From: Microbacteriaceae bacterium MWH-Ta3
Lineage (GTDB): Bacteria > Actinomycetota > Actinomycetes > Actinomycetales > Microbacteriaceae
Length of the DNA stretch: 64,000 bases
Direction of reading: 5' to 3'
Assembly: GCA_003053925.1 (NCBI GenBank)
Contig: QBKD01000001.1
Span: forward strand, 186,001 to 250,000
The notes beneath the pieces are model-generated. The model had not been told where the DNA came from, did no database searches, and saw nothing but the letters and a program-made list of their open reading frames with translations. Both the position numbers and the translations under genes were made by a program. This document shows, piece by piece, positions 1 to 64,000 of this stretch (positions are counted from its first letter, which is position 1; every line of letters starts with the position of its first letter).

Positions 1-928
1 CATAGTTGATGATGATGACCTCGGCGAAGGCATCGAGGTCGTCGCCATCGCCGTGCACAACGCTGGTATGGCGGTGCGGAATCCAGCGTTCCACCTCGCG
101 CGCCCAGTTGCGCTTCACCACGTTAGGTACGACAACGAGCAGCGGGAACGATGCGGTGGCCTCGGCGGCAATCAACGCCTGCGCGGTCTTACCCAAACCA
201 GGTTCGTCGGCCAGCAGGTACGAGCGGTGACCCTGACGCGCCGATTCCACAAACTTTGCCTGGTGCAACATGAGATCCAGCCCACCGGGCGTTGCCAGAC
301 CACGAGGCTCGGGCATCTCCATGCTGGCGGCCTGGCCGCCCTGTTCGAACGCACGGAACAGCGGCTCGATTAGCTCCCAGTTCTGCAGGCGGCCATTCAG
401 GCGCGGCTTTTCCGTGAACACGGGTGCGAGGAACGGGCGCGCGCGCTCGGCACGACGCACACTGGGCGGCAGAACGTGGTTCTTCGTTTCGACGATCTCG
501 TCGGGTGCATCGTCGACAATCAGAATGTCGTCGACATCCAATTCTTTGCCGCTGGCCAGCAACATGTCGCGGCGCAGTTTCTGCGTGGCCGGTGAAACCT
601 TGGCGTTGGGGTCCAGAAGTGTGGCCAACGACTGATCTTTCGCCAACGACTTCACCATGATCATGGCCAGGCCATCGAGGCGCTTATTTTGCTCCTCGCG
701 GTCCTTCTGGGACAACGTGGTGTCGGAATCCAGGCGAATCTTCTCTTCGCGAATCAGCAGGCCCGCCGCATGGAACTTCGTGCGGTTGGCGGCATTGACC
801 TTGCCGTCGCGGTTCGTCGCGTTTTCGACCTCGCGTACAGCGCGAGCCAGAATGGGGATGATACCTTCCTCATCCAAGGGACGACGACGCTTCGTAGTGC
901 GGGTATTCGTACGGCCGTTCTGGGCCAT
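1..928 (-). CDS. SNF2-type DEAD/DEAH helicase, N-terminal part (truncated by window edge)
   Basis: Translating the complement from the ATG at 928 gives about 309 codons that run off the left edge. Residues 1-200 are a poorly conserved, charged lead region. A nucleotide-binding motif ADEPGLGKT lies at about residues 238-246, followed by VVVPNVVKRNW and the start of the next helicase segment, which is typical of SNF2-family ATPases that move along double-stranded DNA. The start is supported by an AGGAGA ribosome site a few bases upstream. The helicase C-terminal domain is outside the window, so the exact subfamily cannot be given. It diverges from the surface-protein gene at 1135. Confidence 0.85.
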   Translation of the reverse strand, partial: MAQNGRTNTRTTKRRRPLDEEGIIPILARAVREVENATNRDGKVNAANRTKFHAAGLLIREEKIRLDSDTTLSQKDREEQNKRLDGLAMIMVKSLAKDQSLATLLDPNAKVSPATQKLRRDMLLASGKELDVDDILIVDDAPDEIVETKNHVLPPSVRRAERARPFLAPVFTEKPRLNGRLQNWELIEPLFRAFEQGGQAASMEMPEPRGLATPGGLDLMLHQAKFVESARQGHRSYLLADEPGLGKTAQALIAAEATASFPLLVVVPNVVKRNWAREVERWIPHRHTSVVHGDGDDLDAFAEVIIINY

Positions 929-1069
929 GGTTCTCCTATGCGGGACCGGATGTCACCCCGAGGCTGATCCTGCGGTGACTCTGAGACAATCACGCCCTGA
1001 ACCGAAGCATTGCTTGGCGGGCGACTAGGTTCAGCATACCGCACGTCGAGGCGGCTCCTGGCCTATTCC

Positions 1070-1097
1070 TTGATCCACGATGTCGGTCGAATAGACT
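1070..1097 (+). promoter_or_regulatory. Promoter of the LAETG surface-protein gene
   Basis: A TTGATC -35-like box (1070-1075) and a TAGACT -10 box (1092-1097) are 16 nt apart. They lie 37 nt upstream of the ATG at 1135, which has an AAAGGAA ribosome site. The transcript would therefore have a short leader, unlike the leaderless genes elsewhere in the window. Confidence 0.5.
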
Positions 1098-1134
1098 TGC
1101 ACTGCACTTTCCCCCTTCCGACAAAGGAACTTCC

Positions 1135-2271
1135 ATGAAGAAATTCATTTCTGCTGGCGCATTGACGCTGGCGGCCGTAGTACCGTTCACCCTGGCAAGC
1201 CCGGCGTACGCCGTACTCGACCGTGCATCAGTTACGGTCGATTGCAATTCACCCGAATCCGGCGAAAACGACCAGGGTCTGCTTGTCGGCGAAACCAGTG
1301 TCATCACCTACGTCAACTGTGCGGACGACGACTATGTGCTGGTCGACAACCTCGACTCGGGTAACGCAATTGATCAGAACCAAAACGTTATTGGTGTTGT
1401 ACCTGTCAGCATTACGAGCGACCCCTTCACTGTCACGGTGACCGAGTTTGCATCCGTGACTGCGTACAGCGACCTCTTGCAGAATGGTTATGAGGTTCGA
1501 TTCACTGTCGGCAATCAGGTTGCGGACCCCTTCGGCACTCTTCTCGCAACCGAAGAGGCGACTCTGCCTCTCAACGGTCCCGAATTTAATGTGGCAATTG
1601 CCACCGATGAATTCACCGAAGTTCCGCTGGCAGACATCGTCGGCTGTGAAATCATGCCCGGTGCACACACATACGGCACCATCGATATCACCGTCACCGA
1701 TGCGGGGCTCTTTACGTTCCGTGTTGTAGACACCTTCCCCGAGGAAGAGGACCTGTACTTCGGCATTCCCGAATCACCTATCGGCGACAACTTCTTGGCT
1801 GTGTACAGCGAGTTCAATGCCGCAGATATCGAATCTGGCCTGATCGGCTGTAACGACGACGGCGACGACTGGGCCGTATCGCAATGGGATGAAACCAACC
1901 TGATTGCCGACGAACTGGGCCTTGGCGACGGATTTGTCGAAACCAGCACGGGTTACCTCCTGGACGACCAGTTCCCCTGGTTCGGCGTGAACCTGGAGCC
2001 CGGTACCTACACTCTGGTCGCCGCAACGTGGGGCGAGATGTCCTCGGCAGACTGGACTGCGGGCGACACCGGTGACTACACCTGGGAGCCCGTCGACGGC
2101 ACGATTACCTATGAAATGTGGGGCCCTGAGGGCGGACTGACCATTGGCATGGCCGAGGCAGAACTGGCTGAAACCGGTGTTGACAGCTCGTTCGCTGTAT
2201 GGGCAGCCATTGGCTTGGCTGGCACCGCAACGGCAATGACCGTCGCTCGCCGCCGCACACAGCGCGCCTAG
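1135..2271 (+). CDS. Secreted surface protein with LAETG sortase signal
   Basis: This 378-residue protein has a classical signal peptide (MKKF start, hydrophobic core, probable cleavage after SPAYA). It ends in a cell-wall sorting signal: LAETG at residues 344-348, a hydrophobic stretch, then a positive RRR tail. LAxTG is the motif preferred by class E sortases of high-GC Gram-positives, so the protein is probably linked to the cell wall. The roughly 310-residue ectodomain is acidic, rich in Thr, Asp and Gly and likely beta-structured; I do not recognise its family. Base composition is lower in GC than the neighbours (29 of 60 in line 1561-1620). No sortase gene is visible in the window. A strong terminator follows. 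Confidence 0.85.
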   Translation: MKKFISAGALTLAAVVPFTLASPAYAVLDRASVTVDCNSPESGENDQGLLVGETSVITYVNCADDDYVLVDNLDSGNAIDQNQNVIGVVPVSITSDPFTVTVTEFASVTAYSDLLQNGYEVRFTVGNQVADPFGTLLATEEATLPLNGPEFNVAIATDEFTEVPLADIVGCEIMPGAHTYGTIDITVTDAGLFTFRVVDTFPEEEDLYFGIPESPIGDNFLAVYSEFNAADIESGLIGCNDDGDDWAVSQWDETNLIADELGLGDGFVETSTGYLLDDQFPWFGVNLEPGTYTLVAATWGEMSSADWTAGDTGDYTWEPVDGTITYEMWGPEGGLTIGMAEAELAETGVDSSFAVWAAIGLAGTATAMTVARRRTQRA

Positions 2272-2283
2272 TCACACACAGAA

Positions 2284-2325
2284 GCGGGGCCGCGTTCCAC
2301 TCAGGAGGGCGCGGCCTCGCTTTTT
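2284..2325 (+). terminator. Rho-independent terminator after the surface-protein gene
   Basis: An 11-bp stem (2284-2294 with 2310-2320, one G-T pair), a 15-nt loop and TTTTT at 2321-2325 form a textbook intrinsic terminator directly after the stop codon at 2271. Confidence 0.85.
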
Positions 2326-2357
2326 GTGCGCCTGCCTCCTACTCGATCTCGTGTCCT

Positions 2358-2513
2358 CACGAAAAATTGCAACCAACGGCGGTGAAGCGTGGGAATCTTC
2401 GCAAATATTTGCAACCAACGGAGGTGAAGATGCGGAAACGAGGCTGCCGCCTCGATTCGTTGTAATTTTTCGCGAGGGTGATGGCGATCGCGAGGGCAGT
2501 GGAACCGTGGAGG
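2358..2513. repeat. Miniature inverted-repeat element, copy 1
   Basis: Two direct copies of a core close to GAAAAATTGCAACCAACGG lie at 2361-2379 and, degenerate, at 2402-2420. An opposed copy (TTGTAATTTTTCGCG, 2460-2474) lies downstream, followed by ACCGTGGAGG at 2504-2513. The same terminal repeats and the same flanking 10-mer occur at 50598-50694. The element sits between the convergent surface-protein and mutY genes. It is AT-rich against a high-GC background and could fold into a long hairpin. Confidence 0.7.
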
Positions 2514-2522
2514 CCGGGCAGG

Positions 2523-3536
2523 CTAGAGACAGAATGTGCCGGCCTGCACGCCAGGCGACACAAGGGCGTCGTCTAGCAGCGATTCGAGCGCGCGGTCGAA
2601 CTGCGCGAGTGCGCGGGGTGAACCGAGGGGTAGGCCGCACCGGTCGCGAATCTGTTCGACAGACAAGCACGCCTGCACGCCCGCCGAATCGGCATCAGCC
2701 GTGTCGGCATCAACCGCTGACACGCCCGCCGAATCGGCATCAGCCGTGTCGGCATCAACCGCTGACACACCAGTCTGCGCCGCACGCAGCACCGCAAGAA
2801 TGGCACCGCGCATTTGGCGGTCGGATCCGTCGAACTTCGCCTGCGGCTTCTTCACGTGCACGGCGTTATCGGGCGAACCGGCGGCCAGCCACGCGCAGTG
2901 TGCGGAAACGGGACAGTCCCCGCATCGAGGCGCCCGCGCGGTGCACACGATTGCACCCAGTTCCATCACGCCCTTGTTGACGTCGATCGATTCGGGGTGT
3001 TCGGGCAGAAAGGCGTCCATGGCGCGCATGTCTGCCGTCGAGCGTGGCGGCAGCGGTTGCGCCAGTCCGTCGACCAGGCGCGCTAGCACGCGCCTCACGT
3101 TGGTGTCGACCACGGGGTGGTGCTGGTTGTAGGCAAAGACCAGCACGGCGCGTGCCGTGTAGCTGCCCACGCCGGGCAGGGATTCGAGAGCCTCGACGGT
3201 GTCCGGCACTTCTCCCCCGTGCTCGTCGCGAATGGCTGCGGCAGCCCGCCACAGGTTCAGCGCTCGGCGAGGATAGCCCAGACGGCCCCACGCCACGAGC
3301 ACCTCGGACTGCGAGGCTTCGGCCAGGTCGGTCGGTGTTGGCCACCGCTGTATCCAGGCCTGCCATTCCGGAGCCACACGCGCAACGGGTGTCTGTTGTG
3401 CCATGACTTCGGACAGCAGTACACCCCAGGCGCTGGTGCCTGGCTCGCGCCACGGCAACGGCCGCTGGGCACGACGAAACCACCGCGCAATAGCGTGTGC
3501 TGCTGCGCGGTGGTTCAGGTTATTCGTCGTCGTCAT
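2523..3536 (-). CDS. mutY: A/G-specific adenine DNA glycosylase
   Basis: MutY removes adenine mispaired with 8-oxoguanine. The 337-residue product shows the family motifs: SEVMAQQT with the catalytic Glu, a helix-hairpin-helix LPGVGSYTA, the catalytic Asp in VDTNVRRV, and the 4Fe-4S ligand pattern C-x6-C-x2-C-x5-C. The start at 3536 (MTTTNN) places the conserved domain at the usual distance and overlaps the end of rbfA by 17 nt; an ATG at 3575 is an alternative. Before the C-terminus is a linker made of two exact 15-residue units (SAVDADTADADSAGV). The C-terminal 8-oxoG-sensing domain looks short. It pairs functionally with mutM at the other end of the window. Confidence 0.93.
   Translation of the reverse strand: MTTTNNLNHRAAAHAIARWFRRAQRPLPWREPGTSAWGVLLSEVMAQQTPVARVAPEWQAWIQRWPTPTDLAEASQSEVLVAWGRLGYPRRALNLWRAAAAIRDEHGGEVPDTVEALESLPGVGSYTARAVLVFAYNQHHPVVDTNVRRVLARLVDGLAQPLPPRSTADMRAMDAFLPEHPESIDVNKGVMELGAIVCTARAPRCGDCPVSAHCAWLAAGSPDNAVHVKKPQAKFDGSDRQMRGAILAVLRAAQTGVSAVDADTADADSAGVSAVDADTADADSAGVQACLSVEQIRDRCGLPLGSPRALAQFDRALESLLDDALVSPGVQAGTFCL
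2676..2768. repeat. 45-bp perfect tandem duplication inside mutY
   Basis: Positions 2676-2720 and 2721-2765 are identical and the match continues 3 nt further. The unit is a multiple of three and encodes 15 residues, so gain or loss of units would keep the mutY frame. Confidence 0.95.
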
Positions 3537-3957
3537 CCTCGCGGGGATGAATGTACGGGTCGGCATCGCCGGCAAAGCTCTTGCCTTCTGCTTCCTTGGC
3601 CACCAGCGCGTCGCGGATTTTGGCCTGCAGCAGCAGGTCTTCCATGTGCGCCGATGTTTCGGGCAGAGCGTCCAGCACGAACTCTAACGAGGGGGTCAGA
3701 CGTGACGTGATGTTGCGCCCTACCTCGGTGCGCAGCATTCCCGTCGCGGCCTTCAGGGCCTTGAGGGAATCCTGGCGTTCCTCGTCGGAACCGTACACGG
3801 TGAAGAAGACGGTGGCGTGCTGCAGGTCACCCGTGACGCGCACATCGGTAATCGTCGCGAAGCCCATCCGAGGGTCACGAATGCCCTTTTCGAGTCGACG
3901 AGCGATGATTTCCTTAATGCGCTCCGCGAGCTTGCGCGCGCGATCCGGGTTAGCCAT
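3520..3957 (-). CDS. rbfA: 30S ribosome-binding factor RbfA
   Basis: This 145-residue protein has the KH-like RbfA fold: an N-terminal helix (ARKLAERIKEIIARRLE), then DPRMGFATITDVRVTGDLQHA, then FVLDALPE. RbfA binds the 16S rRNA 5' helix and helps late 30S maturation. The C-terminus is a short acidic tail (EDDDDE). Its ATG shares one base with the stop codon of infB (TAATG), so translation is probably coupled. It belongs to the nusA-rnpM-infB-rbfA group. Because rimP seems absent here, RbfA and RimM may carry more of the assembly load (inference). Confidence 0.95.
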   Translation of the reverse strand: MANPDRARKLAERIKEIIARRLEKGIRDPRMGFATITDVRVTGDLQHATVFFTVYGSDEERQDSLKALKAATGMLRTEVGRNITSRLTPSLEFVLDALPETSAHMEDLLLQAKIRDALVAKEAEGKSFAGDADPYIHPREDDDDE

Positions 3958-6695
3958 TACGCGCGCACCTTCTCCTTCATCTCGATGGTTTCGATTTCGT
4001 CACCAATCTGGATGTCGTTGTACTTGCCCAGGCCGATACCACACTCGAAGTCCGTGCGGACCTCGGTGGCGTCGTCCTTGAAGCGCTTGAGCGACTCGAT
4101 GGCCAGACCGTCTGCGATAACAACACCGTCGCGGATGACACGGGCCTTCGAGTTGCGGGTAATCGTTCCGCTGCGCACGATACATCCGGCAATGTTGCCG
4201 AACTTCGAGGAACGGAAGATTTCGCGAATCTCGGCGACACCGCTCTGAATCTCTTCGAACTCCGGCTTGAGCATGCCCTTCAGCGACTGTTCGATTTCGT
4301 CCAGCGCGTTGTAGATGACGCTGTAGAAACGCACGTCGACGCCTTCACGCTGTGCGCGCTCGCGCGCCTTCGTGTCGGGTCGAACGTTGAAGCCCACGAT
4401 GATGGCGTTGTCGATGGTGGCGAGGTTGATGTCGCTTTCGGTGATCGCACCCACGCCGCGGTGGATGATGCGCAGCTGCACGCTGTCGTCCACCTCGATC
4501 TTGAGGAGCGACTCTTCGAGAGCTTCCACGGCACCCGACACATCACCCTTGAGGATGAGGTTAAGGGTGTCGACCTTGCCGTCTTCGAGGGCCTTCGTGA
4601 AGTCTTCGAGCGAAATACGCTTGCGAGCCTTCGCCAGCTGAGCGTTGCGCTCGGCTGCCTCACGCTTTTCAGCGATCTGGCGGGCGGTGCGGTCGTCGTC
4701 GGTCACGATGAAGGTGTCGCCGGCGCGAGGCACCGAGGACAGACCCTGCACGAGAACGGGACGCGAGGGGTACGCCTCTTCGACCTTTTCGCCGTGTTCG
4801 TCGGTCATGGCACGCACGCGACCGTAGGCGGTTCCCGCCACGATGGCGTCTCCGACGCGCAGCGTTCCCGACTGAATCAGGACGGTGGCAACCGAACCGC
4901 GACCCTTGTCGAGCTTCGCTTCGATGGCCACACCACGTGCGGACTTGTTGGGGTTTGCCACGAGGTCCAGGCCAGCGTCGGCGGTCAACAGCACAGCATC
5001 GAGCAGTGCGGTCACGCCGTCGCCCTTCAGCGCCGAGACGTCGATGAACTGGGTGTCTCCGCCGTATTCTTCGGCAACCAAACCGTATTCGGTCAACTGC
5101 TGGCGAACCTTTGCGGGGTTGGCGCCTTCCTTATCGACCTTGTTGACGGCAACCACGATGGGCACGCCAGCGGCCTGTGCGTGGTTCAGCGCCTCGATGG
5201 TCTGAGGCATAATTCCGTCGTCGGCTGCAACCACGAGGATCGCGATATCGGTGACCTGCGCACCACGGGCACGCATTGCGGTGAACGCCTCGTGACCGGG
5301 GGTGTCGATGAAGGTGATGGCACGTTCGATGCCCTCATGTTCGGTCCACACCTGGTACGCACCAATGTGCTGGGTAATTCCACCGGCTTCGCCCGCGGCC
5401 ACGTCCGCGCGACGAATCGCATCGAGCAGTCGGGTCTTACCGTGGTCAACGTGTCCCATAACCGTGACAACCGGAGGACGGATGACGAGGTCATCTTCGT
5501 CGTCTTCACCCTCGAGGTCGATCGCGAACGATTCGAGGATCTCCTTGTCCTCTTCCTCGGGCGATACAACCTCGATGCGGTATCCGAGTTCCTCACCGAG
5601 GATCTCGAAGGTTGCCGCATCGAGCGATTCCGTTGCGGTCGCCATTTCACCGAGCTGGAAGAGCACGGTGACGAGGTTTCCGGGAGGTACGGGAATGCCG
5701 GTCAGCTGTTCAATCTTGTCGGCGAAGTCCGAGATCGAGGCACCCTGGCGCAAGCGCAGGATGGTCGAGCCGTTACCGCGGGGTACCTTGACGCCACCAA
5801 GCGACGGGGCCTCGCGCATTTCAAACTCTTGGCGCTTTGTCCGCTTCGACTTCCGAGCCTTGCTCTTTCCGCCGCCACGACCGAATGCACCCGCGGTGTT
5901 ACCACCGCGACCGCCGCCGGGACGACCGGGGCCACCACCAGGACGACCGGGGCCACCTGCACCGGGTGCTCCGCCGGGAGCACCTCCGGGACGCTGGAAT
6001 CCAGCACCCGCGGGACGTGCGCCGGGTCCGCCGGTACGCGCCTGGAACGGCGCGTTGGGACGGCCGGGACCGCCGGGACGACCTGCGCCACCAGCACCTG
6101 CACCGGGGCGAGGCGCTCCAGGACGAGGCGCAGCCGGACGCGGTGCGCCGGGACGGGGCATGCCCTGAGCCGACGAGAACGGGTTGTTACCGGGACGCGG
6201 TCCGCCGGGACGAGGCATGCCCTGAGCCGACGAGAACGGGTTATTACCGGGACGCGGTCCGCCAGGCTTGGCCGCATCGGCGCCAGCGCCACCCGCAGCG
6301 GGTGCGGCGGGCGCGGCAGGTGCAGCCGGCGCAGCAGCAGCCGGAGCGGCGGGTGCAGCAGGCGCCGCGGGAACTGCAGGAGCCGCGGCCGAAGCGGGGG
6401 CCGAGGGGGCCGCAGGTACAGCAGGCGCGGCAACAGGTGCCGTTGCATCAACGGCGGGGCGTGCGCCCTGTCGTGAACGTGAGGCGCCGCGTGCGGACGA
6501 TCCGGAAGCCTGGGTGGCAACAGGCGCAATGCCTTCCTTTGCCAGGGCTTCCTTCAGCTTGCGCACAACGGGGGGTTCGACGGTCGACGACGCACCCTTA
6601 ACGAATTCACCGAGAGTGCCAAGCTTCTCGATTACGATTTTGCTTTCGATGCCGAACTCAGCGGCGATCTCATGCACGCGTGGTTTTCCAGCCAC
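3957..6695 (-). CDS. infB: Translation initiation factor IF-2
   Basis: The 912-residue GTPase brings initiator tRNA to the 30S subunit. An IF2_N-like domain (residues 1-50) is followed by a long Ala/Pro/Gly/Arg-rich linker (about 60-280) and a basic patch. The G domain has GHVDHGKT (414-421), DTPGHE and NKVD; the C-terminal beta-barrel domains end with KEKVRA. The start is a GTG preceded by AGGAG. The linker contains an exact 19-residue tandem repeat. Competing hairpins lie just upstream (6702-6736) and one pairs with the ribosome site. Confidence 0.97.
6150..6263. repeat. 57-bp tandem repeat in the infB linker
   Basis: Two consecutive units encode the same 19 residues ([19 protein letters not shown]), residues 145-182 of IF-2. 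The copies differ by very few bases. The unit is in frame, so it changes only the length of the flexible linker. Confidence 0.9.
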
Positions 6696-6701
6696 AATTC
6701 T

Positions 6702-6736
6702 CCTGTCCTTTGGCGTGCCCTAGGACAGGGAACGCC
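6702..6736 (-). promoter_or_regulatory. Mutually exclusive hairpins over the infB ribosome site
   Basis: CCTGTCCT (6702-6709) is perfectly complementary to AGGACAGG (6722-6729), a 12-nt-loop hairpin; in the mRNA the arm at 6702-6709 runs into the AGGAG ribosome site. A second stem pairs 6712-6721 with 6727-6736 in 9 of 10 positions. The two stems share bases and cannot form together, which is the layout of a translational switch. Confidence 0.4.
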
Positions 6737-6790
6737 ACTATTGCGTAACGGAACTCATTTCGAGCCGCTCATTAGTGGTCCATCAGCCAA

Positions 6791-7051
6791 TCAACCTTTT
6801 CCGTTGGTGTTACCGATCAGGGCGGAAAGCCCTGCCGTATCGAACTGGCCGCCACGACGGAACGACCGAGCAAATCCACCCCGCTTGATCGCTGCAGAAA
6901 TGCAGGATTCTGTGGGGTGAACCCATGCCCCACGACCGGGCATTGTGGCCGACGAATCAACAACAACCTCGAGGTCGTGCAACACCACCCTCAACAGGGC
7001 GGCCCGATCATCGCGCTCGCGACAACCGATACAGGTTCTTACGGGTTTCAT
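6791..7051 (-). CDS. rnpM: YlxR/RnpM family RNA-binding protein (DUF448)
   Basis: This 86-residue protein carries the family signature RTCIGCR at residues 5-11, then GRGAWVHP and a C-terminal basic helix. YlxR proteins are encoded between nusA and infB in most Gram-positives; in Firmicutes one has been shown to bind and modulate RNase P. The position here, 13 nt after nusA, is the standard one. Function in this organism is inferred from family and context only. Confidence 0.93.
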   Translation of the reverse strand: MKPVRTCIGCRERDDRAALLRVVLHDLEVVVDSSATMPGRGAWVHPTESCISAAIKRGGFARSFRRGGQFDTAGLSALIGNTNGKG

Positions 7052-7064
7052 TCTACCCCGAGGG

Positions 7065-8105
7065 CTACGACAACTCGTCCATCAGTGCGTCGCTCTTCAC
7101 GTCAATCTTCGCGCGCGTCAACATCGCGGCCAGGCGAGCGTTTTGCCCGTCCTTGCCAATTGCCAGCGACAACTGATATTCGGGAACGAACGCACGAACG
7201 GCATTGATGGTCTCATCAACCATAATCGCTTTGGTGACCTTGGCGGGCGACAATGCGTGAGCAACGAATTCCACGAGGTCGGGCGAGTAGTCAACGACGT
7301 CGATTTTCTCGTCGCCCAGTTCCTTCGACACGTTGCGAACACGCGCACCCAGTTCGCCGATGAACGCACCCTTGGCGTTGAAGCCGGGTTCGGTCGAGAA
7401 TACGGCAATCTTCGTGCGGTGACCCTGGTGGCGCGAAATCGCGGCAATCTTTACGAGGCCCTGGCCCAGTTCGGGAACCTCAAGTTCGAACAGGCGCTTG
7501 ACGAGATCGGGGTGGTGGCGGCTGACCGTGATCGACGGGCCCTTCATACCCTTCTTCACATCGGTGATGACCACGCGCAAGCGACGGCCGTGCGAATAGT
7601 CCTCACCCACAACCTGCTCGGGCTTCGGCATGACGGCCTCGAGGTTCTTGCCAATCAGCACGTGGACCATCTGTGCGTTCGACGACTGCTGAATGACACC
7701 CGAAATCAAATCACCCTTCTTGTGCTGGAATTCGCCCATGATCTTGTCATCATCGAGGGAGCGCAGCGCCTGGAAGATCACGCGCTTGGCCTCGGAGACG
7801 GCGATGTAGCCAAATTCTTCGAGGTCGACCTGCTCGTCACCGATATAGGTGTCGTCTTCGTCGTAGGCGGGAACGAAAATAGCGATGTCGCCGGTTTTGC
7901 GGTTCAGCTCGACGCGGGCGCGCTCGCGGCCGTGCTCGTCCTCCATCTTGATGGCAGGCGGGCGGTCACCAAGGTCGTGAGGAATAGGGGTGATGTGCTT
8001 GACATAGGCACGCTGGATGGCGGCTTCGACGATTTCGACGAGTTCACCGGCCGGGATTTCCTTCTCGATTTCTACGTCGCGAAGCTGCTTAATATCGATG
8101 TGCAT
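7065..8105 (-). CDS. nusA: Transcription termination/antitermination factor NusA
   Basis: NusA binds RNA polymerase and nascent RNA to control pausing, termination and antitermination. The 346 residues show the N-terminal RNAP-binding domain (1-about 125), an S1 domain (starting near KKGDLISGVI), and two KH domains including AFIGELGARV and SLAIGKDGQNARLAA. It lacks the C-terminal acidic repeats of the E. coli protein, as is normal in actinobacteria. The ATG at 8105 is preceded by AGGGGGA. Only about 70 nt separate it from proS upstream, leaving no room for rimP. Confidence 0.97.
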   Translation of the reverse strand: MHIDIKQLRDVEIEKEIPAGELVEIVEAAIQRAYVKHITPIPHDLGDRPPAIKMEDEHGRERARVELNRKTGDIAIFVPAYDEDDTYIGDEQVDLEEFGYIAVSEAKRVIFQALRSLDDDKIMGEFQHKKGDLISGVIQQSSNAQMVHVLIGKNLEAVMPKPEQVVGEDYSHGRRLRVVITDVKKGMKGPSITVSRHHPDLVKRLFELEVPELGQGLVKIAAISRHQGHRTKIAVFSTEPGFNAKGAFIGELGARVRNVSKELGDEKIDVVDYSPDLVEFVAHALSPAKVTKAIMVDETINAVRAFVPEYQLSLAIGKDGQNARLAAMLTRAKIDVKSDALMDELS

Positions 8106-8125
8106 CGGGTCCCCCTATTGAGATT

Positions 8126-8155
8126 TTGCCGCGCAACAACCGCGCGGGCTTTCCC
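8126..8155 (-). promoter_or_regulatory. GC-rich hairpin between proS and nusA
   Basis: On the minus strand a CCGCGC stem pairs with GCGCGG across a 7-nt loop, followed by CAAAATC. It could be a weak terminator or a processing site that separates proS from nusA. The trailing U-run is poor, so the call is tentative. Confidence 0.3.
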
Positions 8156-8174
8156 TAGAGTACCCGAAACCTCG

Positions 8175-9947
8175 TTACTGTGCGTTGGCGCGCAACCAGG
8201 CGAGGGCCTCGGTTGCCGGAATGTCGCTGCGCTCGCCGGTGCGGCGGTTCCAGACCTCAACTATGCCATCGGCTGCGTTACGACCGGCGATGACGATAAA
8301 CGGAACACCCAGAAGCTCGGCGTCACCAAATTTCACGCCGGGCGAGACCTTCGGGCGGTCATCGATCAGCACATCGAAACGTTCCGCCTCGAATTCGGCG
8401 GCCAAGCTTTCGGCCAGGGTGATAGCGACATCGTCCTTGCCCGTTGCCACAACCTGCACGTGGAACGGCGCCACCTCGAGCGGCCAGATCAGGCCCTTCT
8501 CGTCGAAGTTGGCTTCAGCAATTGCGGCCAGAATGCGGGTGACACCAATACCGTAGGAACCCATCGTGACCGTGACAAGCTTGCCGTTTTCGTCCAGAAC
8601 CTTCAGCTCGAGTGCCTCGGCGTATTTGCGCCCCAGCTGGAAGACGTGACCGATCTCCATACCGCGCGCGGTTTCGATTGGGCCGGAACCGTCGGGAGCG
8701 GGGTCGCCATCGCGAACGTCGGTGATGTCTACAACGCCGTCCGCCACGAAATCACGGCCCGCCACGAGGTTGAACACGTGCTTCTGGTCGAGGTTCGCGC
8801 CGGTGATCCACGCAGTGCCATCGACCACGCGTGGGTCGCGCATCAGGCGAATGCCCGTAGTCGATTCCTCACCGAGCACGGCGCCATCAGCAGACCAGGG
8901 GCCAATGTAACCCTTGACCAGGCCGGGGTGCTTTTTAAAGTCGTCCTCGTTCGCGGCCTCGACCTCGGCCGGGGCGAATGCCGCCTCGGCGCGCTTGAGG
9001 TCAACATCGCGGTCGCCGGGAACAGCCACAACCACGAGCTCTCGCGTGCCGTCCAGGTTCGTCAGGGCCAGCACAACGTTCTTCAGGGTGTCCGCGGCAG
9101 TCCAGGCACGATCGGCACGGGCGTGACGGTCGTTGGCCAGTGCCACAAGCGTGTCAATCGTGGGGGTGTTCGGCGAATCGAATACGACGGGCTCGGGCTG
9201 ACCCTCGAGCGGAATCGAGGCAGGAACCGGCGTCTGGTATGCCTCGACGTTCGCGGCATAGCCACCGGCGCTTCGCACGAAGGTGTCCTCGCCGATGGGC
9301 GTGGGGTGCAGGAATTCTTCGGATTTCGATCCGCCCATGGCACCGGCATCCGCCTTGACGATGACATACTCCAAGCCGAGTCGCTGGAAAATGCGCTCGT
9401 AGGCATCACGCTGTGCCTGGTACGACGCGGCCAGGCCTTCGTCGGTGTAATCGAACGAGTAGGCGTCTTTCATCGAGAATTCGCGACCGCGCAGGAGGCC
9501 GGCGCGGGGACGGGCCTCGTCGCGGTACTTGTCCTGGATCTGATACAGAGTGACGGGCAGGTCCTTGTACGACGAGTACAGGTCCTTGACCATCAGGGTA
9601 AAAACTTCTTCGTGGGTGGGCGCCAGAAGATAGTCCGCATCCTTGCGGTCCTTCAGGCGGAAGATTCCGTCGCCGTATTCGGTCCAGCGACCGGTGCGCT
9701 CGTAGGGTTCACGGGGCAGCAGGGCAGGGAAATGCACCTGCTGTGCTCCGGCGCGCGCCATTTCCTCGTGGATCACCTGTTCCACACGACGACGAACCAT
9801 GAGGCCCAACGGCAGCCAGGCGAAAATACCGGGGGCCTGGCGGCGAATGTAGCCGGCGCGCACCAACAAGCGGTGCGACGCAACCTCGGCGTCAGCCGGG
9901 TCTTCACGAAGCGTGCGAACAAAAAGCGTTGAGAGTCTGGTTACCAC
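8175..9947 (-). CDS. proS: Prolyl-tRNA synthetase
   Basis: The 590-residue class II synthetase charges tRNA-Pro. Motif 2 is visible as [21 protein letters not shown]-like sequence near residue 150, the bacterial-type INS editing insertion fills the middle, motif 3 appears as GSYGIGVTR, and the anticodon-binding domain ends with [11 protein letters not shown]. Length matches the bacterial (ProS type 1) form. The start is the GTG at 9947; a TAGGCT -10-like box lies 7 nt before it, so the mRNA may be leaderless. Confidence 0.96.
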
Positions 9948-10006
9948 GCCTGCCAGCCTACCGTTCGCCGCGTGGTCGCCCGCGTGAGCTCACAGCCCGA
10001 CGAACG

Positions 10007-11155
10007 TTATGAGGTGAAGACTTCGGGCGTGCCCGATTCGGCGTTGGGCATCGACGCGGCCAAACGGTTGGCTTCCTCGATCAGAGTCTTGACAATTTCC
10101 GATTCGGGAACGGTCTTGATGACCTCACCCTTGACGAAAATCTGACCCTTGCCGTTACCCGATGCCACACCGAGGTCGGCTTCGCGGGCCTCGCCCGGTC
10201 CGTTGACGACACAGCCCATAACAGCCACGCGCAGCGGCACGGTCATGCCCTCGAGTCCCTTGGTGACGTCCTCGGCCAACGTGTACACGTCCACCTGGGC
10301 GCGGCCACACGAGGGGCACGACACGATTTCCAGCTTGCGTTCGCGCAGGTTGAGCGATTCAAGAATCTTGAGGCCCACCTTGACTTCTTCGGCAGGAGGT
10401 GCGGACAGCGACACACGAATGGTGTCACCGATGCCCTCGGCCAGCAGAATTCCGAAGGCCGTGGCGCTCTTGATGGTTCCCTGGAATGCGGGACCCGCCT
10501 CGGTAACACCGAGGTGCAGCGGCCAGTCACCGCGCGCAGCCAACTGGCGGTAGGCGTTGACCATCACGACGGGGTCGTTGTGCTTCACGGAAATCTTGAA
10601 ATCGTGGAAGTCGTGTTCTTCGAACAGGCTGGCTTCCCAGACAGCGCTTTCCACCAGTGCCTCGGCGGTGGGCTTACCGTACTTCTCCAGAAGGCGACGG
10701 TCCAGCGAGCCGGCGTTGACACCGATACGAATACTGACACCCGCGTCCTTGGCGGCCTTGGCGATCTCGCCCACCTTGTCGTCGAATTCGCGAATGTTGC
10801 CCGGGTTCACGCGAACCGCTGCACAGCCCGCGTCGATTGCCTGGAATACATACTTCGGCTGGAAGTGAATGTCGGCGATGACCGGGATTTGGCTCTTCTT
10901 CGCAATGATGTGCAGCACATCGGCGTCGTCCTGGGTGGGCACGGCCACGCGAACGATGTCGCAGCCCGTTGCCGTCAGTTCGGCAATTTGCTGCAGAGTT
11001 CCGTTAATGTCTGTGGTCTTGGTGGTGGCCATGGACTGCACCGACACGGGCGCGTCACCACCAACAAAGATGTTTCCCACCTTGATCTTGCGGGAAACAC
11101 GACGAGGGGCAAGAGTCTCGGGGACTCGGGGCATTCCGATATTTACAGCAGGCAC
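10007..11155 (-). CDS. ispG: 4-hydroxy-3-methylbut-2-enyl diphosphate synthase (MEP pathway)
   Basis: IspG converts MEcPP to HMBPP using a 4Fe-4S cluster. The 382-residue protein has the TIM-barrel N-domain ([42 protein letters not shown]) and the cluster ligands SCPSCGR and GCVVNGPGE. The GTG at 11155 is favoured because a TACTGT -10 box ends exactly 6 nt upstream; an in-frame ATG lies at 11134. Together with dxr it gives two MEP-pathway steps in this block, separated by rseP, the common actinobacterial order. Confidence 0.97.
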
Positions 11156-11161
11156 GTTTAC

Positions 11162-11167
11162 ACAGTA
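11162..11167 (-). promoter_or_regulatory. -10 box of a leaderless ispG promoter
   Basis: TACTGT on the minus strand ends 6 nt before the GTG at 11155, so transcription would begin at or next to the start codon. There is no ribosome site upstream of this GTG. Confidence 0.5.
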
Positions 11168-11195
11168 CCCCTCACTCGCGTGTTGCGGACGAAGG

Positions 11196-12509
11196 CTAGA
11201 AAATCGTGACCGGGTTGACGATGTCCGCGTAGATCAACAGCAGGCTCATTCCCAGAAGCAACACGGTGACCGCGATGGTGATGGGGACAAGAACGGCCGT
11301 GTCAACGGGACCAGGGTCGGGCTTGCCTCGCCACGTCGCGATACGCCGGCGGACGCCTTCCCACAGGGCCGCAGCAATGTGACCGCCGTCGAGTGGCAGT
11401 AGCGGCACCAGGTTGAACACAAACAAGGCAATGTTCAACGAGGCCAGCACGCTGATAAGGCCCGCGACGCGGCTGGTGTCGGTAATGGCGTCGCTCGAGG
11501 TGATTTCTCCGGCAATACGCCCCACGCCCACGACACTGAGAGGGCCGTTCATGTCACGCTCGGCCCCGCCGAACGAGGCGTCCCAGATCTGGCCCAACTT
11601 TTCCGGAAGATTCAGGATCATCTGCCCGGTACCCACCACCGCGTCGCCGACAGTAACAAACACCGCACCGACATCGGTTGGTTCGCGCTGGAATGACGGC
11701 CCCACGCCGATGTATCCCGTGGGCTGAGTGACGGGGTTGCCGTCGGAATCGAGCACCAGGTTGCCCGCACTATCAACCGCGTACCGGTCTACGAGCATGG
11801 GCGTGACGGCGATGTCGAAAGCGACGCCCTCACGTTCGATAGAGATGGTGATTTCGGTATTACCCGATTCACGAATGATGGCGGTGCCCTGTTCCCATTC
11901 GGTCACGGGCTGGCCATCGATGGCCACCACGCGGTCGCCGGGCTTGAGCCCCGCCGCGGCAGCGGGCGATTCGGGATCGGTTGCCGCACACTCGGTGCGG
12001 GTTTCCGTCGCCGGAATCACGCATTCGGACACCGCCTGAATGGTCGTTGTGGTCTGTGGCACGCCAATTCCCAGAAGTAGCACCCCGAACAGCACCGTGC
12101 CAATGATGAGATTCATGAACGGGCCGCCGAACATGATGATGAGCCGCTGCCATACGGGTAGCGAATAGAACGGCCGTGAACCGGCTTCGAGGCTTTCCGA
12201 CGAGGCATCGCGCGCGTCTTGGATTAAGCCCCGGAACACGCGCCCTCCCCACCAACGCGACGGGCGCGATTCCGGCAAATACATTCCCGGAATCGATACA
12301 TAGCCGCCCAAAGGTATTGCCTTGATTCCGTATTCCGTGTCGCCACGCTTGGTCGACCACAGGGTGGGCCCGAAACCGATCATGAACTGGGGAACCGTCA
12401 AACCGAATCGACGTGCGGGCAGAAAATGCCCCAATTCGTGCAGGCCAATCGACAACGCGATGCCCACAACAAAGATCAGAACGCCTGCGACATAACCCCA
12501 AATATCCAC
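11196..12509 (-). CDS. rseP: Site-2-type membrane metalloprotease (RseP/RIP family)
   Basis: This 437-residue intramembrane zinc protease has HELGHF in the first membrane segment (about residues 24-29), a PDZ domain in the middle ([20 protein letters not shown]), and the second zinc-ligand motif [13 protein letters not shown] near the C-terminus, followed by a final membrane segment. The family cleaves membrane-bound anti-sigma factors and signal-peptide remnants; the mycobacterial homologue is Rip1. It sits between dxr and ispG as in most actinobacteria. The GTG at 12509 is preceded by TAACCT with a 6-nt gap. Confidence 0.94.
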
Positions 12510-12515
12510 GGCTTC

Positions 12516-12521
12516 AGGTTA
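12516..12521 (-). promoter_or_regulatory. -10 box of a leaderless rseP promoter
   Basis: TAACCT on the minus strand lies 6 nt before the GTG start at 12509. No Shine-Dalgarno sequence is present, which fits a leaderless transcript separate from dxr. Confidence 0.45.
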
Positions 12522-12550
12522 CCTGCGACCAGTGACATGGAAGTCCAGGG

Positions 12551-13633
12551 TTAGACGATATTGAGGGTTTCCTTAGCAATCCGTCGCGCCCATGCATCGG
12601 CGTCTAACACCGCATCGAGCGACAGTGCGGAGGGTGCCTCGTGTCGTGCAATCACCGTCTGAATCGTGTCGACAATCTGCAGGAACCCGATCTGCCCGGA
12701 GTTAAAGGCTTCGACCGCAACCTCGTTCGCCGCGTTGTAGACCGCGGGGAAGGTCGATCCTGCCGCACCGACCTCGCGCGCCAGGCGCACTGCGGGAAAT
12801 ACGGTGTCGTCCAGTGGCTCGAACGTCCAGGTGTGGGCGGCGGTCCAGTCGATGGGTGCCGTCGCACCAGGAACGCGGTTGGGCCACTCCAAACCCAACG
12901 CGATGGGAAGGTGCATGTCGGGCGGCGAACACTGCGCCATCGTCGATCCATCCACGAACTCCACGAAAGAGTGAATCACCGATTGTGGGTGGACCGTGAC
13001 CTCGATGCGATCCAGGGGAATATCGAAAAGCAGGCTCGCTTCGATAACTTCGAGGCCCTTATTCACGAGAGTTGACGAGTTCGTTGTGATAACCGAACCC
13101 ATGTTCCAGGTGGGGTGCTTCGCTGCCTGCGCCGGAGTCACCGATGCCAATTGTTCGCGCGAGTACCCGCGAAACGGTCCCCCGCTTGCGGTCACGATCA
13201 GTTTGGCAACTTCCGAATGCTTGCCGGCCAGCAGCCCCTGGGCCAGTGCCGAGTGCTCGGAGTCGACGGGAACAATTTGCCGAGGCGCGGCAGCGGATGT
13301 CACGAGGGATCCGCCGATGATCAACGATTCCTTGTTGGCCAGCGCCAGGGTTGCGCCCGATGCCAGAACTGCCAACGTGGGCTCCAGGCCCACTGCGCCC
13401 GTGATGCCGTTGACGACAACATCGGCACGTACCGACTGCACCAGCTGGGTTGCTTCGTCTGCGCCGAAGGCTACATGCTCGATTCCGAATTCTTCAGCCT
13501 GCGCGTGGGCCAGCAGTCGGTTTGATCCCGCGGCGATACCCACGACACGAAAGCGGTCGGGATTCGCCCGCACGACATCGAGGGTCTGTGTGCCGATAGA
13601 GCCCGTGGAGCCCAAAATGATGACGTCGCGCAT
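12551..13633 (-). CDS. dxr: 1-deoxy-D-xylulose 5-phosphate reductoisomerase
   Basis: Dxr makes MEP from DXP with NADPH, the first committed step of the MEP pathway. The 360-residue sequence has the nucleotide-binding start [23 protein letters not shown], the metal and substrate motif PVDSEHSA, and SGGPFRG with the following flexible loop. The C-terminal helical domain is complete. It starts with ATG at 13633, and the sequence CAGACT lies 6 nt upstream, a weak -10 candidate. Confidence 0.97.
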
Positions 13634-13667
13634 GGCTCAAGTCTGCCACCGTCCGGCCACGCAATTC

Positions 13668-15023
13668 CTACGGCAACACCACGGAGTCAGACCACGCACT
13701 TGACGTGCCGTTGGAATACACCGCTTTTACCTGAACCCGCCCCGGATAACGAATACCGGTGATGGTGGAATACCGAGCAGTCGTTACGGTACCGGCAAAA
13801 GTCGTCACTGCCCCGTTTGAGGTGCGCGTGTACCTCACGACGTAGTCACGAATCACGAGGCTGGTGTTGGGATTCATCAGATTCCACGCAACTTTGTAGG
13901 TGTTTGCCGCTGTCGCAACCGCCGAGATTCGCGTGGGTTTGGGTGTCGAGCTACCCAGCATGATCGCACGGAGTGGGCCGCTTCCACTCGCGAATAGAAC
14001 TGTTCCGCCCTGATCGCGATCGAGTAGGTAGGAGAGGTTTCCCACCGAACGAATGGTTGACACCCTGCCCGTCGAACGGTTGAGAGTGACCAGTGAACTA
14101 TTGGAGTAATCAGCGGTCGGCAGAGTGGAATAAAGCGTGCCGTTGGGAGCCTGCACTAACCCACTAATCCAGGTGTTGTCGCCGGATGCGCCAAGCACCG
14201 GTACCTCCGTTTCGAGATCCAGGGTGTCGGCGTTGTACAAATACAGGAAACTTCCAAACCCGGAGCTCACAAGGAGAGCCAAGCGGCCGTCCGACAACAC
14301 AATCATCGAGTTCAACGCCATGGTGTAGCCCTCGACTACCGGCGCGGACACAGTGCTCACGTCAAACGCAACGAGAGTTTCGCCGTCGGGATCCGTCGGT
14401 GCCACATAGAGTGCGTTGTTTCGACTATTCAGCAATACTTTCGCGCCTCCCCAAATTGCGGGATAGTCCGTAATCTGTGTGCGCACAATGCTTCGTGTGG
14501 CGGTATCGAGATGCAAGAGGGTCGTGGCGCTGCCGTCAAACGTCGCGATGTACAGTCGACTGCCATCAGCGTTCGACGCGAGGTCGTAGATGTTTCCACG
14601 CGTGTACGAATCACCGGGCCATAGTTGGGTGAAATTGGACGGCGACACGGTTGTGGCGACAAGTGTGGACGTGTCCACCTTGAGAATAGTCCGAGCAGTG
14701 TAGATAAATAGGTAGCGACGATTGCCGCTTGGTTCGATTCCCTCAAACGAAGCACCCACTCGGGCGGTAATAGTCAACTTGACCGCACGAGTATCGGCGG
14801 CGTACAACACAACTCTCGAGGGGGAAGCCACCGCGATTATGGTGTCGCTTCGTAACGCCACTGACCCGAGTTCCGACGTTGAGCCCAGAGACCCCACGAC
14901 ACACAGTGATGTACACGGAGTCGCCTGCACGGGAGATGTGGTGATAAAAACACTGGACAGAGCGAGGGTGAGCGCCAGAAAATCGCGAATTGCGCGGCGC
15001 GTGCCGCGAACAACGTTGTTCAT
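13668..15023 (-). CDS. Secreted protein with propeller-like repeats and a C-terminal Fn3-like domain
   Basis: The 451-residue protein has a signal peptide (hydrophobic LALTLALSSVFITTS, cleavage probably after VQA) and no membrane anchor or sorting signal, so it is likely released. Residues about 40-340 contain recurring short blocks such as YIATFDGSATTLLHLDTATR and TLYSTLPTADY, which resemble blades of a WD40/YVTN-like beta-propeller. The last 90 residues (PKPTRISAVATAANTYKVAW onward) look like a fibronectin type III domain. CTSLCVVG after the signal peptide could form a disulfide. I cannot assign a function. It lies between dxr and mnmA with its own leaderless-type promoter. Confidence 0.8.
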   Translation of the reverse strand: MNNVVRGTRRAIRDFLALTLALSSVFITTSPVQATPCTSLCVVGSLGSTSELGSVALRSDTIIAVASPSRVVLYAADTRAVKLTITARVGASFEGIEPSGNRRYLFIYTARTILKVDTSTLVATTVSPSNFTQLWPGDSYTRGNIYDLASNADGSRLYIATFDGSATTLLHLDTATRSIVRTQITDYPAIWGGAKVLLNSRNNALYVAPTDPDGETLVAFDVSTVSAPVVEGYTMALNSMIVLSDGRLALLVSSGFGSFLYLYNADTLDLETEVPVLGASGDNTWISGLVQAPNGTLYSTLPTADYSNSSLVTLNRSTGRVSTIRSVGNLSYLLDRDQGGTVLFASGSGPLRAIMLGSSTPKPTRISAVATAANTYKVAWNLMNPNTSLVIRDYVVRYTRTSNGAVTTFAGTVTTARYSTITGIRYPGRVQVKAVYSNGTSSAWSDSVVLP

Positions 15024-15029
15024 GGTGAG

Positions 15030-15035
15030 AACCTA
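15030..15035 (-). promoter_or_regulatory. -10 box of a leaderless promoter for the propeller-like gene
   Basis: TAGGTT on the minus strand ends 6 nt upstream of the ATG at 15023, with no ribosome site between them. Confidence 0.5.
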
Positions 15036-15055
15036 TCGGATTAGGGGCCGATTGG

Positions 15056-16180
15056 CTAGTCCGCGACCGACACCGTTCGGTCAATCGTGAATTGGCCCAG
15101 TACACGCGTTCCCGCATAGAGCACGGCGGTCTGCCCCGTGGCCACACCATTCAGTGGAGTGTGCGGACGCACGATGGCTTCCCCCGCAACGACCGAGATC
15201 GTGGCGGCAACCGGGTCGGCGTGTGCACGAATCTGCACCTCGCCCTCAAAAGGTTCGATGTCCGCGTCGGTCCCTTCGGCCAGCTTCGATTCGACCGGGC
15301 CGAGCCCCGCCCAGGTCAGGCGGCTGCCCGCGATTTCGGCAATGTCCAGCGCAATGCGCGGTCCCACGACTACCTCGTTGGTGGCGGGGCGCACCTCGAC
15401 AACAAAGCGGGGGCGGCCGTCGGATGCGGGGACGCCCAGGTTTAGGCCCTTGCGCTGACCAACCGTGTACGACAAGGCACCATCGTGGCGGCCCAGAACG
15501 GTGCCGTCGCGATCGATGATGTCGCCATCGGTCATGGGGATCCGTTCGGACAACCAGCCCTTGGTGTCGCCATCCGGGATGAAGCAGATGTCGTGGCTAT
15601 CCGGCTTGTTGGCGACCGAGAGACCGCGGCGCTCCGCCTCGGCGCGCACTAAATCTTTCGAGGGCGTGTCACCCAACGGGAAATACGAATGGCGCAGTTG
15701 GTTGGTCGTGAGTACGCCCAAAACGTAGGACTGGTCCTTGGCCCATGCCGAGGCACGGTGCAATTCGGGTGCATCCGATTCGGGGTTCAGAACGGTGGCG
15801 TAGTGGCCCGTGCACACGGCGTCGAAGCCCAGCTCGAGCGCCCGATCCAGCAGCGCGGCGAACTTGATGCGTTCGTTACAGCGCATGCAGGGGTTGGGCG
15901 TGCGGCCTGCCGCGTATTCGGTGATGAAGTCGTCCACCACGGAATCGATGAAGGTGGCCGAGAGATCCCACACATAGAACGGAATGCCGATGATTCCGGC
16001 GGCTCGGCGCGCATCGAGAGAGTCCTCGATTGTGCAGCAACCGCGGCTTCCCGTGCGGAAGGTGCCCGGCATGCGACTGAGGGCCAGGTGAACGCCCGTT
16101 ACATCGTGTCCTGCCTCGACCGCGCGTGCGGCAGCGACTGCGGAGTCCACTCCGCCACTCATCGCCGCCAATACCTTCAC
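15056..16180 (-). CDS. mnmA: tRNA-specific 2-thiouridylase
   Basis: MnmA thiolates uridine 34 of the Lys, Glu and Gln tRNAs. The 374-residue protein has the PP-loop MSGGVDSAV at residues 7-15, the first catalytic Cys region NPCMRCNERIKF, and the second in SHDICFIPDGD. The C-terminal OB-fold-like domain is present. It starts at a GTG (16180) with TAAAAT 6 nt upstream. The next gene upstream (16207) encodes a cysteine desulfurase, the expected sulfur donor. Confidence 0.96.
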   Translation of the reverse strand: MKVLAAMSGGVDSAVAAARAVEAGHDVTGVHLALSRMPGTFRTGSRGCCTIEDSLDARRAAGIIGIPFYVWDLSATFIDSVVDDFITEYAAGRTPNPCMRCNERIKFAALLDRALELGFDAVCTGHYATVLNPESDAPELHRASAWAKDQSYVLGVLTTNQLRHSYFPLGDTPSKDLVRAEAERRGLSVANKPDSHDICFIPDGDTKGWLSERIPMTDGDIIDRDGTVLGRHDGALSYTVGQRKGLNLGVPASDGRPRFVVEVRPATNEVVVGPRIALDIAEIAGSRLTWAGLGPVESKLAEGTDADIEPFEGEVQIRAHADPVAATISVVAGEAIVRPHTPLNGVATGQTAVLYAGTRVLGQFTIDRTVSVAD

Positions 16181-16186
16181 TCGGCT

Positions 16187-16192
16187 ATTTTA
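16187..16192 (-). promoter_or_regulatory. -10 box of a leaderless mnmA promoter
   Basis: TAAAAT on the minus strand, a near-consensus -10 box, ends 6 nt before the GTG start at 16180. It lies in the 26-nt gap after the cysteine desulfurase gene. Confidence 0.55.
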
Positions 16193-16206
16193 CGCGCGAG
16201 CGCGAA

Positions 16207-17376
16207 CTACACCGATCCGATGCCTCGAACGCGGTCAATGAGGCCCGGCAATACTTGCAGGAACTCGTCGATTTCCTCGCGTGTATTTGTCACGCCCAGG
16301 GTCATGCGCAGTGCGCCGCGCGCATCCGACGCACCAATTGCCCGCAGCACGTGCGATTCAGATTCGACGCCCGCGGTGCAGGCGCTGCCGGCCGACACCG
16401 AGAACCCCGCCTCGTCCAGCGCAAACAACAGATAGGCAGAGTCAACGCCTGGGATTGTCACGTGCAGATTCCCTGCGACACGATGGGTTTCTGAACCGCG
16501 CACGGTGGCGTCGGGCACAACACGCATCAGGCCGTCGCGCAGGTAATCACGCAGGTCCGCGAGGCGCGCCGCATGCGATTCGACATCGGATGTCGCACGT
16601 GAAATCGCCACTGCCGCGGCAATGGTTCCCGCCACGTCGAGGCTGCCCGACCGCAGGAACTGCTGCGAGCCGCCATGAATCAGCGGAACGATGGTCGTTC
16701 CGCGGGCCACGGCCAACGCGCCAATACCCACGGGACCGCCCACCTTGTGTGCCGATATGGACAGCGCACTGGCGCCGGAATCCGTCAGCGACAACGGAAC
16801 GTACCCCAGTGCGGCCACCGCATCGAAATGAGTGGGGACGCCGAAGCGGGCCGCGAGCGCCGAAATCTGGGCCACGGGTTGGACGGTGCCGATCTCGTTA
16901 TTGGCCCACAGGGTGGTGACTAAGGCAACGTCGTCGCCCAACAGTGCGGCCAGCGCCTCGAGGTCAATCACGCCGTCAGCATCGACCGAAACGACGTCCA
17001 CGTGTGCACCGAACGAGCGCTCCAGCCACTCGACGGCATCGGTTGTGGCGTGGTGTTCGGTCGCGGTCGTGATGATGCGCGGTCGCGGCAATACTGCAGG
17101 CAACGGCGAAGTGGCGGTCATTCCGTTGCGCGCCCAAAAGATCCCCTTGATGGCCAAGTTGATGGCCTCGGTGCCGGAACCGGTGATGGTGGTATCGAAA
17201 GCCTTTGCCCCCAATGCTGCACCGATTGCTTCGCGCGCTTCCTCGAACGACAGGCGTGCGCGCTGTCCATCGCGGTGTGTCGAAGAGCCGTTCCCCACGT
17301 ATTGGTTCGCGGCAACCCAGGCATCGATAACCTCGGCGGGCATGGGCGACGTCGCAGCGTGATCGAAATACGGCAC
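16207..17376 (-). CDS. Cysteine desulfurase (NifS/IscS family)
   Basis: This PLP enzyme takes sulfur from cysteine for Fe-S clusters and tRNA thiolation. The protein starts with YFDHAATSPMP, has the PLP-lysine motif SAHKVGGPVGIGA, and the active-site Cys in SAGSACTAG. Two GTG codons compete: 17382 and 17376. The ribosome site GGGAGG sits directly against the first but at a proper distance from the second, so 17376 (389 residues) is preferred. The neighbour mnmA is its likely acceptor. No SUF or ISC scaffold genes are visible, so this may be the tRNA-dedicated enzyme (inference). Confidence 0.93.
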   Translation of the reverse strand: MPYFDHAATSPMPAEVIDAWVAANQYVGNGSSTHRDGQRARLSFEEAREAIGAALGAKAFDTTITGSGTEAINLAIKGIFWARNGMTATSPLPAVLPRPRIITTATEHHATTDAVEWLERSFGAHVDVVSVDADGVIDLEALAALLGDDVALVTTLWANNEIGTVQPVAQISALAARFGVPTHFDAVAALGYVPLSLTDSGASALSISAHKVGGPVGIGALAVARGTTIVPLIHGGSQQFLRSGSLDVAGTIAAAVAISRATSDVESHAARLADLRDYLRDGLMRVVPDATVRGSETHRVAGNLHVTIPGVDSAYLLFALDEAGFSVSAGSACTAGVESESHVLRAIGASDARGALRMTLGVTNTREEIDEFLQVLPGLIDRVRGIGSV

Positions 17377-17396
17377 GGGCACCTCCCTCTTTCTAA

Positions 17397-17402
17397 TACT
17401 CT
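17397..17402 (+). promoter_or_regulatory. -10 box of a leaderless glgX promoter
   Basis: TACTCT ends 7 nt before the GTG at 17410. The overlapping TAATAC at 17394-17399 is a second possibility. No ribosome site precedes the GTG. Confidence 0.5.
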
Positions 17403-17409
17403 AGAACGC

Positions 17410-19488
17410 GTGCCCCACACCGAGACGCTGCGTTACGCCGGATACCACCCCACCGTGTTGGGCGGTCGCCTGAGCGTTTTCAGCGAATCCGCCACTCGGC
17501 TGGAGGTTCGGGTGTGGTCTGCACAGGACCCCCAATGGCTCGAGCACATCCTGCCGATGGAGCGCGGCACCGACGACATCTGGTCGGTCGAATCCGAATT
17601 CCTGATTCCCGGCACTGTTTATTCCGTCCATGCCGACGGCCCCACGGGACCCCGCCACGCATTCGATCCCGATATCGCCTTGGTCGACCCGTATGCGCGC
17701 GGAATTATTCGCACCGCGAACGGCGAGCGCCGCAACGTGATTGTCGACAACACTTTTGATTGGGAGGGTGTCGCCAAGCCGCGCATTCCCATGCGCGACA
17801 CGGTGATCTACGAAGCGCACATCAAGGGCCTCACCGCGGCACACCCCGACATCCCCCATGCCCTGCGCGGCACCTATGCCGGCCTGGCGCACCCCGCGAT
17901 GATTGCGTATCTGAAGGACCTGGGCGTAACTTCGGTCGAGCTACTGCCGATTCATATCTTTGCCAGCGAGATGCGCCTGACCAAGCAGGGCCTGCACAAC
18001 TACTGGGGCTACAACACGCTGAACTTCTTCACGCCCCACCCCTACTACGCATCGGAATCGAATCTGGCCGCGGGGCCATCGGCCGTATTGGCCGAATTCA
18101 AGGGAATGGTCAAGATTCTGCACGAGGCAGGACTCGAGGTGATCCTCGATGTCGTGTACAACCACACCTCCGAGGGTGGTTACCAGGGCGAGCCCGTGAG
18201 CTTCCGCGGTTTGGACAACGCGAACTACTACCGTCAGACCGAGGCGGGCGAATACATCGACACCACGGGCTGTTCCAACACCCTGAACACGTCGGTACCC
18301 GCCGTTCACCGCCTGATCGTGGATTCTCTGCGGTTCTGGGCAGACGAGTGCGGCGTTGACGGATTCCGCTTTGACCTGATGGCATCGCTGGGCCGCAACG
18401 AGATTCATCACTTCGACCCCAAGCACCCGTTGCTGCAGGAGATCCTCTCGGACCCGATTTTGTCGGAAACGAAATTGATTTCCGAACCGTGGGATACCGG
18501 CATGGGTGGTTGGCAGGTGGGCAAGTTCCCCGCGGGCTACCACGAATGGAACGATCACTTCCGCGACCGCGTGCGTCAATTCTGGCTGCGTGACATCGCC
18601 GAAACGCGCGCGTGGTCGGTTGCGCCTCAGGGCGTCGCCGATTTATCCGCCGCACTATCGGGCAGCACGGCAATCTACGGCGAAAAGCGCACCCCGTTGG
18701 CATCGGTCAACTTTGTCACTGCCCATGACGGTTTCACCCTGGCCGACCTCGTGTCGTATGACGTGAAGCACAACAAGGCAAACGGCGAATCGAACCGCGA
18801 CGGGACCGACAACAACACGTCGTTCAACTTCGGTGACGAGGGAATTACGCAGAACGAGGTCGTCACGCTGCACCGCCGACGCGCCATGCGATCTCTGTTG
18901 GGAACACTGTTTGTGTCCGCCGGTGTGCCCATGTTGACCGCGGGCGATGAAACCGGTCGCACGCAAAACGGTAACAACAATGCCTACTGCCATGATTCGG
19001 CGCTGACCTGGCTGAACTGGGATTTGGCTGGCTGGCAGCGCGCCCACCTCGATTCGACCAAGCGCCTCATTCAGATTCGCCGCGAGAACCCCGCACTCCG
19101 AGGCGTGACCGCGGCACGGCCCAGCGTGCGCCGCACGGCCGAAGGCGCGATCGAGGAATCGACGATTGAACCCTTCGTGGGACTGATGGACTGGTACACC
19201 GCCGACGGCCTGCCCATGGCGCTGGATGATTGGCACTCGTCGTTGGTACGTACGGTTCAGTATCTGGTGGGAACGCCCGCGGTCGAAGACGTACAGAATC
19301 GCGTGCTCGTAGTGATTCACGGGCTCGAGACCTCGCAGGATGTCGTCTTCCCCGCCCGCGATGATGTGCGCGGCTACACGCTTCTGTGGGATTCGTCGCA
19401 CGCCGCAGAACCCGAACACCGTGAGATCGCGCCGGGTGAGACCCTGACGATGGGCCCCACCTCACTTTCGATCTACCGCGTCGACTAG
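17410..19488 (+). CDS. glgX: Glycogen debranching enzyme GlgX (isoamylase type)
   Basis: GlgX cleaves alpha-1,6 branches of glycogen. The 692-residue protein has an N-terminal CBM48 domain (HPTVLGGRLSVFSESATRLE) and a GH13 barrel: DVVYNHT, the nucleophile Asp in VDGFRFDLMASLG, the acid Glu in LISEPWDTG, and VTAHDGFTLADLV with the transition-state Asp. A C-terminal beta domain completes it. The GTG start is chosen because upstream codons lie in the divergent desulfurase gene and because of the -10 box 7 nt away. Its stop overlaps that of glgP by CTAG. Confidence 0.93.
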   Translation: MPHTETLRYAGYHPTVLGGRLSVFSESATRLEVRVWSAQDPQWLEHILPMERGTDDIWSVESEFLIPGTVYSVHADGPTGPRHAFDPDIALVDPYARGIIRTANGERRNVIVDNTFDWEGVAKPRIPMRDTVIYEAHIKGLTAAHPDIPHALRGTYAGLAHPAMIAYLKDLGVTSVELLPIHIFASEMRLTKQGLHNYWGYNTLNFFTPHPYYASESNLAAGPSAVLAEFKGMVKILHEAGLEVILDVVYNHTSEGGYQGEPVSFRGLDNANYYRQTEAGEYIDTTGCSNTLNTSVPAVHRLIVDSLRFWADECGVDGFRFDLMASLGRNEIHHFDPKHPLLQEILSDPILSETKLISEPWDTGMGGWQVGKFPAGYHEWNDHFRDRVRQFWLRDIAETRAWSVAPQGVADLSAALSGSTAIYGEKRTPLASVNFVTAHDGFTLADLVSYDVKHNKANGESNRDGTDNNTSFNFGDEGITQNEVVTLHRRRAMRSLLGTLFVSAGVPMLTAGDETGRTQNGNNNAYCHDSALTWLNWDLAGWQRAHLDSTKRLIQIRRENPALRGVTAARPSVRRTAEGAIEESTIEPFVGLMDWYTADGLPMALDDWHSSLVRTVQYLVGTPAVEDVQNRVLVVIHGLETSQDVVFPARDDVRGYTLLWDSSHAAEPEHREIAPGETLTMGPTSLSIYRVD

Positions 19489-22022
19489 AGCGTGGCAACC
19501 AGCCCGAGTTCGGCGTTGTGCGCCAGCAGCGGGTGGCGGGGCACGACGCGCACGGTGTAGCCGAATGATCCCGCGCGGGACAACTCGATCTCGCCCGTGA
19601 ACTGTGCCGCCCGACCCAACTCGTGACTGTGGAAGGTCAGAGGCGTGACCGTCGTCAGGGTCAGCGCATCGTTGTCCAGCGCCTTGCCGTGGACGATTTC
19701 GACAGACACATCCGAGGGCTGCAGTGCGGACAGATCCACCTGCACACGAACCTTCAGCCGGTCACCCACCTGGGGCGATTCAAGCCCACCGGATTCCACG
19801 TGCAAGACCTTGACCCCCGGCCACACGTTGGTGATGTGACCCGCCCATTCCGCCAACGTGCGTGCCGCCTCGTATCGATTCGCGGTGAACGCGCGTGCCG
19901 AATGCGCGGCGGGTACGTAAAGGCGCTCGACGTATTCCGTGACCATGCGGTCGGCGCTGAGTTCCGGCGACAATGTTGCAAGCGTGTGGCGCACGGATTC
20001 CAACCAGCGCACGGGAATTCCGTCGTCGGTGCGGTCGTAGAACCGCGGCGCCACCTGGTTTTCAATGAGGTCGTACAGCGCGGCGGCCTCGAGTGCATCA
20101 CGCGCACTGTCGTCACCCGTGGAATCGGCCGTGGGAATGGCCCAGCCGTTTTCGCCGTCGTAGTATTCCGACCACCAGCCATCCAGGATCGACAGGTTGA
20201 GCGAACCGTTGAGCGCGGCCTTCATACCCGAGGTGCCACACGCCTCGAGTGGTCGCAGCGGGTTGTTCAACCACACGTCGGTGCCGGGATACAGGTGCCG
20301 CGCCATCGCCATGTCGTAGTTCGGCAGGAACACGATGCGTTCGCGCACCTCGGGGTCCTGTGAGAACTGCACCAGGCGCTGAATGAGCGCCTTGCCGCCG
20401 TCGTCGGCCGGGTGCGACTTTCCCGCAATCACAATCTGCACGGGGCGCTTCTTGTTCGTGAGGATCTTCTTCAGGCGATCGGGGTCGTGCAGCATGAGGG
20501 TGAGGCGCTTGTAGGTGGGCACACGTCGTGCGAAGCCGATAGTCAACACCGAGTCGCTCAACAGCGAATCCATGTAGGCGGGCGCCGGGACTCCAGGGTT
20601 CTCCTCCGCAAACGACGCCTTGGCGCGGCGGCGGGCTTCCGCCACAAGCTTTCCGCGCATTTCGGTGCGCACGGCCCACAGGTCGGCATCCGTGACGGCC
20701 GAGTCTTTCCAGGCTACACGCGTGGTGTCGGCCGAACCCAGCTTGTCTTCGGCCAGTTGCACCATCGAGGAATCGGTCCACGTCGCCGCATGGACACCAT
20801 TAGTGACCGAAGTGATGGGAACTTCGGTGGCATCGAAACCTGGCCACAGGTCGCCGAACATTCCGCGCGAAACCTCGCCGTGCAGCTTCGACACACCGTT
20901 GGCGCGCTGTGCAATGCGCAAACCCATGTGCGCCATGTTGAACACATTGGGGTCGGCCTCAGCGCCCAACGACAGGATGTCCTGGATATCCACGCCGGGC
21001 AGAAGTTCGGCGTGAAAATAGCGTTCGATCATCGAACGCTCGAAACGGTCAATTCCGGCGGGGACGGGCGTGTGCGTGGTGAACACCGTTCCCGCGCGAA
21101 CGACGCGCAGCGCCTCGGCGAAACTCAGGCCCTCGGCTTGCAGTTCACCGATGCGCTCGAGGCCCAGGAAGCCGGCGTGGCCTTCGTTGGTGTGATACAC
21201 CTCGGGCATCGCCGTTCCGGTACGACGGCAGTATTCGGTGATGGCGCGCACGCCACCGATACCCAACAAAATTTCCTGCAGCAGGCGGTGTTCGCCACCG
21301 CCGCCGTACAGTCGATCGGTGACGCCCCGCAGATCGTCGTCGTTATCGGCGATGTCGGTGTCCAACAGCAGCTGCGTGACGCGTCCCACCATCAATTGCC
21401 ACACGCGCGCGTGCAGCACACGGCCCGCGGGCAAGGCCAGGGTCACCAGAACAGGCGTGCCATCTGCCTGACGCAGCAGGCGCATGGGAAGACCATCGGG
21501 ATCCGACACGGGGTAGCTTTCACGCTGCCAGCCGTCGCGGCCGATCGCCTGACGGAAATAGCCCGCGCGGTAATACAGGCCCACGGCAATCAATGGCACA
21601 CCCAGATCCGAGGCGCTCTTCAGGTGGTCGCCCGCCAAAATGCCCAGGCCGCCGGAATATTGCGGCAGTGCGGCCGCGATGCCGTATTCGGGCGAAAAGT
21701 ACGCGATGGTGCGCGGTGCGTCGGTGAGCAACTGGTACCAGCGGGGTTCGCTGAGGTACTGGTTCAGATCGGCGGCCAGTGCGTTTGCGCGATTCACGAA
21801 GTCGCCATCCGTAGCCAACTCGGCCAGGCGGGCGGGGTCAATTTCGCCCAACAAACCCACCGGGTCGTGCCCCAACTGAGTCCAGGTGGCGTGGTCCATG
21901 TCGCGGAATAGATCGCGGGTGGGCTTGTGCCACGACCACCGCAGGTTCGCGGCCAGCGCACCCACCGACGCGAGCGCCTCGGGCAGCACGGTACGGACGG
22001 TAAAACGACGAATAGCCTTCAC
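19485..22022 (-). CDS. glgP: Alpha-glucan phosphorylase (DUF3417-containing GlgP type)
   Basis: The enzyme releases glucose-1-phosphate from alpha-glucans. The 845-residue protein has the N-terminal DUF3417-like segment (NLRWSWHKPTRDLF), SPEYGI, GHAGFLGLERIGEL, VTNGVHAATW, and the PLP-lysine region CGTSGMKAALNG with GENGWAIP. This matches the actinobacterial/archaeal phosphorylase family rather than the enterobacterial one. The GTG at 22022 is favoured by an AAGGAGG site 7 nt upstream. It diverges from glgE and is convergent with glgX. Confidence 0.92.
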   Translation of the reverse strand: MKAIRRFTVRTVLPEALASVGALAANLRWSWHKPTRDLFRDMDHATWTQLGHDPVGLLGEIDPARLAELATDGDFVNRANALAADLNQYLSEPRWYQLLTDAPRTIAYFSPEYGIAAALPQYSGGLGILAGDHLKSASDLGVPLIAVGLYYRAGYFRQAIGRDGWQRESYPVSDPDGLPMRLLRQADGTPVLVTLALPAGRVLHARVWQLMVGRVTQLLLDTDIADNDDDLRGVTDRLYGGGGEHRLLQEILLGIGGVRAITEYCRRTGTAMPEVYHTNEGHAGFLGLERIGELQAEGLSFAEALRVVRAGTVFTTHTPVPAGIDRFERSMIERYFHAELLPGVDIQDILSLGAEADPNVFNMAHMGLRIAQRANGVSKLHGEVSRGMFGDLWPGFDATEVPITSVTNGVHAATWTDSSMVQLAEDKLGSADTTRVAWKDSAVTDADLWAVRTEMRGKLVAEARRRAKASFAEENPGVPAPAYMDSLLSDSVLTIGFARRVPTYKRLTLMLHDPDRLKKILTNKKRPVQIVIAGKSHPADDGGKALIQRLVQFSQDPEVRERIVFLPNYDMAMARHLYPGTDVWLNNPLRPLEACGTSGMKAALNGSLNLSILDGWWSEYYDGENGWAIPTADSTGDDSARDALEAAALYDLIENQVAPRFYDRTDDGIPVRWLESVRHTLATLSPELSADRMVTEYVERLYVPAAHSARAFTANRYEAARTLAEWAGHITNVWPGVKVLHVESGGLESPQVGDRLKVRVQVDLSALQPSDVSVEIVHGKALDNDALTLTTVTPLTFHSHELGRAAQFTGEIELSRAGSFGYTVRVVPRHPLLAHNAELGLVATL

Positions 22023-22169
22023 GAACAATCCTCCTTGACGGTGCGTACCATGATGCTTCACGGTAGCGACCGCGAGTAACAGCAGTGTGTCCCAGTGTAA
22101 ACGGTTACGGAAACGTCACGAAACGGGCGATTGCCACGCAAAAATCGTCACACGACAGGCAAATCGCGG

Positions 22170-22175
22170 TACATT
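22170..22175 (+). promoter_or_regulatory. -10 box of a leaderless glgE promoter
   Basis: TACATT ends 6 nt before the GTG at 22182. The upstream ATG-like codons of the open frame lack a ribosome site, so the GTG is the better start. Confidence 0.5.
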
Positions 22176-22181
22176 TTGGCA

Positions 22182-24203
22182 GTGACCACTCGCGAGAACA
22201 CCACCACGCTCATCGGCCGAATTCCCATTCGCCACCTTTCCCCGCAACAGCCCGAGGGACTGTGGCCGGCCAAGGCGTATGTGGGCGAAGTGGTTCCCTT
22301 TCACGCCACGATTTTCCGCGAGGGCCACGACCTTCTGGGCGCCGACCTGGAACTGACGAATCCCGAAGGAAAGACGGTCGTCCACCCGTTGGCGCAGGGA
22401 GCCCCCGGCACCGATCGCTGGGAAACCGATGTGCGAGTCGACGTAATGGGCATGTGGACGTGGCGCGTTCGCGCCTATGCCGACGATTGGGCAACCTGGT
22501 TGCACGCCGCAGAAATCAAAATCGAGGCGGGCATCGATGTGGAACTCATGTTCGACATGGGAATCGGCCTGATAGACCGCGCGCTGTCGGCGGGTCGAGC
22601 CACCAAGAAGACGGAAATCCTCAAAGAAGCGCGTGCCGCGTTCGCCGCACGCACCACCCCCGCTGCACAGCGTTTGGCTGCCGCGCTTGACCCGCGACTC
22701 ACGCAGGCCTTGGGCACGCGTCGGCCCGTGTCGTTGGTCACCTACTCCCCCACCGTGACGCTGCGGGTGGAACGACAGCGGGCGGGCTACGGAGCCTGGT
22801 ACGAATTTTTCCCCCGCAGCGAGGGCGCCCAGCGTGCCGCCGACGGTTCCATCACAAGCGGCACGTTCCGCACGGCCACCGCTCGACTAGCCCAGATTGC
22901 GGCCGACGGGTTTGATGTACTGTACCTGCCGCCCATTCACCCGATTGGCGAGGTCAACCGCAAGGGTCCGAACAACACGTTGGTCACGAAACCCGGCGAT
23001 CCCGGATCCCCCTGGGCTATCGGCTCGGCGGCAGGCGGGCACGAGGCGGTGCACCCCGACCTGGGGACGGTGGACGACTTTGCGGCGTTCGTTGCCGAGG
23101 CCACCAGCCACGGCCTCGAAATTGCCCTGGATTTGGCGCTGCAGTGCGCACCCGACCACCCCTGGGTGACGACGCACCCAGAATGGTTCACCACGCTTCC
23201 CGATGGCAGCATCGCGTATGCGGAAAACCCGCCCAAGAAGTATCAGGACATCTACCCCCTGAACTTCGATAACGACCGTGACGGCCTGCGCGAGGCTGTC
23301 CTCGAAATTGTCGAATTATGGATTTCGCGTGGCGTTCGGATCTTCCGCGTGGACAACCCCCACACCAAGCCCGTCGAATTCTGGGAGTGGCTGATCGGCA
23401 CGATCAATGCCGCACACCCCGACATCATCTTCCTCGCCGAGGCGTTCACGCGGCCCGCGATGATGCACACCCTGGCGGCCGTGGGATTCCAGCAGTCCTA
23501 CACCTACTTTACTTGGCGCAATAAGAAGTGGGAACTGGGCGAGTACCTCACGGAATTGTCGAAGGATTCCAGCGCGTTCTTCCGGCCTAATTTCTTTGTC
23601 AACACCCCGGATATCCTCACGGAATACCTGCAATTCGGCGGAGTTCCCGCCTACAAGATTCGTGCGGCGTTGGCCGCAACGGGGTCGCCCACCTGGGGAA
23701 TGTACGCCGGTTACGAATTAATCGAAAACGTGGCGCGCCCCGGCAGCGAAGAAAACATCGATAACGAGAAGTACGAATACAAGGTGCGTGACTTCGCCGC
23801 GGCACGCGCAAATGACACCTCTATTGCGGACTACATTGCCGACCTCAACCGCATCCGTCGCGCACATCCCGCACTGCAACAGCTGCGTAATCTTGATGTT
23901 CACTGGAGCGACGACGACTCAATTCTCGTATTCAGCAAATTCACGAGCGGCCGCCACACGCCATCGGGCACCAGCGACGGCATCATCGTGGTGGCAAACA
24001 CCGATCCGCATGCGGTACGCGAAACCACTATTCACCTGGACATGGCACGTTTCGGACTAACCAACGGAACACAGTTCGAGGTGGTTGACCTGCTGACGGC
24101 CGAACGCTGGCAGTGGGGCAACGACAACTTCGTGCGCCTCGATTCCTTTACTCACCCGGTTCATATCCTGCATGTTCAGTACCCGAAAGGCCACACGGCA
24201 TGA
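22182..24203 (+). CDS. glgE: Alpha-1,4-glucan:maltose-1-phosphate maltosyltransferase
   Basis: GlgE extends alpha-glucan chains by two glucose units from maltose-1-phosphate. The 673-residue protein begins with the DUF3416-type N domain (IGRIPIRHLSPQQ to MGIGLIDRALSAGRA), then a GH13_3 barrel: LPPIHPIG, IALDLALQCAPDHPW, the nucleophile in FRVDNPHTKP, and the acid in FLAEAFTRPAMM. These are diagnostic for GlgE and absent from classical glycogen synthase. The stop overlaps the glgB start (ATGA), coupling synthesis and branching. treS, mak, glgC and glgM, which would supply maltose-1-phosphate, are not in the window. Confidence 0.96.
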   Translation: MTTRENTTTLIGRIPIRHLSPQQPEGLWPAKAYVGEVVPFHATIFREGHDLLGADLELTNPEGKTVVHPLAQGAPGTDRWETDVRVDVMGMWTWRVRAYADDWATWLHAAEIKIEAGIDVELMFDMGIGLIDRALSAGRATKKTEILKEARAAFAARTTPAAQRLAAALDPRLTQALGTRRPVSLVTYSPTVTLRVERQRAGYGAWYEFFPRSEGAQRAADGSITSGTFRTATARLAQIAADGFDVLYLPPIHPIGEVNRKGPNNTLVTKPGDPGSPWAIGSAAGGHEAVHPDLGTVDDFAAFVAEATSHGLEIALDLALQCAPDHPWVTTHPEWFTTLPDGSIAYAENPPKKYQDIYPLNFDNDRDGLREAVLEIVELWISRGVRIFRVDNPHTKPVEFWEWLIGTINAAHPDIIFLAEAFTRPAMMHTLAAVGFQQSYTYFTWRNKKWELGEYLTELSKDSSAFFRPNFFVNTPDILTEYLQFGGVPAYKIRAALAATGSPTWGMYAGYELIENVARPGSEENIDNEKYEYKVRDFAAARANDTSIADYIADLNRIRRAHPALQQLRNLDVHWSDDDSILVFSKFTSGRHTPSGTSDGIIVVANTDPHAVRETTIHLDMARFGLTNGTQFEVVDLLTAERWQWGNDNFVRLDSFTHPVHILHVQYPKGHTA

Positions 24204-26434
24204 CCGACAAGAAGCCCACTCGACGCTCGACTGCACCTAAATCTGTAACGCCCGCGGCTGTCTCGTTGGTTGCCCCCGAACTTCATCCCGAGCACGTGCG
24301 GTCGTTGGTCGAGGCGCGGCACCCGAATCCACACTCCGACCTGGGCGCCCACGCCATCGATGGCGGTTGGGTGTACCGCGTAATTCGACCGCTTGCGGAT
24401 TCCGTCACAATCGTGCGCGCGGACGGCGTGACCGTAGCGCTCTCGCATTACAGTGATGGCCTGTGGCACGGCGTTGCGGCCGGCGCAGGGGCGGCCTACA
24501 CCGTGCGTGCCACCTACCCCGGCGCGCCCGTGTGGGAATCCGACGACCCCTATCGATTCGTTCCCAGCCTGGGCGATGCCGATCTGTACTTGTGGGGCGA
24601 GGGCCGCCACGAGGAAATTTGGAAGGTTCTGGGTGCACAGCACAAGCAGCATGAGGGCGTCTGGGGAACCGGTTTTGCCGTGTGGGCACCGCACGCTCAG
24701 GCGGCCCGTGTTATCGGTGACTTCAACGATTGGAGCGGCACCGCACACGCGATGCGTCGCCTGGGCAATGACGGGCTCTGGGAAATCTTTATTCCCGGCA
24801 CTCAGCGCGGCCAGACGTACAAGTTCGAACTACTGACGGCGGCGGGTTCTTGGGTCACACGCGCTGACCCCTTTGCGAACCACACCGAGGTCCCACCCCT
24901 GACAGCCAGCAAGATCACGACCGCGGAATTCGAGTGGACCGACACGGACTGGATGACGGCACGCGCCGCCACGAACCCGCACAACCAGGCCATGTCGGTG
25001 TACGAGATGCACCTGGGATCCTGGCGACCCGGTCTGGGCTATCGCGAGATTGCCGAACCCCTGATCGGATACCTGTCCAGCCTGGGTTACACACACGTGG
25101 AGTTCATGCCGCTTGCTGAGCACCCATTCGGCGGCTCGTGGGGCTATCAGGTCACCGGGTACTTTGCACCGACATCGCGTTTTGGTTCCCCCGATGACCT
25201 GCGGTACCTGATCAACGAACTGCACAATGCCGGCATCGGCGTCATCATGGACTGGGTCCCTGCCCACTTCCCCAAGGACGAGTGGGCGCTGGCGCAATTC
25301 GATGGCCAACCCCTGTTCGAACACCCCGACCCCCGCCGCGGCGAACAACCCGACTGGGGAACCCTGGTATTCGATTTTGGTCAACCACAGGTGCGTAACT
25401 TCCTGGTCGCCAGCGGCAGCTACTGGCTCGAAGAATTCCACGTTGACGGCCTTCGAGTCGATGCCGTCGCCTCGATGTTGTACCTCGACTATTCGCGCAA
25501 GGACGGCGAGTGGTACGCCAACGAAAATGGCGGACGCGAGAACCTCGAAGCAATTCGCTTCCTGCAAGAGGCCACCGCCACCGCCTATCGCCGTTACCCC
25601 GGAATTGTCATGATCGCCGAGGAATCGACCGCATGGCCGGGAGTCACCAAGCCCACCAGCGAAGGCGGCCTGGGATTTGGCATGAAGTGGAACATGGGCT
25701 GGATGCACGACTCGTTGTCGTACATGCAACGCGACCCCATGTGGCGTTCGCACCACCACGGTGAGGTCACGTTCTCGTTCCTGTACGCATTCAGCGAGAA
25801 CTACATGCTGCCCATCAGCCACGACGAGGTCGTCCATGGCAAGGGCTCGCTGCTGTCGAAGATGCCCGGTGACCAATGGCAGAAGCTGGCGAACGTGCGC
25901 GCCTACCTGGCCTTCATGTGGGCACACCCCGGCAAGCAACTGCTGTTCATGGGGCAAGAATTTGGCCAGCCCAGTGAATGGAGCGAAGAGCGCGGATTGG
26001 ACTGGTGGATTCTGGATCAGCCCGTCCATCAGGGACTCGCGCGACTGGTGGGCCAGTTGAACCACCTCTATCGCGGCGCACCCGCCCTGTGGTCGCTCGA
26101 CAATTCGCCAGAGGGCTTCGAGTGGCTGGCGGGCGGCGATGCGGGGAATAACGTTGTGGCCTTCCATCGTCGCGGTTCGGCCGGCGAATCGCTTGTCGCC
26201 GTTGTGAACTTCAGCGGCAACCCCGTGCACGACTACCGCCTTCCCATGCCTGCGACGGGAGTGTGGACCGAGGCGCTCAACACGGATGCGACCGATTTCG
26301 GTGGTAGCGGCGTCGGGAACTTCGGTACTATCACGGCGGAATCCGTTCCGTGGGGTGGCCGCGAGGCATCGGCCGTGGTGCAGTTGCCGCCGCTGGCTGC
26401 CGTGTGGTTCACACCGCAGGACGCGACCGCGTAG
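24200..26434 (+). CDS. glgB: 1,4-alpha-glucan branching enzyme
   Basis: GlgB adds alpha-1,6 branches. The 744-residue protein has two N-terminal beta domains (HAIDGGWVYRVIRP; then FAVWAPHAQAARVIGDFNDW) and a GH13_9 barrel with DWVPAHFP, the nucleophile in VDGLRVDAVASMLYLD, the acid Glu in IAEESTAWP, and PISHDEVVHGKGSL. The start ATG overlaps the glgE stop by four bases. The first 30 residues are basic and Ser/Thr-rich. It is the downstream gene of the glgE-glgB unit. Confidence 0.96.
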   Translation: MTDKKPTRRSTAPKSVTPAAVSLVAPELHPEHVRSLVEARHPNPHSDLGAHAIDGGWVYRVIRPLADSVTIVRADGVTVALSHYSDGLWHGVAAGAGAAYTVRATYPGAPVWESDDPYRFVPSLGDADLYLWGEGRHEEIWKVLGAQHKQHEGVWGTGFAVWAPHAQAARVIGDFNDWSGTAHAMRRLGNDGLWEIFIPGTQRGQTYKFELLTAAGSWVTRADPFANHTEVPPLTASKITTAEFEWTDTDWMTARAATNPHNQAMSVYEMHLGSWRPGLGYREIAEPLIGYLSSLGYTHVEFMPLAEHPFGGSWGYQVTGYFAPTSRFGSPDDLRYLINELHNAGIGVIMDWVPAHFPKDEWALAQFDGQPLFEHPDPRRGEQPDWGTLVFDFGQPQVRNFLVASGSYWLEEFHVDGLRVDAVASMLYLDYSRKDGEWYANENGGRENLEAIRFLQEATATAYRRYPGIVMIAEESTAWPGVTKPTSEGGLGFGMKWNMGWMHDSLSYMQRDPMWRSHHHGEVTFSFLYAFSENYMLPISHDEVVHGKGSLLSKMPGDQWQKLANVRAYLAFMWAHPGKQLLFMGQEFGQPSEWSEERGLDWWILDQPVHQGLARLVGQLNHLYRGAPALWSLDNSPEGFEWLAGGDAGNNVVAFHRRGSAGESLVAVVNFSGNPVHDYRLPMPATGVWTEALNTDATDFGGSGVGNFGTITAESVPWGGREASAVVQLPPLAAVWFTPQDATA

Positions 26435-26438
26435 AAGT

Positions 26439-28208
26439 TTACGAGGTTGGTAACGCGAACGCCTTGACCAGCGAGTAGCTGTATCCCAGCAGGCGCACGG
26501 GTTCTGCAGAGCCAATCTGCGGAACGTAGAACAACACCTGGTACTCGTACTGCGCGGTAACGCCGGTCACCGAGTTCGACTTGCCCGACAACACCTTAAC
26601 CGCACCCGAGGTGGAAATAGCGGACCCCTGCTGTTTGGGCTTCACGGTCTCAGACTCGATAAAGGTCATGACGACGAGTGCCCCCGCGTCGCTCGTGGCC
26701 AACACGAAGGGCGCGAAAGACCCCACGTCTTCCTTCCACGAGAACTTCGCCGAGGCGCCCAGCTCGGTCGCACGCGCAGCCTTCGCCGCTGCACCCACCT
26801 GTTCTTGCAAAGTGTCGGCCGCAAATGATGCGGCAAACTCACTCTCGGTGCCCTTGATGATGAGGTCACCGTATTCGTTGATGACGGCCATCGGTGACTT
26901 CGCCAAGAGGTCGGTATCGGGGGCCAGCTGGGCGGCGCCCAACTGGGCCGACGCCACCTCGGGAATCACGACGGAGGGCTCGAGCGAAACGGCGTATGTG
27001 ATCTTGTAATTGTCGCGCGGCGAGTCCTGCACCAGCGTGAGTGCAACAGAAGGCGAATCGGGGTTGGACGCATCGTCGACAATGGCGAAAACGGATCGCG
27101 GCCACGCTTCGGTTTGCTGAGGCAACACGAGGCGAACCGGCCCGCTGGGGATCGTGAAGAAGTCCCCCAGGTCGGGGCTCGCCGCGCGCAGGCGGTAGGC
27201 GATGGAGCGGAACTTCAGCGCCGCGCCCGCAAGACGAGTAGCGGCGAGGTTTTCGTCACGCGTTTCGTCTGCCGTGGCCATCGTCTGTGAGGCAGCCGCA
27301 ATGATGCGGTCGAATTGTTTCTCGGTGACGGCCACATAGGGTATCTCGGCCGGCTCCGTCGGTTCGACGGGCGTGGGCGTGGCGTCCGTACCCGGCGCAC
27401 TGCACCCCGACATGACGGCGGGAACCAGGGCCATGGCAACGACAAAGCGACGCACTCGGCGGCCCCGCGGCATGGTGGGGAATACCGAACGAGGGCGCCA
27501 GCGCGGTCCGCGCGGCGCACGGGGCATGCGACCTTGACGGTGACGCCGGCGGCGGCGCTCTTGGAACAACGTCCACACATAAATGCCAATTCCAATGGAG
27601 CCGATTCCCAGACCAATGGTGATGAACGCCGTGGGAACTGTTACATCGACAGGGATTGTCCACGTAACGCTAAACGAAGCGGGTGCCGGCAGTTGACCGT
27701 CCGTGGCAATAACGAGCGTGTAATCATCGGGAAGCACCACCGAAGTTTCTAGATAGTCGTCGGATACAACAACCGACTCCCAAATGTCCGATGCGGCGGG
27801 GTCCGGGACTCGGGCTTCGGCACCCACCGTGACCGTTGATTCCAATGCACCGGTATCGGCGACGACGGAGACACGCTGATACGTAGCGCCATCGATCCAC
27901 GCCATGACGTCGCGCGTGCGACCGTATGCAACGACAACCCGCGTGCTGGATGCCTCGACTAATTCGGATGTGGTGTCGGTGGGGTCCGAGTAGGTCAGGC
28001 CCTCTGCGCCACCCGTCACCGAATAGAACTGTTTACGCGATACCGTATTCACGTCGCTGGCGTCGAGAAGCGTGAGGCTCGCGGGCTGGTCGATCGCAAT
28101 CGATTCGGTGTGCGTCGAGGGCGGCGCCAAAACGGTGCGCTGCACTATTCCCACGGCCAACAGAATCACGGACAATCCCAGCAGTACAAGGGAAACGAAT
28201 CTGCGCAA
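26439..28208 (-). CDS. Large membrane protein with an internal lipobox-like segment, unknown function
   Basis: The 589-residue protein starts at a TTG (28208) with an ideal AAGGAGG site; GTG and ATG codons further upstream lack one. One membrane segment lies at the start (LVLLGLSVILLAVG), then an outer domain, a second segment (AFITIGLGIGSIGIGIYVW), a very basic stretch (QERRRRRHRQGR), a third hydrophobic segment ending in VMSGCSAPG, and a large C-terminal domain (IPYVAVTEKQFDRII to the end). The third segment followed by Cys and a Pro/Thr-rich spacer looks like a lipoprotein signal placed in mid-protein. Similar two-part proteins occur in Microbacteriaceae, but I know of no function. It is divergent from the coiled-coil gene at 28341. 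Confidence 0.75.
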   Translation of the reverse strand: MRRFVSLVLLGLSVILLAVGIVQRTVLAPPSTHTESIAIDQPASLTLLDASDVNTVSRKQFYSVTGGAEGLTYSDPTDTTSELVEASSTRVVVAYGRTRDVMAWIDGATYQRVSVVADTGALESTVTVGAEARVPDPAASDIWESVVVSDDYLETSVVLPDDYTLVIATDGQLPAPASFSVTWTIPVDVTVPTAFITIGLGIGSIGIGIYVWTLFQERRRRRHRQGRMPRAPRGPRWRPRSVFPTMPRGRRVRRFVVAMALVPAVMSGCSAPGTDATPTPVEPTEPAEIPYVAVTEKQFDRIIAAASQTMATADETRDENLAATRLAGAALKFRSIAYRLRAASPDLGDFFTIPSGPVRLVLPQQTEAWPRSVFAIVDDASNPDSPSVALTLVQDSPRDNYKITYAVSLEPSVVIPEVASAQLGAAQLAPDTDLLAKSPMAVINEYGDLIIKGTESEFAASFAADTLQEQVGAAAKAARATELGASAKFSWKEDVGSFAPFVLATSDAGALVVMTFIESETVKPKQQGSAISTSGAVKVLSGKSNSVTGVTAQYEYQVLFYVPQIGSAEPVRLLGYSYSLVKAFALPTS

Positions 28209-28305
28209 CTCGTCCTCCTTGGTCACGGTCGGCGGCAAAGTCCAAGGATACCCCACCACCTGTACAACCGCCATGTGACCATTTCGCCCCAGGGTCCCCG
28301 ACGGC

Positions 28306-28311
28306 TAGAAT
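28306..28311 (+). promoter_or_regulatory. -10 box of the DivIVA-like coiled-coil gene
   Basis: TAGAAT at 28306-28311 lies 29 nt before the ATG at 28341, which has a GAGGAGG site. TTTCGC at 28282-28287 is a possible -35 box. Confidence 0.5.
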
Positions 28312-28340
28312 CGGAAGGCTAAGAACCGTGAGGAGGCGCA

Positions 28341-29429
28341 ATGAGTGCAGAGGATAAGTTCCCCATTGTCATGCGCGGATACAACCGGGCCGATGTCGAT
28401 AAGGCCATCGCCGACCTGCAGCGCGAGGTCATGGAGGCCAATACCGAACGGTCGTCCCAGGCCCTCGAAATTAAGCGTATTTCCGACCTCCTCGAGGTAT
28501 TCGAGGCCGACGCCGTCAGCGGCGACAAGCCCACCTACGCCGGACTGGGCGCCAAGCTCGAGCAGGTGCTGCGCACGGCCGAAGAGCAGTCGACCCAGCT
28601 GATTTCCACCAGTGATATCGAGGCGCAGCGCATCCTTGCCGCAGCCCGCGCTGAAGCAGAACGTCTGGTCAGTTCTGCACAGGCCACCGCCGCCAGCATT
28701 GTGGCCGAGGCCGAAAGCGCGGCAACACTGTTGTCGTCTAACGCCGCCATTGACGCCGCCAACATTGTCGAGGTTGCCCGCAAGGATGCCGATGCAACAC
28801 GCGAGGCCGCAGTACGCGAAGCCACGCGTGTGCGTGGACAAGTTGCGACCGAAGCTGCCGAGATGCGTGCCACAACCCAGCGCGAAACGAGCACCGCACG
28901 CGCCAACGCTGAACGTGAAATCACCGAACTTCGCCTGGTTCTCGACAAGGAAACCACCGAGGCCCGCGCCGAAATCGCCCGTCTTCGCGCCGAAGCAGAG
29001 CGCGCCAAGCTTGACCTTGAAGCCGAAACCAAGGCCCGCCGCGTCGCGGATGAAGAACGCCTGCTGGAACTTCATCGCGATGCCGTCGCACAGAACGAGC
29101 ACTACCTGACCCAGGTGAACCGCGAATACAGCGAGCTGACCGCCGCTATTGAAGAGCGCAAGCACGAATTGAATGGCCTCGACATCGAAATCGCAAAGCG
29201 CGATGCCCAAGCAACGTTTGATCGAGACAAGGCCGCAGCAGATGTCATCCGTGCAGCAGAAGAACGCGCGAGCGCGATTATCAGCGAAGCAGATGAGGCC
29301 TCACGCAAGCGCGTGGACGAAGCCGAACGCCGACTCGCTGAACTGCGCGCGGAACGCGACGGAATCGCCGACTACGTCGCGAACCTGCGGGATGCCGTCA
29401 CCAATGTTGCGAAATTAGCGACGGACTAG
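28341..29429 (+). CDS. DivIVA-like coiled-coil protein
   Basis: The 362-residue protein opens with FPIVMRGYNRADVDKAIADL, which is close to the membrane-binding DivIVA N-domain signature (GYxxxxVD). About residues 80-330 form an almost continuous Ala/Glu/Arg coiled coil with many repeats of the type EAERL and AEAE. It has no membrane segment. DivIVA/Wag31 proteins mark poles and septa and organise wall growth in actinobacteria. The open frame is followed after 2 nt by an AI-2E-type permease, so the two are likely co-transcribed. It is not the main DivIVA of the dcw cluster, which is not here. Confidence 0.75.
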   Translation: MSAEDKFPIVMRGYNRADVDKAIADLQREVMEANTERSSQALEIKRISDLLEVFEADAVSGDKPTYAGLGAKLEQVLRTAEEQSTQLISTSDIEAQRILAAARAEAERLVSSAQATAASIVAEAESAATLLSSNAAIDAANIVEVARKDADATREAAVREATRVRGQVATEAAEMRATTQRETSTARANAEREITELRLVLDKETTEARAEIARLRAEAERAKLDLEAETKARRVADEERLLELHRDAVAQNEHYLTQVNREYSELTAAIEERKHELNGLDIEIAKRDAQATFDRDKAAADVIRAAEERASAIISEADEASRKRVDEAERRLAELRAERDGIADYVANLRDAVTNVAKLATD

Positions 29430-29431
29430 AC

Positions 29432-30493
29432 ATGACAATTCACGGCGCCTTCCGATTCGGTCTACTGGGTGGATTGGGCGTCTTGACGGCGCTGGTCATT
29501 GGCGGCGCCATCACCACACTTGCGACCGTGATCACCTACGTGGGCTTTGCGCTGTTCCTCGCCCTGGGATTGAACCCGGTAGTCGCACGCCTCGTCGCAT
29601 GGAAATTCCCACGACCTGCGGCCGTCGCCACGGTTATCGCCGCCGTCTTCGCGCTGATTGCCGGCTTTGTGCTTGCCGTAATCCCCGTCATCGTCGAACA
29701 GACCACACGGCTGTACAGCAGCGTTTTGACGATGCTGGAATCATTCGATTCGTTCGGTGCGGCTCTTGAGTCACTTCAGAAGCTGGTCCCCATCGAAGTT
29801 CTTGATGTGAACGCTACGTTCGTGTCGATTGTCGAATTTATTGGCAACCCCGCCAACCTCGCGGGCATCGGCGGCGGCGTTCTGTCGGTGGGTGCCGGAT
29901 TCGCGAACGCCGTATTCGGCGGAATCATGGTGATCATGATGACGGTGTACCTCATCGTGTCGCTGCCCAGCATTACGCGCCAGGTCACGCGCCTTGTCCC
30001 CGCCAGCAAGCGTGAACGATTCGACAATGTGGCACAGCAAATCATTGCGGCCGTGGGTCAATACGTTGCGGGCCAGTTCACGCAGGGACTCGTCAACGGC
30101 GCCCTGAGCTTCATCGTGCTCAGCATCATGGGCGCCCACTACCCCGCACTCTTCGCCTTTGTGGCGTTCATGTTTTCGCTGGTACCCCTGGTGGGAACGC
30201 TCACCGGCTCGATTCTGATTGTGCTGACCCAGTTCCTCGTGGATCCGACCCAGATCGGCACTGTGATCGCGATGGGTATCTACTACCTCGTGTACATGCA
30301 GGTCGAGGCCTACGTGATCGGCCCGTACATCATGAAGCGAGCCGTGCGCGTGCCCGCACTCGTCGTGATTATTGCCGCACTTGCTGGTGGTGCGCTGCTG
30401 GGTGTACTGGGCGCATTGGTGGCCATCCCTGTGGCCGCGTCACTGCTAATCATCACACGCCAGGTGGTTATCCCCCACCAAGACGAGCGCTAG
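29432..30493 (+). CDS. AI-2E family transporter (PurR-regulated permease type)
   Basis: The 353-residue protein has about eight hydrophobic segments, a soluble region between them (LESFDSFGAALESLQKLVP), and the family-like segment QGLVNGALSFIVLSIMGAHYPALFAF followed by LVPLVGT. The family includes TqsA-like autoinducer-2 exporters and Na+/H+ antiporters, so the substrate cannot be inferred. It begins 2 nt after the coiled-coil gene. Its stop shares CTAG with the convergent hydrolase gene. Confidence 0.87.
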   Translation: MTIHGAFRFGLLGGLGVLTALVIGGAITTLATVITYVGFALFLALGLNPVVARLVAWKFPRPAAVATVIAAVFALIAGFVLAVIPVIVEQTTRLYSSVLTMLESFDSFGAALESLQKLVPIEVLDVNATFVSIVEFIGNPANLAGIGGGVLSVGAGFANAVFGGIMVIMMTVYLIVSLPSITRQVTRLVPASKRERFDNVAQQIIAAVGQYVAGQFTQGLVNGALSFIVLSIMGAHYPALFAFVAFMFSLVPLVGTLTGSILIVLTQFLVDPTQIGTVIAMGIYYLVYMQVEAYVIGPYIMKRAVRVPALVVIIAALAGGALLGVLGALVAIPVAASLLIITRQVVIPHQDER

Positions 30494-31209
30494 GCCTCAA
30501 CCGGGAATTCGGTGGCCAGCGGCAGCGCCGTGGGGTTCACGCGCTGCACGATTTCGGACAACACGCGGTACGTCTGGCGCTCGCCCACCCACAGGTGCTT
30601 GCCCTCGTCAACGGCTACCACGTCGATTCGCGGAACGACGCCGAACCGCTGACGTGCCTCGTCGGGCTTCAGGTAATCATCGTGCTCGGGAATGACCGCG
30701 ACGATGGGTACGGTGTTGTCATTCCAGCGGCGCAGCGCTTCCTCTGAGGTGCGATGCAGCGGTGGCGACAACAGAATCAGGCCCGCCACATCGTGCGCGA
30801 TGGCGTGGTTCAACGCAACCTCGGTGCCGAACGACCATCCCACAACCCACGGATTGGGCAAGCCGTGTGCACGAATCCAGTTGAGTGCGGCCTCGAAATC
30901 CATGCGTTCGTCGACGCCGTGACCAAAGGTGCCCTCGGATGTTCCGCGAACGGAGGTCACGCCGCGAAAATTGAAACGCACAATGGCGAGGGACGCCAGT
31001 GCGGGAAGACGCGCGGCGGCCTTGCGGATGATGTGCGAATCCATGAATCCACCCGCCGTGGGCAGCGGGTGCAAAAACAGCACCGTACCAAGCGGCGGTC
31101 CATCGAGGGGCAGGCTGACCTCGCCCACCAAACGGTGGCCATCGGCCGTCGTGAAGTCAATGTCCGTGCGACGGGCGGGCAGCACCGTGCTGCTGCGAAT
31201 CTCGATCAT
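30490..31209 (-). CDS. Alpha/beta hydrolase
   Basis: The 239-residue protein has an N-terminal beta strand pair, an oxyanion motif LFLHPLPTAGG, the nucleophile elbow GWSFG (WVVGWSFGTEVALNHA), and a late acid/His region (VIPEHDDYLKPDEA; VAVDEGKHLW). This matches the family of short-chain hydrolases with an HPxP oxyanion loop. The ATG at 31209 is preferred to the TTG at 31227, because GGAGG lies 11 nt upstream of it. It follows the small Cys/His gene by 2 nt. Substrate is unknown. Confidence 0.83.
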   Translation of the reverse strand: MIEIRSSTVLPARRTDIDFTTADGHRLVGEVSLPLDGPPLGTVLFLHPLPTAGGFMDSHIIRKAAARLPALASLAIVRFNFRGVTSVRGTSEGTFGHGVDERMDFEAALNWIRAHGLPNPWVVGWSFGTEVALNHAIAHDVAGLILLSPPLHRTSEEALRRWNDNTVPIVAVIPEHDDYLKPDEARQRFGVVPRIDVVAVDEGKHLWVGERQTYRVLSEIVQRVNPTALPLATEFPVEA

Positions 31210-31211
31210 CG

Positions 31212-31496
31212 TTAGTGAATCCTCCAACAGTGAGTGTGCCAGTGACGGCGGTCGCTGACGGCCCGTTCGGCCCCGAAGAGACCCTCTTCATGCCACGCGA
31301 CAACGTGCGGAATTCCGGGTGCAATCATGACCGTGCACCCGGGGCACACGTAATCCTTTTGTGCGCGTTCCGCCGAAATTGACTGCACAATCCAGGATTC
31401 ACCGCGCTTGAATTCGGTCCGTCGCATGCCGCCTCGAATGCGGTCGATATCCAGCGGCTCGTCGTCGCCCCGGTCGCGTCGATTTCGGCGCGCCAC
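31212..31496 (-). CDS. Small actinobacterial Cys/His-motif protein
   Basis: The 94-residue product begins at a GTG (31496) with a basic, disordered stretch (ARRNRRDRGDD), then LDIDRIRGG, and a conserved core YVCPGCTVMIAPGIPHVVAW ending with DRRHWHTHCW. C-x2-C together with H and HxxxHC suggests a small metal-binding fold. Proteins of this type are widespread in actinobacteria and are often annotated vaguely as ATP/GTP-binding; no role is established to my knowledge. It starts 3 nt after the transglycosylase stop. A longer frame begins further upstream in the transglycosylase gene but is unlikely. Confidence 0.82.
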   Translation of the reverse strand: MARRNRRDRGDDEPLDIDRIRGGMRRTEFKRGESWIVQSISAERAQKDYVCPGCTVMIAPGIPHVVAWHEEGLFGAERAVSDRRHWHTHCWRIH

Positions 31497-31498
31497 GA

Positions 31499-32038
31499 TT
31501 AATACCAGCCCGTGTCTTGGCTGTGTTGCCACGCATCGCACGGAGAACCGTAGCGGTTGTCGATGTAGCCCAGTCCCCAACGAATTTGGGTGCGAGGGTT
31601 CGTTTCCCAGTCGGCTCCGGCCGAGGCCATCTTGCTTCCCGGCAATGCCTGCGGAATACCGTATGCGCCGCTGCCCACGTTGTGTGCGCGGTAGTTCCAG
31701 TGTGATTCGCGATTCCACAGGTTGACCAGACACATGAATTCGTCTTCGTTCCACCCGAGCTTCAGAACCTCGGCAAGCGCGAATTCCTGAGCGTCGCGAA
31801 TGTCGGTCGCGGTCGCAAGATACACACCTGACGACATCGACCAGTCGTCAAACGACACGGACGAACTGTTGTTCGCGCCTTGGAAGTTCTGAGCCACATA
31901 GTCGGAACCCGAGCTGGAATACGCCAGAGTGGTGGCCGTGAAGGGCGCCAGGATGGGCGACATAATCAAGATCAATACGCCCGCGACGGCGGCTACATTC
32001 ACGCCGCGACTGGGGCGCAGTCTTGCGCCGTAGACCAT
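31499..32038 (-). CDS. Lytic transglycosylase-like secreted protein
   Basis: This 179-residue protein has one N-terminal membrane segment (VAAVAGVLILIMSPILAPF), a Ser-rich linker and a C-terminal SLT/lysozyme-like domain with the likely catalytic Glu in WNRESHWNY, followed by GAYGIPQALPG and IRWGLGYI. The YGIPQ and RESxW patterns are those of goose-lysozyme/SLT folds. It overlaps the DivIVA-type gene by one base (TAATG), so it probably acts with it in wall growth. The domain is short and may need confirmation. Confidence 0.85.
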   Translation of the reverse strand: MVYGARLRPSRGVNVAAVAGVLILIMSPILAPFTATTLAYSSSGSDYVAQNFQGANNSSSVSFDDWSMSSGVYLATATDIRDAQEFALAEVLKLGWNEDEFMCLVNLWNRESHWNYRAHNVGSGAYGIPQALPGSKMASAGADWETNPRTQIRWGLGYIDNRYGSPCDAWQHSQDTGWY

Positions 32039-32574
32039 TACTTCACCGCGAGCATTACCCGCACGAGTTCGTCGAGCATCGCATCAACCTGCGACTCGGT
32101 GTACCCCCGCAGTTGTGCCCGGAATCCGACGCCGCGCACCTCGCTGCGCGACAGAGGCTGACCGTGCTGGAAGAACCCGACGACGCGATCCGCAAAGGCA
32201 TCGACGTCGTCCGTGTGGTAACCGTACGTGAGAAACGAGGTGCGCACAAACTTGCGTCCTTCATCCCGCGCGGCACGGTTCAAAATTTCTTGTGCAATCG
32301 CTCGTGCCTGCACATTCCATGCGTCGAGACCCATGACGGCAATCTGTTCGTCACGTTCGCGATCGGCAAATGCGTCTTCGAGGCGCTCAATTGCGGCATC
32401 GACCTCGGCGATGACATAGCCGCCCTTGACCGTGTCAAAGGACACCGTGCGCACGGCCTGCGATGTGAGGGGTTCGCCCTCGCCTTGGAATGCCAAACGC
32501 GCCGTGTGCAGGAATGCGTCGACCGCCTCGGGGTCGTACCCGATGGTCTTTTTTCCTGCGCGCGCGAAACTCAC
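32038..32574 (-). CDS. DivIVA-domain protein with four GY-VDA repeats
   Basis: The 178-residue protein has four copies of a GY-x(4-5)-VDA motif: GYDPEAVDA (12-20), GYVIAEVDA (52-60), GYHTDDVDA (118-126) and GYTESQVDA (157-165). The first pair and second pair are about 105 residues apart, and LTSQAVRTVSF corresponds to LSRSEVRGVGF, so the gene is an internal duplication. There is no coiled coil of note. A GTG start is used. It sits between cdsA and a wall hydrolase, which fits a role at growth zones (inference). Confidence 0.85.
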   Translation of the reverse strand: MSFARAGKKTIGYDPEAVDAFLHTARLAFQGEGEPLTSQAVRTVSFDTVKGGYVIAEVDAAIERLEDAFADRERDEQIAVMGLDAWNVQARAIAQEILNRAARDEGRKFVRTSFLTYGYHTDDVDAFADRVVGFFQHGQPLSRSEVRGVGFRAQLRGYTESQVDAMLDELVRVMLAVK

Positions 32575-32588
32575 TACTCTATTGTGCC

Positions 32589-33557
32589 TTAGGCAACGAG
32601 GATGGCGAAAACGGAAGCCACGAACATCGAGGGAAGCACGGAGTCCAGGCGGTCCAGGAAGCCACCGTGACCGGGCAGAAGATTAGAGGCGTCTTTGGTG
32701 GCCAAGTCGCGCTTAATCAACGATTCAATGAGGTCGCCCGTTGTCGCGGTACCCACCATGAGAACGCCGAGGATCGCCCCGATGTACCAGGGCTGACCCA
32801 ACATGGTGAGGGCAATGATGATGCCCGCGATGATCGCAGCAATAACAGACCCTGCAAAGCCTTCCCACGTCTTCTTGGGGCTAATTTTCGGTGCCATGGG
32901 GTGCTTGCCGAACAGCAGGCCCGATGCGTACGCTCCGGTATCCACGCTAGCAATGATGATCATGGTGCCCAGAGTCCACCATTCGCCGCCCTCGCGCGCG
33001 GCCATGGACACGGCGAAGCTGGCGAGGAACGACACGTAGGTCAAGACAAAACCGCTCATCAGCACATCGCGGTCGGTGACTGCCGCTCGCGAGGCAACGC
33101 GCACCACGGTGTGCCAGACAATAACAAACACGATTCCGCCGGCCAGAGTTAAGAGCTGACCGATGGGGCCAAGGTAAAAGGCTGCGGGAATCATGGCGAT
33201 AGCCGCGAGCAACATGGGTATGCGCGGAACGTATCGAGTGTCGGTGCGCGAAATCGTGGCGAGTTCCCACGTGGCAAACCCCACAAGAACCGCGGTGAAG
33301 ATTTGGAAATACTGTTTGTCAAACACCAAACTGACAATCAGAATCGCGCCCATCGCGATGCCAATGGCTAAAGCGGCAAACAAGTTGCGGCCGGTTCGAG
33401 CCTCGACGCGTGCCGTTGTTTCCCGAATCGTCACATCGATGTCGTGCAGCGCATTTTCCATGTCGTGCAGCGCCGCCCGTGCATCAGACACACCGCTGTG
33501 GCGTTCGCCCGACGTACGTTTCGGCGAACGCTCGGGAGCGTCGTCGCTGTGGGCCAT
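32589..33557 (-). CDS. cdsA: Phosphatidate cytidylyltransferase
   Basis: CdsA makes CDP-diacylglycerol for phospholipid synthesis. The 322-residue protein has a charged cytosolic start (about 80 residues), seven to eight membrane segments, and the C-terminal family signature with KISPKKTWEGFAGS and KRDLATKDASNLLPGHGGFLDRLDS. The ATG overlaps the frr stop by one base. The frr-cdsA order is widespread in bacteria. Confidence 0.95.
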   Translation of the reverse strand: MAHSDDAPERSPKRTSGERHSGVSDARAALHDMENALHDIDVTIRETTARVEARTGRNLFAALAIGIAMGAILIVSLVFDKQYFQIFTAVLVGFATWELATISRTDTRYVPRIPMLLAAIAMIPAAFYLGPIGQLLTLAGGIVFVIVWHTVVRVASRAAVTDRDVLMSGFVLTYVSFLASFAVSMAAREGGEWWTLGTMIIIASVDTGAYASGLLFGKHPMAPKISPKKTWEGFAGSVIAAIIAGIIIALTMLGQPWYIGAILGVLMVGTATTGDLIESLIKRDLATKDASNLLPGHGGFLDRLDSVLPSMFVASVFAILVA

Positions 33558-34108
33558 TAGACCTCGAGCAGCTCGGCTTCCTTCTTCTTGAAGGCCTCAT
33601 CGACGGCGTCGATGTGCTTCTTCGTGATGGCCTCGATTTCCTTCTCAGCACGCGAGATTTCGTCCTCGCCGACCTCCTTCAGAGCTTCGAGGTCTGCAAT
33701 TCCCTTGCGGCGAACGTTACGAATGGCGACACGGCCGTCTTCCGACTTTGCCCGCACAATCTTCACGTATTCCTTGCGGCGCTCTTCGGTGAGTTCCGGC
33801 ATGGTCACGCGAATGATGTTTCCATCGTTCGTGGGCGTTGCACCCAGGTTGGGGAAGTTCACGATTGCGCGTTCGATTTCCTTCAGTGCGCCCTTGTCGT
33901 AAGGCGTAATGATGATGGTGCGGGCCTCGGGGTTCTGAAGGCTACCCAACTGAGCGAGCGGGGTGGGAGTGCCGTAGTACTCAACCATGATCTTCTGGAA
34001 CAGGGCGGGGTTTGCGCGTCCGGTGCGGACGGTGGCAAAGTCTTCTTTCAATGCGTCAACGGACTTCGACATCTTGTCGGCGGTTTCAGCGAGAATGTCG
34101 CTAATCAT
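33557..34108 (-). CDS. frr: Ribosome recycling factor
   Basis: The 183-residue protein splits the post-termination ribosome with EF-G. It matches the family in length and motifs: [51 protein letters not shown] and RNVRRKG. An AGGAGG site precedes the ATG at 34108. The gene is normally next to pyrH; here an EamA permease gene is inserted between them. Confidence 0.97.
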
Positions 34109-34150
34109 GTGGTCCTCCTTGGGTACCCCCCGAGTCTATCGCGCGACGCG

Positions 34151-35077
34151 CTAGCCCACGGCGAGAAGCGCGATGCCGCACAGGACAATCGCCGAACCAA
34201 TAACGCGCTGCACCATGTGCGGTTCCTTGAAGAGCAGGCCGCCGCCCAGCGCAACCAACACGACGCTGATTTCGCGTGCGGGCGCCACCAACGACACAGA
34301 GGACAGCTGCACGGCGGTCAAAGCCAACACATACGAGGCGGGACCGAGGATCCCAATGACGGCGATTTCGATCGGATAGCGCCTCAATGTGTGTGTCACA
34401 CTGACGCCCTTGGGGAAGGCCGACGGTGTGAAGAGAACCGCCTGAGCGACCAACGCGACCCAATAGTAGCCGATGGGCGGTAGCTCGAGCGTTCCCACAG
34501 ACCAACCGTCCCACACGGTGAACGACGCGATGAGAACACCGACGGCGAGACCATAAAGAACGGAGTGACCGCCGGGTTTCCGCGGACCGCGTGTGCCCGC
34601 GAAACCAATCACGGCAATACCCGTGACGACGATGACAACACCCCCAAGCGCCAGGGGCGACGGAGTCTCGCCCAGCAACACGATGGCGCCCAGAACCGAC
34701 AGCATGGGGCCGGTACCGCGAGCGATTGGGTACACAAGCGAGACGTCGCCCACCCGATATCCGCGCTGCAACAGCACAAAATAGATGACCTCAAAGATGC
34801 CACACACCGCCGCAAGTCCCAGCCACCACCACTGGAAGTCCGCCGTCATGAGTGACGAGATACCCCACGGCGCAAAGACAATCGAACCGACAACGAAGGT
34901 CAGCCACAACAGGGCAGCGGGTGCTTGCCCCACGCGCTTCAGCGTGAGGTTCCACGTTGCGTGGGCAATCGCCCCCAGCCCTATCAGGAGGGCAACGGTC
35001 AGACTAATTCGAAACCCGCGTGCCCAGGCGTTCGCCGCGGATAGCCTTGGCGATATTGCCGCCGGGCTCCATGCCAA
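34151..35077 (-). CDS. EamA-family (DMT) permease, first copy
   Basis: The product has about ten hydrophobic segments in two EamA repeats ([19 protein letters not shown] and [21 protein letters not shown]), typical of drug/metabolite transporters. It lies between pyrH and frr, which are usually adjacent, so it is an insertion. The start is uncertain: the only canonical upstream codon is TTG at 35077, which overlaps the last 74 bases of pyrH; ATT at 35008 and CTG at 35002 are non-standard choices closer to the pyrH stop. Substrate unknown. Confidence 0.8.
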
Positions 35078-35705
35078 AGACCATCATGGGCATCTTGTTG
35101 TCGCGGCACAGCGCAAACGCGGTCGCGTCGACGACCTTGAGGCCGCGCTTCATGGCGTCGCCGTAGGTGATCTCGTCCAGCTTGACCGCGTTGGGGTTCG
35201 TGCGGGGGTCGTCGTCATACACGCCATCCACACCGTTCTTCGCCACGAGGACCTCGTCAGCACCGATTTCGAGCGCGCGCTGCGCGGCGACGGTGTCGGT
35301 CGAGAAATACGGAAGTCCTGCACCAGCTCCGAAAATGACAACGCGGCCCTTTTCCAGGTGACGGATGGCACGAAGCGGGATGTAAGGTTCGGCGACCTGC
35401 GTCATTTCGATTGCCGACTGAACGCGCACGGGCTGGCCGGCCTGTTCGAGGAAGTCCTGCAGCGCCAGAGCGTTCATGACGGTGCCGAGCATGCCCATGT
35501 AGTCGGCACGCGAACGGTCCATGCCGCGCTGGCTGAGTTCAGCGCCTCGGAAGAAGTTGCCACCACCGACGACGATCGCAATCTGTGCGTCTTTTGCGGC
35601 CTCGGCGATCTCGCGCGCAATGGAACTCACGATGTCGGGGTTGACGCCCAAGGTGCCACCGCCAAATGCTTCACCGGACAGCTTCAACAGAACACGACGG
35701 GTCAT
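35004..35705 (-). CDS. pyrH: UMP kinase
   Basis: The 233-residue amino-acid-kinase-fold enzyme phosphorylates UMP. Motifs: [56 protein letters not shown] and DGVYDDDPR. The ATG at 35705 has a GTGAGGT ribosome site and its own -10 box (TACGAT, 35728-35733) after the tsf terminator. An upstream in-frame stretch is not conserved. Confidence 0.97.
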
Positions 35706-35727
35706 GCGCACCTCACTTTTCTTGTCT

Positions 35728-35733
35728 ATCGTA
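35728..35733 (-). promoter_or_regulatory. -10 box of the pyrH promoter
   Basis: TACGAT on the minus strand lies 22 nt upstream of the pyrH ATG and 26 nt after the tsf terminator, so pyrH probably has its own transcript. Confidence 0.45.
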
Positions 35734-35758
35734 GCGCGGGGTGAATCGCGACGCGCCC

Positions 35759-35795
35759 ACAACAAAGGGCCCGCACCTTTCGATGCGAGCCCTCT
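35759..35795 (-). terminator. Rho-independent terminator after tsf
   Basis: On the minus strand AGGGCTCGCA (35793-35784) pairs with TGCGGGCCCT (35775-35766) across 8 nt, with one T-G pair, then TTTGTTGT. It ends the rpsB-tsf unit. Confidence 0.75.
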
Positions 35796-35809
35796 GTGCG
35801 ATGAATCGG

Positions 35810-36637
35810 TTAGGCGCCGACCTTGAAACGAGCGAAGCCCGAAACGGTGAGGCCAGCCTCGGCCAGAACCTGCGAGATCGTGAGCTTGTTGTCACGTGCG
35901 TAGTCCTGCTCGAGAAGAGCAACCTGCTTGAAGAAGGCGCCCAGGCGACCCTCGACAATCTTGGGAAGAGCAGCCTCGGGCTTGCCCTCGCCGCGGCTGA
36001 TTTCCTCGACGATACGACGCTCGTTCTCGACGGTCTCGGCGGGAACCTCGTCGCGGGTCAGGTACTGGGGGTCAGCGAACGAGATGTGCTGTGCAACCGC
36101 ACGTGCAGCCTCGGCGTTGTCGCCCGTGTATGCCACAACGACGCCAACCTGCGGGGGCAGGTCCTTGTTGGTGCGGTGCATGTAGATCTCGAACTTGTCG
36201 CCCTCGATCTTCGAGAGGCGGCGGAGTTCCACCTTCTCGCCGATGATGGCGGCGTCGTCGGCGATGCGGTCAGCAACCGACTGGCCACCGACCGAGGCAG
36301 CGAGTGCCTCGTCGAGCGTCGATGCGCCGGCGGCCGCAACGGCCTCGACAACAACATCGGCCAGCGCAACGAACTTCTCGTTCTTTGCGACGAAGTCGGT
36401 CTCGCACGCGAGCTCGATCAGGTAAACAGCGCCGGCGGTTTCCTTGGCGGCAACGAGGCCTTCGCTGGTGGAGCGGTCGGCACGCTTTGCGTTGCCCTTT
36501 GCGCCCTTCAGGCGAAGGATTTCGACAGCCTTCTCCATGTCGCCGTCTGCTTCAACGAGAGCGTTCTTGGTGTCGACCATGCCGGTACCGAGGCGCTCGC
36601 GCAGGACCTTGACGTCCTCGAGAGAAAAATTAGCCAT
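35810..36637 (-). CDS. tsf: Elongation factor Ts
   Basis: EF-Ts recharges EF-Tu with GTP. The 275-residue protein has the N-domain ([21 protein letters not shown]), the signature [14 protein letters not shown], and the C-terminal dimerisation region. It lies 30 nt after rpsB as in nearly all bacteria and is followed by a terminator. Confidence 0.97.
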
Positions 36638-36667
36638 GATTTCTGTGCTTTCTGATGGAAGGAAAAA

Positions 36668-37528
36668 TTACTCTGCGGCGGCGTCGGCTGCGGGAGCCTC
36701 GGCTGCTGCGGGGGCTTCGACGACCTCGGCTGCAGCGGCAGCAGGGGCCTCAGCGGCAGCGTTCGACTGCTCGAGCAGTTCGCGCTCCCACTCGGCGAGG
36801 GGCTCGACGGCGGACACGTTGCCAGCCTCGGCGGGCTTCTCGTGACGCTTGATGAGGCCCTCGGCCACGGCGTCGGCAATCACGCGGGTCAGCAATGCGA
36901 CCGAACGAATGGCGTCGTCGTTACCGGGGATGGGGTACGCGATGTCGTCGGGGTCGGCGTTGGTGTCGAGGATTCCGATGACGGGGATACCGAGCTTCTT
37001 GGCTTCGTCAATTGCAAGGTGCTCGCGCTTGGCGTCGACGATCCACATGGCACTGGGAGTCTTGGTGAGGTTACGGATACCACCGAGCGACTTGTGGAGC
37101 TTCTCGAGCTCGCGGCGCTTCATGAGGAGTTCCTTCTTGGTGAAACCCTTGGTGGTGTCGCTGAAGTCCAGCTGTTCCAGTTCCTTCATGCGCTCGAGGC
37201 GGCCCAGAACGGTCTGGAAGTTGGTCATCAGACCACCCAACCAACGCTGGTTAACGTAGGGCTGGCCCACGCGGATTGCTTCGGCGGCGATGGATTCCTG
37301 AGCCTGCTTCTTGGTGCCGACGAACAGAATCGAGCCACCGCGAGCGACCGTCTCCTTGACGAAGTCGTAGGCGTTGTCGATGTGCGCAAGCGACTGCTGC
37401 AAGTCGATGATGTGAATGCCCGAACGCTCGGTCAGGATGAAGCGCTTAACCTTCGGGTTCCAACGCTGGGTCTGGTGACCAAAGTGAACGCCAGCATCGA
37501 GCATCTGGCGAATAGTTACAACGGCCAT
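36668..37528 (-). CDS. rpsB: 30S ribosomal protein S2 with Ala/Glu-rich tail
   Basis: The 286-residue protein has the S2 signatures [18 protein letters not shown]-like start, [11 protein letters not shown] and [18 protein letters not shown]-type region. The last about 35 residues are an Ala/Glu/Pro tail ([17 protein letters not shown]), a length polymorphism seen in some actinobacteria. It begins at ATG with an AGGAGA site. The mRNA leader is about 137 nt and includes a short hairpin (37557-37572), as in autoregulated rpsB genes. Confidence 0.97.
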
Positions 37529-37556
37529 TGCCGTCTCCTTTTCTTGTGGTTTTTTC

Positions 37557-37677
37557 CATGACGGTCGTCATGAATCCTGGTGCCCCTGGACCCTCCGCCC
37601 TGTGACGGGACCGGTGGAGGTTCTCAGTGTGTGAGCACGCGAAGTCGACCGCTTTCGCGATCGCTGTCCTTAGTGTA
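37557..37677 (-). promoter_or_regulatory. rpsB promoter and leader
   Basis: A TACACT -10 box (37672-37677 on the minus strand) would give a leader of roughly 137 nt before rpsB. The leader contains the palindrome CATGACGGTCGTCATG-like hairpin (37557-37572) and CCTCC/GGAGG pairing. Long rpsB leaders are autoregulated by S2 in other bacteria; here that is inference. Confidence 0.4.
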
Positions 37678-37771
37678 TCAGCGTTGTACACAACGGCGAA
37701 ACGGCGGGGATTTATGCACCGCATCGGTTCCCCGCGCACCCGCCATCGCGCCCACACCGCACAGTGAAGAG

Positions 37772-38335
37772 GTGAACCCACACCAGCGAATCCCGCCACC
37801 GATCCTCGTTGTCGTGATGACGGTTGTCGTGATGTGGTGTCATGCGCAGTGGGGCGTCGGGGCACGAGCCGATTCGACTCGCCAATGGCCCATCATCGGG
37901 TTCGTACTGCGCGGCTTTGACCCACCGGCCACAGACTATGGAGCGGGTCACCGAGGCGTCGATATCGCCGCACGTTCTGGAGACACGGTGGTCGCGGCTG
38001 CCAGTGGCACGGTCACCTTTGCGGGCCCGGTTACGGGCAGAGGTGTCGTGACCATCTCGACGACCGACGGCTACCTGATTACCGTCGAGCCCGTGCAGGC
38101 GACCGTCAGCCACGGTACCGCCGTTGCGGCGGGTGACGGCATCGGAACACTGTCAACGGGCACACATTGCCCCGAAAGTTGCGCGCATGTCAGCGTTCGA
38201 CGCGCCGCGTCTGCGGCCTCGGCCGACGACGCGGACGCGAATTCACCGTCGTATGTGGACCCGTTTGCCGTGTTGGGTGAGCTCCCCCGCCCCGTGATTG
38301 TGTGGTCTCGGTTGGATGTCCAGGAACTGCGGTGA
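37772..38335 (+). CDS. M23 family metallopeptidase, short secreted form
   Basis: The 187-residue protein has an N-terminal hydrophobic segment (ILVVVMTVVVMWCHAQWG) and a LytM-type domain: GAGHRGVDIAA supplies the zinc His and Asp, and the late CPESCAHVSVRR supplies the third His. The usual HxH motif is CAH, so the first His is Cys. In the rpsB-adjacent actinobacterial subfamily a Cys in this place seems usual (recollection, not checked). The GTG at 37772 is a best guess, since no clear ribosome site is seen; ATG 37817 is possible. Confidence 0.8.
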   Translation: MNPHQRIPPPILVVVMTVVVMWCHAQWGVGARADSTRQWPIIGFVLRGFDPPATDYGAGHRGVDIAARSGDTVVAAASGTVTFAGPVTGRGVVTISTTDGYLITVEPVQATVSHGTAVAAGDGIGTLSTGTHCPESCAHVSVRRAASAASADDADANSPSYVDPFAVLGELPRPVIVWSRLDVQELR

Positions 38336-38366
38336 TGTGGTCGGCACCATCGACGATGCTAAATCG

Positions 38367-39272
38367 CTAGGCCCGGGGATGCGCCTGGCCGTGGGCGGCC
38401 CGCAGGCGCTCGTTCGACACGTGGGTGTAAATCTGCGTCGTACCGACGCTGGCGTGCCCCAGAATCTCTTGCACGCTGCGTAAATCGGCACCACCGTCCA
38501 GCAGATGCGTCGCGGCGGTGTGCCGCAACGTGTGCGGCCCCTTCGGCCCAGTGCCGGGCAGTTCCCCCACAATCTCGGACACGATTCGGTACACCGCACG
38601 CGTGGACAGTTGGCCGCCGCGGGCACCAACGAATAACGCGCGCTGGGCGGGATCCTTAACCAGCAACGGACGCGCACGCTCGATGTACTGGTGCATAGCG
38701 ACAGCGGCGGGCTCGCCCAGCGGAACAACGCGCTCCTTGGAACCCTTGCCCATCACCCGCACGGTCCGCGCCGACCAATCACAGGATTCAGCCGTCAGAG
38801 TTACCAGCTCGGACACGCGCAACGCCGACGAATACAACAACTCCCATACAGCGCGGTCACGTAGCGCCAGCGGATCACCATCCTGCGCCCGCGCCTCGAG
38901 ACCATCCAGCACGTCGTCGATCGCCGACCGCGACATCACCCGAGGCAGGTGACGCGGGCGTTTGGGCGCCGACAATCGAAGGAAAACATCCGACTCGGTA
39001 TGGGCCATGGCGTGGCACCAGTGACTAAAACTTTTGAGGGCCGACACGCGCCGGGCGATTGTCGTGGCGGCATCGCCGCGCTCGGACATCGACCAGACCC
39101 ACGTGCGAGCGTCTTCCAACACGAGTGAATCCAGCGTGGTCGCTTCCGCCGCGCGCAGCGAATTCACGAATAAGTCGAGATCGGCTGCGTACGCCCGCAG
39201 CGTGTGCGGACTCGCCGAACGCGCTCCCTGCAATTCAGACAGGAAGCGCGTTACGGCGATATCGATGCGCAC
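38367..39272 (-). CDS. xerC: Tyrosine recombinase XerC
   Basis: XerC/D recombinases resolve chromosome dimers at dif. The 301-residue protein has an N-terminal SAM-like domain (FLSELQGARSASPHTLRAYAADL) and the catalytic set: R in SALRVSEL, K in GKGSKERVVP, HTLRH, LGHASVGTT and the nucleophile Y in QIYTHV. The length is standard. The GTG start (39272) has only a weak -10-like CACACT box 6 nt upstream. In related genomes it lies near dprA; here a MarR/MMPL pair and a phosphodiesterase lie between them. Confidence 0.95.
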   Translation of the reverse strand: MRIDIAVTRFLSELQGARSASPHTLRAYAADLDLFVNSLRAAEATTLDSLVLEDARTWVWSMSERGDAATTIARRVSALKSFSHWCHAMAHTESDVFLRLSAPKRPRHLPRVMSRSAIDDVLDGLEARAQDGDPLALRDRAVWELLYSSALRVSELVTLTAESCDWSARTVRVMGKGSKERVVPLGEPAAVAMHQYIERARPLLVKDPAQRALFVGARGGQLSTRAVYRIVSEIVGELPGTGPKGPHTLRHTAATHLLDGGADLRSVQEILGHASVGTTQIYTHVSNERLRAAHGQAHPRA

Positions 39273-39297
39273 GTTTACAGTGTGCGACCGTTGTTCG

Positions 39298-41361
39298 TTA
39301 TTTCGTTGTGGACACGCTGGCAGCGGGGCGGCGCGGCCACCACATGCGCTCGCCCACCATGAAGGTCAGCGAGGGCACAACCACGGTGCGTACCAGCAAG
39401 GTGTCCAACAGAACACCGACACACACGATCACACCGATTTGCGTCAGGGTGATGAGCGGCAGAACTCCGAGCACGGCGAACACCGCGGCCAACAGTACGC
39501 CGGCACTCGTGATGACGCCACCGGTTGCACCGAGGGCACGAATCATGCCCTGGCGAATACCGGTGGGCACACCGCCCTCGACGACTTCGGATTCCTCTTT
39601 CACACGTGTCATCAGGAACATGTTGTAGTCGATTCCCAGCGCGACAAGGAACAGGAACGACAACACAAACACGTTCGCATCCAGCGCGGGGAAGCCCCAG
39701 ATCAACTGGAACAGGAACCAGCTGGCACCGATCGCTGCGAAGTAGCTGGCCACAACGGTAGCCAACAGCAACGCGGGGGCAACGAGCGCACGAAGCACGA
39801 TGACAAGCATGAGGAACACGATGGCGAGAACCGTCGGGAAGATCAGCGCTTCGTCGGCATCGATTGCGGCCTCGGTGTCGACGACAACCGCGTCGACACC
39901 ACCCACCATGGCCGTACCGTCGCCCACCGAATCCAGCTCGTCACGCACGTCCACAATTGCGGCCTTGGCGTCATCGGATTCCGATTCGTGATCGAGTGTG
40001 ACGCTCACCAGCGTGTAACCGCCGGCGCTCGACCCTGCGGCTACTGCCGTGACATCGCTGCGCGAATCGAGAGACTCGACAACCTGATCGACATCGGAAT
40101 CGGGCGAGACAACCGTGGCGCGCGAGCCCTGGAAGGCCTCGAACTTGTCGGTCAAAATCGTCTGACCCACGACCGCATCGGGCGTCGACATGAAACGCTC
40201 GGCCTGAGTCAGACCGCTCTGAATCGAGAGTGCCGGGATGGCCAGAACAAGCGCGACGACCACCGAGGCGAGACCCGTAAGGACGGGACGGCGCGCGATT
40301 CCGGCGCCGGCACGAGCCCACAGCGATTCCTTCGCGGCAACCTGGCCGAAACGGGGAACGCGCGGCCAGAAGATGCCGCGAGGCCAGACGACCAGGGCAA
40401 ACGGAAGCACGAGGATGCCGGCGGCCATGGCCACTGCGATTCCCACGAGTCCTGCAAGGCCAAGGTTGAAGTTGCTGTCCAACTGAGCGAACAACAGCGT
40501 TGCCATAACGAGCAACACGGTACCGCCCGACGCCAGAATGGCGGGAGTGACGCCTCGCACGGCCTTGGCCATGGCTTCGGCCTTTGATTCTGTGCGAATG
40601 AGTTCTTCGCGGTAGCGCGAAATCAGGAGCAGTGCGTAGTTGGTGCCCGCACCGAAGACCAGCACCGACAAAATTCCGGTGACCGAGGCATCGAGCTTCT
40701 GATCAAGCAGCGTGGCGACGTATTCCGCCATACGACCCGCAAGCTGGTCGGCCACGCCGACAACAGCCAACGGGATGATCCACAGAATGGGCGAGCGATA
40801 TGTGACCAGGAGCAGGACGACGACGACCGATGCAGTCACCGCCAGCAGCGTGAAGTCGGCTCCGGCGAATACGTTCGAAATGTCGATAGCGAAACCTTCG
40901 GGACCCGACAGGTACACCTTCACATCGGTGAGATCGGCGTTCGCGAGCTCGGCGATTGCGGCATAGCGCTCTTTTTGGTCTTCGACGACATTTGTCTTTT
41001 CCAGCGGAATGATTCCCACGGCGGACTGTCCGTCATCGGAAACCTGTGCGCCGGGGAGCATGGGAATATCGGTGAATTCCGCCGTGATCTCGGACAGGTT
41101 GGCGTTGATTGTCTCGAGTTGCGTGTCGGTGAGGTCCGATGCCGAGTCGTAGACCACCCAGATTGACGTTCCCGCGCTTTCGGGGAATGCCGACACAATG
41201 CGGGCAACCTTGGCGGCTTCGGATGCGCTCGGCGCTCCCGATTCTGGTGCCGTTTCGACATCGGTCGTTGCGGACAATGCAAATAACCCGGCGGTGACGG
41301 CCAGCGAGACCAGCAGACCCGCCAATGCGGTCCACCGGCTAAAGACGCGGTTGAGGAACAT
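39298..41361 (-). CDS. MMPL/RND family transporter
   Basis: The 687-residue protein has two halves, each with a first membrane segment, a periplasmic-like loop and five further segments: N-half from FSRWTALAGLLVSLAVTAG, C-half from GIARRPVLTGLASVVVAL. FGAGTNYALLLISRYRE and FLVALGIDYNMFLMTRVKEE are the paired MMPL signatures. Such transporters move lipids or drugs across the membrane. It has an AAAGGA ribosome site and is divergent from a MarR regulator 64 nt away, its likely repressor. Confidence 0.93.
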   Translation of the reverse strand: MFLNRVFSRWTALAGLLVSLAVTAGLFALSATTDVETAPESGAPSASEAAKVARIVSAFPESAGTSIWVVYDSASDLTDTQLETINANLSEITAEFTDIPMLPGAQVSDDGQSAVGIIPLEKTNVVEDQKERYAAIAELANADLTDVKVYLSGPEGFAIDISNVFAGADFTLLAVTASVVVVLLLVTYRSPILWIIPLAVVGVADQLAGRMAEYVATLLDQKLDASVTGILSVLVFGAGTNYALLLISRYREELIRTESKAEAMAKAVRGVTPAILASGGTVLLVMATLLFAQLDSNFNLGLAGLVGIAVAMAAGILVLPFALVVWPRGIFWPRVPRFGQVAAKESLWARAGAGIARRPVLTGLASVVVALVLAIPALSIQSGLTQAERFMSTPDAVVGQTILTDKFEAFQGSRATVVSPDSDVDQVVESLDSRSDVTAVAAGSSAGGYTLVSVTLDHESESDDAKAAIVDVRDELDSVGDGTAMVGGVDAVVVDTEAAIDADEALIFPTVLAIVFLMLVIVLRALVAPALLLATVVASYFAAIGASWFLFQLIWGFPALDANVFVLSFLFLVALGIDYNMFLMTRVKEESEVVEGGVPTGIRQGMIRALGATGGVITSAGVLLAAVFAVLGVLPLITLTQIGVIVCVGVLLDTLLVRTVVVPSLTFMVGERMWWPRRPAASVSTTK

Positions 41362-41371
41362 ACTTAAATCC

Positions 41372-41402
41372 TTTCGATATTGCGATATTACGATAATCGA
41401 AA
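41372..41402. promoter_or_regulatory. Operator-like site between mmpL and marR
   Basis: Three 8-bp units, CGATATTG, CGATATTA and CGATAATC, lie head to tail at 41375-41398. They sit inside a 31-bp imperfect palindrome with perfect 7-bp arms TTTCGAT/ATCGAAA (41372-41378 and 41396-41402). The site overlaps the start region of both divergent transcripts, as MarR operators do. Confidence 0.65.
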
Positions 41403-41413
41403 TACTTAGTTGC

Positions 41414-41419
41414 TACACT
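41414..41419 (+). promoter_or_regulatory. -10 box of a leaderless marR promoter
   Basis: TACACT ends 6 nt before the ATG at 41426; no ribosome site is present. Confidence 0.5.
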
Positions 41420-41425
41420 ACCCCC

Positions 41426-41929
41426 ATGGAATCGTTGCAGCAAACTCCGGAAGGCCGGCCCGAAATGGGTTCGTTCCACCTTCCCACCATGTTGCTGCGC
41501 GCCATCATTCAAAAATCGCGCGCCTTTGAACGTCACATTGAGACTCTGACCAAAGTCAACCCTACGGACCGAGAAGTGATGGAGACCCTCATCATGGGCG
41601 GGCCGCAATCACCCAGCCAGTTGGCCACCGCCGTGGGCCTCTCCCCCGCCGCCATGACGTCGTCCATCGATCGCCTGACAGGACTTGGCCACGCCCACCG
41701 CGAGGCGCACAGTAGCGATCGCCGCAAAACCGTCGTGCGACCCAGTGATGAATCGGTGCGCATCATCATGAACGAGCTGATGGGTATGGTCCGCGGAATC
41801 AACGCCGTGATGAACGACTATTCCGAGGCCGAGATTGCCATCATTACCCGTTTCCTCACCGATGTGAACAACGAATACGCGAACCACATCAACCCCGAAG
41901 ATGTCGTGGGATACGCCGCCGCTCAGTAG
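41426..41929 (+). CDS. MarR-family transcriptional regulator
   Basis: The 167-residue protein has the winged helix-turn-helix of the family: MGGPQSPSQLATAVGLSPAAMTSSIDRLTGLGHAHREAHSSDRRK, where the last part is the wing with the DRR signature. Flanking helices form the dimer domain. The ATG at 41426 is chosen because upstream codons would run through the operator and lack a ribosome site. It probably represses the divergent MMPL gene and itself by binding 41372-41402 (inference from layout). The ligand is unknown. Confidence 0.9.
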   Translation: MESLQQTPEGRPEMGSFHLPTMLLRAIIQKSRAFERHIETLTKVNPTDREVMETLIMGGPQSPSQLATAVGLSPAAMTSSIDRLTGLGHAHREAHSSDRRKTVVRPSDESVRIIMNELMGMVRGINAVMNDYSEAEIAIITRFLTDVNNEYANHINPEDVVGYAAAQ

Positions 41930-41953
41930 CCCGAGCGAGGGTCGCGTGGCGTT

Positions 41954-42913
41954 TTAGCCCAGCGAACCGGGGGTAACCGCCTCGCCGCCGCCACTGATGG
42001 CCTGTTCCTCGCGGTTGTGGGCCGAGCGCTTATTGCTGACCATCTCGAAGATCTCTTCAGTCGAATACTGCGTGAGCATCTCGCGCTGAGTGGCGGGATA
42101 CGCAATGACCGAACGGGATTCCTGGATGGGAACGATGGTGTGAACGACCTGCTGCGGGTACACGTGCACCAGCTGAATGGATTGCGAGCCATCAACGCCA
42201 CTGAGCAACAAATCACGAGGAGCGCCGAAGTCGACGGTGTAGCACGTGGCGCTGGCGACGGCCACGGGAATTCCCGCGAAGGTGGAATACGTCGAATAGT
42301 GCAGATGGCCGCCCAAAATTGTGCGGACATCCGTGCCCGACAGAACCGAGGCCAGACGCTCCTGATTGCGCAGTTCGATTATCCGAACAAATTCGTTGTG
42401 CGACGGAATGGGCGGGTGATGCAGTGCCAGAATCGTGCCGTGTTCGGCGGGGCTTGCGAGTTCCGCAGCCAGCCACTCGAACTGCGACTCTTCGATGTCA
42501 CCATGGTGGTAACCCGGCACCGTGGAGTCCAAGGAAATGATGCGCAGGCCGTTTACCCAATAGACGCGGTCATGAGGCTCGCCGGCCGATTCCTCGTCAA
42601 AGAGTTCACGCGCATAGGGCTCGCGCTCGTCATGGTTACCCATCGTCCAAACGACTTGGGCACCCATTTCGCGCGCAAGAGGTTCAACCGTCGCGCGCAG
42701 GAAACGATAGGCCTCGGGTTCGCCCAGGTCGGCAAGGTCACCGGTAAACACGAGCGCCTCGATGTTGTGCTCGCTGTGCGCAAGGCGGGACATGATGGTC
42801 GTGATGTTCGCCGCAACGTCAATGGACGAGAACAGCTTGCGGTCGCCGCCCAGCAGGTGGGTATCAGAGATATGGGCAATGGTGTGCAGCGGTGCATCGA
42901 CCTCGAATGACAT
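41954..42913 (-). CDS. Calcineurin-like phosphoesterase, CpdA type
   Basis: The 319-residue protein has the metallophosphoesterase motifs: HISDTHLLG, FTGDLADLGE, GNHDEREP, ALHHPPIP and GGHLHYSTY. This arrangement is that of class III cyclic nucleotide phosphodiesterases such as CpdA and Rv0805, so it may cleave cAMP or related cyclic nucleotides; this is not proven by sequence. The ATG has TACTCT 6 nt upstream, so it is probably leaderless. It is convergent with marR and lies beside dprA. Confidence 0.88.
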   Translation of the reverse strand: MSFEVDAPLHTIAHISDTHLLGGDRKLFSSIDVAANITTIMSRLAHSEHNIEALVFTGDLADLGEPEAYRFLRATVEPLAREMGAQVVWTMGNHDEREPYARELFDEESAGEPHDRVYWVNGLRIISLDSTVPGYHHGDIEESQFEWLAAELASPAEHGTILALHHPPIPSHNEFVRIIELRNQERLASVLSGTDVRTILGGHLHYSTYSTFAGIPVAVASATCYTVDFGAPRDLLLSGVDGSQSIQLVHVYPQQVVHTIVPIQESRSVIAYPATQREMLTQYSTEEIFEMVSNKRSAHNREEQAISGGGEAVTPGSLG

Positions 42914-42919
42914 ATCTGC

Positions 42920-42925
42920 AGAGTA
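42920..42925 (-). promoter_or_regulatory. -10 box of a leaderless promoter for the CpdA-type gene
   Basis: TACTCT on the minus strand ends 6 nt before the ATG at 42913. The same hexamer precedes glgX. Confidence 0.5.
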
Positions 42926-42941
42926 CCGCGCCTACGCGACA

Positions 42942-44183
42942 TCATCGCCGAGACACAGCGGTCCAGCCCTCGTCGCGTCGGGTGACCCGCCCATCCAATT
43001 CGAGTGCACCGAGTGTGGACATAACCACCGCAGCGGCAAGGCCCGAACGATGCGCGATGTCCGCCACCGTTCGCGGTGCTCGGCCAGAGAGCGAATCAAC
43101 GACCTGCAGAACCTCGGGAGCATCGTGCCTATCGAAAGGTGCTGCCTCGGCATCGCCCGACAGGAGTTCGCAGATGTCGGCGGCAGAGGTGACCACGCGG
43201 GCCGCGAAGTTTTCCCGCAATAGCCTGTGGCAGCCGGCGCTGGACGCGCTGGTGATCGGACCGGGCACAACACCCAGCGGGCGGTCGAGGTCTCGCGCAT
43301 GCGTGGCGGTGTTCAACGACCCACTGCGGTGACCCGCCTCGATGACAACGGTCGCTCCCGCCATTGCAGCGATCACACGATTACGTTGCAGAAACCGCCA
43401 GCGCGTGGGTGCCCCGCCGCAGGGAACCTCACTAACCACAGCGCCATCGGTCATGATTCGGCGCAGTAGTTCATCGTGCCCCGCGGGATAGAGCTGATCC
43501 ACGCCGCCGGCGAGGACCGCGACGGTCGGGCTACCCACGGCGAGCGCCGCGCGGTGCGCCATGCCATCGATTCCGTAGGCGCCACCCGACACGACGGTGA
43601 GGCCTCGCTGCGACAACGACGCCGCGAAGTCCATTGCCACGTGCTCGCCGTAGCCCGTGGATGCTCGAGCGCCGACGATTGCCACCGACCGTTCCGGACT
43701 GGGTAGGGCGTCAATTTTTCCGCGCACCCAGAGCGCGTGCGGCGCATGATCGCCCAAGTCGTTGACGCCCTCGGGCCATTGGGTATCGGTCGGTACGACT
43801 ATCTGCACTTCCAGTCGAGCGGCCGCCGCCAGACTGCGAAATAGAGCGGGGGCGTCCAGCCGACTCTCCCAACGGTCGAGTGCTTCGCGCGCCTCGGATT
43901 CAGTGAAGTCGTGCCCGCAGTGATCTACTATTGCGTGCGCGGGTGTGCGATTCACGACCGCATCCAGCGCACCCCCGGCGCCCAGCACCCGCACCATGGC
44001 ACCCGCGATGCGGTCGCCCGGTTCAACAAGGTAGCTCCAGGCAACATGGGCGAATGCTTGGAGGGAATCAACAGGCGATTCGTTTTCTGGTCGCAACGGT
44101 TGAATGCAAGCAAGGATGTCGATGATGGGTATGCGCCACCGTGCATCAGCGGACGACTCGTGAGCAACGGGTGATGTGGTCAT
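42942..44183 (-). CDS. dprA: DNA processing protein DprA
   Basis: DprA protects incoming single-stranded DNA and loads RecA. The 413-residue protein has an N-terminal helical region, the Rossmann-like core (VAIVGARASTGYGEHVA; VVSGGAYGIDGMAHRAAL; RFLQRNRVIAAMAG; EAGHRSGSLNTA) and a C-terminal winged-helix domain (VVDSLSGRAPRTVADIAHRSGL). The start overlaps the yifB stop by four bases (ATGA). Its presence does not prove competence; most actinobacteria carry it. Confidence 0.95.
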   Translation of the reverse strand: MTTSPVAHESSADARWRIPIIDILACIQPLRPENESPVDSLQAFAHVAWSYLVEPGDRIAGAMVRVLGAGGALDAVVNRTPAHAIVDHCGHDFTESEAREALDRWESRLDAPALFRSLAAAARLEVQIVVPTDTQWPEGVNDLGDHAPHALWVRGKIDALPSPERSVAIVGARASTGYGEHVAMDFAASLSQRGLTVVSGGAYGIDGMAHRAALAVGSPTVAVLAGGVDQLYPAGHDELLRRIMTDGAVVSEVPCGGAPTRWRFLQRNRVIAAMAGATVVIEAGHRSGSLNTATHARDLDRPLGVVPGPITSASSAGCHRLLRENFAARVVTSAADICELLSGDAEAAPFDRHDAPEVLQVVDSLSGRAPRTVADIAHRSGLAAAVVMSTLGALELDGRVTRRDEGWTAVSRR

Positions 44184-45697
44184 GACATTCCCTTTCGTAG
44201 AAATAGGGCGCGATTAAGGTGTTCGGTGGTGGGCGACGCACTGGCATCGAGATCGGCGAGCGTCCAGGCAATGCGAATAACGCGGTCGAAGCCGCGCATC
44301 GAGAGCGCACCGCGTTCCAGGGCTCGATCGAGTGGCGCAGTGACATTCCTGGGCAGACGATGCTCGGCCGCAGAAATCACTCCACCGCGCACCCGCGCAT
44401 TGATATCGCCCCACCGTGCGATCGCTCGGGCACGTGCCGACGTCACGCGTTCACGTGCCTCGTGGGATGTTACGGAACCGGGCAGCCCCTCGCGGACCAG
44501 CGCCGCCGATACACGGCGGACCGCCACATGAATGTCGATGCGGTCCATGAGTGGCCCCGAGAGTCGGCCGAGGTACCGCCGCTTCACGATGGGAGTGCAC
44601 GTGCACGATTCGCCGTCGCCACCGCCCAGGCCACACGGGCACGGGTTAGCGGCCAAGATTACATGGCAGCGTGCGGGAAATTCGACGACCGAGCTGGCAC
44701 GATGCACCACGATTCGGCCGGACTCCAGCGGTTGCCGCAATGAATCCAGCACGCGAGCGGAAAATTCCGGTGCCTCGTCCAGGAACAACACACCGCAGTG
44801 CGCCCGCGAAATGGCGCCCGGTCGGATAATGCCCGAACCGCCGCCAACCAAGGCCACCCCGGTCGCCGAATGGTGCGGCGCCTCGAAAGGAGGCCGAGTA
44901 ACCAGCCGTGACACCGAACCGGAATTGGCCACCGACAGAATCGACGTGACGTCCAACGAATCCTCGGTCGATAGCTCGGGCAAAATTCCGGGCAACCGCG
45001 ATGCCACCATTGTTTTGCCTGCGCCGGGCGGACCGAGCAACATCATGTGGTGACCGCCCGCTGCCGCGACAATCAGGGACTCGACAACCTCGGGCTGACC
45101 CACCACGTCCGACAAGTCGCCGGGGAAATCTAGCTCGTCGTGCACGGATGCCAGCTCAAACGGCTCGACGGGAATCTCTGCGCACTCGGCTCCGTGCAGA
45201 ATCGCCACTTCGCGTAATGACGCGACGGGCCGAACGTCGAGACCCGGTACCAATTGCGCTTCAGCCCGGTTGCCATGCGGCACGACGACTCGCGAGAATC
45301 CCGCATCGCGTGCCGCGCGAAGTGCCGGCAATATGCCGGGCACGGGCCGAATTCGGCCGTCCAACGCCAATTCACCGATGTGGACCCACTCGGTCAATGC
45401 GTCGGCCGATAGGTGACCCGCCCCCACCAAGATCGCCACTGCGATTCCCACATCGAATCCGCTGCCCTGCTTGGGTATCGAGGCGGGCGACAGGTTGACG
45501 GTAATTCGCTGAGGCGGTACCGCGAATCCGGAATTAGCGAGAGCGCTGCGTACGCGATCCTTCGATTCCGCCAAGGCTGCATCCGGCAGCCCAATCAACA
45601 CCAGAGCGGGAAGCCCCGACGAAATATCCGCCTCGATATCCACAACGCGTCCCGCAACCCCCACGACAGAGACCGCCCGGGTTCGCCCGACCGTCAC
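44180..45697 (-). CDS. YifB/ComM-family Mg chelatase-like AAA+ ATPase
   Basis: The 505-residue protein has an N-terminal Lon-protease-like domain (LPALVLIGLPDAALAESKDRVR), Walker A GPPGAGKTMVASRLP, Walker B VLFLDEAPEF, and the chelatase-like cap with CPCG and RRYLGRLSGPLMDRIDIHV. ComM is a hexameric branch-migration helicase in natural transformation. The GTG start overlaps the yraN stop by four bases (GTGA), and the stop overlaps dprA, giving a tightly coupled yraN-yifB-dprA unit. Confidence 0.94.
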   Translation of the reverse strand: MTVGRTRAVSVVGVAGRVVDIEADISSGLPALVLIGLPDAALAESKDRVRSALANSGFAVPPQRITVNLSPASIPKQGSGFDVGIAVAILVGAGHLSADALTEWVHIGELALDGRIRPVPGILPALRAARDAGFSRVVVPHGNRAEAQLVPGLDVRPVASLREVAILHGAECAEIPVEPFELASVHDELDFPGDLSDVVGQPEVVESLIVAAAGGHHMMLLGPPGAGKTMVASRLPGILPELSTEDSLDVTSILSVANSGSVSRLVTRPPFEAPHHSATGVALVGGGSGIIRPGAISRAHCGVLFLDEAPEFSARVLDSLRQPLESGRIVVHRASSVVEFPARCHVILAANPCPCGLGGGDGESCTCTPIVKRRYLGRLSGPLMDRIDIHVAVRRVSAALVREGLPGSVTSHEARERVTSARARAIARWGDINARVRGGVISAAEHRLPRNVTAPLDRALERGALSMRGFDRVIRIAWTLADLDASASPTTEHLNRALFLRKGMS

Positions 45698-46056
45698 GAT
45701 GCAACCGCAATTCGGTGCTCGATGCTGGATACCGTCGTGCCGTCACCAACGATTCCCACGGCATCGATTCGGAGCCGCGCAACACCCGGGCGGCTTGTCG
45801 ACTTGCACCATTCGCCTGCCAGGATGCGCAATCGTGCACACTTTCGCGGCGTAATCGATTCCAGCGGGTGGCCGAATTGTGTGGTGCGCCGCGTCTTAAC
45901 TTCGACGATGACAATGCAGTCACCGTCCACAGCAATCAGGTCAATTTCGCCCGATCGGCATCGCCAATTCTGTTCCAGAATTGTGTACCCGCGGTTGCGC
46001 AGTGCGTTGGCGGCGACCGCCTCACCCCATCTGCCCAGTTCGTCCTTGTTTACCAT
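45694..46056 (-). CDS. yraN: YraN/UPF0102 family nuclease-fold protein
   Basis: The 120-residue protein shows the PD-(D/E)XK-like core GRWGEAVAANALRNRGY, NWRCRSGEIDLIAVDGD and IVIVEVKTRR. YraN is an endonuclease-like protein often encoded between rnhB and yifB. The ATG at 46056 (MVNKDE) is preferred; a TTG lies at 46065. GATATT 7 nt upstream of the ATG may be a leaderless -10 box. It heads the yraN-yifB-dprA unit. Confidence 0.92.
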   Translation of the reverse strand: MVNKDELGRWGEAVAANALRNRGYTILEQNWRCRSGEIDLIAVDGDCIVIVEVKTRRTTQFGHPLESITPRKCARLRILAGEWCKSTSRPGVARLRIDAVGIVGDGTTVSSIEHRIAVAS

Positions 46057-46115
46057 GTGGACCAATATCCGCGAATGTGCGGATGGATGGCCAGATAATT
46101 TGTGTCCTGTCAGTA

Positions 46116-46154
46116 AGAAACGGCGGAAACCACCTTGTGGATGGTTTCCGCCGT
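46116..46154 (-). terminator. Rho-independent terminator after the large membrane-protein gene
   Basis: A perfect 13-bp stem ACGGCGGAAACCA (46120-46132) with TGGTTTCCGCCGT (46142-46154) has a 9-nt loop. On the minus strand it is followed by TTTCTT. It separates the membrane-protein gene from yraN. Confidence 0.85.
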
Positions 46155-46175
46155 GACATACGCAGGCAAGGGGCC

Positions 46176-48740
46176 TTACTTCACGCCAAACCGATTCGCA
46201 GCGTCGAGCGTTCCCGTGACCGTAACCGTGAACGGAATCGTTGCTGAATACTTCACCGTCGCAACGACCGGACCCTCTACCTGTTCATATCGGTATCCCG
46301 AAGTCCAGCAATATTCGTAGTCATAGGGGTCCCACGAATCGTAGTCTTGGTACCAGGCATCCCAGTCAATGTCGCAAGACTGGATGGGAATTCGAACGTT
46401 TTGCGCTTTCGTGAATTGCTTGGAGTAGGTGACAACCTGCGTGCATTCCACGGTGCGGGTCATTGAACTCGCTGTCGTCAACTTGTCGGCCGCCTCTGTT
46501 CCACAATCAGTTGCACCCAATCTGAATGCGACGTCACGCTGTGAATAGTAATTTTTCGGCGCGGTGCCACTCACCACATCTGCATTTTTGACAACGTCTG
46601 CCGATGTAAAACATTTCGAGGCACCCTTGGTATCGATCGCCGCACAACGCTTTGCAGCGGCAAGCACGCCTGCTTCTAGCTTCGCCTCGCCCCCCTCAGG
46701 CAGCGATATTTGGTTGCCAATTACAATTTCCGCGTCCGTCGATGTAACGACTAATTCCTGGTTCGAAGCCGCAAGCAACTTGTAGGCCGGTGAGACTAAG
46801 GTGTACACACCAGGCAAAAGGGCATATTCTCCCGACTCAATTGCCACCCCATTGATTTCTACCGTGGTCTGTTCTGCGCCAATGAGAAACTCGCTCAACT
46901 GGAAATTAACTCGAGCGGGAGCCATCTCTGCGTTGAACACCGCGTGATCAATTACATCCCACAGTCGAGTCATCGACGACGAAGTAGACACCGACCACTC
47001 GAGGGAATTCCCGCCGGCCAATGGCCACTCGATATTGACAATCGCGTCAGTGTTGCCAACTTCCCACTGATCTCCCGACTCATTCACCACCGAAATCGAT
47101 GGGGATTCTTTGAGTGCGGATAACGCAACAGCCATAACTTCGGCATCTATCCATTCGTCTGCGCCGACTACTGCAGTGTCATATCGACTCACCAAACTTT
47201 CAACATCGCCAGCGTTAACCAGCTCTGAAAGCTCGGCACCAATCAAGCTCGGCGAATCCGTCGCGCCCCAGATGCGCTCTGCAGTTGCCACCGAAAGCGG
47301 TACGGCTAAGCACAGGATCAGGGCGCCAATAAAGGCGCGCCCGCTCCATGCCGCAAATTGATTCCTGCTGACCAGCAGGGTTGCCCCGGTCGCCACATTT
47401 GTCGTCCGAGGAAATGCGGAGCGAAGTCCGTGTGTGGCGTATTGCGTTCCGAAGTAAATCGCGACTGACACGAGGATCGACAACGCGAACAAAGAACCGA
47501 GTGTCACACCAAATTCAACGAAGCTCGAAGGTAACGTGACCGCGGGTGACGATTCACTGAGTACTTCGCTGACGGCTGGAGTCCACTTAAGGCTCATAGT
47601 CGTGAAAGAGTGAATGACGTAAATCGATACGACGACTGAGCCGATAACTAACAGCAGATCTCGCAATTTACGCGGCTGATACCCCAGCTTGAGCGCGGCA
47701 GAGATACCCGCAATGGACGCAAGAAGTCCCACGAACACAAAAATTACTGGGTAAATCCACCATCCAAAAGTTCCCGCCACGGATACGGAAGGTGCTGTGG
47801 CAAACGCTGGATTCACAGACTGAACCCACTCGCTGATTACGGAAAAATCTGCCGAAGGCGAGAGCAGCAGTTTAGATTCTGCACCCATCGACAAAAACAA
47901 AGCTGAAACCAGCAGAGTGGGTACAAACAACACAAATCCCACAATGAGCATGGTTGTTTCGCGCGCACCAAGCCCTAAATCAAGCTCGGCCTGAGGTGCC
48001 GAATGAGCAAAATCGGGCTCGATGAGGTTTACGACAAGGAAGGCAACAATGGCTGCCGATGCCAAAACCGCATACAGAGCAAAAAACCGTCCGAGTGCAG
48101 CGAATGCCCATTGCCAAGCACTGATTGTTTGTTCGGGCTGCGCACGAAATGCAGCCACCCACGACGGCACTGCCACAACTGCAAAAATTATGGCAACATT
48201 CGCAAATGAAGGACCGGCGAGTGCGACTTGCGCGATATCAGCGACATCCACTAGGCCATAAGCGCTGGCATATACAAAGGCGATGGGGATTGCGAAACCC
48301 GCACCAAGGCCGAATGCGTGAAAACGTGCTGCGGCAGTGCCCGCATTCTCGCGACCGAATTTTCGACCTATGAAATAGGCAATGAGCACGAGACCCAACG
48401 TCAGAAAGGTGGGGTGAATCCCCCACTCAACGACGGTATTTGACTCAAGACCAAAGGATGCGGGAGCAAAATTAACTGACGCACCGGTCGCCCCAACCGA
48501 CAAAACGATCGCGATAAGAAGCGCACTACTCAGAGAATCAGCAACACCTGAAGAACTGAATGCTAGCGCCAAAGGTGCGACGAGTAGCGCAATAAGAGCG
48601 ACAGCGACAGTTGCACCGCGGACAGCGCCTTGTATGAAGAATGGCTTCGCTGACCCAACGGGCCATACGAATTCAAGAATTCGGTTTGAGAAACTTTTTA
48701 GTTGATCCACAATTTGCGTGGCAATGGGTGACGTCGACAT
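46176..48740 (-). CDS. Large multi-pass membrane protein with Cys-rich outer domain, family not recognised
   Basis: The 854-residue product begins with a short cytosolic part, then about eleven hydrophobic segments (first GATVAVALIALLVAPLALAF; last ending AGRAFIGALILCLAVPLSVA, residues about 40-480). A large extracytoplasmic C-terminal part follows, with a Cys-containing end: KRCAAIDTKG, KCFTSADVV, ATDCGTEA, VECTQVV, QSCDIDWDAWYQDYDSWDP and YCWTSGYRYEQ, probably disulfide-linked. I know of no family for it. GC is lower than its neighbours: 31 and 30 of 60 in lines 47041 and 48001 against 38 of 60 in line 45001. ATG at 48740 follows GAGG. It breaks the usual rnhB-DUF2469-yraN order, so it may be a recent insertion. 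Confidence 0.75.
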   Translation of the reverse strand: MSTSPIATQIVDQLKSFSNRILEFVWPVGSAKPFFIQGAVRGATVAVALIALLVAPLALAFSSSGVADSLSSALLIAIVLSVGATGASVNFAPASFGLESNTVVEWGIHPTFLTLGLVLIAYFIGRKFGRENAGTAAARFHAFGLGAGFAIPIAFVYASAYGLVDVADIAQVALAGPSFANVAIIFAVVAVPSWVAAFRAQPEQTISAWQWAFAALGRFFALYAVLASAAIVAFLVVNLIEPDFAHSAPQAELDLGLGARETTMLIVGFVLFVPTLLVSALFLSMGAESKLLLSPSADFSVISEWVQSVNPAFATAPSVSVAGTFGWWIYPVIFVFVGLLASIAGISAALKLGYQPRKLRDLLLVIGSVVVSIYVIHSFTTMSLKWTPAVSEVLSESSPAVTLPSSFVEFGVTLGSLFALSILVSVAIYFGTQYATHGLRSAFPRTTNVATGATLLVSRNQFAAWSGRAFIGALILCLAVPLSVATAERIWGATDSPSLIGAELSELVNAGDVESLVSRYDTAVVGADEWIDAEVMAVALSALKESPSISVVNESGDQWEVGNTDAIVNIEWPLAGGNSLEWSVSTSSSMTRLWDVIDHAVFNAEMAPARVNFQLSEFLIGAEQTTVEINGVAIESGEYALLPGVYTLVSPAYKLLAASNQELVVTSTDAEIVIGNQISLPEGGEAKLEAGVLAAAKRCAAIDTKGASKCFTSADVVKNADVVSGTAPKNYYSQRDVAFRLGATDCGTEAADKLTTASSMTRTVECTQVVTYSKQFTKAQNVRIPIQSCDIDWDAWYQDYDSWDPYDYEYCWTSGYRYEQVEGPVVATVKYSATIPFTVTVTGTLDAANRFGVK

Positions 48741-48741
48741 G

Positions 48742-48779
48742 CGCAATAATCCTCACAGTAGGTTAAAGAGATTATTGCG
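48742..48779 (-). promoter_or_regulatory. Inverted repeat at the start of the large membrane-protein gene
   Basis: CGCAATAATC (48742-48751) is the exact reverse complement of GATTATTGCG (48770-48779), separated by 18 nt. The first arm lies directly against the start codon and the ribosome site GAGG is at the loop edge. It could be a repressor operator or an mRNA hairpin that hides the start. Confidence 0.55.
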
Positions 48780-48797
48780 ACTTACCTTCAGAAACGC

Positions 48798-48812
48798 AAG
48801 TGTTGCACACTT
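48798..48812 (-). terminator. Weak hairpin after the DUF2469 gene
   Basis: AAGTGT and ACACTT pair across 3 nt, followed on the minus strand by GCGTTTCTG. The stem is short, so termination is only possible, not firm. Confidence 0.3.
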
Positions 48813-48832
48813 TCGCCGCGAAGAACCTGCGC

Positions 48833-49159
48833 CTAGGATTCACCGAAAGCCAAATCCTGGGGCAACTTCAATTCCTTCTTGCCGGTCTCTTCCACGTTGA
48901 TGTCCTTGAACGTGAGAATCTTCACTGACTTCACGAAACGGTCGCTGCGGTACACATCCCACACCCACACATCGGTGAGCGTCAGATCGAAGTAGAAGTC
49001 GTTGCCCACCTGGCGCACAACCTGCTGAACATCGTTCGCCAGATAAAAGCGACGTTCGGTTTCGACAACATACGAGAATTGCGAGGCGACATCGCGGTAC
49101 TCGCGAAACAGCTGCAGTTCGGCGTCGCGGTCGTAGGCGTCGAGGTCGTCATCGTTCAT
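48833..49159 (-). CDS. DUF2469 family protein
   Basis: The 108-residue protein (start MNDDDLDAYDRDAELQLFREY; motif FSYVVETERRFYLAND; DFYFDLTLTDVWVWDVYR) matches the highly conserved actinobacterial DUF2469 family, which has no known function. It is always found next to rnhB in this lineage as far as I know. It lies 12 nt after rnhB and ends the lepB-rnhB unit. Confidence 0.92.
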   Translation of the reverse strand: MNDDDLDAYDRDAELQLFREYRDVASQFSYVVETERRFYLANDVQQVVRQVGNDFYFDLTLTDVWVWDVYRSDRFVKSVKILTFKDINVEETGKKELKLPQDLAFGES

Positions 49160-49171
49160 GGTGTTCCCAGT

Positions 49172-49831
49172 TTAGCGATGTGCCGCATCGCCCAGCACGT
49201 TGCCCAGCCAGGTCATGCGGTGCTCGGAATGAGGGCCGTGCTCGGCGATGGCCGCAAAGTGCCCCGCACTGCCATAGCCCTTGTTGGATTCCCATCCATA
49301 GCGAGGTTCGGCCGCGCCCATTTCGATCATCATGGTGTCGCGATGCACCTTTGCCCACACCGATGCGGCGGCGACAAGTGCACAATCGCGGTCCGCCTTG
49401 GGCCGCACCCGCACCTCGGCGCGGGGTAAGTCCGCACCCGCCAGCCAGTTGTGGCTGCCGTCCAGCATCATGACGCTGCCATTCAGTGGCACACCCCGAC
49501 CGTGCAGCTCGCGTAGAGCGCGCTCCCCCGCCATTGCCAGCGCCTTCACAATTCCGACAGTATCCACCTCGAGCGCCGACGCCTCGCCCACGGCAATTGC
49601 ATCGACCCACGTGCCCACGGGCTCGATCAACCCCCGGCGCTTGGACTCAGAAATCAGTTTGGAATCGCGTAAGCCCGCGGGGAAACCGCTACGCGGACGC
49701 CCCAGCACCGACACACCGACGACGACAGGGCCTGCGATCGCGCCTCGGCCCACCTCGTCGATACCAATCACAACGGGAAAGCCCTCGTCAAAGAGTTCCG
49801 TTTCCCACTGGAGGGTGGGGTCAGTCGACAT
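49172..49831 (-). CDS. rnhB: Ribonuclease HII
   Basis: RNase HII cuts the RNA strand of hybrids and single ribonucleotides in DNA. The 219-residue protein has IGIDEVGRGAIAGPVVVGV with the catalytic Asp-Glu, LRDSKLIS, MMLDGSHNWL with the third Asp, and KADRDCALVAAASVWAKVHRD. The ATG at 49831 overlaps the lepB end by 11 bases. A longer TTG form at 49837 is possible. Confidence 0.95.
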   Translation of the reverse strand: MSTDPTLQWETELFDEGFPVVIGIDEVGRGAIAGPVVVGVSVLGRPRSGFPAGLRDSKLISESKRRGLIEPVGTWVDAIAVGEASALEVDTVGIVKALAMAGERALRELHGRGVPLNGSVMMLDGSHNWLAGADLPRAEVRVRPKADRDCALVAAASVWAKVHRDTMMIEMGAAEPRYGWESNKGYGSAGHFAAIAEHGPHSEHRMTWLGNVLGDAAHR

Positions 49832-50507
49832 TCGCAAAAACGTCGGGATAGTTATCGAGCCACGTCCAACGTTCCAGCGGCCAGCTGATCACAAACGCGC
49901 GACCCACCACGTTCTCGATGGGCACGAAGCCGTTTCCCGGCTTGCCCTGGTTGTATCGCGAATCTGCCGAGTCGTAACGGTTATCACCCATGACCCACAG
50001 GCCACCTTCGGGCACGGTGACCTCGAATTCGATACCGCTGGCGCGCGTTTCGTTCGTGGGCAACTGGATGTACGGCTCGTCGATGGGTTCACCGTTGATC
50101 AGAAGGCGCCCCTGCGCATCACAGCATTCAATGACGTCGCCCGGCAGTCCAATCAGGCGCTTCACGAGGTGCTCGTCGCTATCACCGGCCCCCAGTCCGA
50201 CCGTCGTCAGAATTCCGTCGATGGCCTCGTGGAACCAATCCTTCTCGGTCTGCACCGATGCGCCCAACCATCCGCCCGGATCACTAAAAACGATGACGTC
50301 GCCGCGACTGAGCGGGAATAGGTCGGGTGTCAGCTCATTCACGATGATGCGGTCATTGACCAGCAGCGTGGATTCCATCGACTCGGACGGAATGTAGAAC
50401 GAGCGGAACAGGAAGGTCTTGATAAGGAACGAGATAACCAGTGCCGACAGCACAATCACGCCCAAGTCCTTGAGGAAATTCAGCACGTTCTTTGTTGCCG
50501 GTGACAT
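49821..50507 (-). CDS. lepB: Signal peptidase I
   Basis: LepB removes signal peptides at the membrane. The 228-residue protein has one N-terminal membrane segment (VIVLSALVISFLIKTFLF), the catalytic Ser in YIPSESMESTL, the general-base Lys region LVKRLIGLPGDVIEC, and the C-terminal motif VMGDNRYDSADSR. The ATG at 50507 is preferred since AAAGG lies 9 nt upstream; ATG at 50516 also exists. Two adjacent Cys residues (ECCDAQG) lie in the non-cytosolic domain. Confidence 0.95.
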   Translation of the reverse strand: MSPATKNVLNFLKDLGVIVLSALVISFLIKTFLFRSFYIPSESMESTLLVNDRIIVNELTPDLFPLSRGDVIVFSDPGGWLGASVQTEKDWFHEAIDGILTTVGLGAGDSDEHLVKRLIGLPGDVIECCDAQGRLLINGEPIDEPYIQLPTNETRASGIEFEVTVPEGGLWVMGDNRYDSADSRYNQGKPGNGFVPIENVVGRAFVISWPLERWTWLDNYPDVFANVD

Positions 50508-50597
50508 CGTGCGCATCCTTTACCTCGCCCGCGGATTCGAAGACCACGGTTGTTCTCAATCTTATGTCGCCTACGACGACCCGAGGCGCGACCCTCG

Positions 50598-50694
50598 CCT
50601 CCACGGTGTGCCGTCGCGAAAAATTACAACCGATGGGCCGAAGTAGTGCATAAACCCCACCTCGAACCCGTTGGTTGCAATTTTTCGCGAAAAA
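50598..50694. repeat. Miniature inverted-repeat element, copy 2
   Basis: CGCGAAAAATTACAACCGATGG (first core base 50616) and an opposed GTTGGTTGCAATTTTTCGCG ending at 50689 flank about 34 bp. The 10-mer CCTCCACGGT at 50598-50607 is the reverse complement of the flank of copy 1 at 2504-2513. The element lies in the gap between the divergent lepB and DCC genes. Confidence 0.7.
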
Positions 50695-50723
50695 ATTTGG
50701 AGGTAACGAGGGTACGGGAAGCG

Positions 50724-50729
50724 GATAAT
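50724..50729 (+). promoter_or_regulatory. -10 box of a leaderless promoter for the DCC gene
   Basis: GATAAT ends 6 nt before the ATG at 50736. The same hexamer and the same spacing precede smc. Confidence 0.6.
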
Positions 50730-50735
50730 GAGAAC

Positions 50736-51137
50736 ATGAGATTTCAGTCGATCGCGGTCTTGTACGACGGCGAATGCCCAATCTGCCGCAACTTTGCGAT
50801 GTATCAGCGGCTGGGTCAACTCGCAGAGTCGGTTGAGCTGGTCGACATGCGCACCGGACTCAATGCGTTCCGCGCGGAACTCGCCTCGGCTCAGATCAAT
50901 CCCAGCGATGGGGTAATTGTCGCGATACGCGACACGGAATCGTCGGCCTGGCGATTCCTGAGTGGCGTTGACGCCGTGCATTTCTTGGCGACACTGGACA
51001 CCCCACGGGGAATCATCGGCTGGCTGAATAAGCGATTGCTGTCCTACGACAGCGCCCGGCGCATTTACCCGTGGCTCTTTCGTGGCCGATTGCTTCTCTT
51101 GAAAGTGCTGCGCATCAATCCGCGCATCGACAACTAA
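50736..51137 (+). CDS. DCC-family thiol-disulfide oxidoreductase-like protein (DUF393)
   Basis: The 133-residue protein starts with AVLYDGECPICRNFAMYQ, the DxxCPxC motif that names the DCC family, with predicted thioredoxin-like structure. The rest (SSAWRFLSGVDAVHFLATLDTP) matches the usual layout. Substrate is not known. The ATG at 50736 is chosen from the GATAAT box 6 nt upstream; longer upstream reading is in the repeat element. It is convergent with rplS across a terminator. Confidence 0.88.
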   Translation: MRFQSIAVLYDGECPICRNFAMYQRLGQLAESVELVDMRTGLNAFRAELASAQINPSDGVIVAIRDTESSAWRFLSGVDAVHFLATLDTPRGIIGWLNKRLLSYDSARRIYPWLFRGRLLLLKVLRINPRIDN

Positions 51138-51186
51138 GAGCTGCACTCATCACGCCGAACGGGTGCGCGTTAGCCCTATACACACA

Positions 51187-51216
51187 ACGAGGCCCATCCG
51201 TGCGGATGGACCTCGT
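51187..51216. terminator. Bidirectional terminator between the DCC gene and rplS
   Basis: A 14-bp stem ACGAGGCCCATCCG (51187-51200) with CGGATGGACCTCGT (51203-51216), one mismatch, 2-nt loop, lies between two convergent genes. T-rich tails are weak on both sides, so it may act by structure. Confidence 0.65.
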
Positions 51217-51230
51217 CATGGGAAAACGAT

Positions 51231-51578
51231 TTATACGTCGCGCTTTTCTTTGATCTTCGCGGCCTTGCCACGGAGCTTGCGCAAGTAGTACAGCTTGGCG
51301 CGGCGAACGTCACCGCGCGAGACGATCTCGATGTGATCGATGATCGGGGTGTGGACGGGGAACTTGCGCTCGACTCCGACCTGGAAGCTGACCTTACGGA
51401 CGGTGAAGGTTTCGCGAACGCCGTCGCCCTGACGACCGGTGACGACACCCTGGAAAACCTGGATACGGCTGCGGTTACCTTCGACGATGTTGACGTGAAC
51501 CTTCACGTTGTCACCGATACGGAAATCGGGGATGTCGCTCTTGAGCGATGCGGCATCGATTGCATCGAACTTCTGCAT
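51231..51578 (-). CDS. rplS: 50S ribosomal protein L19
   Basis: The 115-residue protein matches L19: [63 protein letters not shown]. The ATG at 51578 follows a weak purine-rich AGAAAGCGAAAG site. It diverges from map, with a shared 216-nt intergenic region. Confidence 0.97.
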
Positions 51579-51682
51579 TTTTTCTTTCGCTTTCTGCACT
51601 CGCCTCAGGTCGACTGCGGATTGGGTTCGTACACACGCAAAGCCTGGCTGCTCCCCTGAGGCGGAGAGCCGACAACGTGCGA

Positions 51683-51702
51683 TTGTGCCGTGAACAGCAC
51701 AA
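51683..51702. promoter_or_regulatory. Small inverted repeat in the rplS-map gap
   Basis: TTGTGC (51683-51688) and GCACAA (51697-51702) are exact inverted copies 8 nt apart, roughly 105 nt upstream of the rplS ATG. It may be an operator or a leader hairpin. TAGGCT at 51759-51764 is a possible -10 box for map. Confidence 0.3.
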
Positions 51703-51794
51703 GCCTCAATCTTGCCATATCCCGCCGCTGTTCGCGAAATCCGATGAGCCTCATCGCCTAGGCTGAATGGTGAATCATTCGAGAGGACACCATT

Positions 51795-52562
51795 GTGATT
51801 GAGCTTCGCACGCCCGCCGAAATCGAGGCCATGCGCCCCGCGGGAAAGTTTGTTGCCAGCGTGCTGGATGCGGTTCGTGCATCCGCTTCGGTAGGCACGA
51901 ACCTGTTGGAGCTGGACCGGGTCGCCCACGACATGATCACCAAGGCTGGCGCGGAATCCTGCTACATCGACTACCACCCCTCGTTCGGTGGCTCACCGTT
52001 TGGCAAGGTCATCTGCACCTCGATCAACGATGCCGTCCTGCACGGCCTTCCCCACGACTACGCGATTAAGGACGGCGACATCGTATCGATCGACTTTGCC
52101 GCCAGCGTGAATGGGTGGGTTGCGGATTCCGCGGTGAGCTTCATTGTCGGAACGCCCCGCGACGAGGATCTGCGCATTATCGAGGCCACGGAGGTCGCTC
52201 TAGAGGCGGGAATCGCCCAGGCCGTTGTGGGCAACAAGTTGGGCGACATTTCGGCCGCAATCGGTGATGTTGCGCGTTCCTACGGGTACACCGTCAATAT
52301 GGACTTCGGCGGGCACGGCGTTGGCCGTGAAATGCACGGCGACCCGCACGTGCCCAATGATGGGCGCGCCGGCCGTGGCTATGGCATTCGCGAGGGCCTC
52401 GTTATTGCCATCGAGCCCTGGTTCATGCTGGGGACCGATCGCATCTTCACCGACAAGGACGGCTGGACGCTGCGTTCCGCGGATGGATCACGAGGCGCGC
52501 ACAGCGAACACACCGTGGCAATCACCGCGGACGGCCCTCTGGTGTTGACAGCTCGCGACTAA
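51795..52562 (+). CDS. map: Type I methionine aminopeptidase
   Basis: The enzyme removes N-terminal Met. The 255-residue protein has the pita-bread fold motifs with metal ligands: [20 protein letters not shown] (Asp), [15 protein letters not shown] (His), [11 protein letters not shown] (Glu) and [11 protein letters not shown] (Glu). It starts with GTG at 51795, with GAGAGGA 9 nt upstream. A hairpin follows. Confidence 0.96.
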
Positions 52563-52575
52563 CCGATTTATCAAC

Positions 52576-52611
52576 GAAATGCGCATCGCCCCTTCGGGCG
52601 GTGCGCATTTC
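52576..52611 (+). terminator. Stem-loop terminator after map
   Basis: GAAATGCGCATCGCCC pairs with GGGCGGTGCGCATTTC (one T-G pair) across CTTC, giving a 16-bp stem; the tail TGATTTAG is not strongly U-rich. It ends map transcription most likely. Confidence 0.7.
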
Positions 52612-52717
52612 TGATTTAGTGTCAGACCTTCGCGTCAGAATGTCATAGAGTATTTTTTGCGTTGCACATTCACAACACAAACCCGGCCGGGGGCGTGAAG
52701 ACGTTAGGTAAAAGACC

Positions 52718-52978
52718 ATGGCAGATCGAATTGAACTGGCACTCCACGACAGCGACACTGTGGGCGTTCGTTCCGAGACGCTGGCCAACGGCGCGGTGCG
52801 AGTGCACGTGACGCCCGCCACAACAGCAGAGCAGCTCGCCGAGTTCCTCGCGGCGGTTCATCCCGAACTCACTACCGAGGGACATGCCCTGTGGGCTGAC
52901 GACACCTACCCGCGTGCGTTCGTTCCCGAGGACGGGTTTATCGCGATTCGTCCAGCAGGCGCTGATCCTCGGCCGTAG
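52718..52978 (+). CDS. Small hypothetical protein (86 residues)
   Basis: The product (start MADRIELALHDSDTVGVRSE) is acidic, soluble and of unknown family. An AGG-type ribosome site lies 9 nt before the ATG. Its last 41 bases overlap the last 41 bases of the convergent HTH gene at 52938. Codon use looks like that of neighbours, so I keep it, with moderate confidence. Confidence 0.55.
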   Translation: MADRIELALHDSDTVGVRSETLANGAVRVHVTPATTAEQLAEFLAAVHPELTTEGHALWADDTYPRAFVPEDGFIAIRPAGADPRP

Positions 52979-53204
52979 ACGCTCCTAGTGCCCACAACAG
53001 CGTGGCGGGCGATACCTGCAGCGCACGACACAATCCGGGAATCACATCGATGGACGGCCGCTGCAACTGGCGGAAGTAGCGCGAGAGGGTCCCCTTGTTG
53101 ACGCCAGTCGCTTCCTCAAGCTCTGCTAACGAGCGAATGCCACAGTCACGCATGCGGGCGATAAGCCAGTCATGCGATTCATCGGCGCTGAGCAAGTTCG
53201 TCAT
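52938..53204 (-). CDS. XRE-family helix-turn-helix protein
   Basis: The 88-residue protein is one lambda-repressor-like HTH: LAELEEATGVNKGTLSRYFRQLQRPSIDVIPGLCRALQVSPATLLW. It lies 22 nt downstream of trmD on the same strand, with an AGGA site before ATG 53204. It has no ligand domain. Its 3' end overlaps the convergent small gene at 52718-52978, an arrangement sometimes seen in paired small gene systems, but no toxin fold is recognised. Confidence 0.85.
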   Translation of the reverse strand: MTNLLSADESHDWLIARMRDCGIRSLAELEEATGVNKGTLSRYFRQLQRPSIDVIPGLCRALQVSPATLLWALGASTAEDQRLLDESR

Positions 53205-53226
53205 GGTGAAGTCCTAAGGTACAACC

Positions 53227-53907
53227 TTAGTCGTCCAACAAATCCGGTCGACGCTCGCGCGTGCGCTGAACCTGTTGCTCGTGACGCCATTCGGCAACCT
53301 TGCCGTGATGTCCGCTCAGAAGCACCTCAGGCACCTCAAGGTCGCGCCAGATTTTGGGTTTTGTGTACGACGGATACTCCAGTAATCCCGCTTCGTGACT
53401 TTCCTCGGTCAGGGATTCGGGGTTACCCACCATGCCCGGCACCAGTCGCGCAACGGCCTCGATCATGGCCATCACCGCAACCTCGCCGCCGTTCAGAACG
53501 TAGTCCCCCAGCGACACCTCGCGTACGCGAATCCGCGTCCGATAGTGATCGATGACGCGCTGATCAATGCCCTCGTAGCGCCCACAGGCAAAGGCGATGT
53601 GCGTTTCGGCCGCGAGCTCACGGGCCAACTTTTGTGTGAAGCGTTCGCCCGCAGGGGACGGCACAATCAGAAGGGTCTCGTCCGTCACGATCGAATCGAG
53701 GGCCTCGCCCCACGGTTCCGGCTTCATCACCATTCCCGCGCCACCGCCATAGGGTGTGTCATCGACGGTGTGATGTGCGTCGTGGGTGAAGTCGCGAAGA
53801 TTGTGTACGCCCGTAGCAATCAGTCCCGATTCGCGAGCCTTACCAATGAGCGACACATCGAGCACCCCGAAGAACTCGGGAAAGAGGGTGACAATGTCGA
53901 AGCGCAT
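53227..53907 (-). CDS. trmD: tRNA (guanine-N1)-methyltransferase
   Basis: TrmD methylates G37 in tRNA. The 226-residue SPOUT protein has [11 protein letters not shown] at the start, [28 protein letters not shown] and [13 protein letters not shown] (the knot), and a C-terminal helix bundle ending RRPDLLDD. The rimM-trmD order is conserved. A TAGACT box overlaps the rimM stop and ends 6 nt before the ATG, so trmD may also be made from a leaderless transcript. Confidence 0.97.
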
Positions 53908-53913
53908 GCGACA

Positions 53914-53919
53914 AGTCTA
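53914..53919 (-). promoter_or_regulatory. -10 box of an internal leaderless trmD promoter
   Basis: TAGACT on the minus strand includes the rimM stop codon (TAG) and ends 6 nt before the trmD ATG. Confidence 0.4.
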
Positions 53920-54519
53920 GGATTCGACCCGAGCCGAGGTTCCCGTGTAGGTTTCGTCCGGTCCGTCGTCCACGATCTCTTCGAAGAGCCCGGTGGGCGG
54001 GGTGATGTCCATGACGCGCTGGGTCATATCGACCGAGGTCACGATGGCTTTCACAAACGGAACCATAACCTCGCGCCCGTCGGTCGCCGTCACAATCAAC
54101 AGATCTTGTGCGGGCATGTGATCCACGCGAGCAACTGTTCCGACGGTAACGCCGTCGCGGCGAACTGTGACTCCGACCAATTCGTGGTCGTACCAGGCGT
54201 CGTCCTCGGCGGGACGTGCATCGCTGGATTCGTCAATCCACAGAATCGCCTTCGCGAGGGACTCGGCACCGTCGCGGTCGACGACACCATCAAAGAACAC
54301 CACGGGGTGGCTGTTGTACCAGCGCAGTTCGGTGAGGGTCAGCGTCTTGCCGAACCACGGCGAATCCGCGGGAACCTGCAGAGTGTAAACCGATCCGGGG
54401 ACAAAACGCGCGTTGGGGTCGTCGGTGTAGAGCTCAAGTTTGATTGCGCCCTTGAGTCCATGAGCCTTGAGCAAACGCCCAACGCGAAGCCCGGACTCGG
54501 GCGATTCGATGGTTGCCAT
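53917..54519 (-). CDS. rimM: 16S rRNA processing protein RimM
   Basis: RimM assists 30S head maturation with S19. The 200-residue protein has the N-terminal beta-barrel (LRVGRLLKAHGLKGAIKLEL) and the PRC-barrel C-terminal domain (DAWYDHELVGVTVRRDG, EVMVPFVKAIVTSVD). Its ATG overlaps the khpA stop by one base (TAATG). It sits in the normal rpsP-khpA-rimM-trmD order. Confidence 0.96.
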   Translation of the reverse strand: MATIESPESGLRVGRLLKAHGLKGAIKLELYTDDPNARFVPGSVYTLQVPADSPWFGKTLTLTELRWYNSHPVVFFDGVVDRDGAESLAKAILWIDESSDARPAEDDAWYDHELVGVTVRRDGVTVGTVARVDHMPAQDLLIVTATDGREVMVPFVKAIVTSVDMTQRVMDITPPTGLFEEIVDDGPDETYTGTSARVES

Positions 54520-54755
54520 TATTCCGCGGTGTCGACGATGTCAACACGCACGCGGCGGCCGTCGGCCACGGCAAGCAAAACGGTGCGCAATGCCTTTGCT
54601 GTGCGGCCGCCCTTCCCGATTACACGACCGAGGTCGTCAGGGTGCACGCGAACCTCAAGAAGGTCGCCACGCGGAGTGTTCTTCGCCGAAACGGTAACAC
54701 TCTCGGGGTGGTCAACAATTCCCGAGACCAGGTGCTTCAGGGCGGCCGCCAGCAT
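54519..54755 (-). CDS. khpA: KhpA-type KH-domain RNA-binding protein
   Basis: A 78-residue product (ATG 54755, MLAAALKHLVSGIVDHPESV) contains a single KH domain with the GxxG loop GRVIGKGGRTAKALRTVL. KhpA works with KhpB in RNA binding and cell-size control in other Gram-positives. A longer open frame starts in the rpsP gene but is not the gene. It lies 4 nt after rpsP. Confidence 0.92.
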   Translation of the reverse strand: MLAAALKHLVSGIVDHPESVTVSAKNTPRGDLLEVRVHPDDLGRVIGKGGRTAKALRTVLLAVADGRRVRVDIVDTAE

Positions 54756-54759
54756 CAGA

Positions 54760-55287
54760 CTATTCGGCCTTTTCTTCGGCTGCTTCGTCAGCAGCAGGAG
54801 CCTCGTCAGCGGCCTCAACGGCTGCTTCCTCGGCGGCGGGTGCCTCTGCGGCTTCGACGACCTCTTCGGTCTCGACAGCTGCTTCGGCAACCTCGTCCTC
54901 GACGGGAGCTTCTTCCGCTTCGACGACAACGGGCTTCTCGACCTTGGGCTTGACAACCGACTTCTTGGCGGTGTCGGCCACGAATTCAGCCTTCGATTCC
55001 TTGGTGATGACGGTGCTCTTGGCGTTTGCGTCACCCTTGAACTTGCCCCAGTCGCCGGTCAGCTTGAGGAGCACGAGGACCTGCTCGGTGGGCTGTGCGC
55101 CAACCGAAAGCCAGTACTGAGCGCGCTCCGAGTTGATCTCGATGAACGAGGGGTTCTCGGTGGGGTGGTACTTGCCGATTTCTTCGATCGAACGACCATC
55201 GCGCTTGGTGCGCGAGTCGGCGACGACGACACGGTAGTGGGGTGCACGGATTTTACCCATGCGCTTGAGGCGGATCTTTACGGCCAC
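54760..55287 (-). CDS. rpsP: 30S ribosomal protein S16 with long acidic tail
   Basis: The GTG at 55287 follows GGAGAATC. The first about 85 residues are canonical S16: [54 protein letters not shown]. Beyond it lies a tail of about 85 residues made of Lys, Glu and Ala ([20 protein letters not shown]). Long S16 tails occur in actinobacteria. The tail is not required for the S16 fold. It heads the rpsP-khpA-rimM-trmD operon. Confidence 0.96.
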
Positions 55288-55442
55288 GATTCTCCAGATT
55301 GTTTGCGATTGAACACGCACCGCGCATCACGAGTGGGGTGCACATGATTGCGGAAGCAGGATGCTGTGACGCCGGGTTAGAGGGTCCAACGACACAGACT
55401 CAAGGTTCTAGTCTGCCAGATAAATGGCGGGAGCGCCAACCA

Positions 55443-56309
55443 CTAGGCGCGGCGCGCGAGCGCGACACCACCCAGCGCCAGCGCACCGCCCACAATGGCG
55501 AGCGGATGCGGGTACTCCCCCAACAGAATCGCCGATTCGATGATGACGAGTGGCGGCACCAGGTAGGTGGTGACGCCGAGTCGCCCCGCGGGCATGCGCT
55601 TCAACGCGTATCCCCACAAACCAAAGCCCAGAGCCGTGGGGATTGCACCCAGCCAGATGACGCCCCACCACGCCTCGGCGGGCGCGACAGCGAGATTGCT
55701 CACGGCCGTGGGCGCCCAAAATGCCAGCGGGAACCAGGCGATGGTTGCGCCAATCAGCGTCACCTGGGCCGACGGCAACCGGCGCAACGTGGGCTTCTGT
55801 GTCAACACGCCGATGGTGTATCCCAGCATGGCAAGAAGCGCCCAGCCCACTCCCACGATGTCGAGGTGGTCGCTCTGAGCGGTCGCCCACGCAATGACCC
55901 CAACGCCGCCCAATGCAACGAGCGCACCCGTCACCAGTTTGGGCGGCAGGCCCTCGCCCAGGAACAATCCCGCGCCGATCGCGATCAGCAATGGTCCGAT
56001 ATTTACGATGAACGACGCGGTTCCCGCATCGAGCGTCTGCTCGGCGGTGTTGAGCGCCACGATGTACATGCTGAACCAGGTCAGCCCAAAGATGGTCAGC
56101 AAAACCCATTCACGAGCGGTGGGCTTGACCCACTTGGTTCCGATCATGAACAGTGCGAGCAAGGGAACGGCCACCGTTTGCCGCGCCAACGCCAGCGCGC
56201 CGGGATCGAAGTGAGGCCCCACCGCACGAATTGCGGTGAATGCGCTCGACCAGGCGAACAGCACCAGGACGATGGCAACGAGCACCTTCGGCTGGATTTT
56301 GTCGGGCAC
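55443..56309 (-). CDS. EamA-family (DMT) permease, second copy
   Basis: The 288-residue protein has about ten membrane segments in two EamA repeats (VLVAIVLVLFAWSSAFTAIRAVG; VGWALLAMLGYTIGVLTQK). The GTG at 56309 overlaps the ffh stop (TAGTG), so it is translationally coupled to ffh. The pair is not usual. Substrate unknown; metabolite efflux is a guess. Confidence 0.88.
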   Translation of the reverse strand: MPDKIQPKVLVAIVLVLFAWSSAFTAIRAVGPHFDPGALALARQTVAVPLLALFMIGTKWVKPTAREWVLLTIFGLTWFSMYIVALNTAEQTLDAGTASFIVNIGPLLIAIGAGLFLGEGLPPKLVTGALVALGGVGVIAWATAQSDHLDIVGVGWALLAMLGYTIGVLTQKPTLRRLPSAQVTLIGATIAWFPLAFWAPTAVSNLAVAPAEAWWGVIWLGAIPTALGFGLWGYALKRMPAGRLGVTTYLVPPLVIIESAILLGEYPHPLAIVGGALALGGVALARRA

Positions 56310-57862
56310 TAGATGCCGCGTTCGAGCAGCTTGCGCATGGTCTCGAGGTCGGATTCGCTGGGCTGCCCCGCACCCGAACCGGCGCCCAGGCCAAAGCCCG
56401 AACCCGTCGCGGCAGTACCCGCCGCAATGCCTGCATTTTCTGCGGCGCGCTTCGCGGGATTACCCGATTTCGAACCCTTTTTCTTGGGTTGTTGTGCTTT
56501 GCTCTTGGGTCGGGGCATGCCCGGCATGGGACCCATTCCCGGAATGTTCGGCATACCGCCACGCGCGACGGTCTTCATCATCTTCGCCGCCTGCTCGAAA
56601 CGATTGACAAGTGCGTTGACATCGGTCACCGTCATGCCCGAACCCTTGGCGATTCGTAAACGACGGGATCCATTCAAGAGCTTGGGATTGGTGCGTTCCG
56701 CGGGCGTCATCGACCGGATTATGGCCTCGGTGTGGTCGATTTCCTTCTCGTCGAATTGCTCCAGCTGTTCGCGCATCTTTCCCGCGCCGGGCAGCATCGC
56801 AAGCATCGACTTCATCGAGCCCATTTTGCGCATCTGCTGCAGCTGATCCAGGAAGTCGCTCAGAGTGAAGGTGTCGCTGGCGATCTTGTCGGCAACCTTG
56901 CGCGCATCTTCTTCGTCGAACGCCTTTTGTGCCTGTTCAATCAGGGTGAGAATGTCACCCAGATCCAGAATTCGGCTGGCCATGCGATCGGGATAAAACG
57001 GTTCGAGGTCGTCGAGGCCTTCACCGGTCGAGGCAAAAATTATAGGCCGGTTGGTCAATCCACGGACAGACAAAGCAGCACCACCGCGCGCATCACCATC
57101 GAGCTTGGACAACACCACACCGGTAAAGTCCACGCCATCCTGGAACGCCTTCGCGGTAGCCACGGCGTCTTGACCGATCATGGCGTCGAGAACAAACAAC
57201 ACGTTGTCGGGGTTCACGGTGTCGCGAACCGCACGCGCCTCGGCCATTAGTTCGGCGTCCACACCCAAACGACCGGCGGTGTCGATGATGACCGTGTCGA
57301 ATTGCTTGGCCTTGGCGTGCGAAACGGATTCACGCGCGACGGTCACAGCATTGCCCACGCCGTTGCCCGGTTCTGGCGCAAAGATAGAGACACCCGCCTG
57401 GCCCGCCACGACGGTCAGCTGGTTCACGGCGTTGGGCCGCTGCAAATCACAGGCCACCAACAACGGGGTGTGTCCCTGCGACTTCAAAAGTTTGGCAAGC
57501 TTGCCCGCGAAGGTGGTCTTACCCGAACCCTGCAAACCGGCCAGCATGATGATGGTGGGACCGGTCTTGGCAAACTGCAGCTGCGCCGTGTCGCCACCCA
57601 GAATCGCCACCAATTCCTCGTTGACAATCTGCACAACCTGCTGCGCGGGGTTGAGCGCCTTGTTAACATCGTCGCCCAGTGCGCGTTCCCGAACCTTGCC
57701 CGTGAAGTCCTTGACCACGTCGAGCGCGACGTCGGCCTCGAGCAGCGCGCGTCGAATTTCACGCACCGTGCCGTCAACATCGGCGGGCGAGAGCTTGCCC
57801 TTCGTACGCAGGGACGAGAGCGCCGAGGTGAGGCGTTCCGAGAGTGAACCAAACATAGCCAT
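56309..57862 (-). CDS. ffh: Signal recognition particle protein Ffh (SRP54)
   Basis: Ffh binds signal sequences and SRP RNA. The 517-residue protein has the N domain, the G domain (GLQGSGKTTFAGKLAKLL, DTAGRLG, SKLDGDARGGAAL) and the M domain (residues about 320-445, MRKMGSMKSMLAMLPGAGK; MTPAERTNPKLLNGSRRLRIAKGSG). A disordered C-terminus with many Gly/Met (GGMPNIPGMGPMPGMPRP) follows. The SRP RNA gene is not here. Two ATGs (57862, 57856) are close. Confidence 0.96.
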   Translation of the reverse strand: MAMFGSLSERLTSALSSLRTKGKLSPADVDGTVREIRRALLEADVALDVVKDFTGKVRERALGDDVNKALNPAQQVVQIVNEELVAILGGDTAQLQFAKTGPTIIMLAGLQGSGKTTFAGKLAKLLKSQGHTPLLVACDLQRPNAVNQLTVVAGQAGVSIFAPEPGNGVGNAVTVARESVSHAKAKQFDTVIIDTAGRLGVDAELMAEARAVRDTVNPDNVLFVLDAMIGQDAVATAKAFQDGVDFTGVVLSKLDGDARGGAALSVRGLTNRPIIFASTGEGLDDLEPFYPDRMASRILDLGDILTLIEQAQKAFDEEDARKVADKIASDTFTLSDFLDQLQQMRKMGSMKSMLAMLPGAGKMREQLEQFDEKEIDHTEAIIRSMTPAERTNPKLLNGSRRLRIAKGSGMTVTDVNALVNRFEQAAKMMKTVARGGMPNIPGMGPMPGMPRPKSKAQQPKKKGSKSGNPAKRAAENAGIAAGTAATGSGFGLGAGSGAGQPSESDLETMRKLLERGI

Positions 57863-57928
57863 TGTGGTTACAGCCTACTTTCCCCCGCAGCTGTTTTCCG
57901 AAGTCACGCCGCGCAGCGCGAACGGCGG

Positions 57929-58444
57929 TTAGTCGTTACGCGCGTGTTCGTCTTTGGTGGCGCGATACCGCTCCGCATTCAGACGGATGGCCGCGACCTC
58001 GTCATCGGTCAATTCGCGGCGCACCTTGGCGGGCACCCCCGCGACGAGCGATCGGGGCGGAACAATCGTGCCCTCAAGAACCACTGCGCCCGCGGCCACC
58101 AGGGATGAGTCGCCAATTACCGCGCCCGATAACACGGTGGAGTTCATGCCAATGAGGCAGTCGTCACCAATGGTGCAGCCGTGCACCACCGCCGCATGAC
58201 CAATGGATACATTGCGGCCGATGATGGCGGGGTGCCCGTAATCCACGTGAATGGCGACATTGTCTTGAACGTTCGAGCCCTCACCCAATTCGATGCGATC
58301 CATGTCGGCGCGCAACACCGCCCCAAAAAACACGGACGCCTGGTCGGAAATTGTCACGTCTCCGGCAAGGGTTGCATTCGGCGCAAGCCAGGCGGTGTCG
58401 GCGATTCGGGGACTGATTCCCCCATACGTGCGAATGAGTGCCAT
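57929..58444 (-). CDS. Gamma-carbonic anhydrase-like hexapeptide protein
   Basis: The 171-residue protein has a left-handed beta-helix of hexapeptide repeats (LAPNATLAGDVTISDQASVF; AAVVHGCTIGDDCLIGMNST). The three metal His are present (HVDYGH region and IGHAAVVHG). This is the YrdA/PaaY-like class, of uncertain activity. TAACCT 7 nt before the ATG may be a leaderless -10 box. It lies between ffh and ftsY. Confidence 0.92.
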   Translation of the reverse strand: MALIRTYGGISPRIADTAWLAPNATLAGDVTISDQASVFFGAVLRADMDRIELGEGSNVQDNVAIHVDYGHPAIIGRNVSIGHAAVVHGCTIGDDCLIGMNSTVLSGAVIGDSSLVAAGAVVLEGTIVPPRSLVAGVPAKVRRELTDDEVAAIRLNAERYRATKDEHARND

Positions 58445-58462
58445 GCCTGCAAGGTTACTGGG

Positions 58463-59341
58463 CTAGGCCAGCAGTTGCTGCACGAAAACGTGCGGCGTGA
58501 AACCCGTGAGGTCGTCGATTCCCTCGCCCTGACCCACCAGCTTGATGGGCAGACCCGTCTGTTCCTGAACCGCAAAGATGAAGCCCGCGCGTGCGCTGCC
58601 ATCCAGTTTTGTTACGACGAGGCCGGTGACACCCGCCGATTCCACGAATGCCGCGGCCTGCATCAGTCCGTTCTGACCGGTCGTGGCGTCCAGCACCAGC
58701 AGCACCTCGGAGATGGGCGCTTGCTTTTCGACGACTCGGCGAATCTTGGTGAGCTCGTCCATCAGACCCGACTTGGTGTGCAGTCGCCCCGCTGTGTCGA
58801 TGATGGCGATGTCGGTGCCGCTGGCAATGGCGGATTCGACGGTCTGGAACGCCACCGACGCGGGGTCCTGGCCGTCATGCTGCGGGCGCACAATGGTCGC
58901 GCCTCCGCGTTGTGCCCAGGTTGCCAACTGGTCAACCGCGGCCGCACGGAAGGTATCGGCCGCCCCCACGACAACGCTCTTGCCGCGGGTCGTAATGAAC
59001 TTGGCAAACTTGCCAATGGTGGTGGTTTTGCCCACTCCATTGACACCGACCACGAGAACCACAGCGGGAACACCGGGTTGGCTCGAAAGATGCAGCGTGG
59101 AATCGAATGTCGCGAGGCGCTCCTCGAGCACCTCACCCAGAATGCGGCGCAGATCGTCGGTATCGATTCGGGCCGAGCGATCGGCAACGGCGCGCACCGA
59201 ACTGATGACGGAATCGGTCACGGCCGGACCAAAATCGGCGGTCAGCAGCGAGTCTTCAAGGTCGTCCCAGTCCGTGTCCACCACGTCGCGGGCTTCCGCA
59301 AACATGGATTTGAGGGCTTTACCCAGCGACCACGAGGCCAT
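58463..59341 (-). CDS. ftsY: Signal recognition particle receptor FtsY
   Basis: The 292-residue protein is an NG-only FtsY: helical N domain, then G1 VGVNGVGKTTTIGKF, AADTFRAAAVDQL, IDTAGRL, TKLDGSARAG. The acidic A domain of E. coli is missing, which is common in actinobacteria with short forms. The ATG shares a base with the smc stop (TAATG). It receives the Ffh-ribosome complex at the membrane; ffh is close by. Confidence 0.96.
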   Translation of the reverse strand: MASWSLGKALKSMFAEARDVVDTDWDDLEDSLLTADFGPAVTDSVISSVRAVADRSARIDTDDLRRILGEVLEERLATFDSTLHLSSQPGVPAVVLVVGVNGVGKTTTIGKFAKFITTRGKSVVVGAADTFRAAAVDQLATWAQRGGATIVRPQHDGQDPASVAFQTVESAIASGTDIAIIDTAGRLHTKSGLMDELTKIRRVVEKQAPISEVLLVLDATTGQNGLMQAAAFVESAGVTGLVVTKLDGSARAGFIFAVQEQTGLPIKLVGQGEGIDDLTGFTPHVFVQQLLA

Positions 59342-62300
59342 TACGCCTCGCCCGCCTTCACGCGCTGACCGACCACCGCAGACACACCGTCCTGCCGCAT
59401 CGAGACGCCATAGAGCGCATCCGCAATTTCCATCGTGCGCTTTTGGTGCGTGATGATGATCAGCTGCGAGCTTTCCCGCAAGCCCTCGATGATGGTCAAC
59501 AGGCGCCCAAGGTTGGCGTCATCCAGTGCGGCTTCCACTTCATCGAGGATGTAGAACGGCGAGGGGCGCGCCTTGAAAATCGCCACGAGAAGGGCGACCG
59601 CGGCCAACGAACGCTCACCACCCGACAGCAACGACAGTCGTTCAATCTTCTTACCCACCGGCTTGACCGAGACTTCAATGCCGGTTGTCAGCGGCGAATC
59701 GGGGTCGGTCAACAACAGGTGCCCGGTACCACCGGGGAACAGCACGGGGAGAATGTCTTCGAACGCGGCCTTCGTGTCGTGGAACGCCTGCAGGAAAATA
59801 ACCTGCATCTTCTCGTCGAGTTCTTCGATGATCTGCAGCAGATCGGCACGGGTTTTTTCCAGGTCCGCCAGCTGTTCCGTCAGGAAGGTGTGGCGCTGCT
59901 CGAGTGCCGCAAACTCTTCCAGAGCCAACGGGTTCACGCGGCCCAACTGTTCCATCGAGCGTTCGGCGGACTTCAGTCGAGCGGCCTGTTCGGCGCGGTC
60001 GAACGGAATGGGGTCGCCATCGACCTGGGGAACGAGAGTTTCGGGACCGAATTCCGCGATTAACACCTCTTCCACAAGCCCAAATTCATCGGCCGCGCGT
60101 TCCAGAAGACTCGACAGGTGCAGCTTCTTTTCGTAAATCTGCATTTCCAGACCGTGCACGCCGTCCGTGATGCGCGAATACCGCTCGCGCAATTCCGATT
60201 CCTGCCGGCGCAGGTCTGTCAGGGCGGCCGAATTTTCGTTACGGGTCGCTTCCTCTTCCGCCAAGCGCACATGCGCTTCGGCCACAGATTCGTCAACGGC
60301 CGCCAGGACGGGCGGGAGATAACTGGCGATGTGTTCGGCACGATCCAGCTGCGCACGACGCTTCACACGCAGTGCCGCACGTTCGGTGACGGCGGCTCGT
60401 TCCGCGTCTCGCGAACGAGCAAGTTCCTCGGCGCGATCGCGCTCGGCGCGATGACGCTCGCGCAGCGTTTCCATTTCGATGCGCACGGTCATTTCCGACT
60501 GCCGCGCGGCATCCAGTTCGGCCACAGCGCGGTCGCGACTCGTGGCGTCCAACACCGGGCGGGGTCGTGCCAAGAATTCGTCAAGAGCACGAATGGCGGC
60601 ATCCGTCTCGGCTTGGGCCTCGGCAACCGTCGCACGGGCCTTATCTAATGACGCATCGAGGCGCTCGAGTTCGGCAATTGCCGCATCACGTCCCGCACGC
60701 AACCTCGACACGGCCTCGACCTGCTCGGCATGGCGGGCGTCGAATGCGCGCAGGTCGGTCAGTGCTTTCTGCGAACGCTGTTTGGCAGTGGTGACCTCGT
60801 CGCGCAATGCCTCGACGGCGTTGCGGTCGCGCTCAATCTGCGTGGAAATCTTTTCGAGCTTCGACTGCGCCTCGTCACGTTCGGCGGCAAGTTCAATCCG
60901 CGACGGCTGGGCTCCCTGCCCGCCCCGCAACAGGAAGCGGGTGAGGACTTCACCGGATCGGGTAACAAGCACCGCGGTATCGGCAAGACCAGCATCAACG
61001 ATCGCCGGCCATGCGGCGCGTGCGGCATCCAAGTCGGCGGCGATGTACGCCCGTGCAAGAACTCCCCGAACTCCCGCGGGAGCTTTCACTCGGTCGAGTG
61101 CGGCATCCAGTCCCGCGATGGCAATCGCGGATTCCACGGCCCCATCGGTCTCGGCGAACAGAATGTCCACACGACCGGCGTCGGTGGAATCCACGTGATT
61201 AAGCGCCGATACCGCGGCGTCGCGCGAATCCGCAAGGACAGCCTCGGCAAGTCCTCCCAGCGCCGCGGCGATGGCCGTTTCGAAACCCGCGTCAACCTGC
61301 ACCGCATCGGCGACGATACCGCGGATGCCCGAACGACCCGCCAGAGAACTCGATCCATCGCGACTGTCCAGGGCCAACGACAAGGCGGAAACACGAGCCG
61401 CCAAACCATCGCGTTCGCGTTCCTGCGTGTGCAGTGCCTCGCGCGCAGCATCGAGTGCGCTTTGCGCGGCGAGCGCCTGCGTCTCGGCTGTAGTGACGGC
61501 CTCTTCGAGCTCGGCGTTGTCGCCGCCATCCAATGTGTCCAGGCCGTCGAGTTGTGTTTCGGCGTCGTCACGACGGGCGACCGCGGCGTCGCGTGCGTTG
61601 TCGTAGCGCAGCTGTTCGCCCTTGGCGCTGGCGACTCGCGAACGGGCAATATCGACCCGTGATTCCAATGCGGCCTTGTCCAGGTCGTGCTGGGAAATCA
61701 GGGCGCCCTGCTCGGCAATTTCATGGTCGATGGCATCGAGCGACGCTGATGCTGTTGCCGTGTGTGCCGCGGCGTGGCCCAATCGTTCCTCGACTTCGGC
61801 GATCTGCGCGTGCATAGCCACAACGTCGGCCCGCGCCTGATCGACCATGTCGTCGGTCACGCTGATGAGCGGCACCGATTCCGCGATATCCGATGACAGC
61901 AAGACAATGCGTTCGTGCGCGAGGTTTGAGAGCGAACGCAGACGTTCCCTCACCTGTTCGAGGTCGTGAGCGGTGCGACGAGCGCCATCGACCGCATCCG
62001 ATGTTAAACGTTCTTCCAGGTGGGCCAAACGCAGTGTGACCTGCTCGAGCTGCTCACCCACGACAATACGTTCCGTCTGGCGCTCGTTCTCGGACCGTTG
62101 GTGGTCATCGACCTCGCGGCGCAACGTGACGACGTCGTCGGCCAGTATGCGGGATCGCGCATCACGCACGACCGCCGCAATGTTCTGTGCTTCGCGTGCC
62201 ACCTCGGCCTGCTTGCCCAGTGGCTTCAGCTGGCGCCGAATTTCACCGGCGAGGTCGTTCAGTCGGGTGAGATTGGTCTGCATCGCCTCGAGCTTGCGGA

Positions 62301-62832
62301 CCGTCTTTTCCTTACGACGGCGATGCTTCAGAATTCCGGCGGCTTCTTCGATGAAGCCGCGGCGATCCTCGGGTGTTGCCTGCAAGACGTTATCCAAACG
62401 ACCCTGGCCCACAATGACGTGCATTTCACGGCCCAGCCCCGAATCGCTGAGAAGCTCTTGGACATCCAGCAGACGGCAGGACTCACCATTGATGGCGTAA
62501 TCGCTTTGTCCGTTGCGGAAGAGCGTGCGTGAAATGGTGACTTCGGTGTATTCGATGGGCAGCGCACCATCGGCGTTGTCGATGGTGAGAATTACCTCGG
62601 CGCGCCCCAGAGGTCCGCGCGTGCTGGTTCCCGCGAAAATGACATCTTCCATCTTGCCGCCGCGCAGGGTCTTTGCGCCCTGCTCGCCCATCACCCAAGC
62701 AAGGGCATCGACGACGTTCGACTTGCCCGAACCGTTCGGGCCAACAACGGCGGTGACGCCGGGCTCAAACTGGAAAGTGGTCGGCTGCGCGAACGACTTA
62801 AATCCCTTGAGCGTGAGGGACTTGAGATGCAT
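59341..62832 (-). CDS. smc: Chromosome partition protein SMC
   Basis: SMC condenses the chromosome with ScpA and ScpB. The 1163-residue protein has Walker A GPNGSGKSNVVDALAWVMG at the N-terminus, two long coiled coils (about 160-500 and 670-1000) around a hinge (GIRGIVADAVQVDAGFETA), and the C-terminal signature LLSGGERSLAAVAL with Walker B FYILDEVEAALDDAN. ATG 62832 has GATAAT 6 nt upstream. It precedes ftsY with one-base overlap. Confidence 0.97.
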   Translation of the reverse strand: MHLKSLTLKGFKSFAQPTTFQFEPGVTAVVGPNGSGKSNVVDALAWVMGEQGAKTLRGGKMEDVIFAGTSTRGPLGRAEVILTIDNADGALPIEYTEVTISRTLFRNGQSDYAINGESCRLLDVQELLSDSGLGREMHVIVGQGRLDNVLQATPEDRRGFIEEAAGILKHRRRKEKTVRKLEAMQTNLTRLNDLAGEIRRQLKPLGKQAEVAREAQNIAAVVRDARSRILADDVVTLRREVDDHQRSENERQTERIVVGEQLEQVTLRLAHLEERLTSDAVDGARRTAHDLEQVRERLRSLSNLAHERIVLLSSDIAESVPLISVTDDMVDQARADVVAMHAQIAEVEERLGHAAAHTATASASLDAIDHEIAEQGALISQHDLDKAALESRVDIARSRVASAKGEQLRYDNARDAAVARRDDAETQLDGLDTLDGGDNAELEEAVTTAETQALAAQSALDAAREALHTQERERDGLAARVSALSLALDSRDGSSSLAGRSGIRGIVADAVQVDAGFETAIAAALGGLAEAVLADSRDAAVSALNHVDSTDAGRVDILFAETDGAVESAIAIAGLDAALDRVKAPAGVRGVLARAYIAADLDAARAAWPAIVDAGLADTAVLVTRSGEVLTRFLLRGGQGAQPSRIELAAERDEAQSKLEKISTQIERDRNAVEALRDEVTTAKQRSQKALTDLRAFDARHAEQVEAVSRLRAGRDAAIAELERLDASLDKARATVAEAQAETDAAIRALDEFLARPRPVLDATSRDRAVAELDAARQSEMTVRIEMETLRERHRAERDRAEELARSRDAERAAVTERAALRVKRRAQLDRAEHIASYLPPVLAAVDESVAEAHVRLAEEEATRNENSAALTDLRRQESELRERYSRITDGVHGLEMQIYEKKLHLSSLLERAADEFGLVEEVLIAEFGPETLVPQVDGDPIPFDRAEQAARLKSAERSMEQLGRVNPLALEEFAALEQRHTFLTEQLADLEKTRADLLQIIEELDEKMQVIFLQAFHDTKAAFEDILPVLFPGGTGHLLLTDPDSPLTTGIEVSVKPVGKKIERLSLLSGGERSLAAVALLVAIFKARPSPFYILDEVEAALDDANLGRLLTIIEGLRESSQLIIITHQKRTMEIADALYGVSMRQDGVSAVVGQRVKAGEA

Positions 62833-62838
62833 GTGTCT

Positions 62839-62844
62839 ATTATC
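62839..62844 (-). promoter_or_regulatory. -10 box of a leaderless smc promoter
   Basis: GATAAT on the minus strand ends 6 nt before the ATG at 62832, identical in sequence and spacing to the DCC promoter. Confidence 0.6.
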
Positions 62845-62859
62845 CCGAGTACACGTCGT

Positions 62860-63732
62860 TCAGGAAACTCGCTGGCACTGCGGACAAAAGTGCGACGAAC
62901 GGTTCTGCCACTTCGCACGCTCGATCGGCGCACCGCACCGCGGACACGGTGTGCCCTGTTGCCCGTATGCCGACAACGACACGTCGAAGTACCCAGATTC
63001 GCCATTGACGTTCACATACAAGGAATCAAACGAGGTTCCGCCCGCGGTCAACGCCACGCGCATGACGCGCTGCGCCTCGGAAATCAGGACCTGGTAATCC
63101 TCGACCGTCAGGCGATTCGCGGGCGTCAGGTAGTGAATTCCCGCGGCCCAGAGGGCTTCGTCGGCATAGATGTTGCCGATTCCGGACAGCAATTCCTGGT
63201 TCAGGAGGGCGACCTTGATGGCCACCGTGCGGGTACGCATACGGGCAATGACCGCGTCGAGGTCCAGGTGTGGGTCAAGCGCGTCGCGGGCAATGTGCGC
63301 CACCTGACGCGGCAGTAGCGCTGCATCGGACCCCAGCCCCGCCGCGAATCCATCACGTGTGGGCACAAGGTGATCAATCGCGAGTGAACCGAATAAGCGC
63401 TGGTCCACATACGACAGCGGCGGTCGATCGTTCAGCACCATCCGCACGCGCTCGTGCCGCAGTGAGTCGTCACGCGACACGCGGAACTGACCGCTCATGC
63501 CCAGGTGCGCGACAAGAGCGTCGCCCGAATCGAGGGGCAGCCACACAAATTTTCCACGCCGCACTGCGGCGGTCACCGTGTGCCCGGATAATTCCGAGGC
63601 AAACGCGGCAGCCGAACCCGGATGGCGCTTCAGTGCGCGCGGGTCGAACACCTGCACGTCGTCGATTCGCGCACCCACCAGGTGCGTCACCAAGCCACGA
63701 CGCACCACCTCGACCTCGGGAAGTTCGGGCAT
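62860..63732 (-). CDS. mutM: Formamidopyrimidine-DNA glycosylase
   Basis: MutM (Fpg) removes 8-oxoguanine. The 290-residue protein starts with the catalytic PELPEVEVVRRGL, has the Lys in RRGKFVWLPL, the H2TH region ELLSGIGNIYADEALWAAGIHY, and the C-terminal zinc finger CPRCGAPIERAKW with CPQC. It acts in the same GO pathway as mutY. It begins 5 nt after the rnc stop. Confidence 0.97.
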   Translation of the reverse strand: MPELPEVEVVRRGLVTHLVGARIDDVQVFDPRALKRHPGSAAAFASELSGHTVTAAVRRGKFVWLPLDSGDALVAHLGMSGQFRVSRDDSLRHERVRMVLNDRPPLSYVDQRLFGSLAIDHLVPTRDGFAAGLGSDAALLPRQVAHIARDALDPHLDLDAVIARMRTRTVAIKVALLNQELLSGIGNIYADEALWAAGIHYLTPANRLTVEDYQVLISEAQRVMRVALTAGGTSFDSLYVNVNGESGYFDVSLSAYGQQGTPCPRCGAPIERAKWQNRSSHFCPQCQRVS

Positions 63733-63737
63733 GGGCG

Positions 63738-64000
63738 CTACGCCGTGGTTCCGGAAATCTTTTCCCAGGCCGACAGTGCTGCCGCGGCCTCGGCGGCCTT
63801 TTTGCTGGATCCCGTACCCGTACCCGCCGGTGTTCCAGCGAACGACACGGTGGCCGTAAACGTGCGCGCATGGTCGGGGCCATCCGCCGTCACGGAATAC
63901 GACGGCTTCGCCATCCCCGCGCGGTCGGCGTGTTCCTGCAAAGCGGTCTTCGGGTCCATCGACGCACCAAAGCGATCGACCTCGTCGAACAGCGGACCCA
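63738..64000 (-). CDS. rnc: Ribonuclease III, C-terminal part (truncated by window edge)
   Basis: The visible 87 codons run from the right edge. They begin in the linker after the catalytic domain (PLFDEVDRFGASMDPKTALQE) and hold the double-stranded-RNA-binding domain (YSVTADGPDHARTFTATVSF; KKAAEAAAALSAWEKI). The rnc-mutM-smc-ftsY order is conserved. The N-terminal catalytic domain is outside the window. Confidence 0.9.
   Translation of the reverse strand, partial: GPLFDEVDRFGASMDPKTALQEHADRAGMAKPSYSVTADGPDHARTFTATVSFAGTPAGTGTGSSKKAAEAAAALSAWEKISGTTA

Follow-up and report, generated by a model that had tools for sequence, protein, structure and literature searches.

The family DUF6350 (Pfam PF19877), which we take to be the family of the mycobacterial membrane protein PerM (Rv0955), is present in 57 of 60 genomes of relatives. 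The equation of the two was also argued from the gene order sucD-DUF6350-purH, which was seen in relatives of the genome studied here; no direct confirmation of it came from NCBIfam models or from a literature search. Within this family, near-universal in the sampled order, a worked-out role is known solely for mycobacterial PerM. PerM spans the membrane eight times, with its N-terminus inside, and is built of two halves, each of four spans, whose outer loops are buried; a pocket on its outer side receives the C-terminal helix of FtsB (PMC12004960). FtsB is stabilised by PerM (PMC6872210), which supports cell division under stress and at low magnesium (PMC6872210; PMC4450064).

The genome of Microbacteriaceae bacterium MWH-Ta3 (1.56 Mb) carries a standard DUF6350 gene at the sucD locus (C1:946775-947854). 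In the window, by which the whole analysed stretch of 64,000 nucleotides is meant, a further gene encodes a membrane protein, here called P0001, whose core appears to be a remote relative of DUF6350. As the genome keeps its standard DUF6350, P0001 is regarded as an addition and not as a replacement. We consider it somewhat better than an even chance, with a probability of roughly 0.55, that this gene, specific to its lineage and probably acquired by horizontal transfer, codes for a divergent membrane protein of the PerM/DUF6350 type to which an outer domain has been added.

The gene and its surroundings

The gene and its two neighbours are the following:

48833-49159, minus strand: DUF2469 gene (Pfam E 1.6e-44), which flanks the insertion upstream
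46176-48740, minus strand: gene of the 854-amino-acid membrane protein P0001, with an ATG start at 48740 and the stop codon at 46176-46178; a homologue occurs in another genus
45694-46065, minus strand: yraN/UPF0102 gene (E 9e-28; the ATG is probably at 46056), which flanks the insertion downstream

Both the 854-residue open reading frame and its position splitting DUF2469 from yraN, two genes that are usually close, had been proposed from the letters alone and were borne out, the latter by the Pfam assignments of the flanks and by the distance of about 100 bp between these genes in congeners. The GC content of the P0001 gene is 52.9 % (57.5, 47.6 and 53.5 % at the three codon positions), that of the neighbouring genes 54-65 % and that of the window 61.4 %. 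The DNA is thus indeed AT-richer, while the earlier estimate of near 50 percent GC was slightly too low. Codon use was compared with that of 187 putative genes, taken from the window together with 240 kb drawn from 20 sites of this genome. The GC3 of the P0001 gene (53.5-53.6 %) lies far below the mean of this set (71.6 %, sd 5.3; z -3.4), and its synonymous codon use is atypical (z -3.3), with rank 2 of 187; the sole gene that is more atypical is a 200-codon open reading frame. Within this sample, the gene stands out in composition and in codon use, as the sequence-only reading had led one to expect.

Two adjacent genes at L108:9602-11940 (C1 ~829600-831940), which on inspection by eye look like hemL and hemB, also have clearly atypical codon use, with ranks 4 and 5 of 187.

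Two signals accompany the gene:

46120-46154, minus strand: intrinsic terminator with a 15-pair stem, a loop of 5 and a T-rich tail
48743-48778, no strand assigned: inverted repeat without mismatches, GCAATAATC-N18-GATTATTGC, shortly before the P0001 ATG

A strong terminator belonging to the gene itself had been claimed, and the 15-pair stem past the stop codon (46154-46120) is the only such long one within 4 kb. The inverted repeat claimed for the start site is also there; it is exact and occurs as a single copy in the 1.56-Mb genome. Judged by eye, TTGCGT is followed after 17 bases by a possible -10 sequence (AATAAT), which one arm overlaps; the ribosome-binding region is overlapped by the other arm. 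The leader as a whole shows no unusual folding (z -0.9). The gene would be a separate expression unit with a terminator of its own and a hairpin or operator at its start. A second small palindrome, AAGTGT-GCA-ACACTT (48799-48813), is present in the spacer between DUF2469 and P0001, upstream of the start-site inverted repeat.

Distribution and origin

The genus comparison covered 15 species. The assemblies of the other 14, several of which are incomplete, were searched, and no match to the P0001 gene was found anywhere in them. The site was readable, i.e. DUF2469 was located with enough flanking sequence, in 10 of these 14 congeners, and in all ten yraN follows about 100 bp after DUF2469 and the site is empty. 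Whether relatives have the gene at this place, as the sequence-only reading had asked, is answered in the negative for these ten, none of which has an orthologue of normal composition at the same site. The spacer upstream of P0001 aligned with the congener spacers no better than shuffled sequences did. Direct repeats, an integrase or an att-like sequence were not found at the insertion site.

A gain of the gene within its own lineage would be the simplest reading of the empty congener sites. Because the site is empty in 10/10 cases, no congener carries a copy and the composition is atypical, a lineage-specific gain by horizontal transfer or insertion appears well supported. Transfer as the route is something that we infer from the atypical composition and not from a known donor. 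Of the horizontal transfer suggested earlier, the lineage-specific gain thus stands, on the empty sites and the composition, but neither a mobile-element scar nor a donor was found for the gene.

Only one clear homologue, P0002, was detected, and among 400 genomes of the family there are two bearers, including the source genome. P0002 is encoded on contig WLDR01000170.1 of the metagenome-assembled genome Actinomycetota UFOp-RE-16jun15-109, which belongs to another genus of the same family. The contig stops inside the gene, so that only the membrane core can be compared with P0001; the two cores are homologous, with 23-24 % identity (E 6e-11; in one alignment 24 % over 270 residues, E 3e-11), and have the motifs GIHPT/GLHPT and PDFA-S-P in common. 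The locus of P0002 differs from that of P0001, as it is preceded by a gene similar to that of N-formylglutamate amidohydrolase and by an unassigned open reading frame, and its composition is normal for its host, unlike that of the P0001 gene. P0002 is absent from two congeners of its own genus. A profile made from the pair of proteins retrieved nothing further from order and class samples at E 1e-5, and searches in phage, plasmid and viral-contig collections were empty. No family in Pfam or NCBIfam reached the cut-off with P0001, and no significant match was obtained in PHROGs, PADLOC or PDB, in which no solved structure is similar.

A number of weaker candidates were rejected. Weak matches to LAMP2, DUF5354 and MamI do not reach the cut-off and extend over 11-78 residues, those of the pair profile to ABCB1 involve one hydrophobic stretch of ~70 residues, and sub-threshold DUF6350 matches concerned unrelated proteins. 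Weak genome matches at L015 (cation efflux, proC region), L018, L057 (in an ABC transporter region) as well as L020 (PstC) were inspected and judged to be due to chance. The pair profile also gave weak matches when run against 300 genomes of the family; they fall at model positions 300-400, nearly all in stop-containing frames, and are likewise taken as chance. A streptophobe or TcaA-type identity was considered as well and was matched by no model.

The membrane core and its probable remote link to DUF6350

47406-48740, minus strand: residues 1-445, membrane core, remotely DUF6350/PerM-like (profile alignment at residues 36-327; putatively eight spans in two halves, with two buried outer loops)

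When used alone, P0002 matched Pfam DUF6350 with an E value of 0.0018 over residues 94-373 (280 residues), and DUF6350 was the only Pfam family supported over most of its length; with 18.0 bits, the match falls short of the curated cut-off of 30.8. P0001 alone gave no DUF6350 match in Pfam. Comparison by hhalign of the pair profile with a DUF6350 profile, made from proteins gathered from relatives, yielded a probability of 81 % (E 1.2e-5 for the single comparison) over 273 collinear columns. Reversed profiles reached 0.3-0.6 % and 60 block shuffles at most 25 %; for 122 unrelated polytopic profiles, which had been given simulated partners, the maximum was 2.5 %. When other polytopic proteins were used in real homologous pairs, the highest value was 3.6 %, a figure that leaves out one entry of 9.6 %, in which the target's own open reading frame was paired by chance with PstC, and that comes from imperfect control pairs, few of them being as long and as diverged as P0001 and P0002. 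True DUF6350 members score 100 % in this comparison. Single-sequence profile comparisons with DUF6350 were weak (3 and 17 %), HMMER with a DUF6350 HMM from the gathered alignment missed both proteins at E up to 10, and residues 350-455 of P0001 contributed no DUF6350 signal of their own. Structure predictions with AlphaFold were uninformative and gave no fold (pLDDT 34.7 for the whole protein, 35.9 for the outer domain).

P0001 is not filed as a member of DUF6350, since it failed the membership threshold. Its core does seem to have a reproducible link to DUF6350/PerM, which is supported but remote, as the HMM of the gathered alignment detects neither P0001 nor P0002. The HMM-HMM search that had been proposed thus turned up no clear match to a core family, and a remote link at 81 %. 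The suggestion of an orphan family is almost correct as far as sequence search goes, which finds a single homologue, but the core is remotely linked to DUF6350/PerM. To call P0001 a highly diverged relative that carries an added outer domain would be more apt than to call it an orphan without kin.

Topology and the outer domain

47277-47345, minus strand: residues 466-488, extra last membrane span; the preceding loop is positively charged, which places the C-terminal domain outside
46179-47276, minus strand: residues 489-854, outer domain of ~365 residues with six Cys and an acidic-aromatic YD/WD stretch at 789-811

By hydropathy, there are about eleven hydrophobic segments between residues 43 and 488, in agreement with the eleven membrane segments counted earlier, but nine spans agree far better with the way in which the charges are distributed. 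With eleven spans and the N-terminus inside, positive charges are near-equal on both sides and the layout takes rank 254 of 562 topologies. If the segments 66-88 and 262-285 are not counted as spans, there are 15 K/R per 117 residues inside and 4 per 183 outside, and the resulting layout takes rank 5 of 562 and is the best nine-span one in positive-inside fit. Both of these segments fall where PerM has its non-spanning ones. The nine spans would amount to PerM's eight-span layout with one extra span and the C-terminus outside, a view that is supported but remote; the agreement with PerM was found after the profile match and is supporting evidence, not independent proof. The Cys-containing outer domain with YD/WD residues near its end could be recovered as previously described. 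All six Cys residues of the tail (699, 710, 746, 766, 789 and 811) lie in this domain, for which family searches gave no match.

P0001 resembles DUF6350 proteins in being polytopic and actinobacterial, in the similar length of its core and in the remote, collinear profile match at residues 36-327; charge analysis also favours for it, as in PerM, an eight-span layout with two buried outer loops. It is unlike DUF6350 in scoring below the Pfam cut-off and in having a ninth span followed by a six-Cys outer domain of ~365 residues, with the C-terminus outside instead of inside. P0001 is also sporadic whereas DUF6350 is near-universal, and it is located at DUF2469-yraN, outside the sucD-purH block of the standard gene.

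Possible role and alternative explanations

Residues 1-445 would form a PerM fold of eight spans, with the N-terminus inside and two halves that each have a buried outer loop, and the ninth span would export a disulfide-capable outer domain of ~365 residues that is missing from standard DUF6350 proteins. P0001 would then most likely be an envelope scaffold: the outer face of the core may hold a partner membrane protein, in the way of PerM and FtsB, and the added domain may contact or sense something outside the membrane. A scaffold role in division or in the envelope is put forward tentatively, with the odds against it, and the binding of a partner and the contact made by the outer domain are points that we only infer. 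It is doubtful that P0001 represents a mobile second branch of PerM, in which the exported disulfide-bonded domain would provide FtsB, or some other protein of division or of the envelope, with an alternative partner tuned to the environment in some actinobacteria.

The likeness to DUF6350 might also stem from similar hydrophobic pattern and composition, in which case P0001, a polytopic protein carrying an outer domain, would be an unrelated orphan of a transporter-like, sensor or surface type. No family reaches threshold for P0001, the DUF6350 HMMs miss both it and P0002, and AlphaFold gives no fold, all of which would fit such an orphan. We nevertheless hold it to be unlikely, in view of a DUF6350 profile match far above all controls and an eight-span charge layout that matches PerM. 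With respect to origin, very many independent losses (10/10 congener sites empty, two bearers in 400 family genomes) would be needed if this were an old Microbacteriaceae gene that had been retained here and had disappeared from almost all relatives, its composition having drifted by fast evolution and not by transfer. This scenario, which draws on the membership of the only homologue in the same family and on a site that shows neither flanking repeats nor traces of a mobile element, does not by itself account for the AT-rich synonymous sites, and P0002 is at a different locus; we find it improbable. The sporadic distribution and foreign composition would suit a cargo gene, e.g. for defence or superinfection exclusion, that came with a phage or another mobile element. 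Such an origin is very improbable, however, for a lone gene among housekeeping genes, with no integrase or att-like repeats adjoining and no match in the phage, plasmid and viral-contig collections, PHROGs or PADLOC.

If the gene is indeed a transferred, divergent relative of PerM with an added domain, this sporadic branch would be a case of the PerM fold being reused outside the conserved division-linked locus, and a natural domain fusion for asking to which partners PerM-type proteins bind with their outer face. P0001 is a lead and not a finding on mechanism, with one genome, one truncated homologue and predictions without a fold behind it.

Other genes of the window

Two further genes encode predicted secreted proteins for which no Pfam match was obtained. 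One of these, at 13668-15023 on the minus strand (451 amino acids), adjoins dxr-like and mnmA-like genes and has the seventh most atypical codon use of the 187 genes; the other is at 1135-2271 on the plus strand (378 amino acids). A membrane protein of the MMPL family (Pfam E 1.1e-93) is encoded at 39298-41361 on the minus strand.
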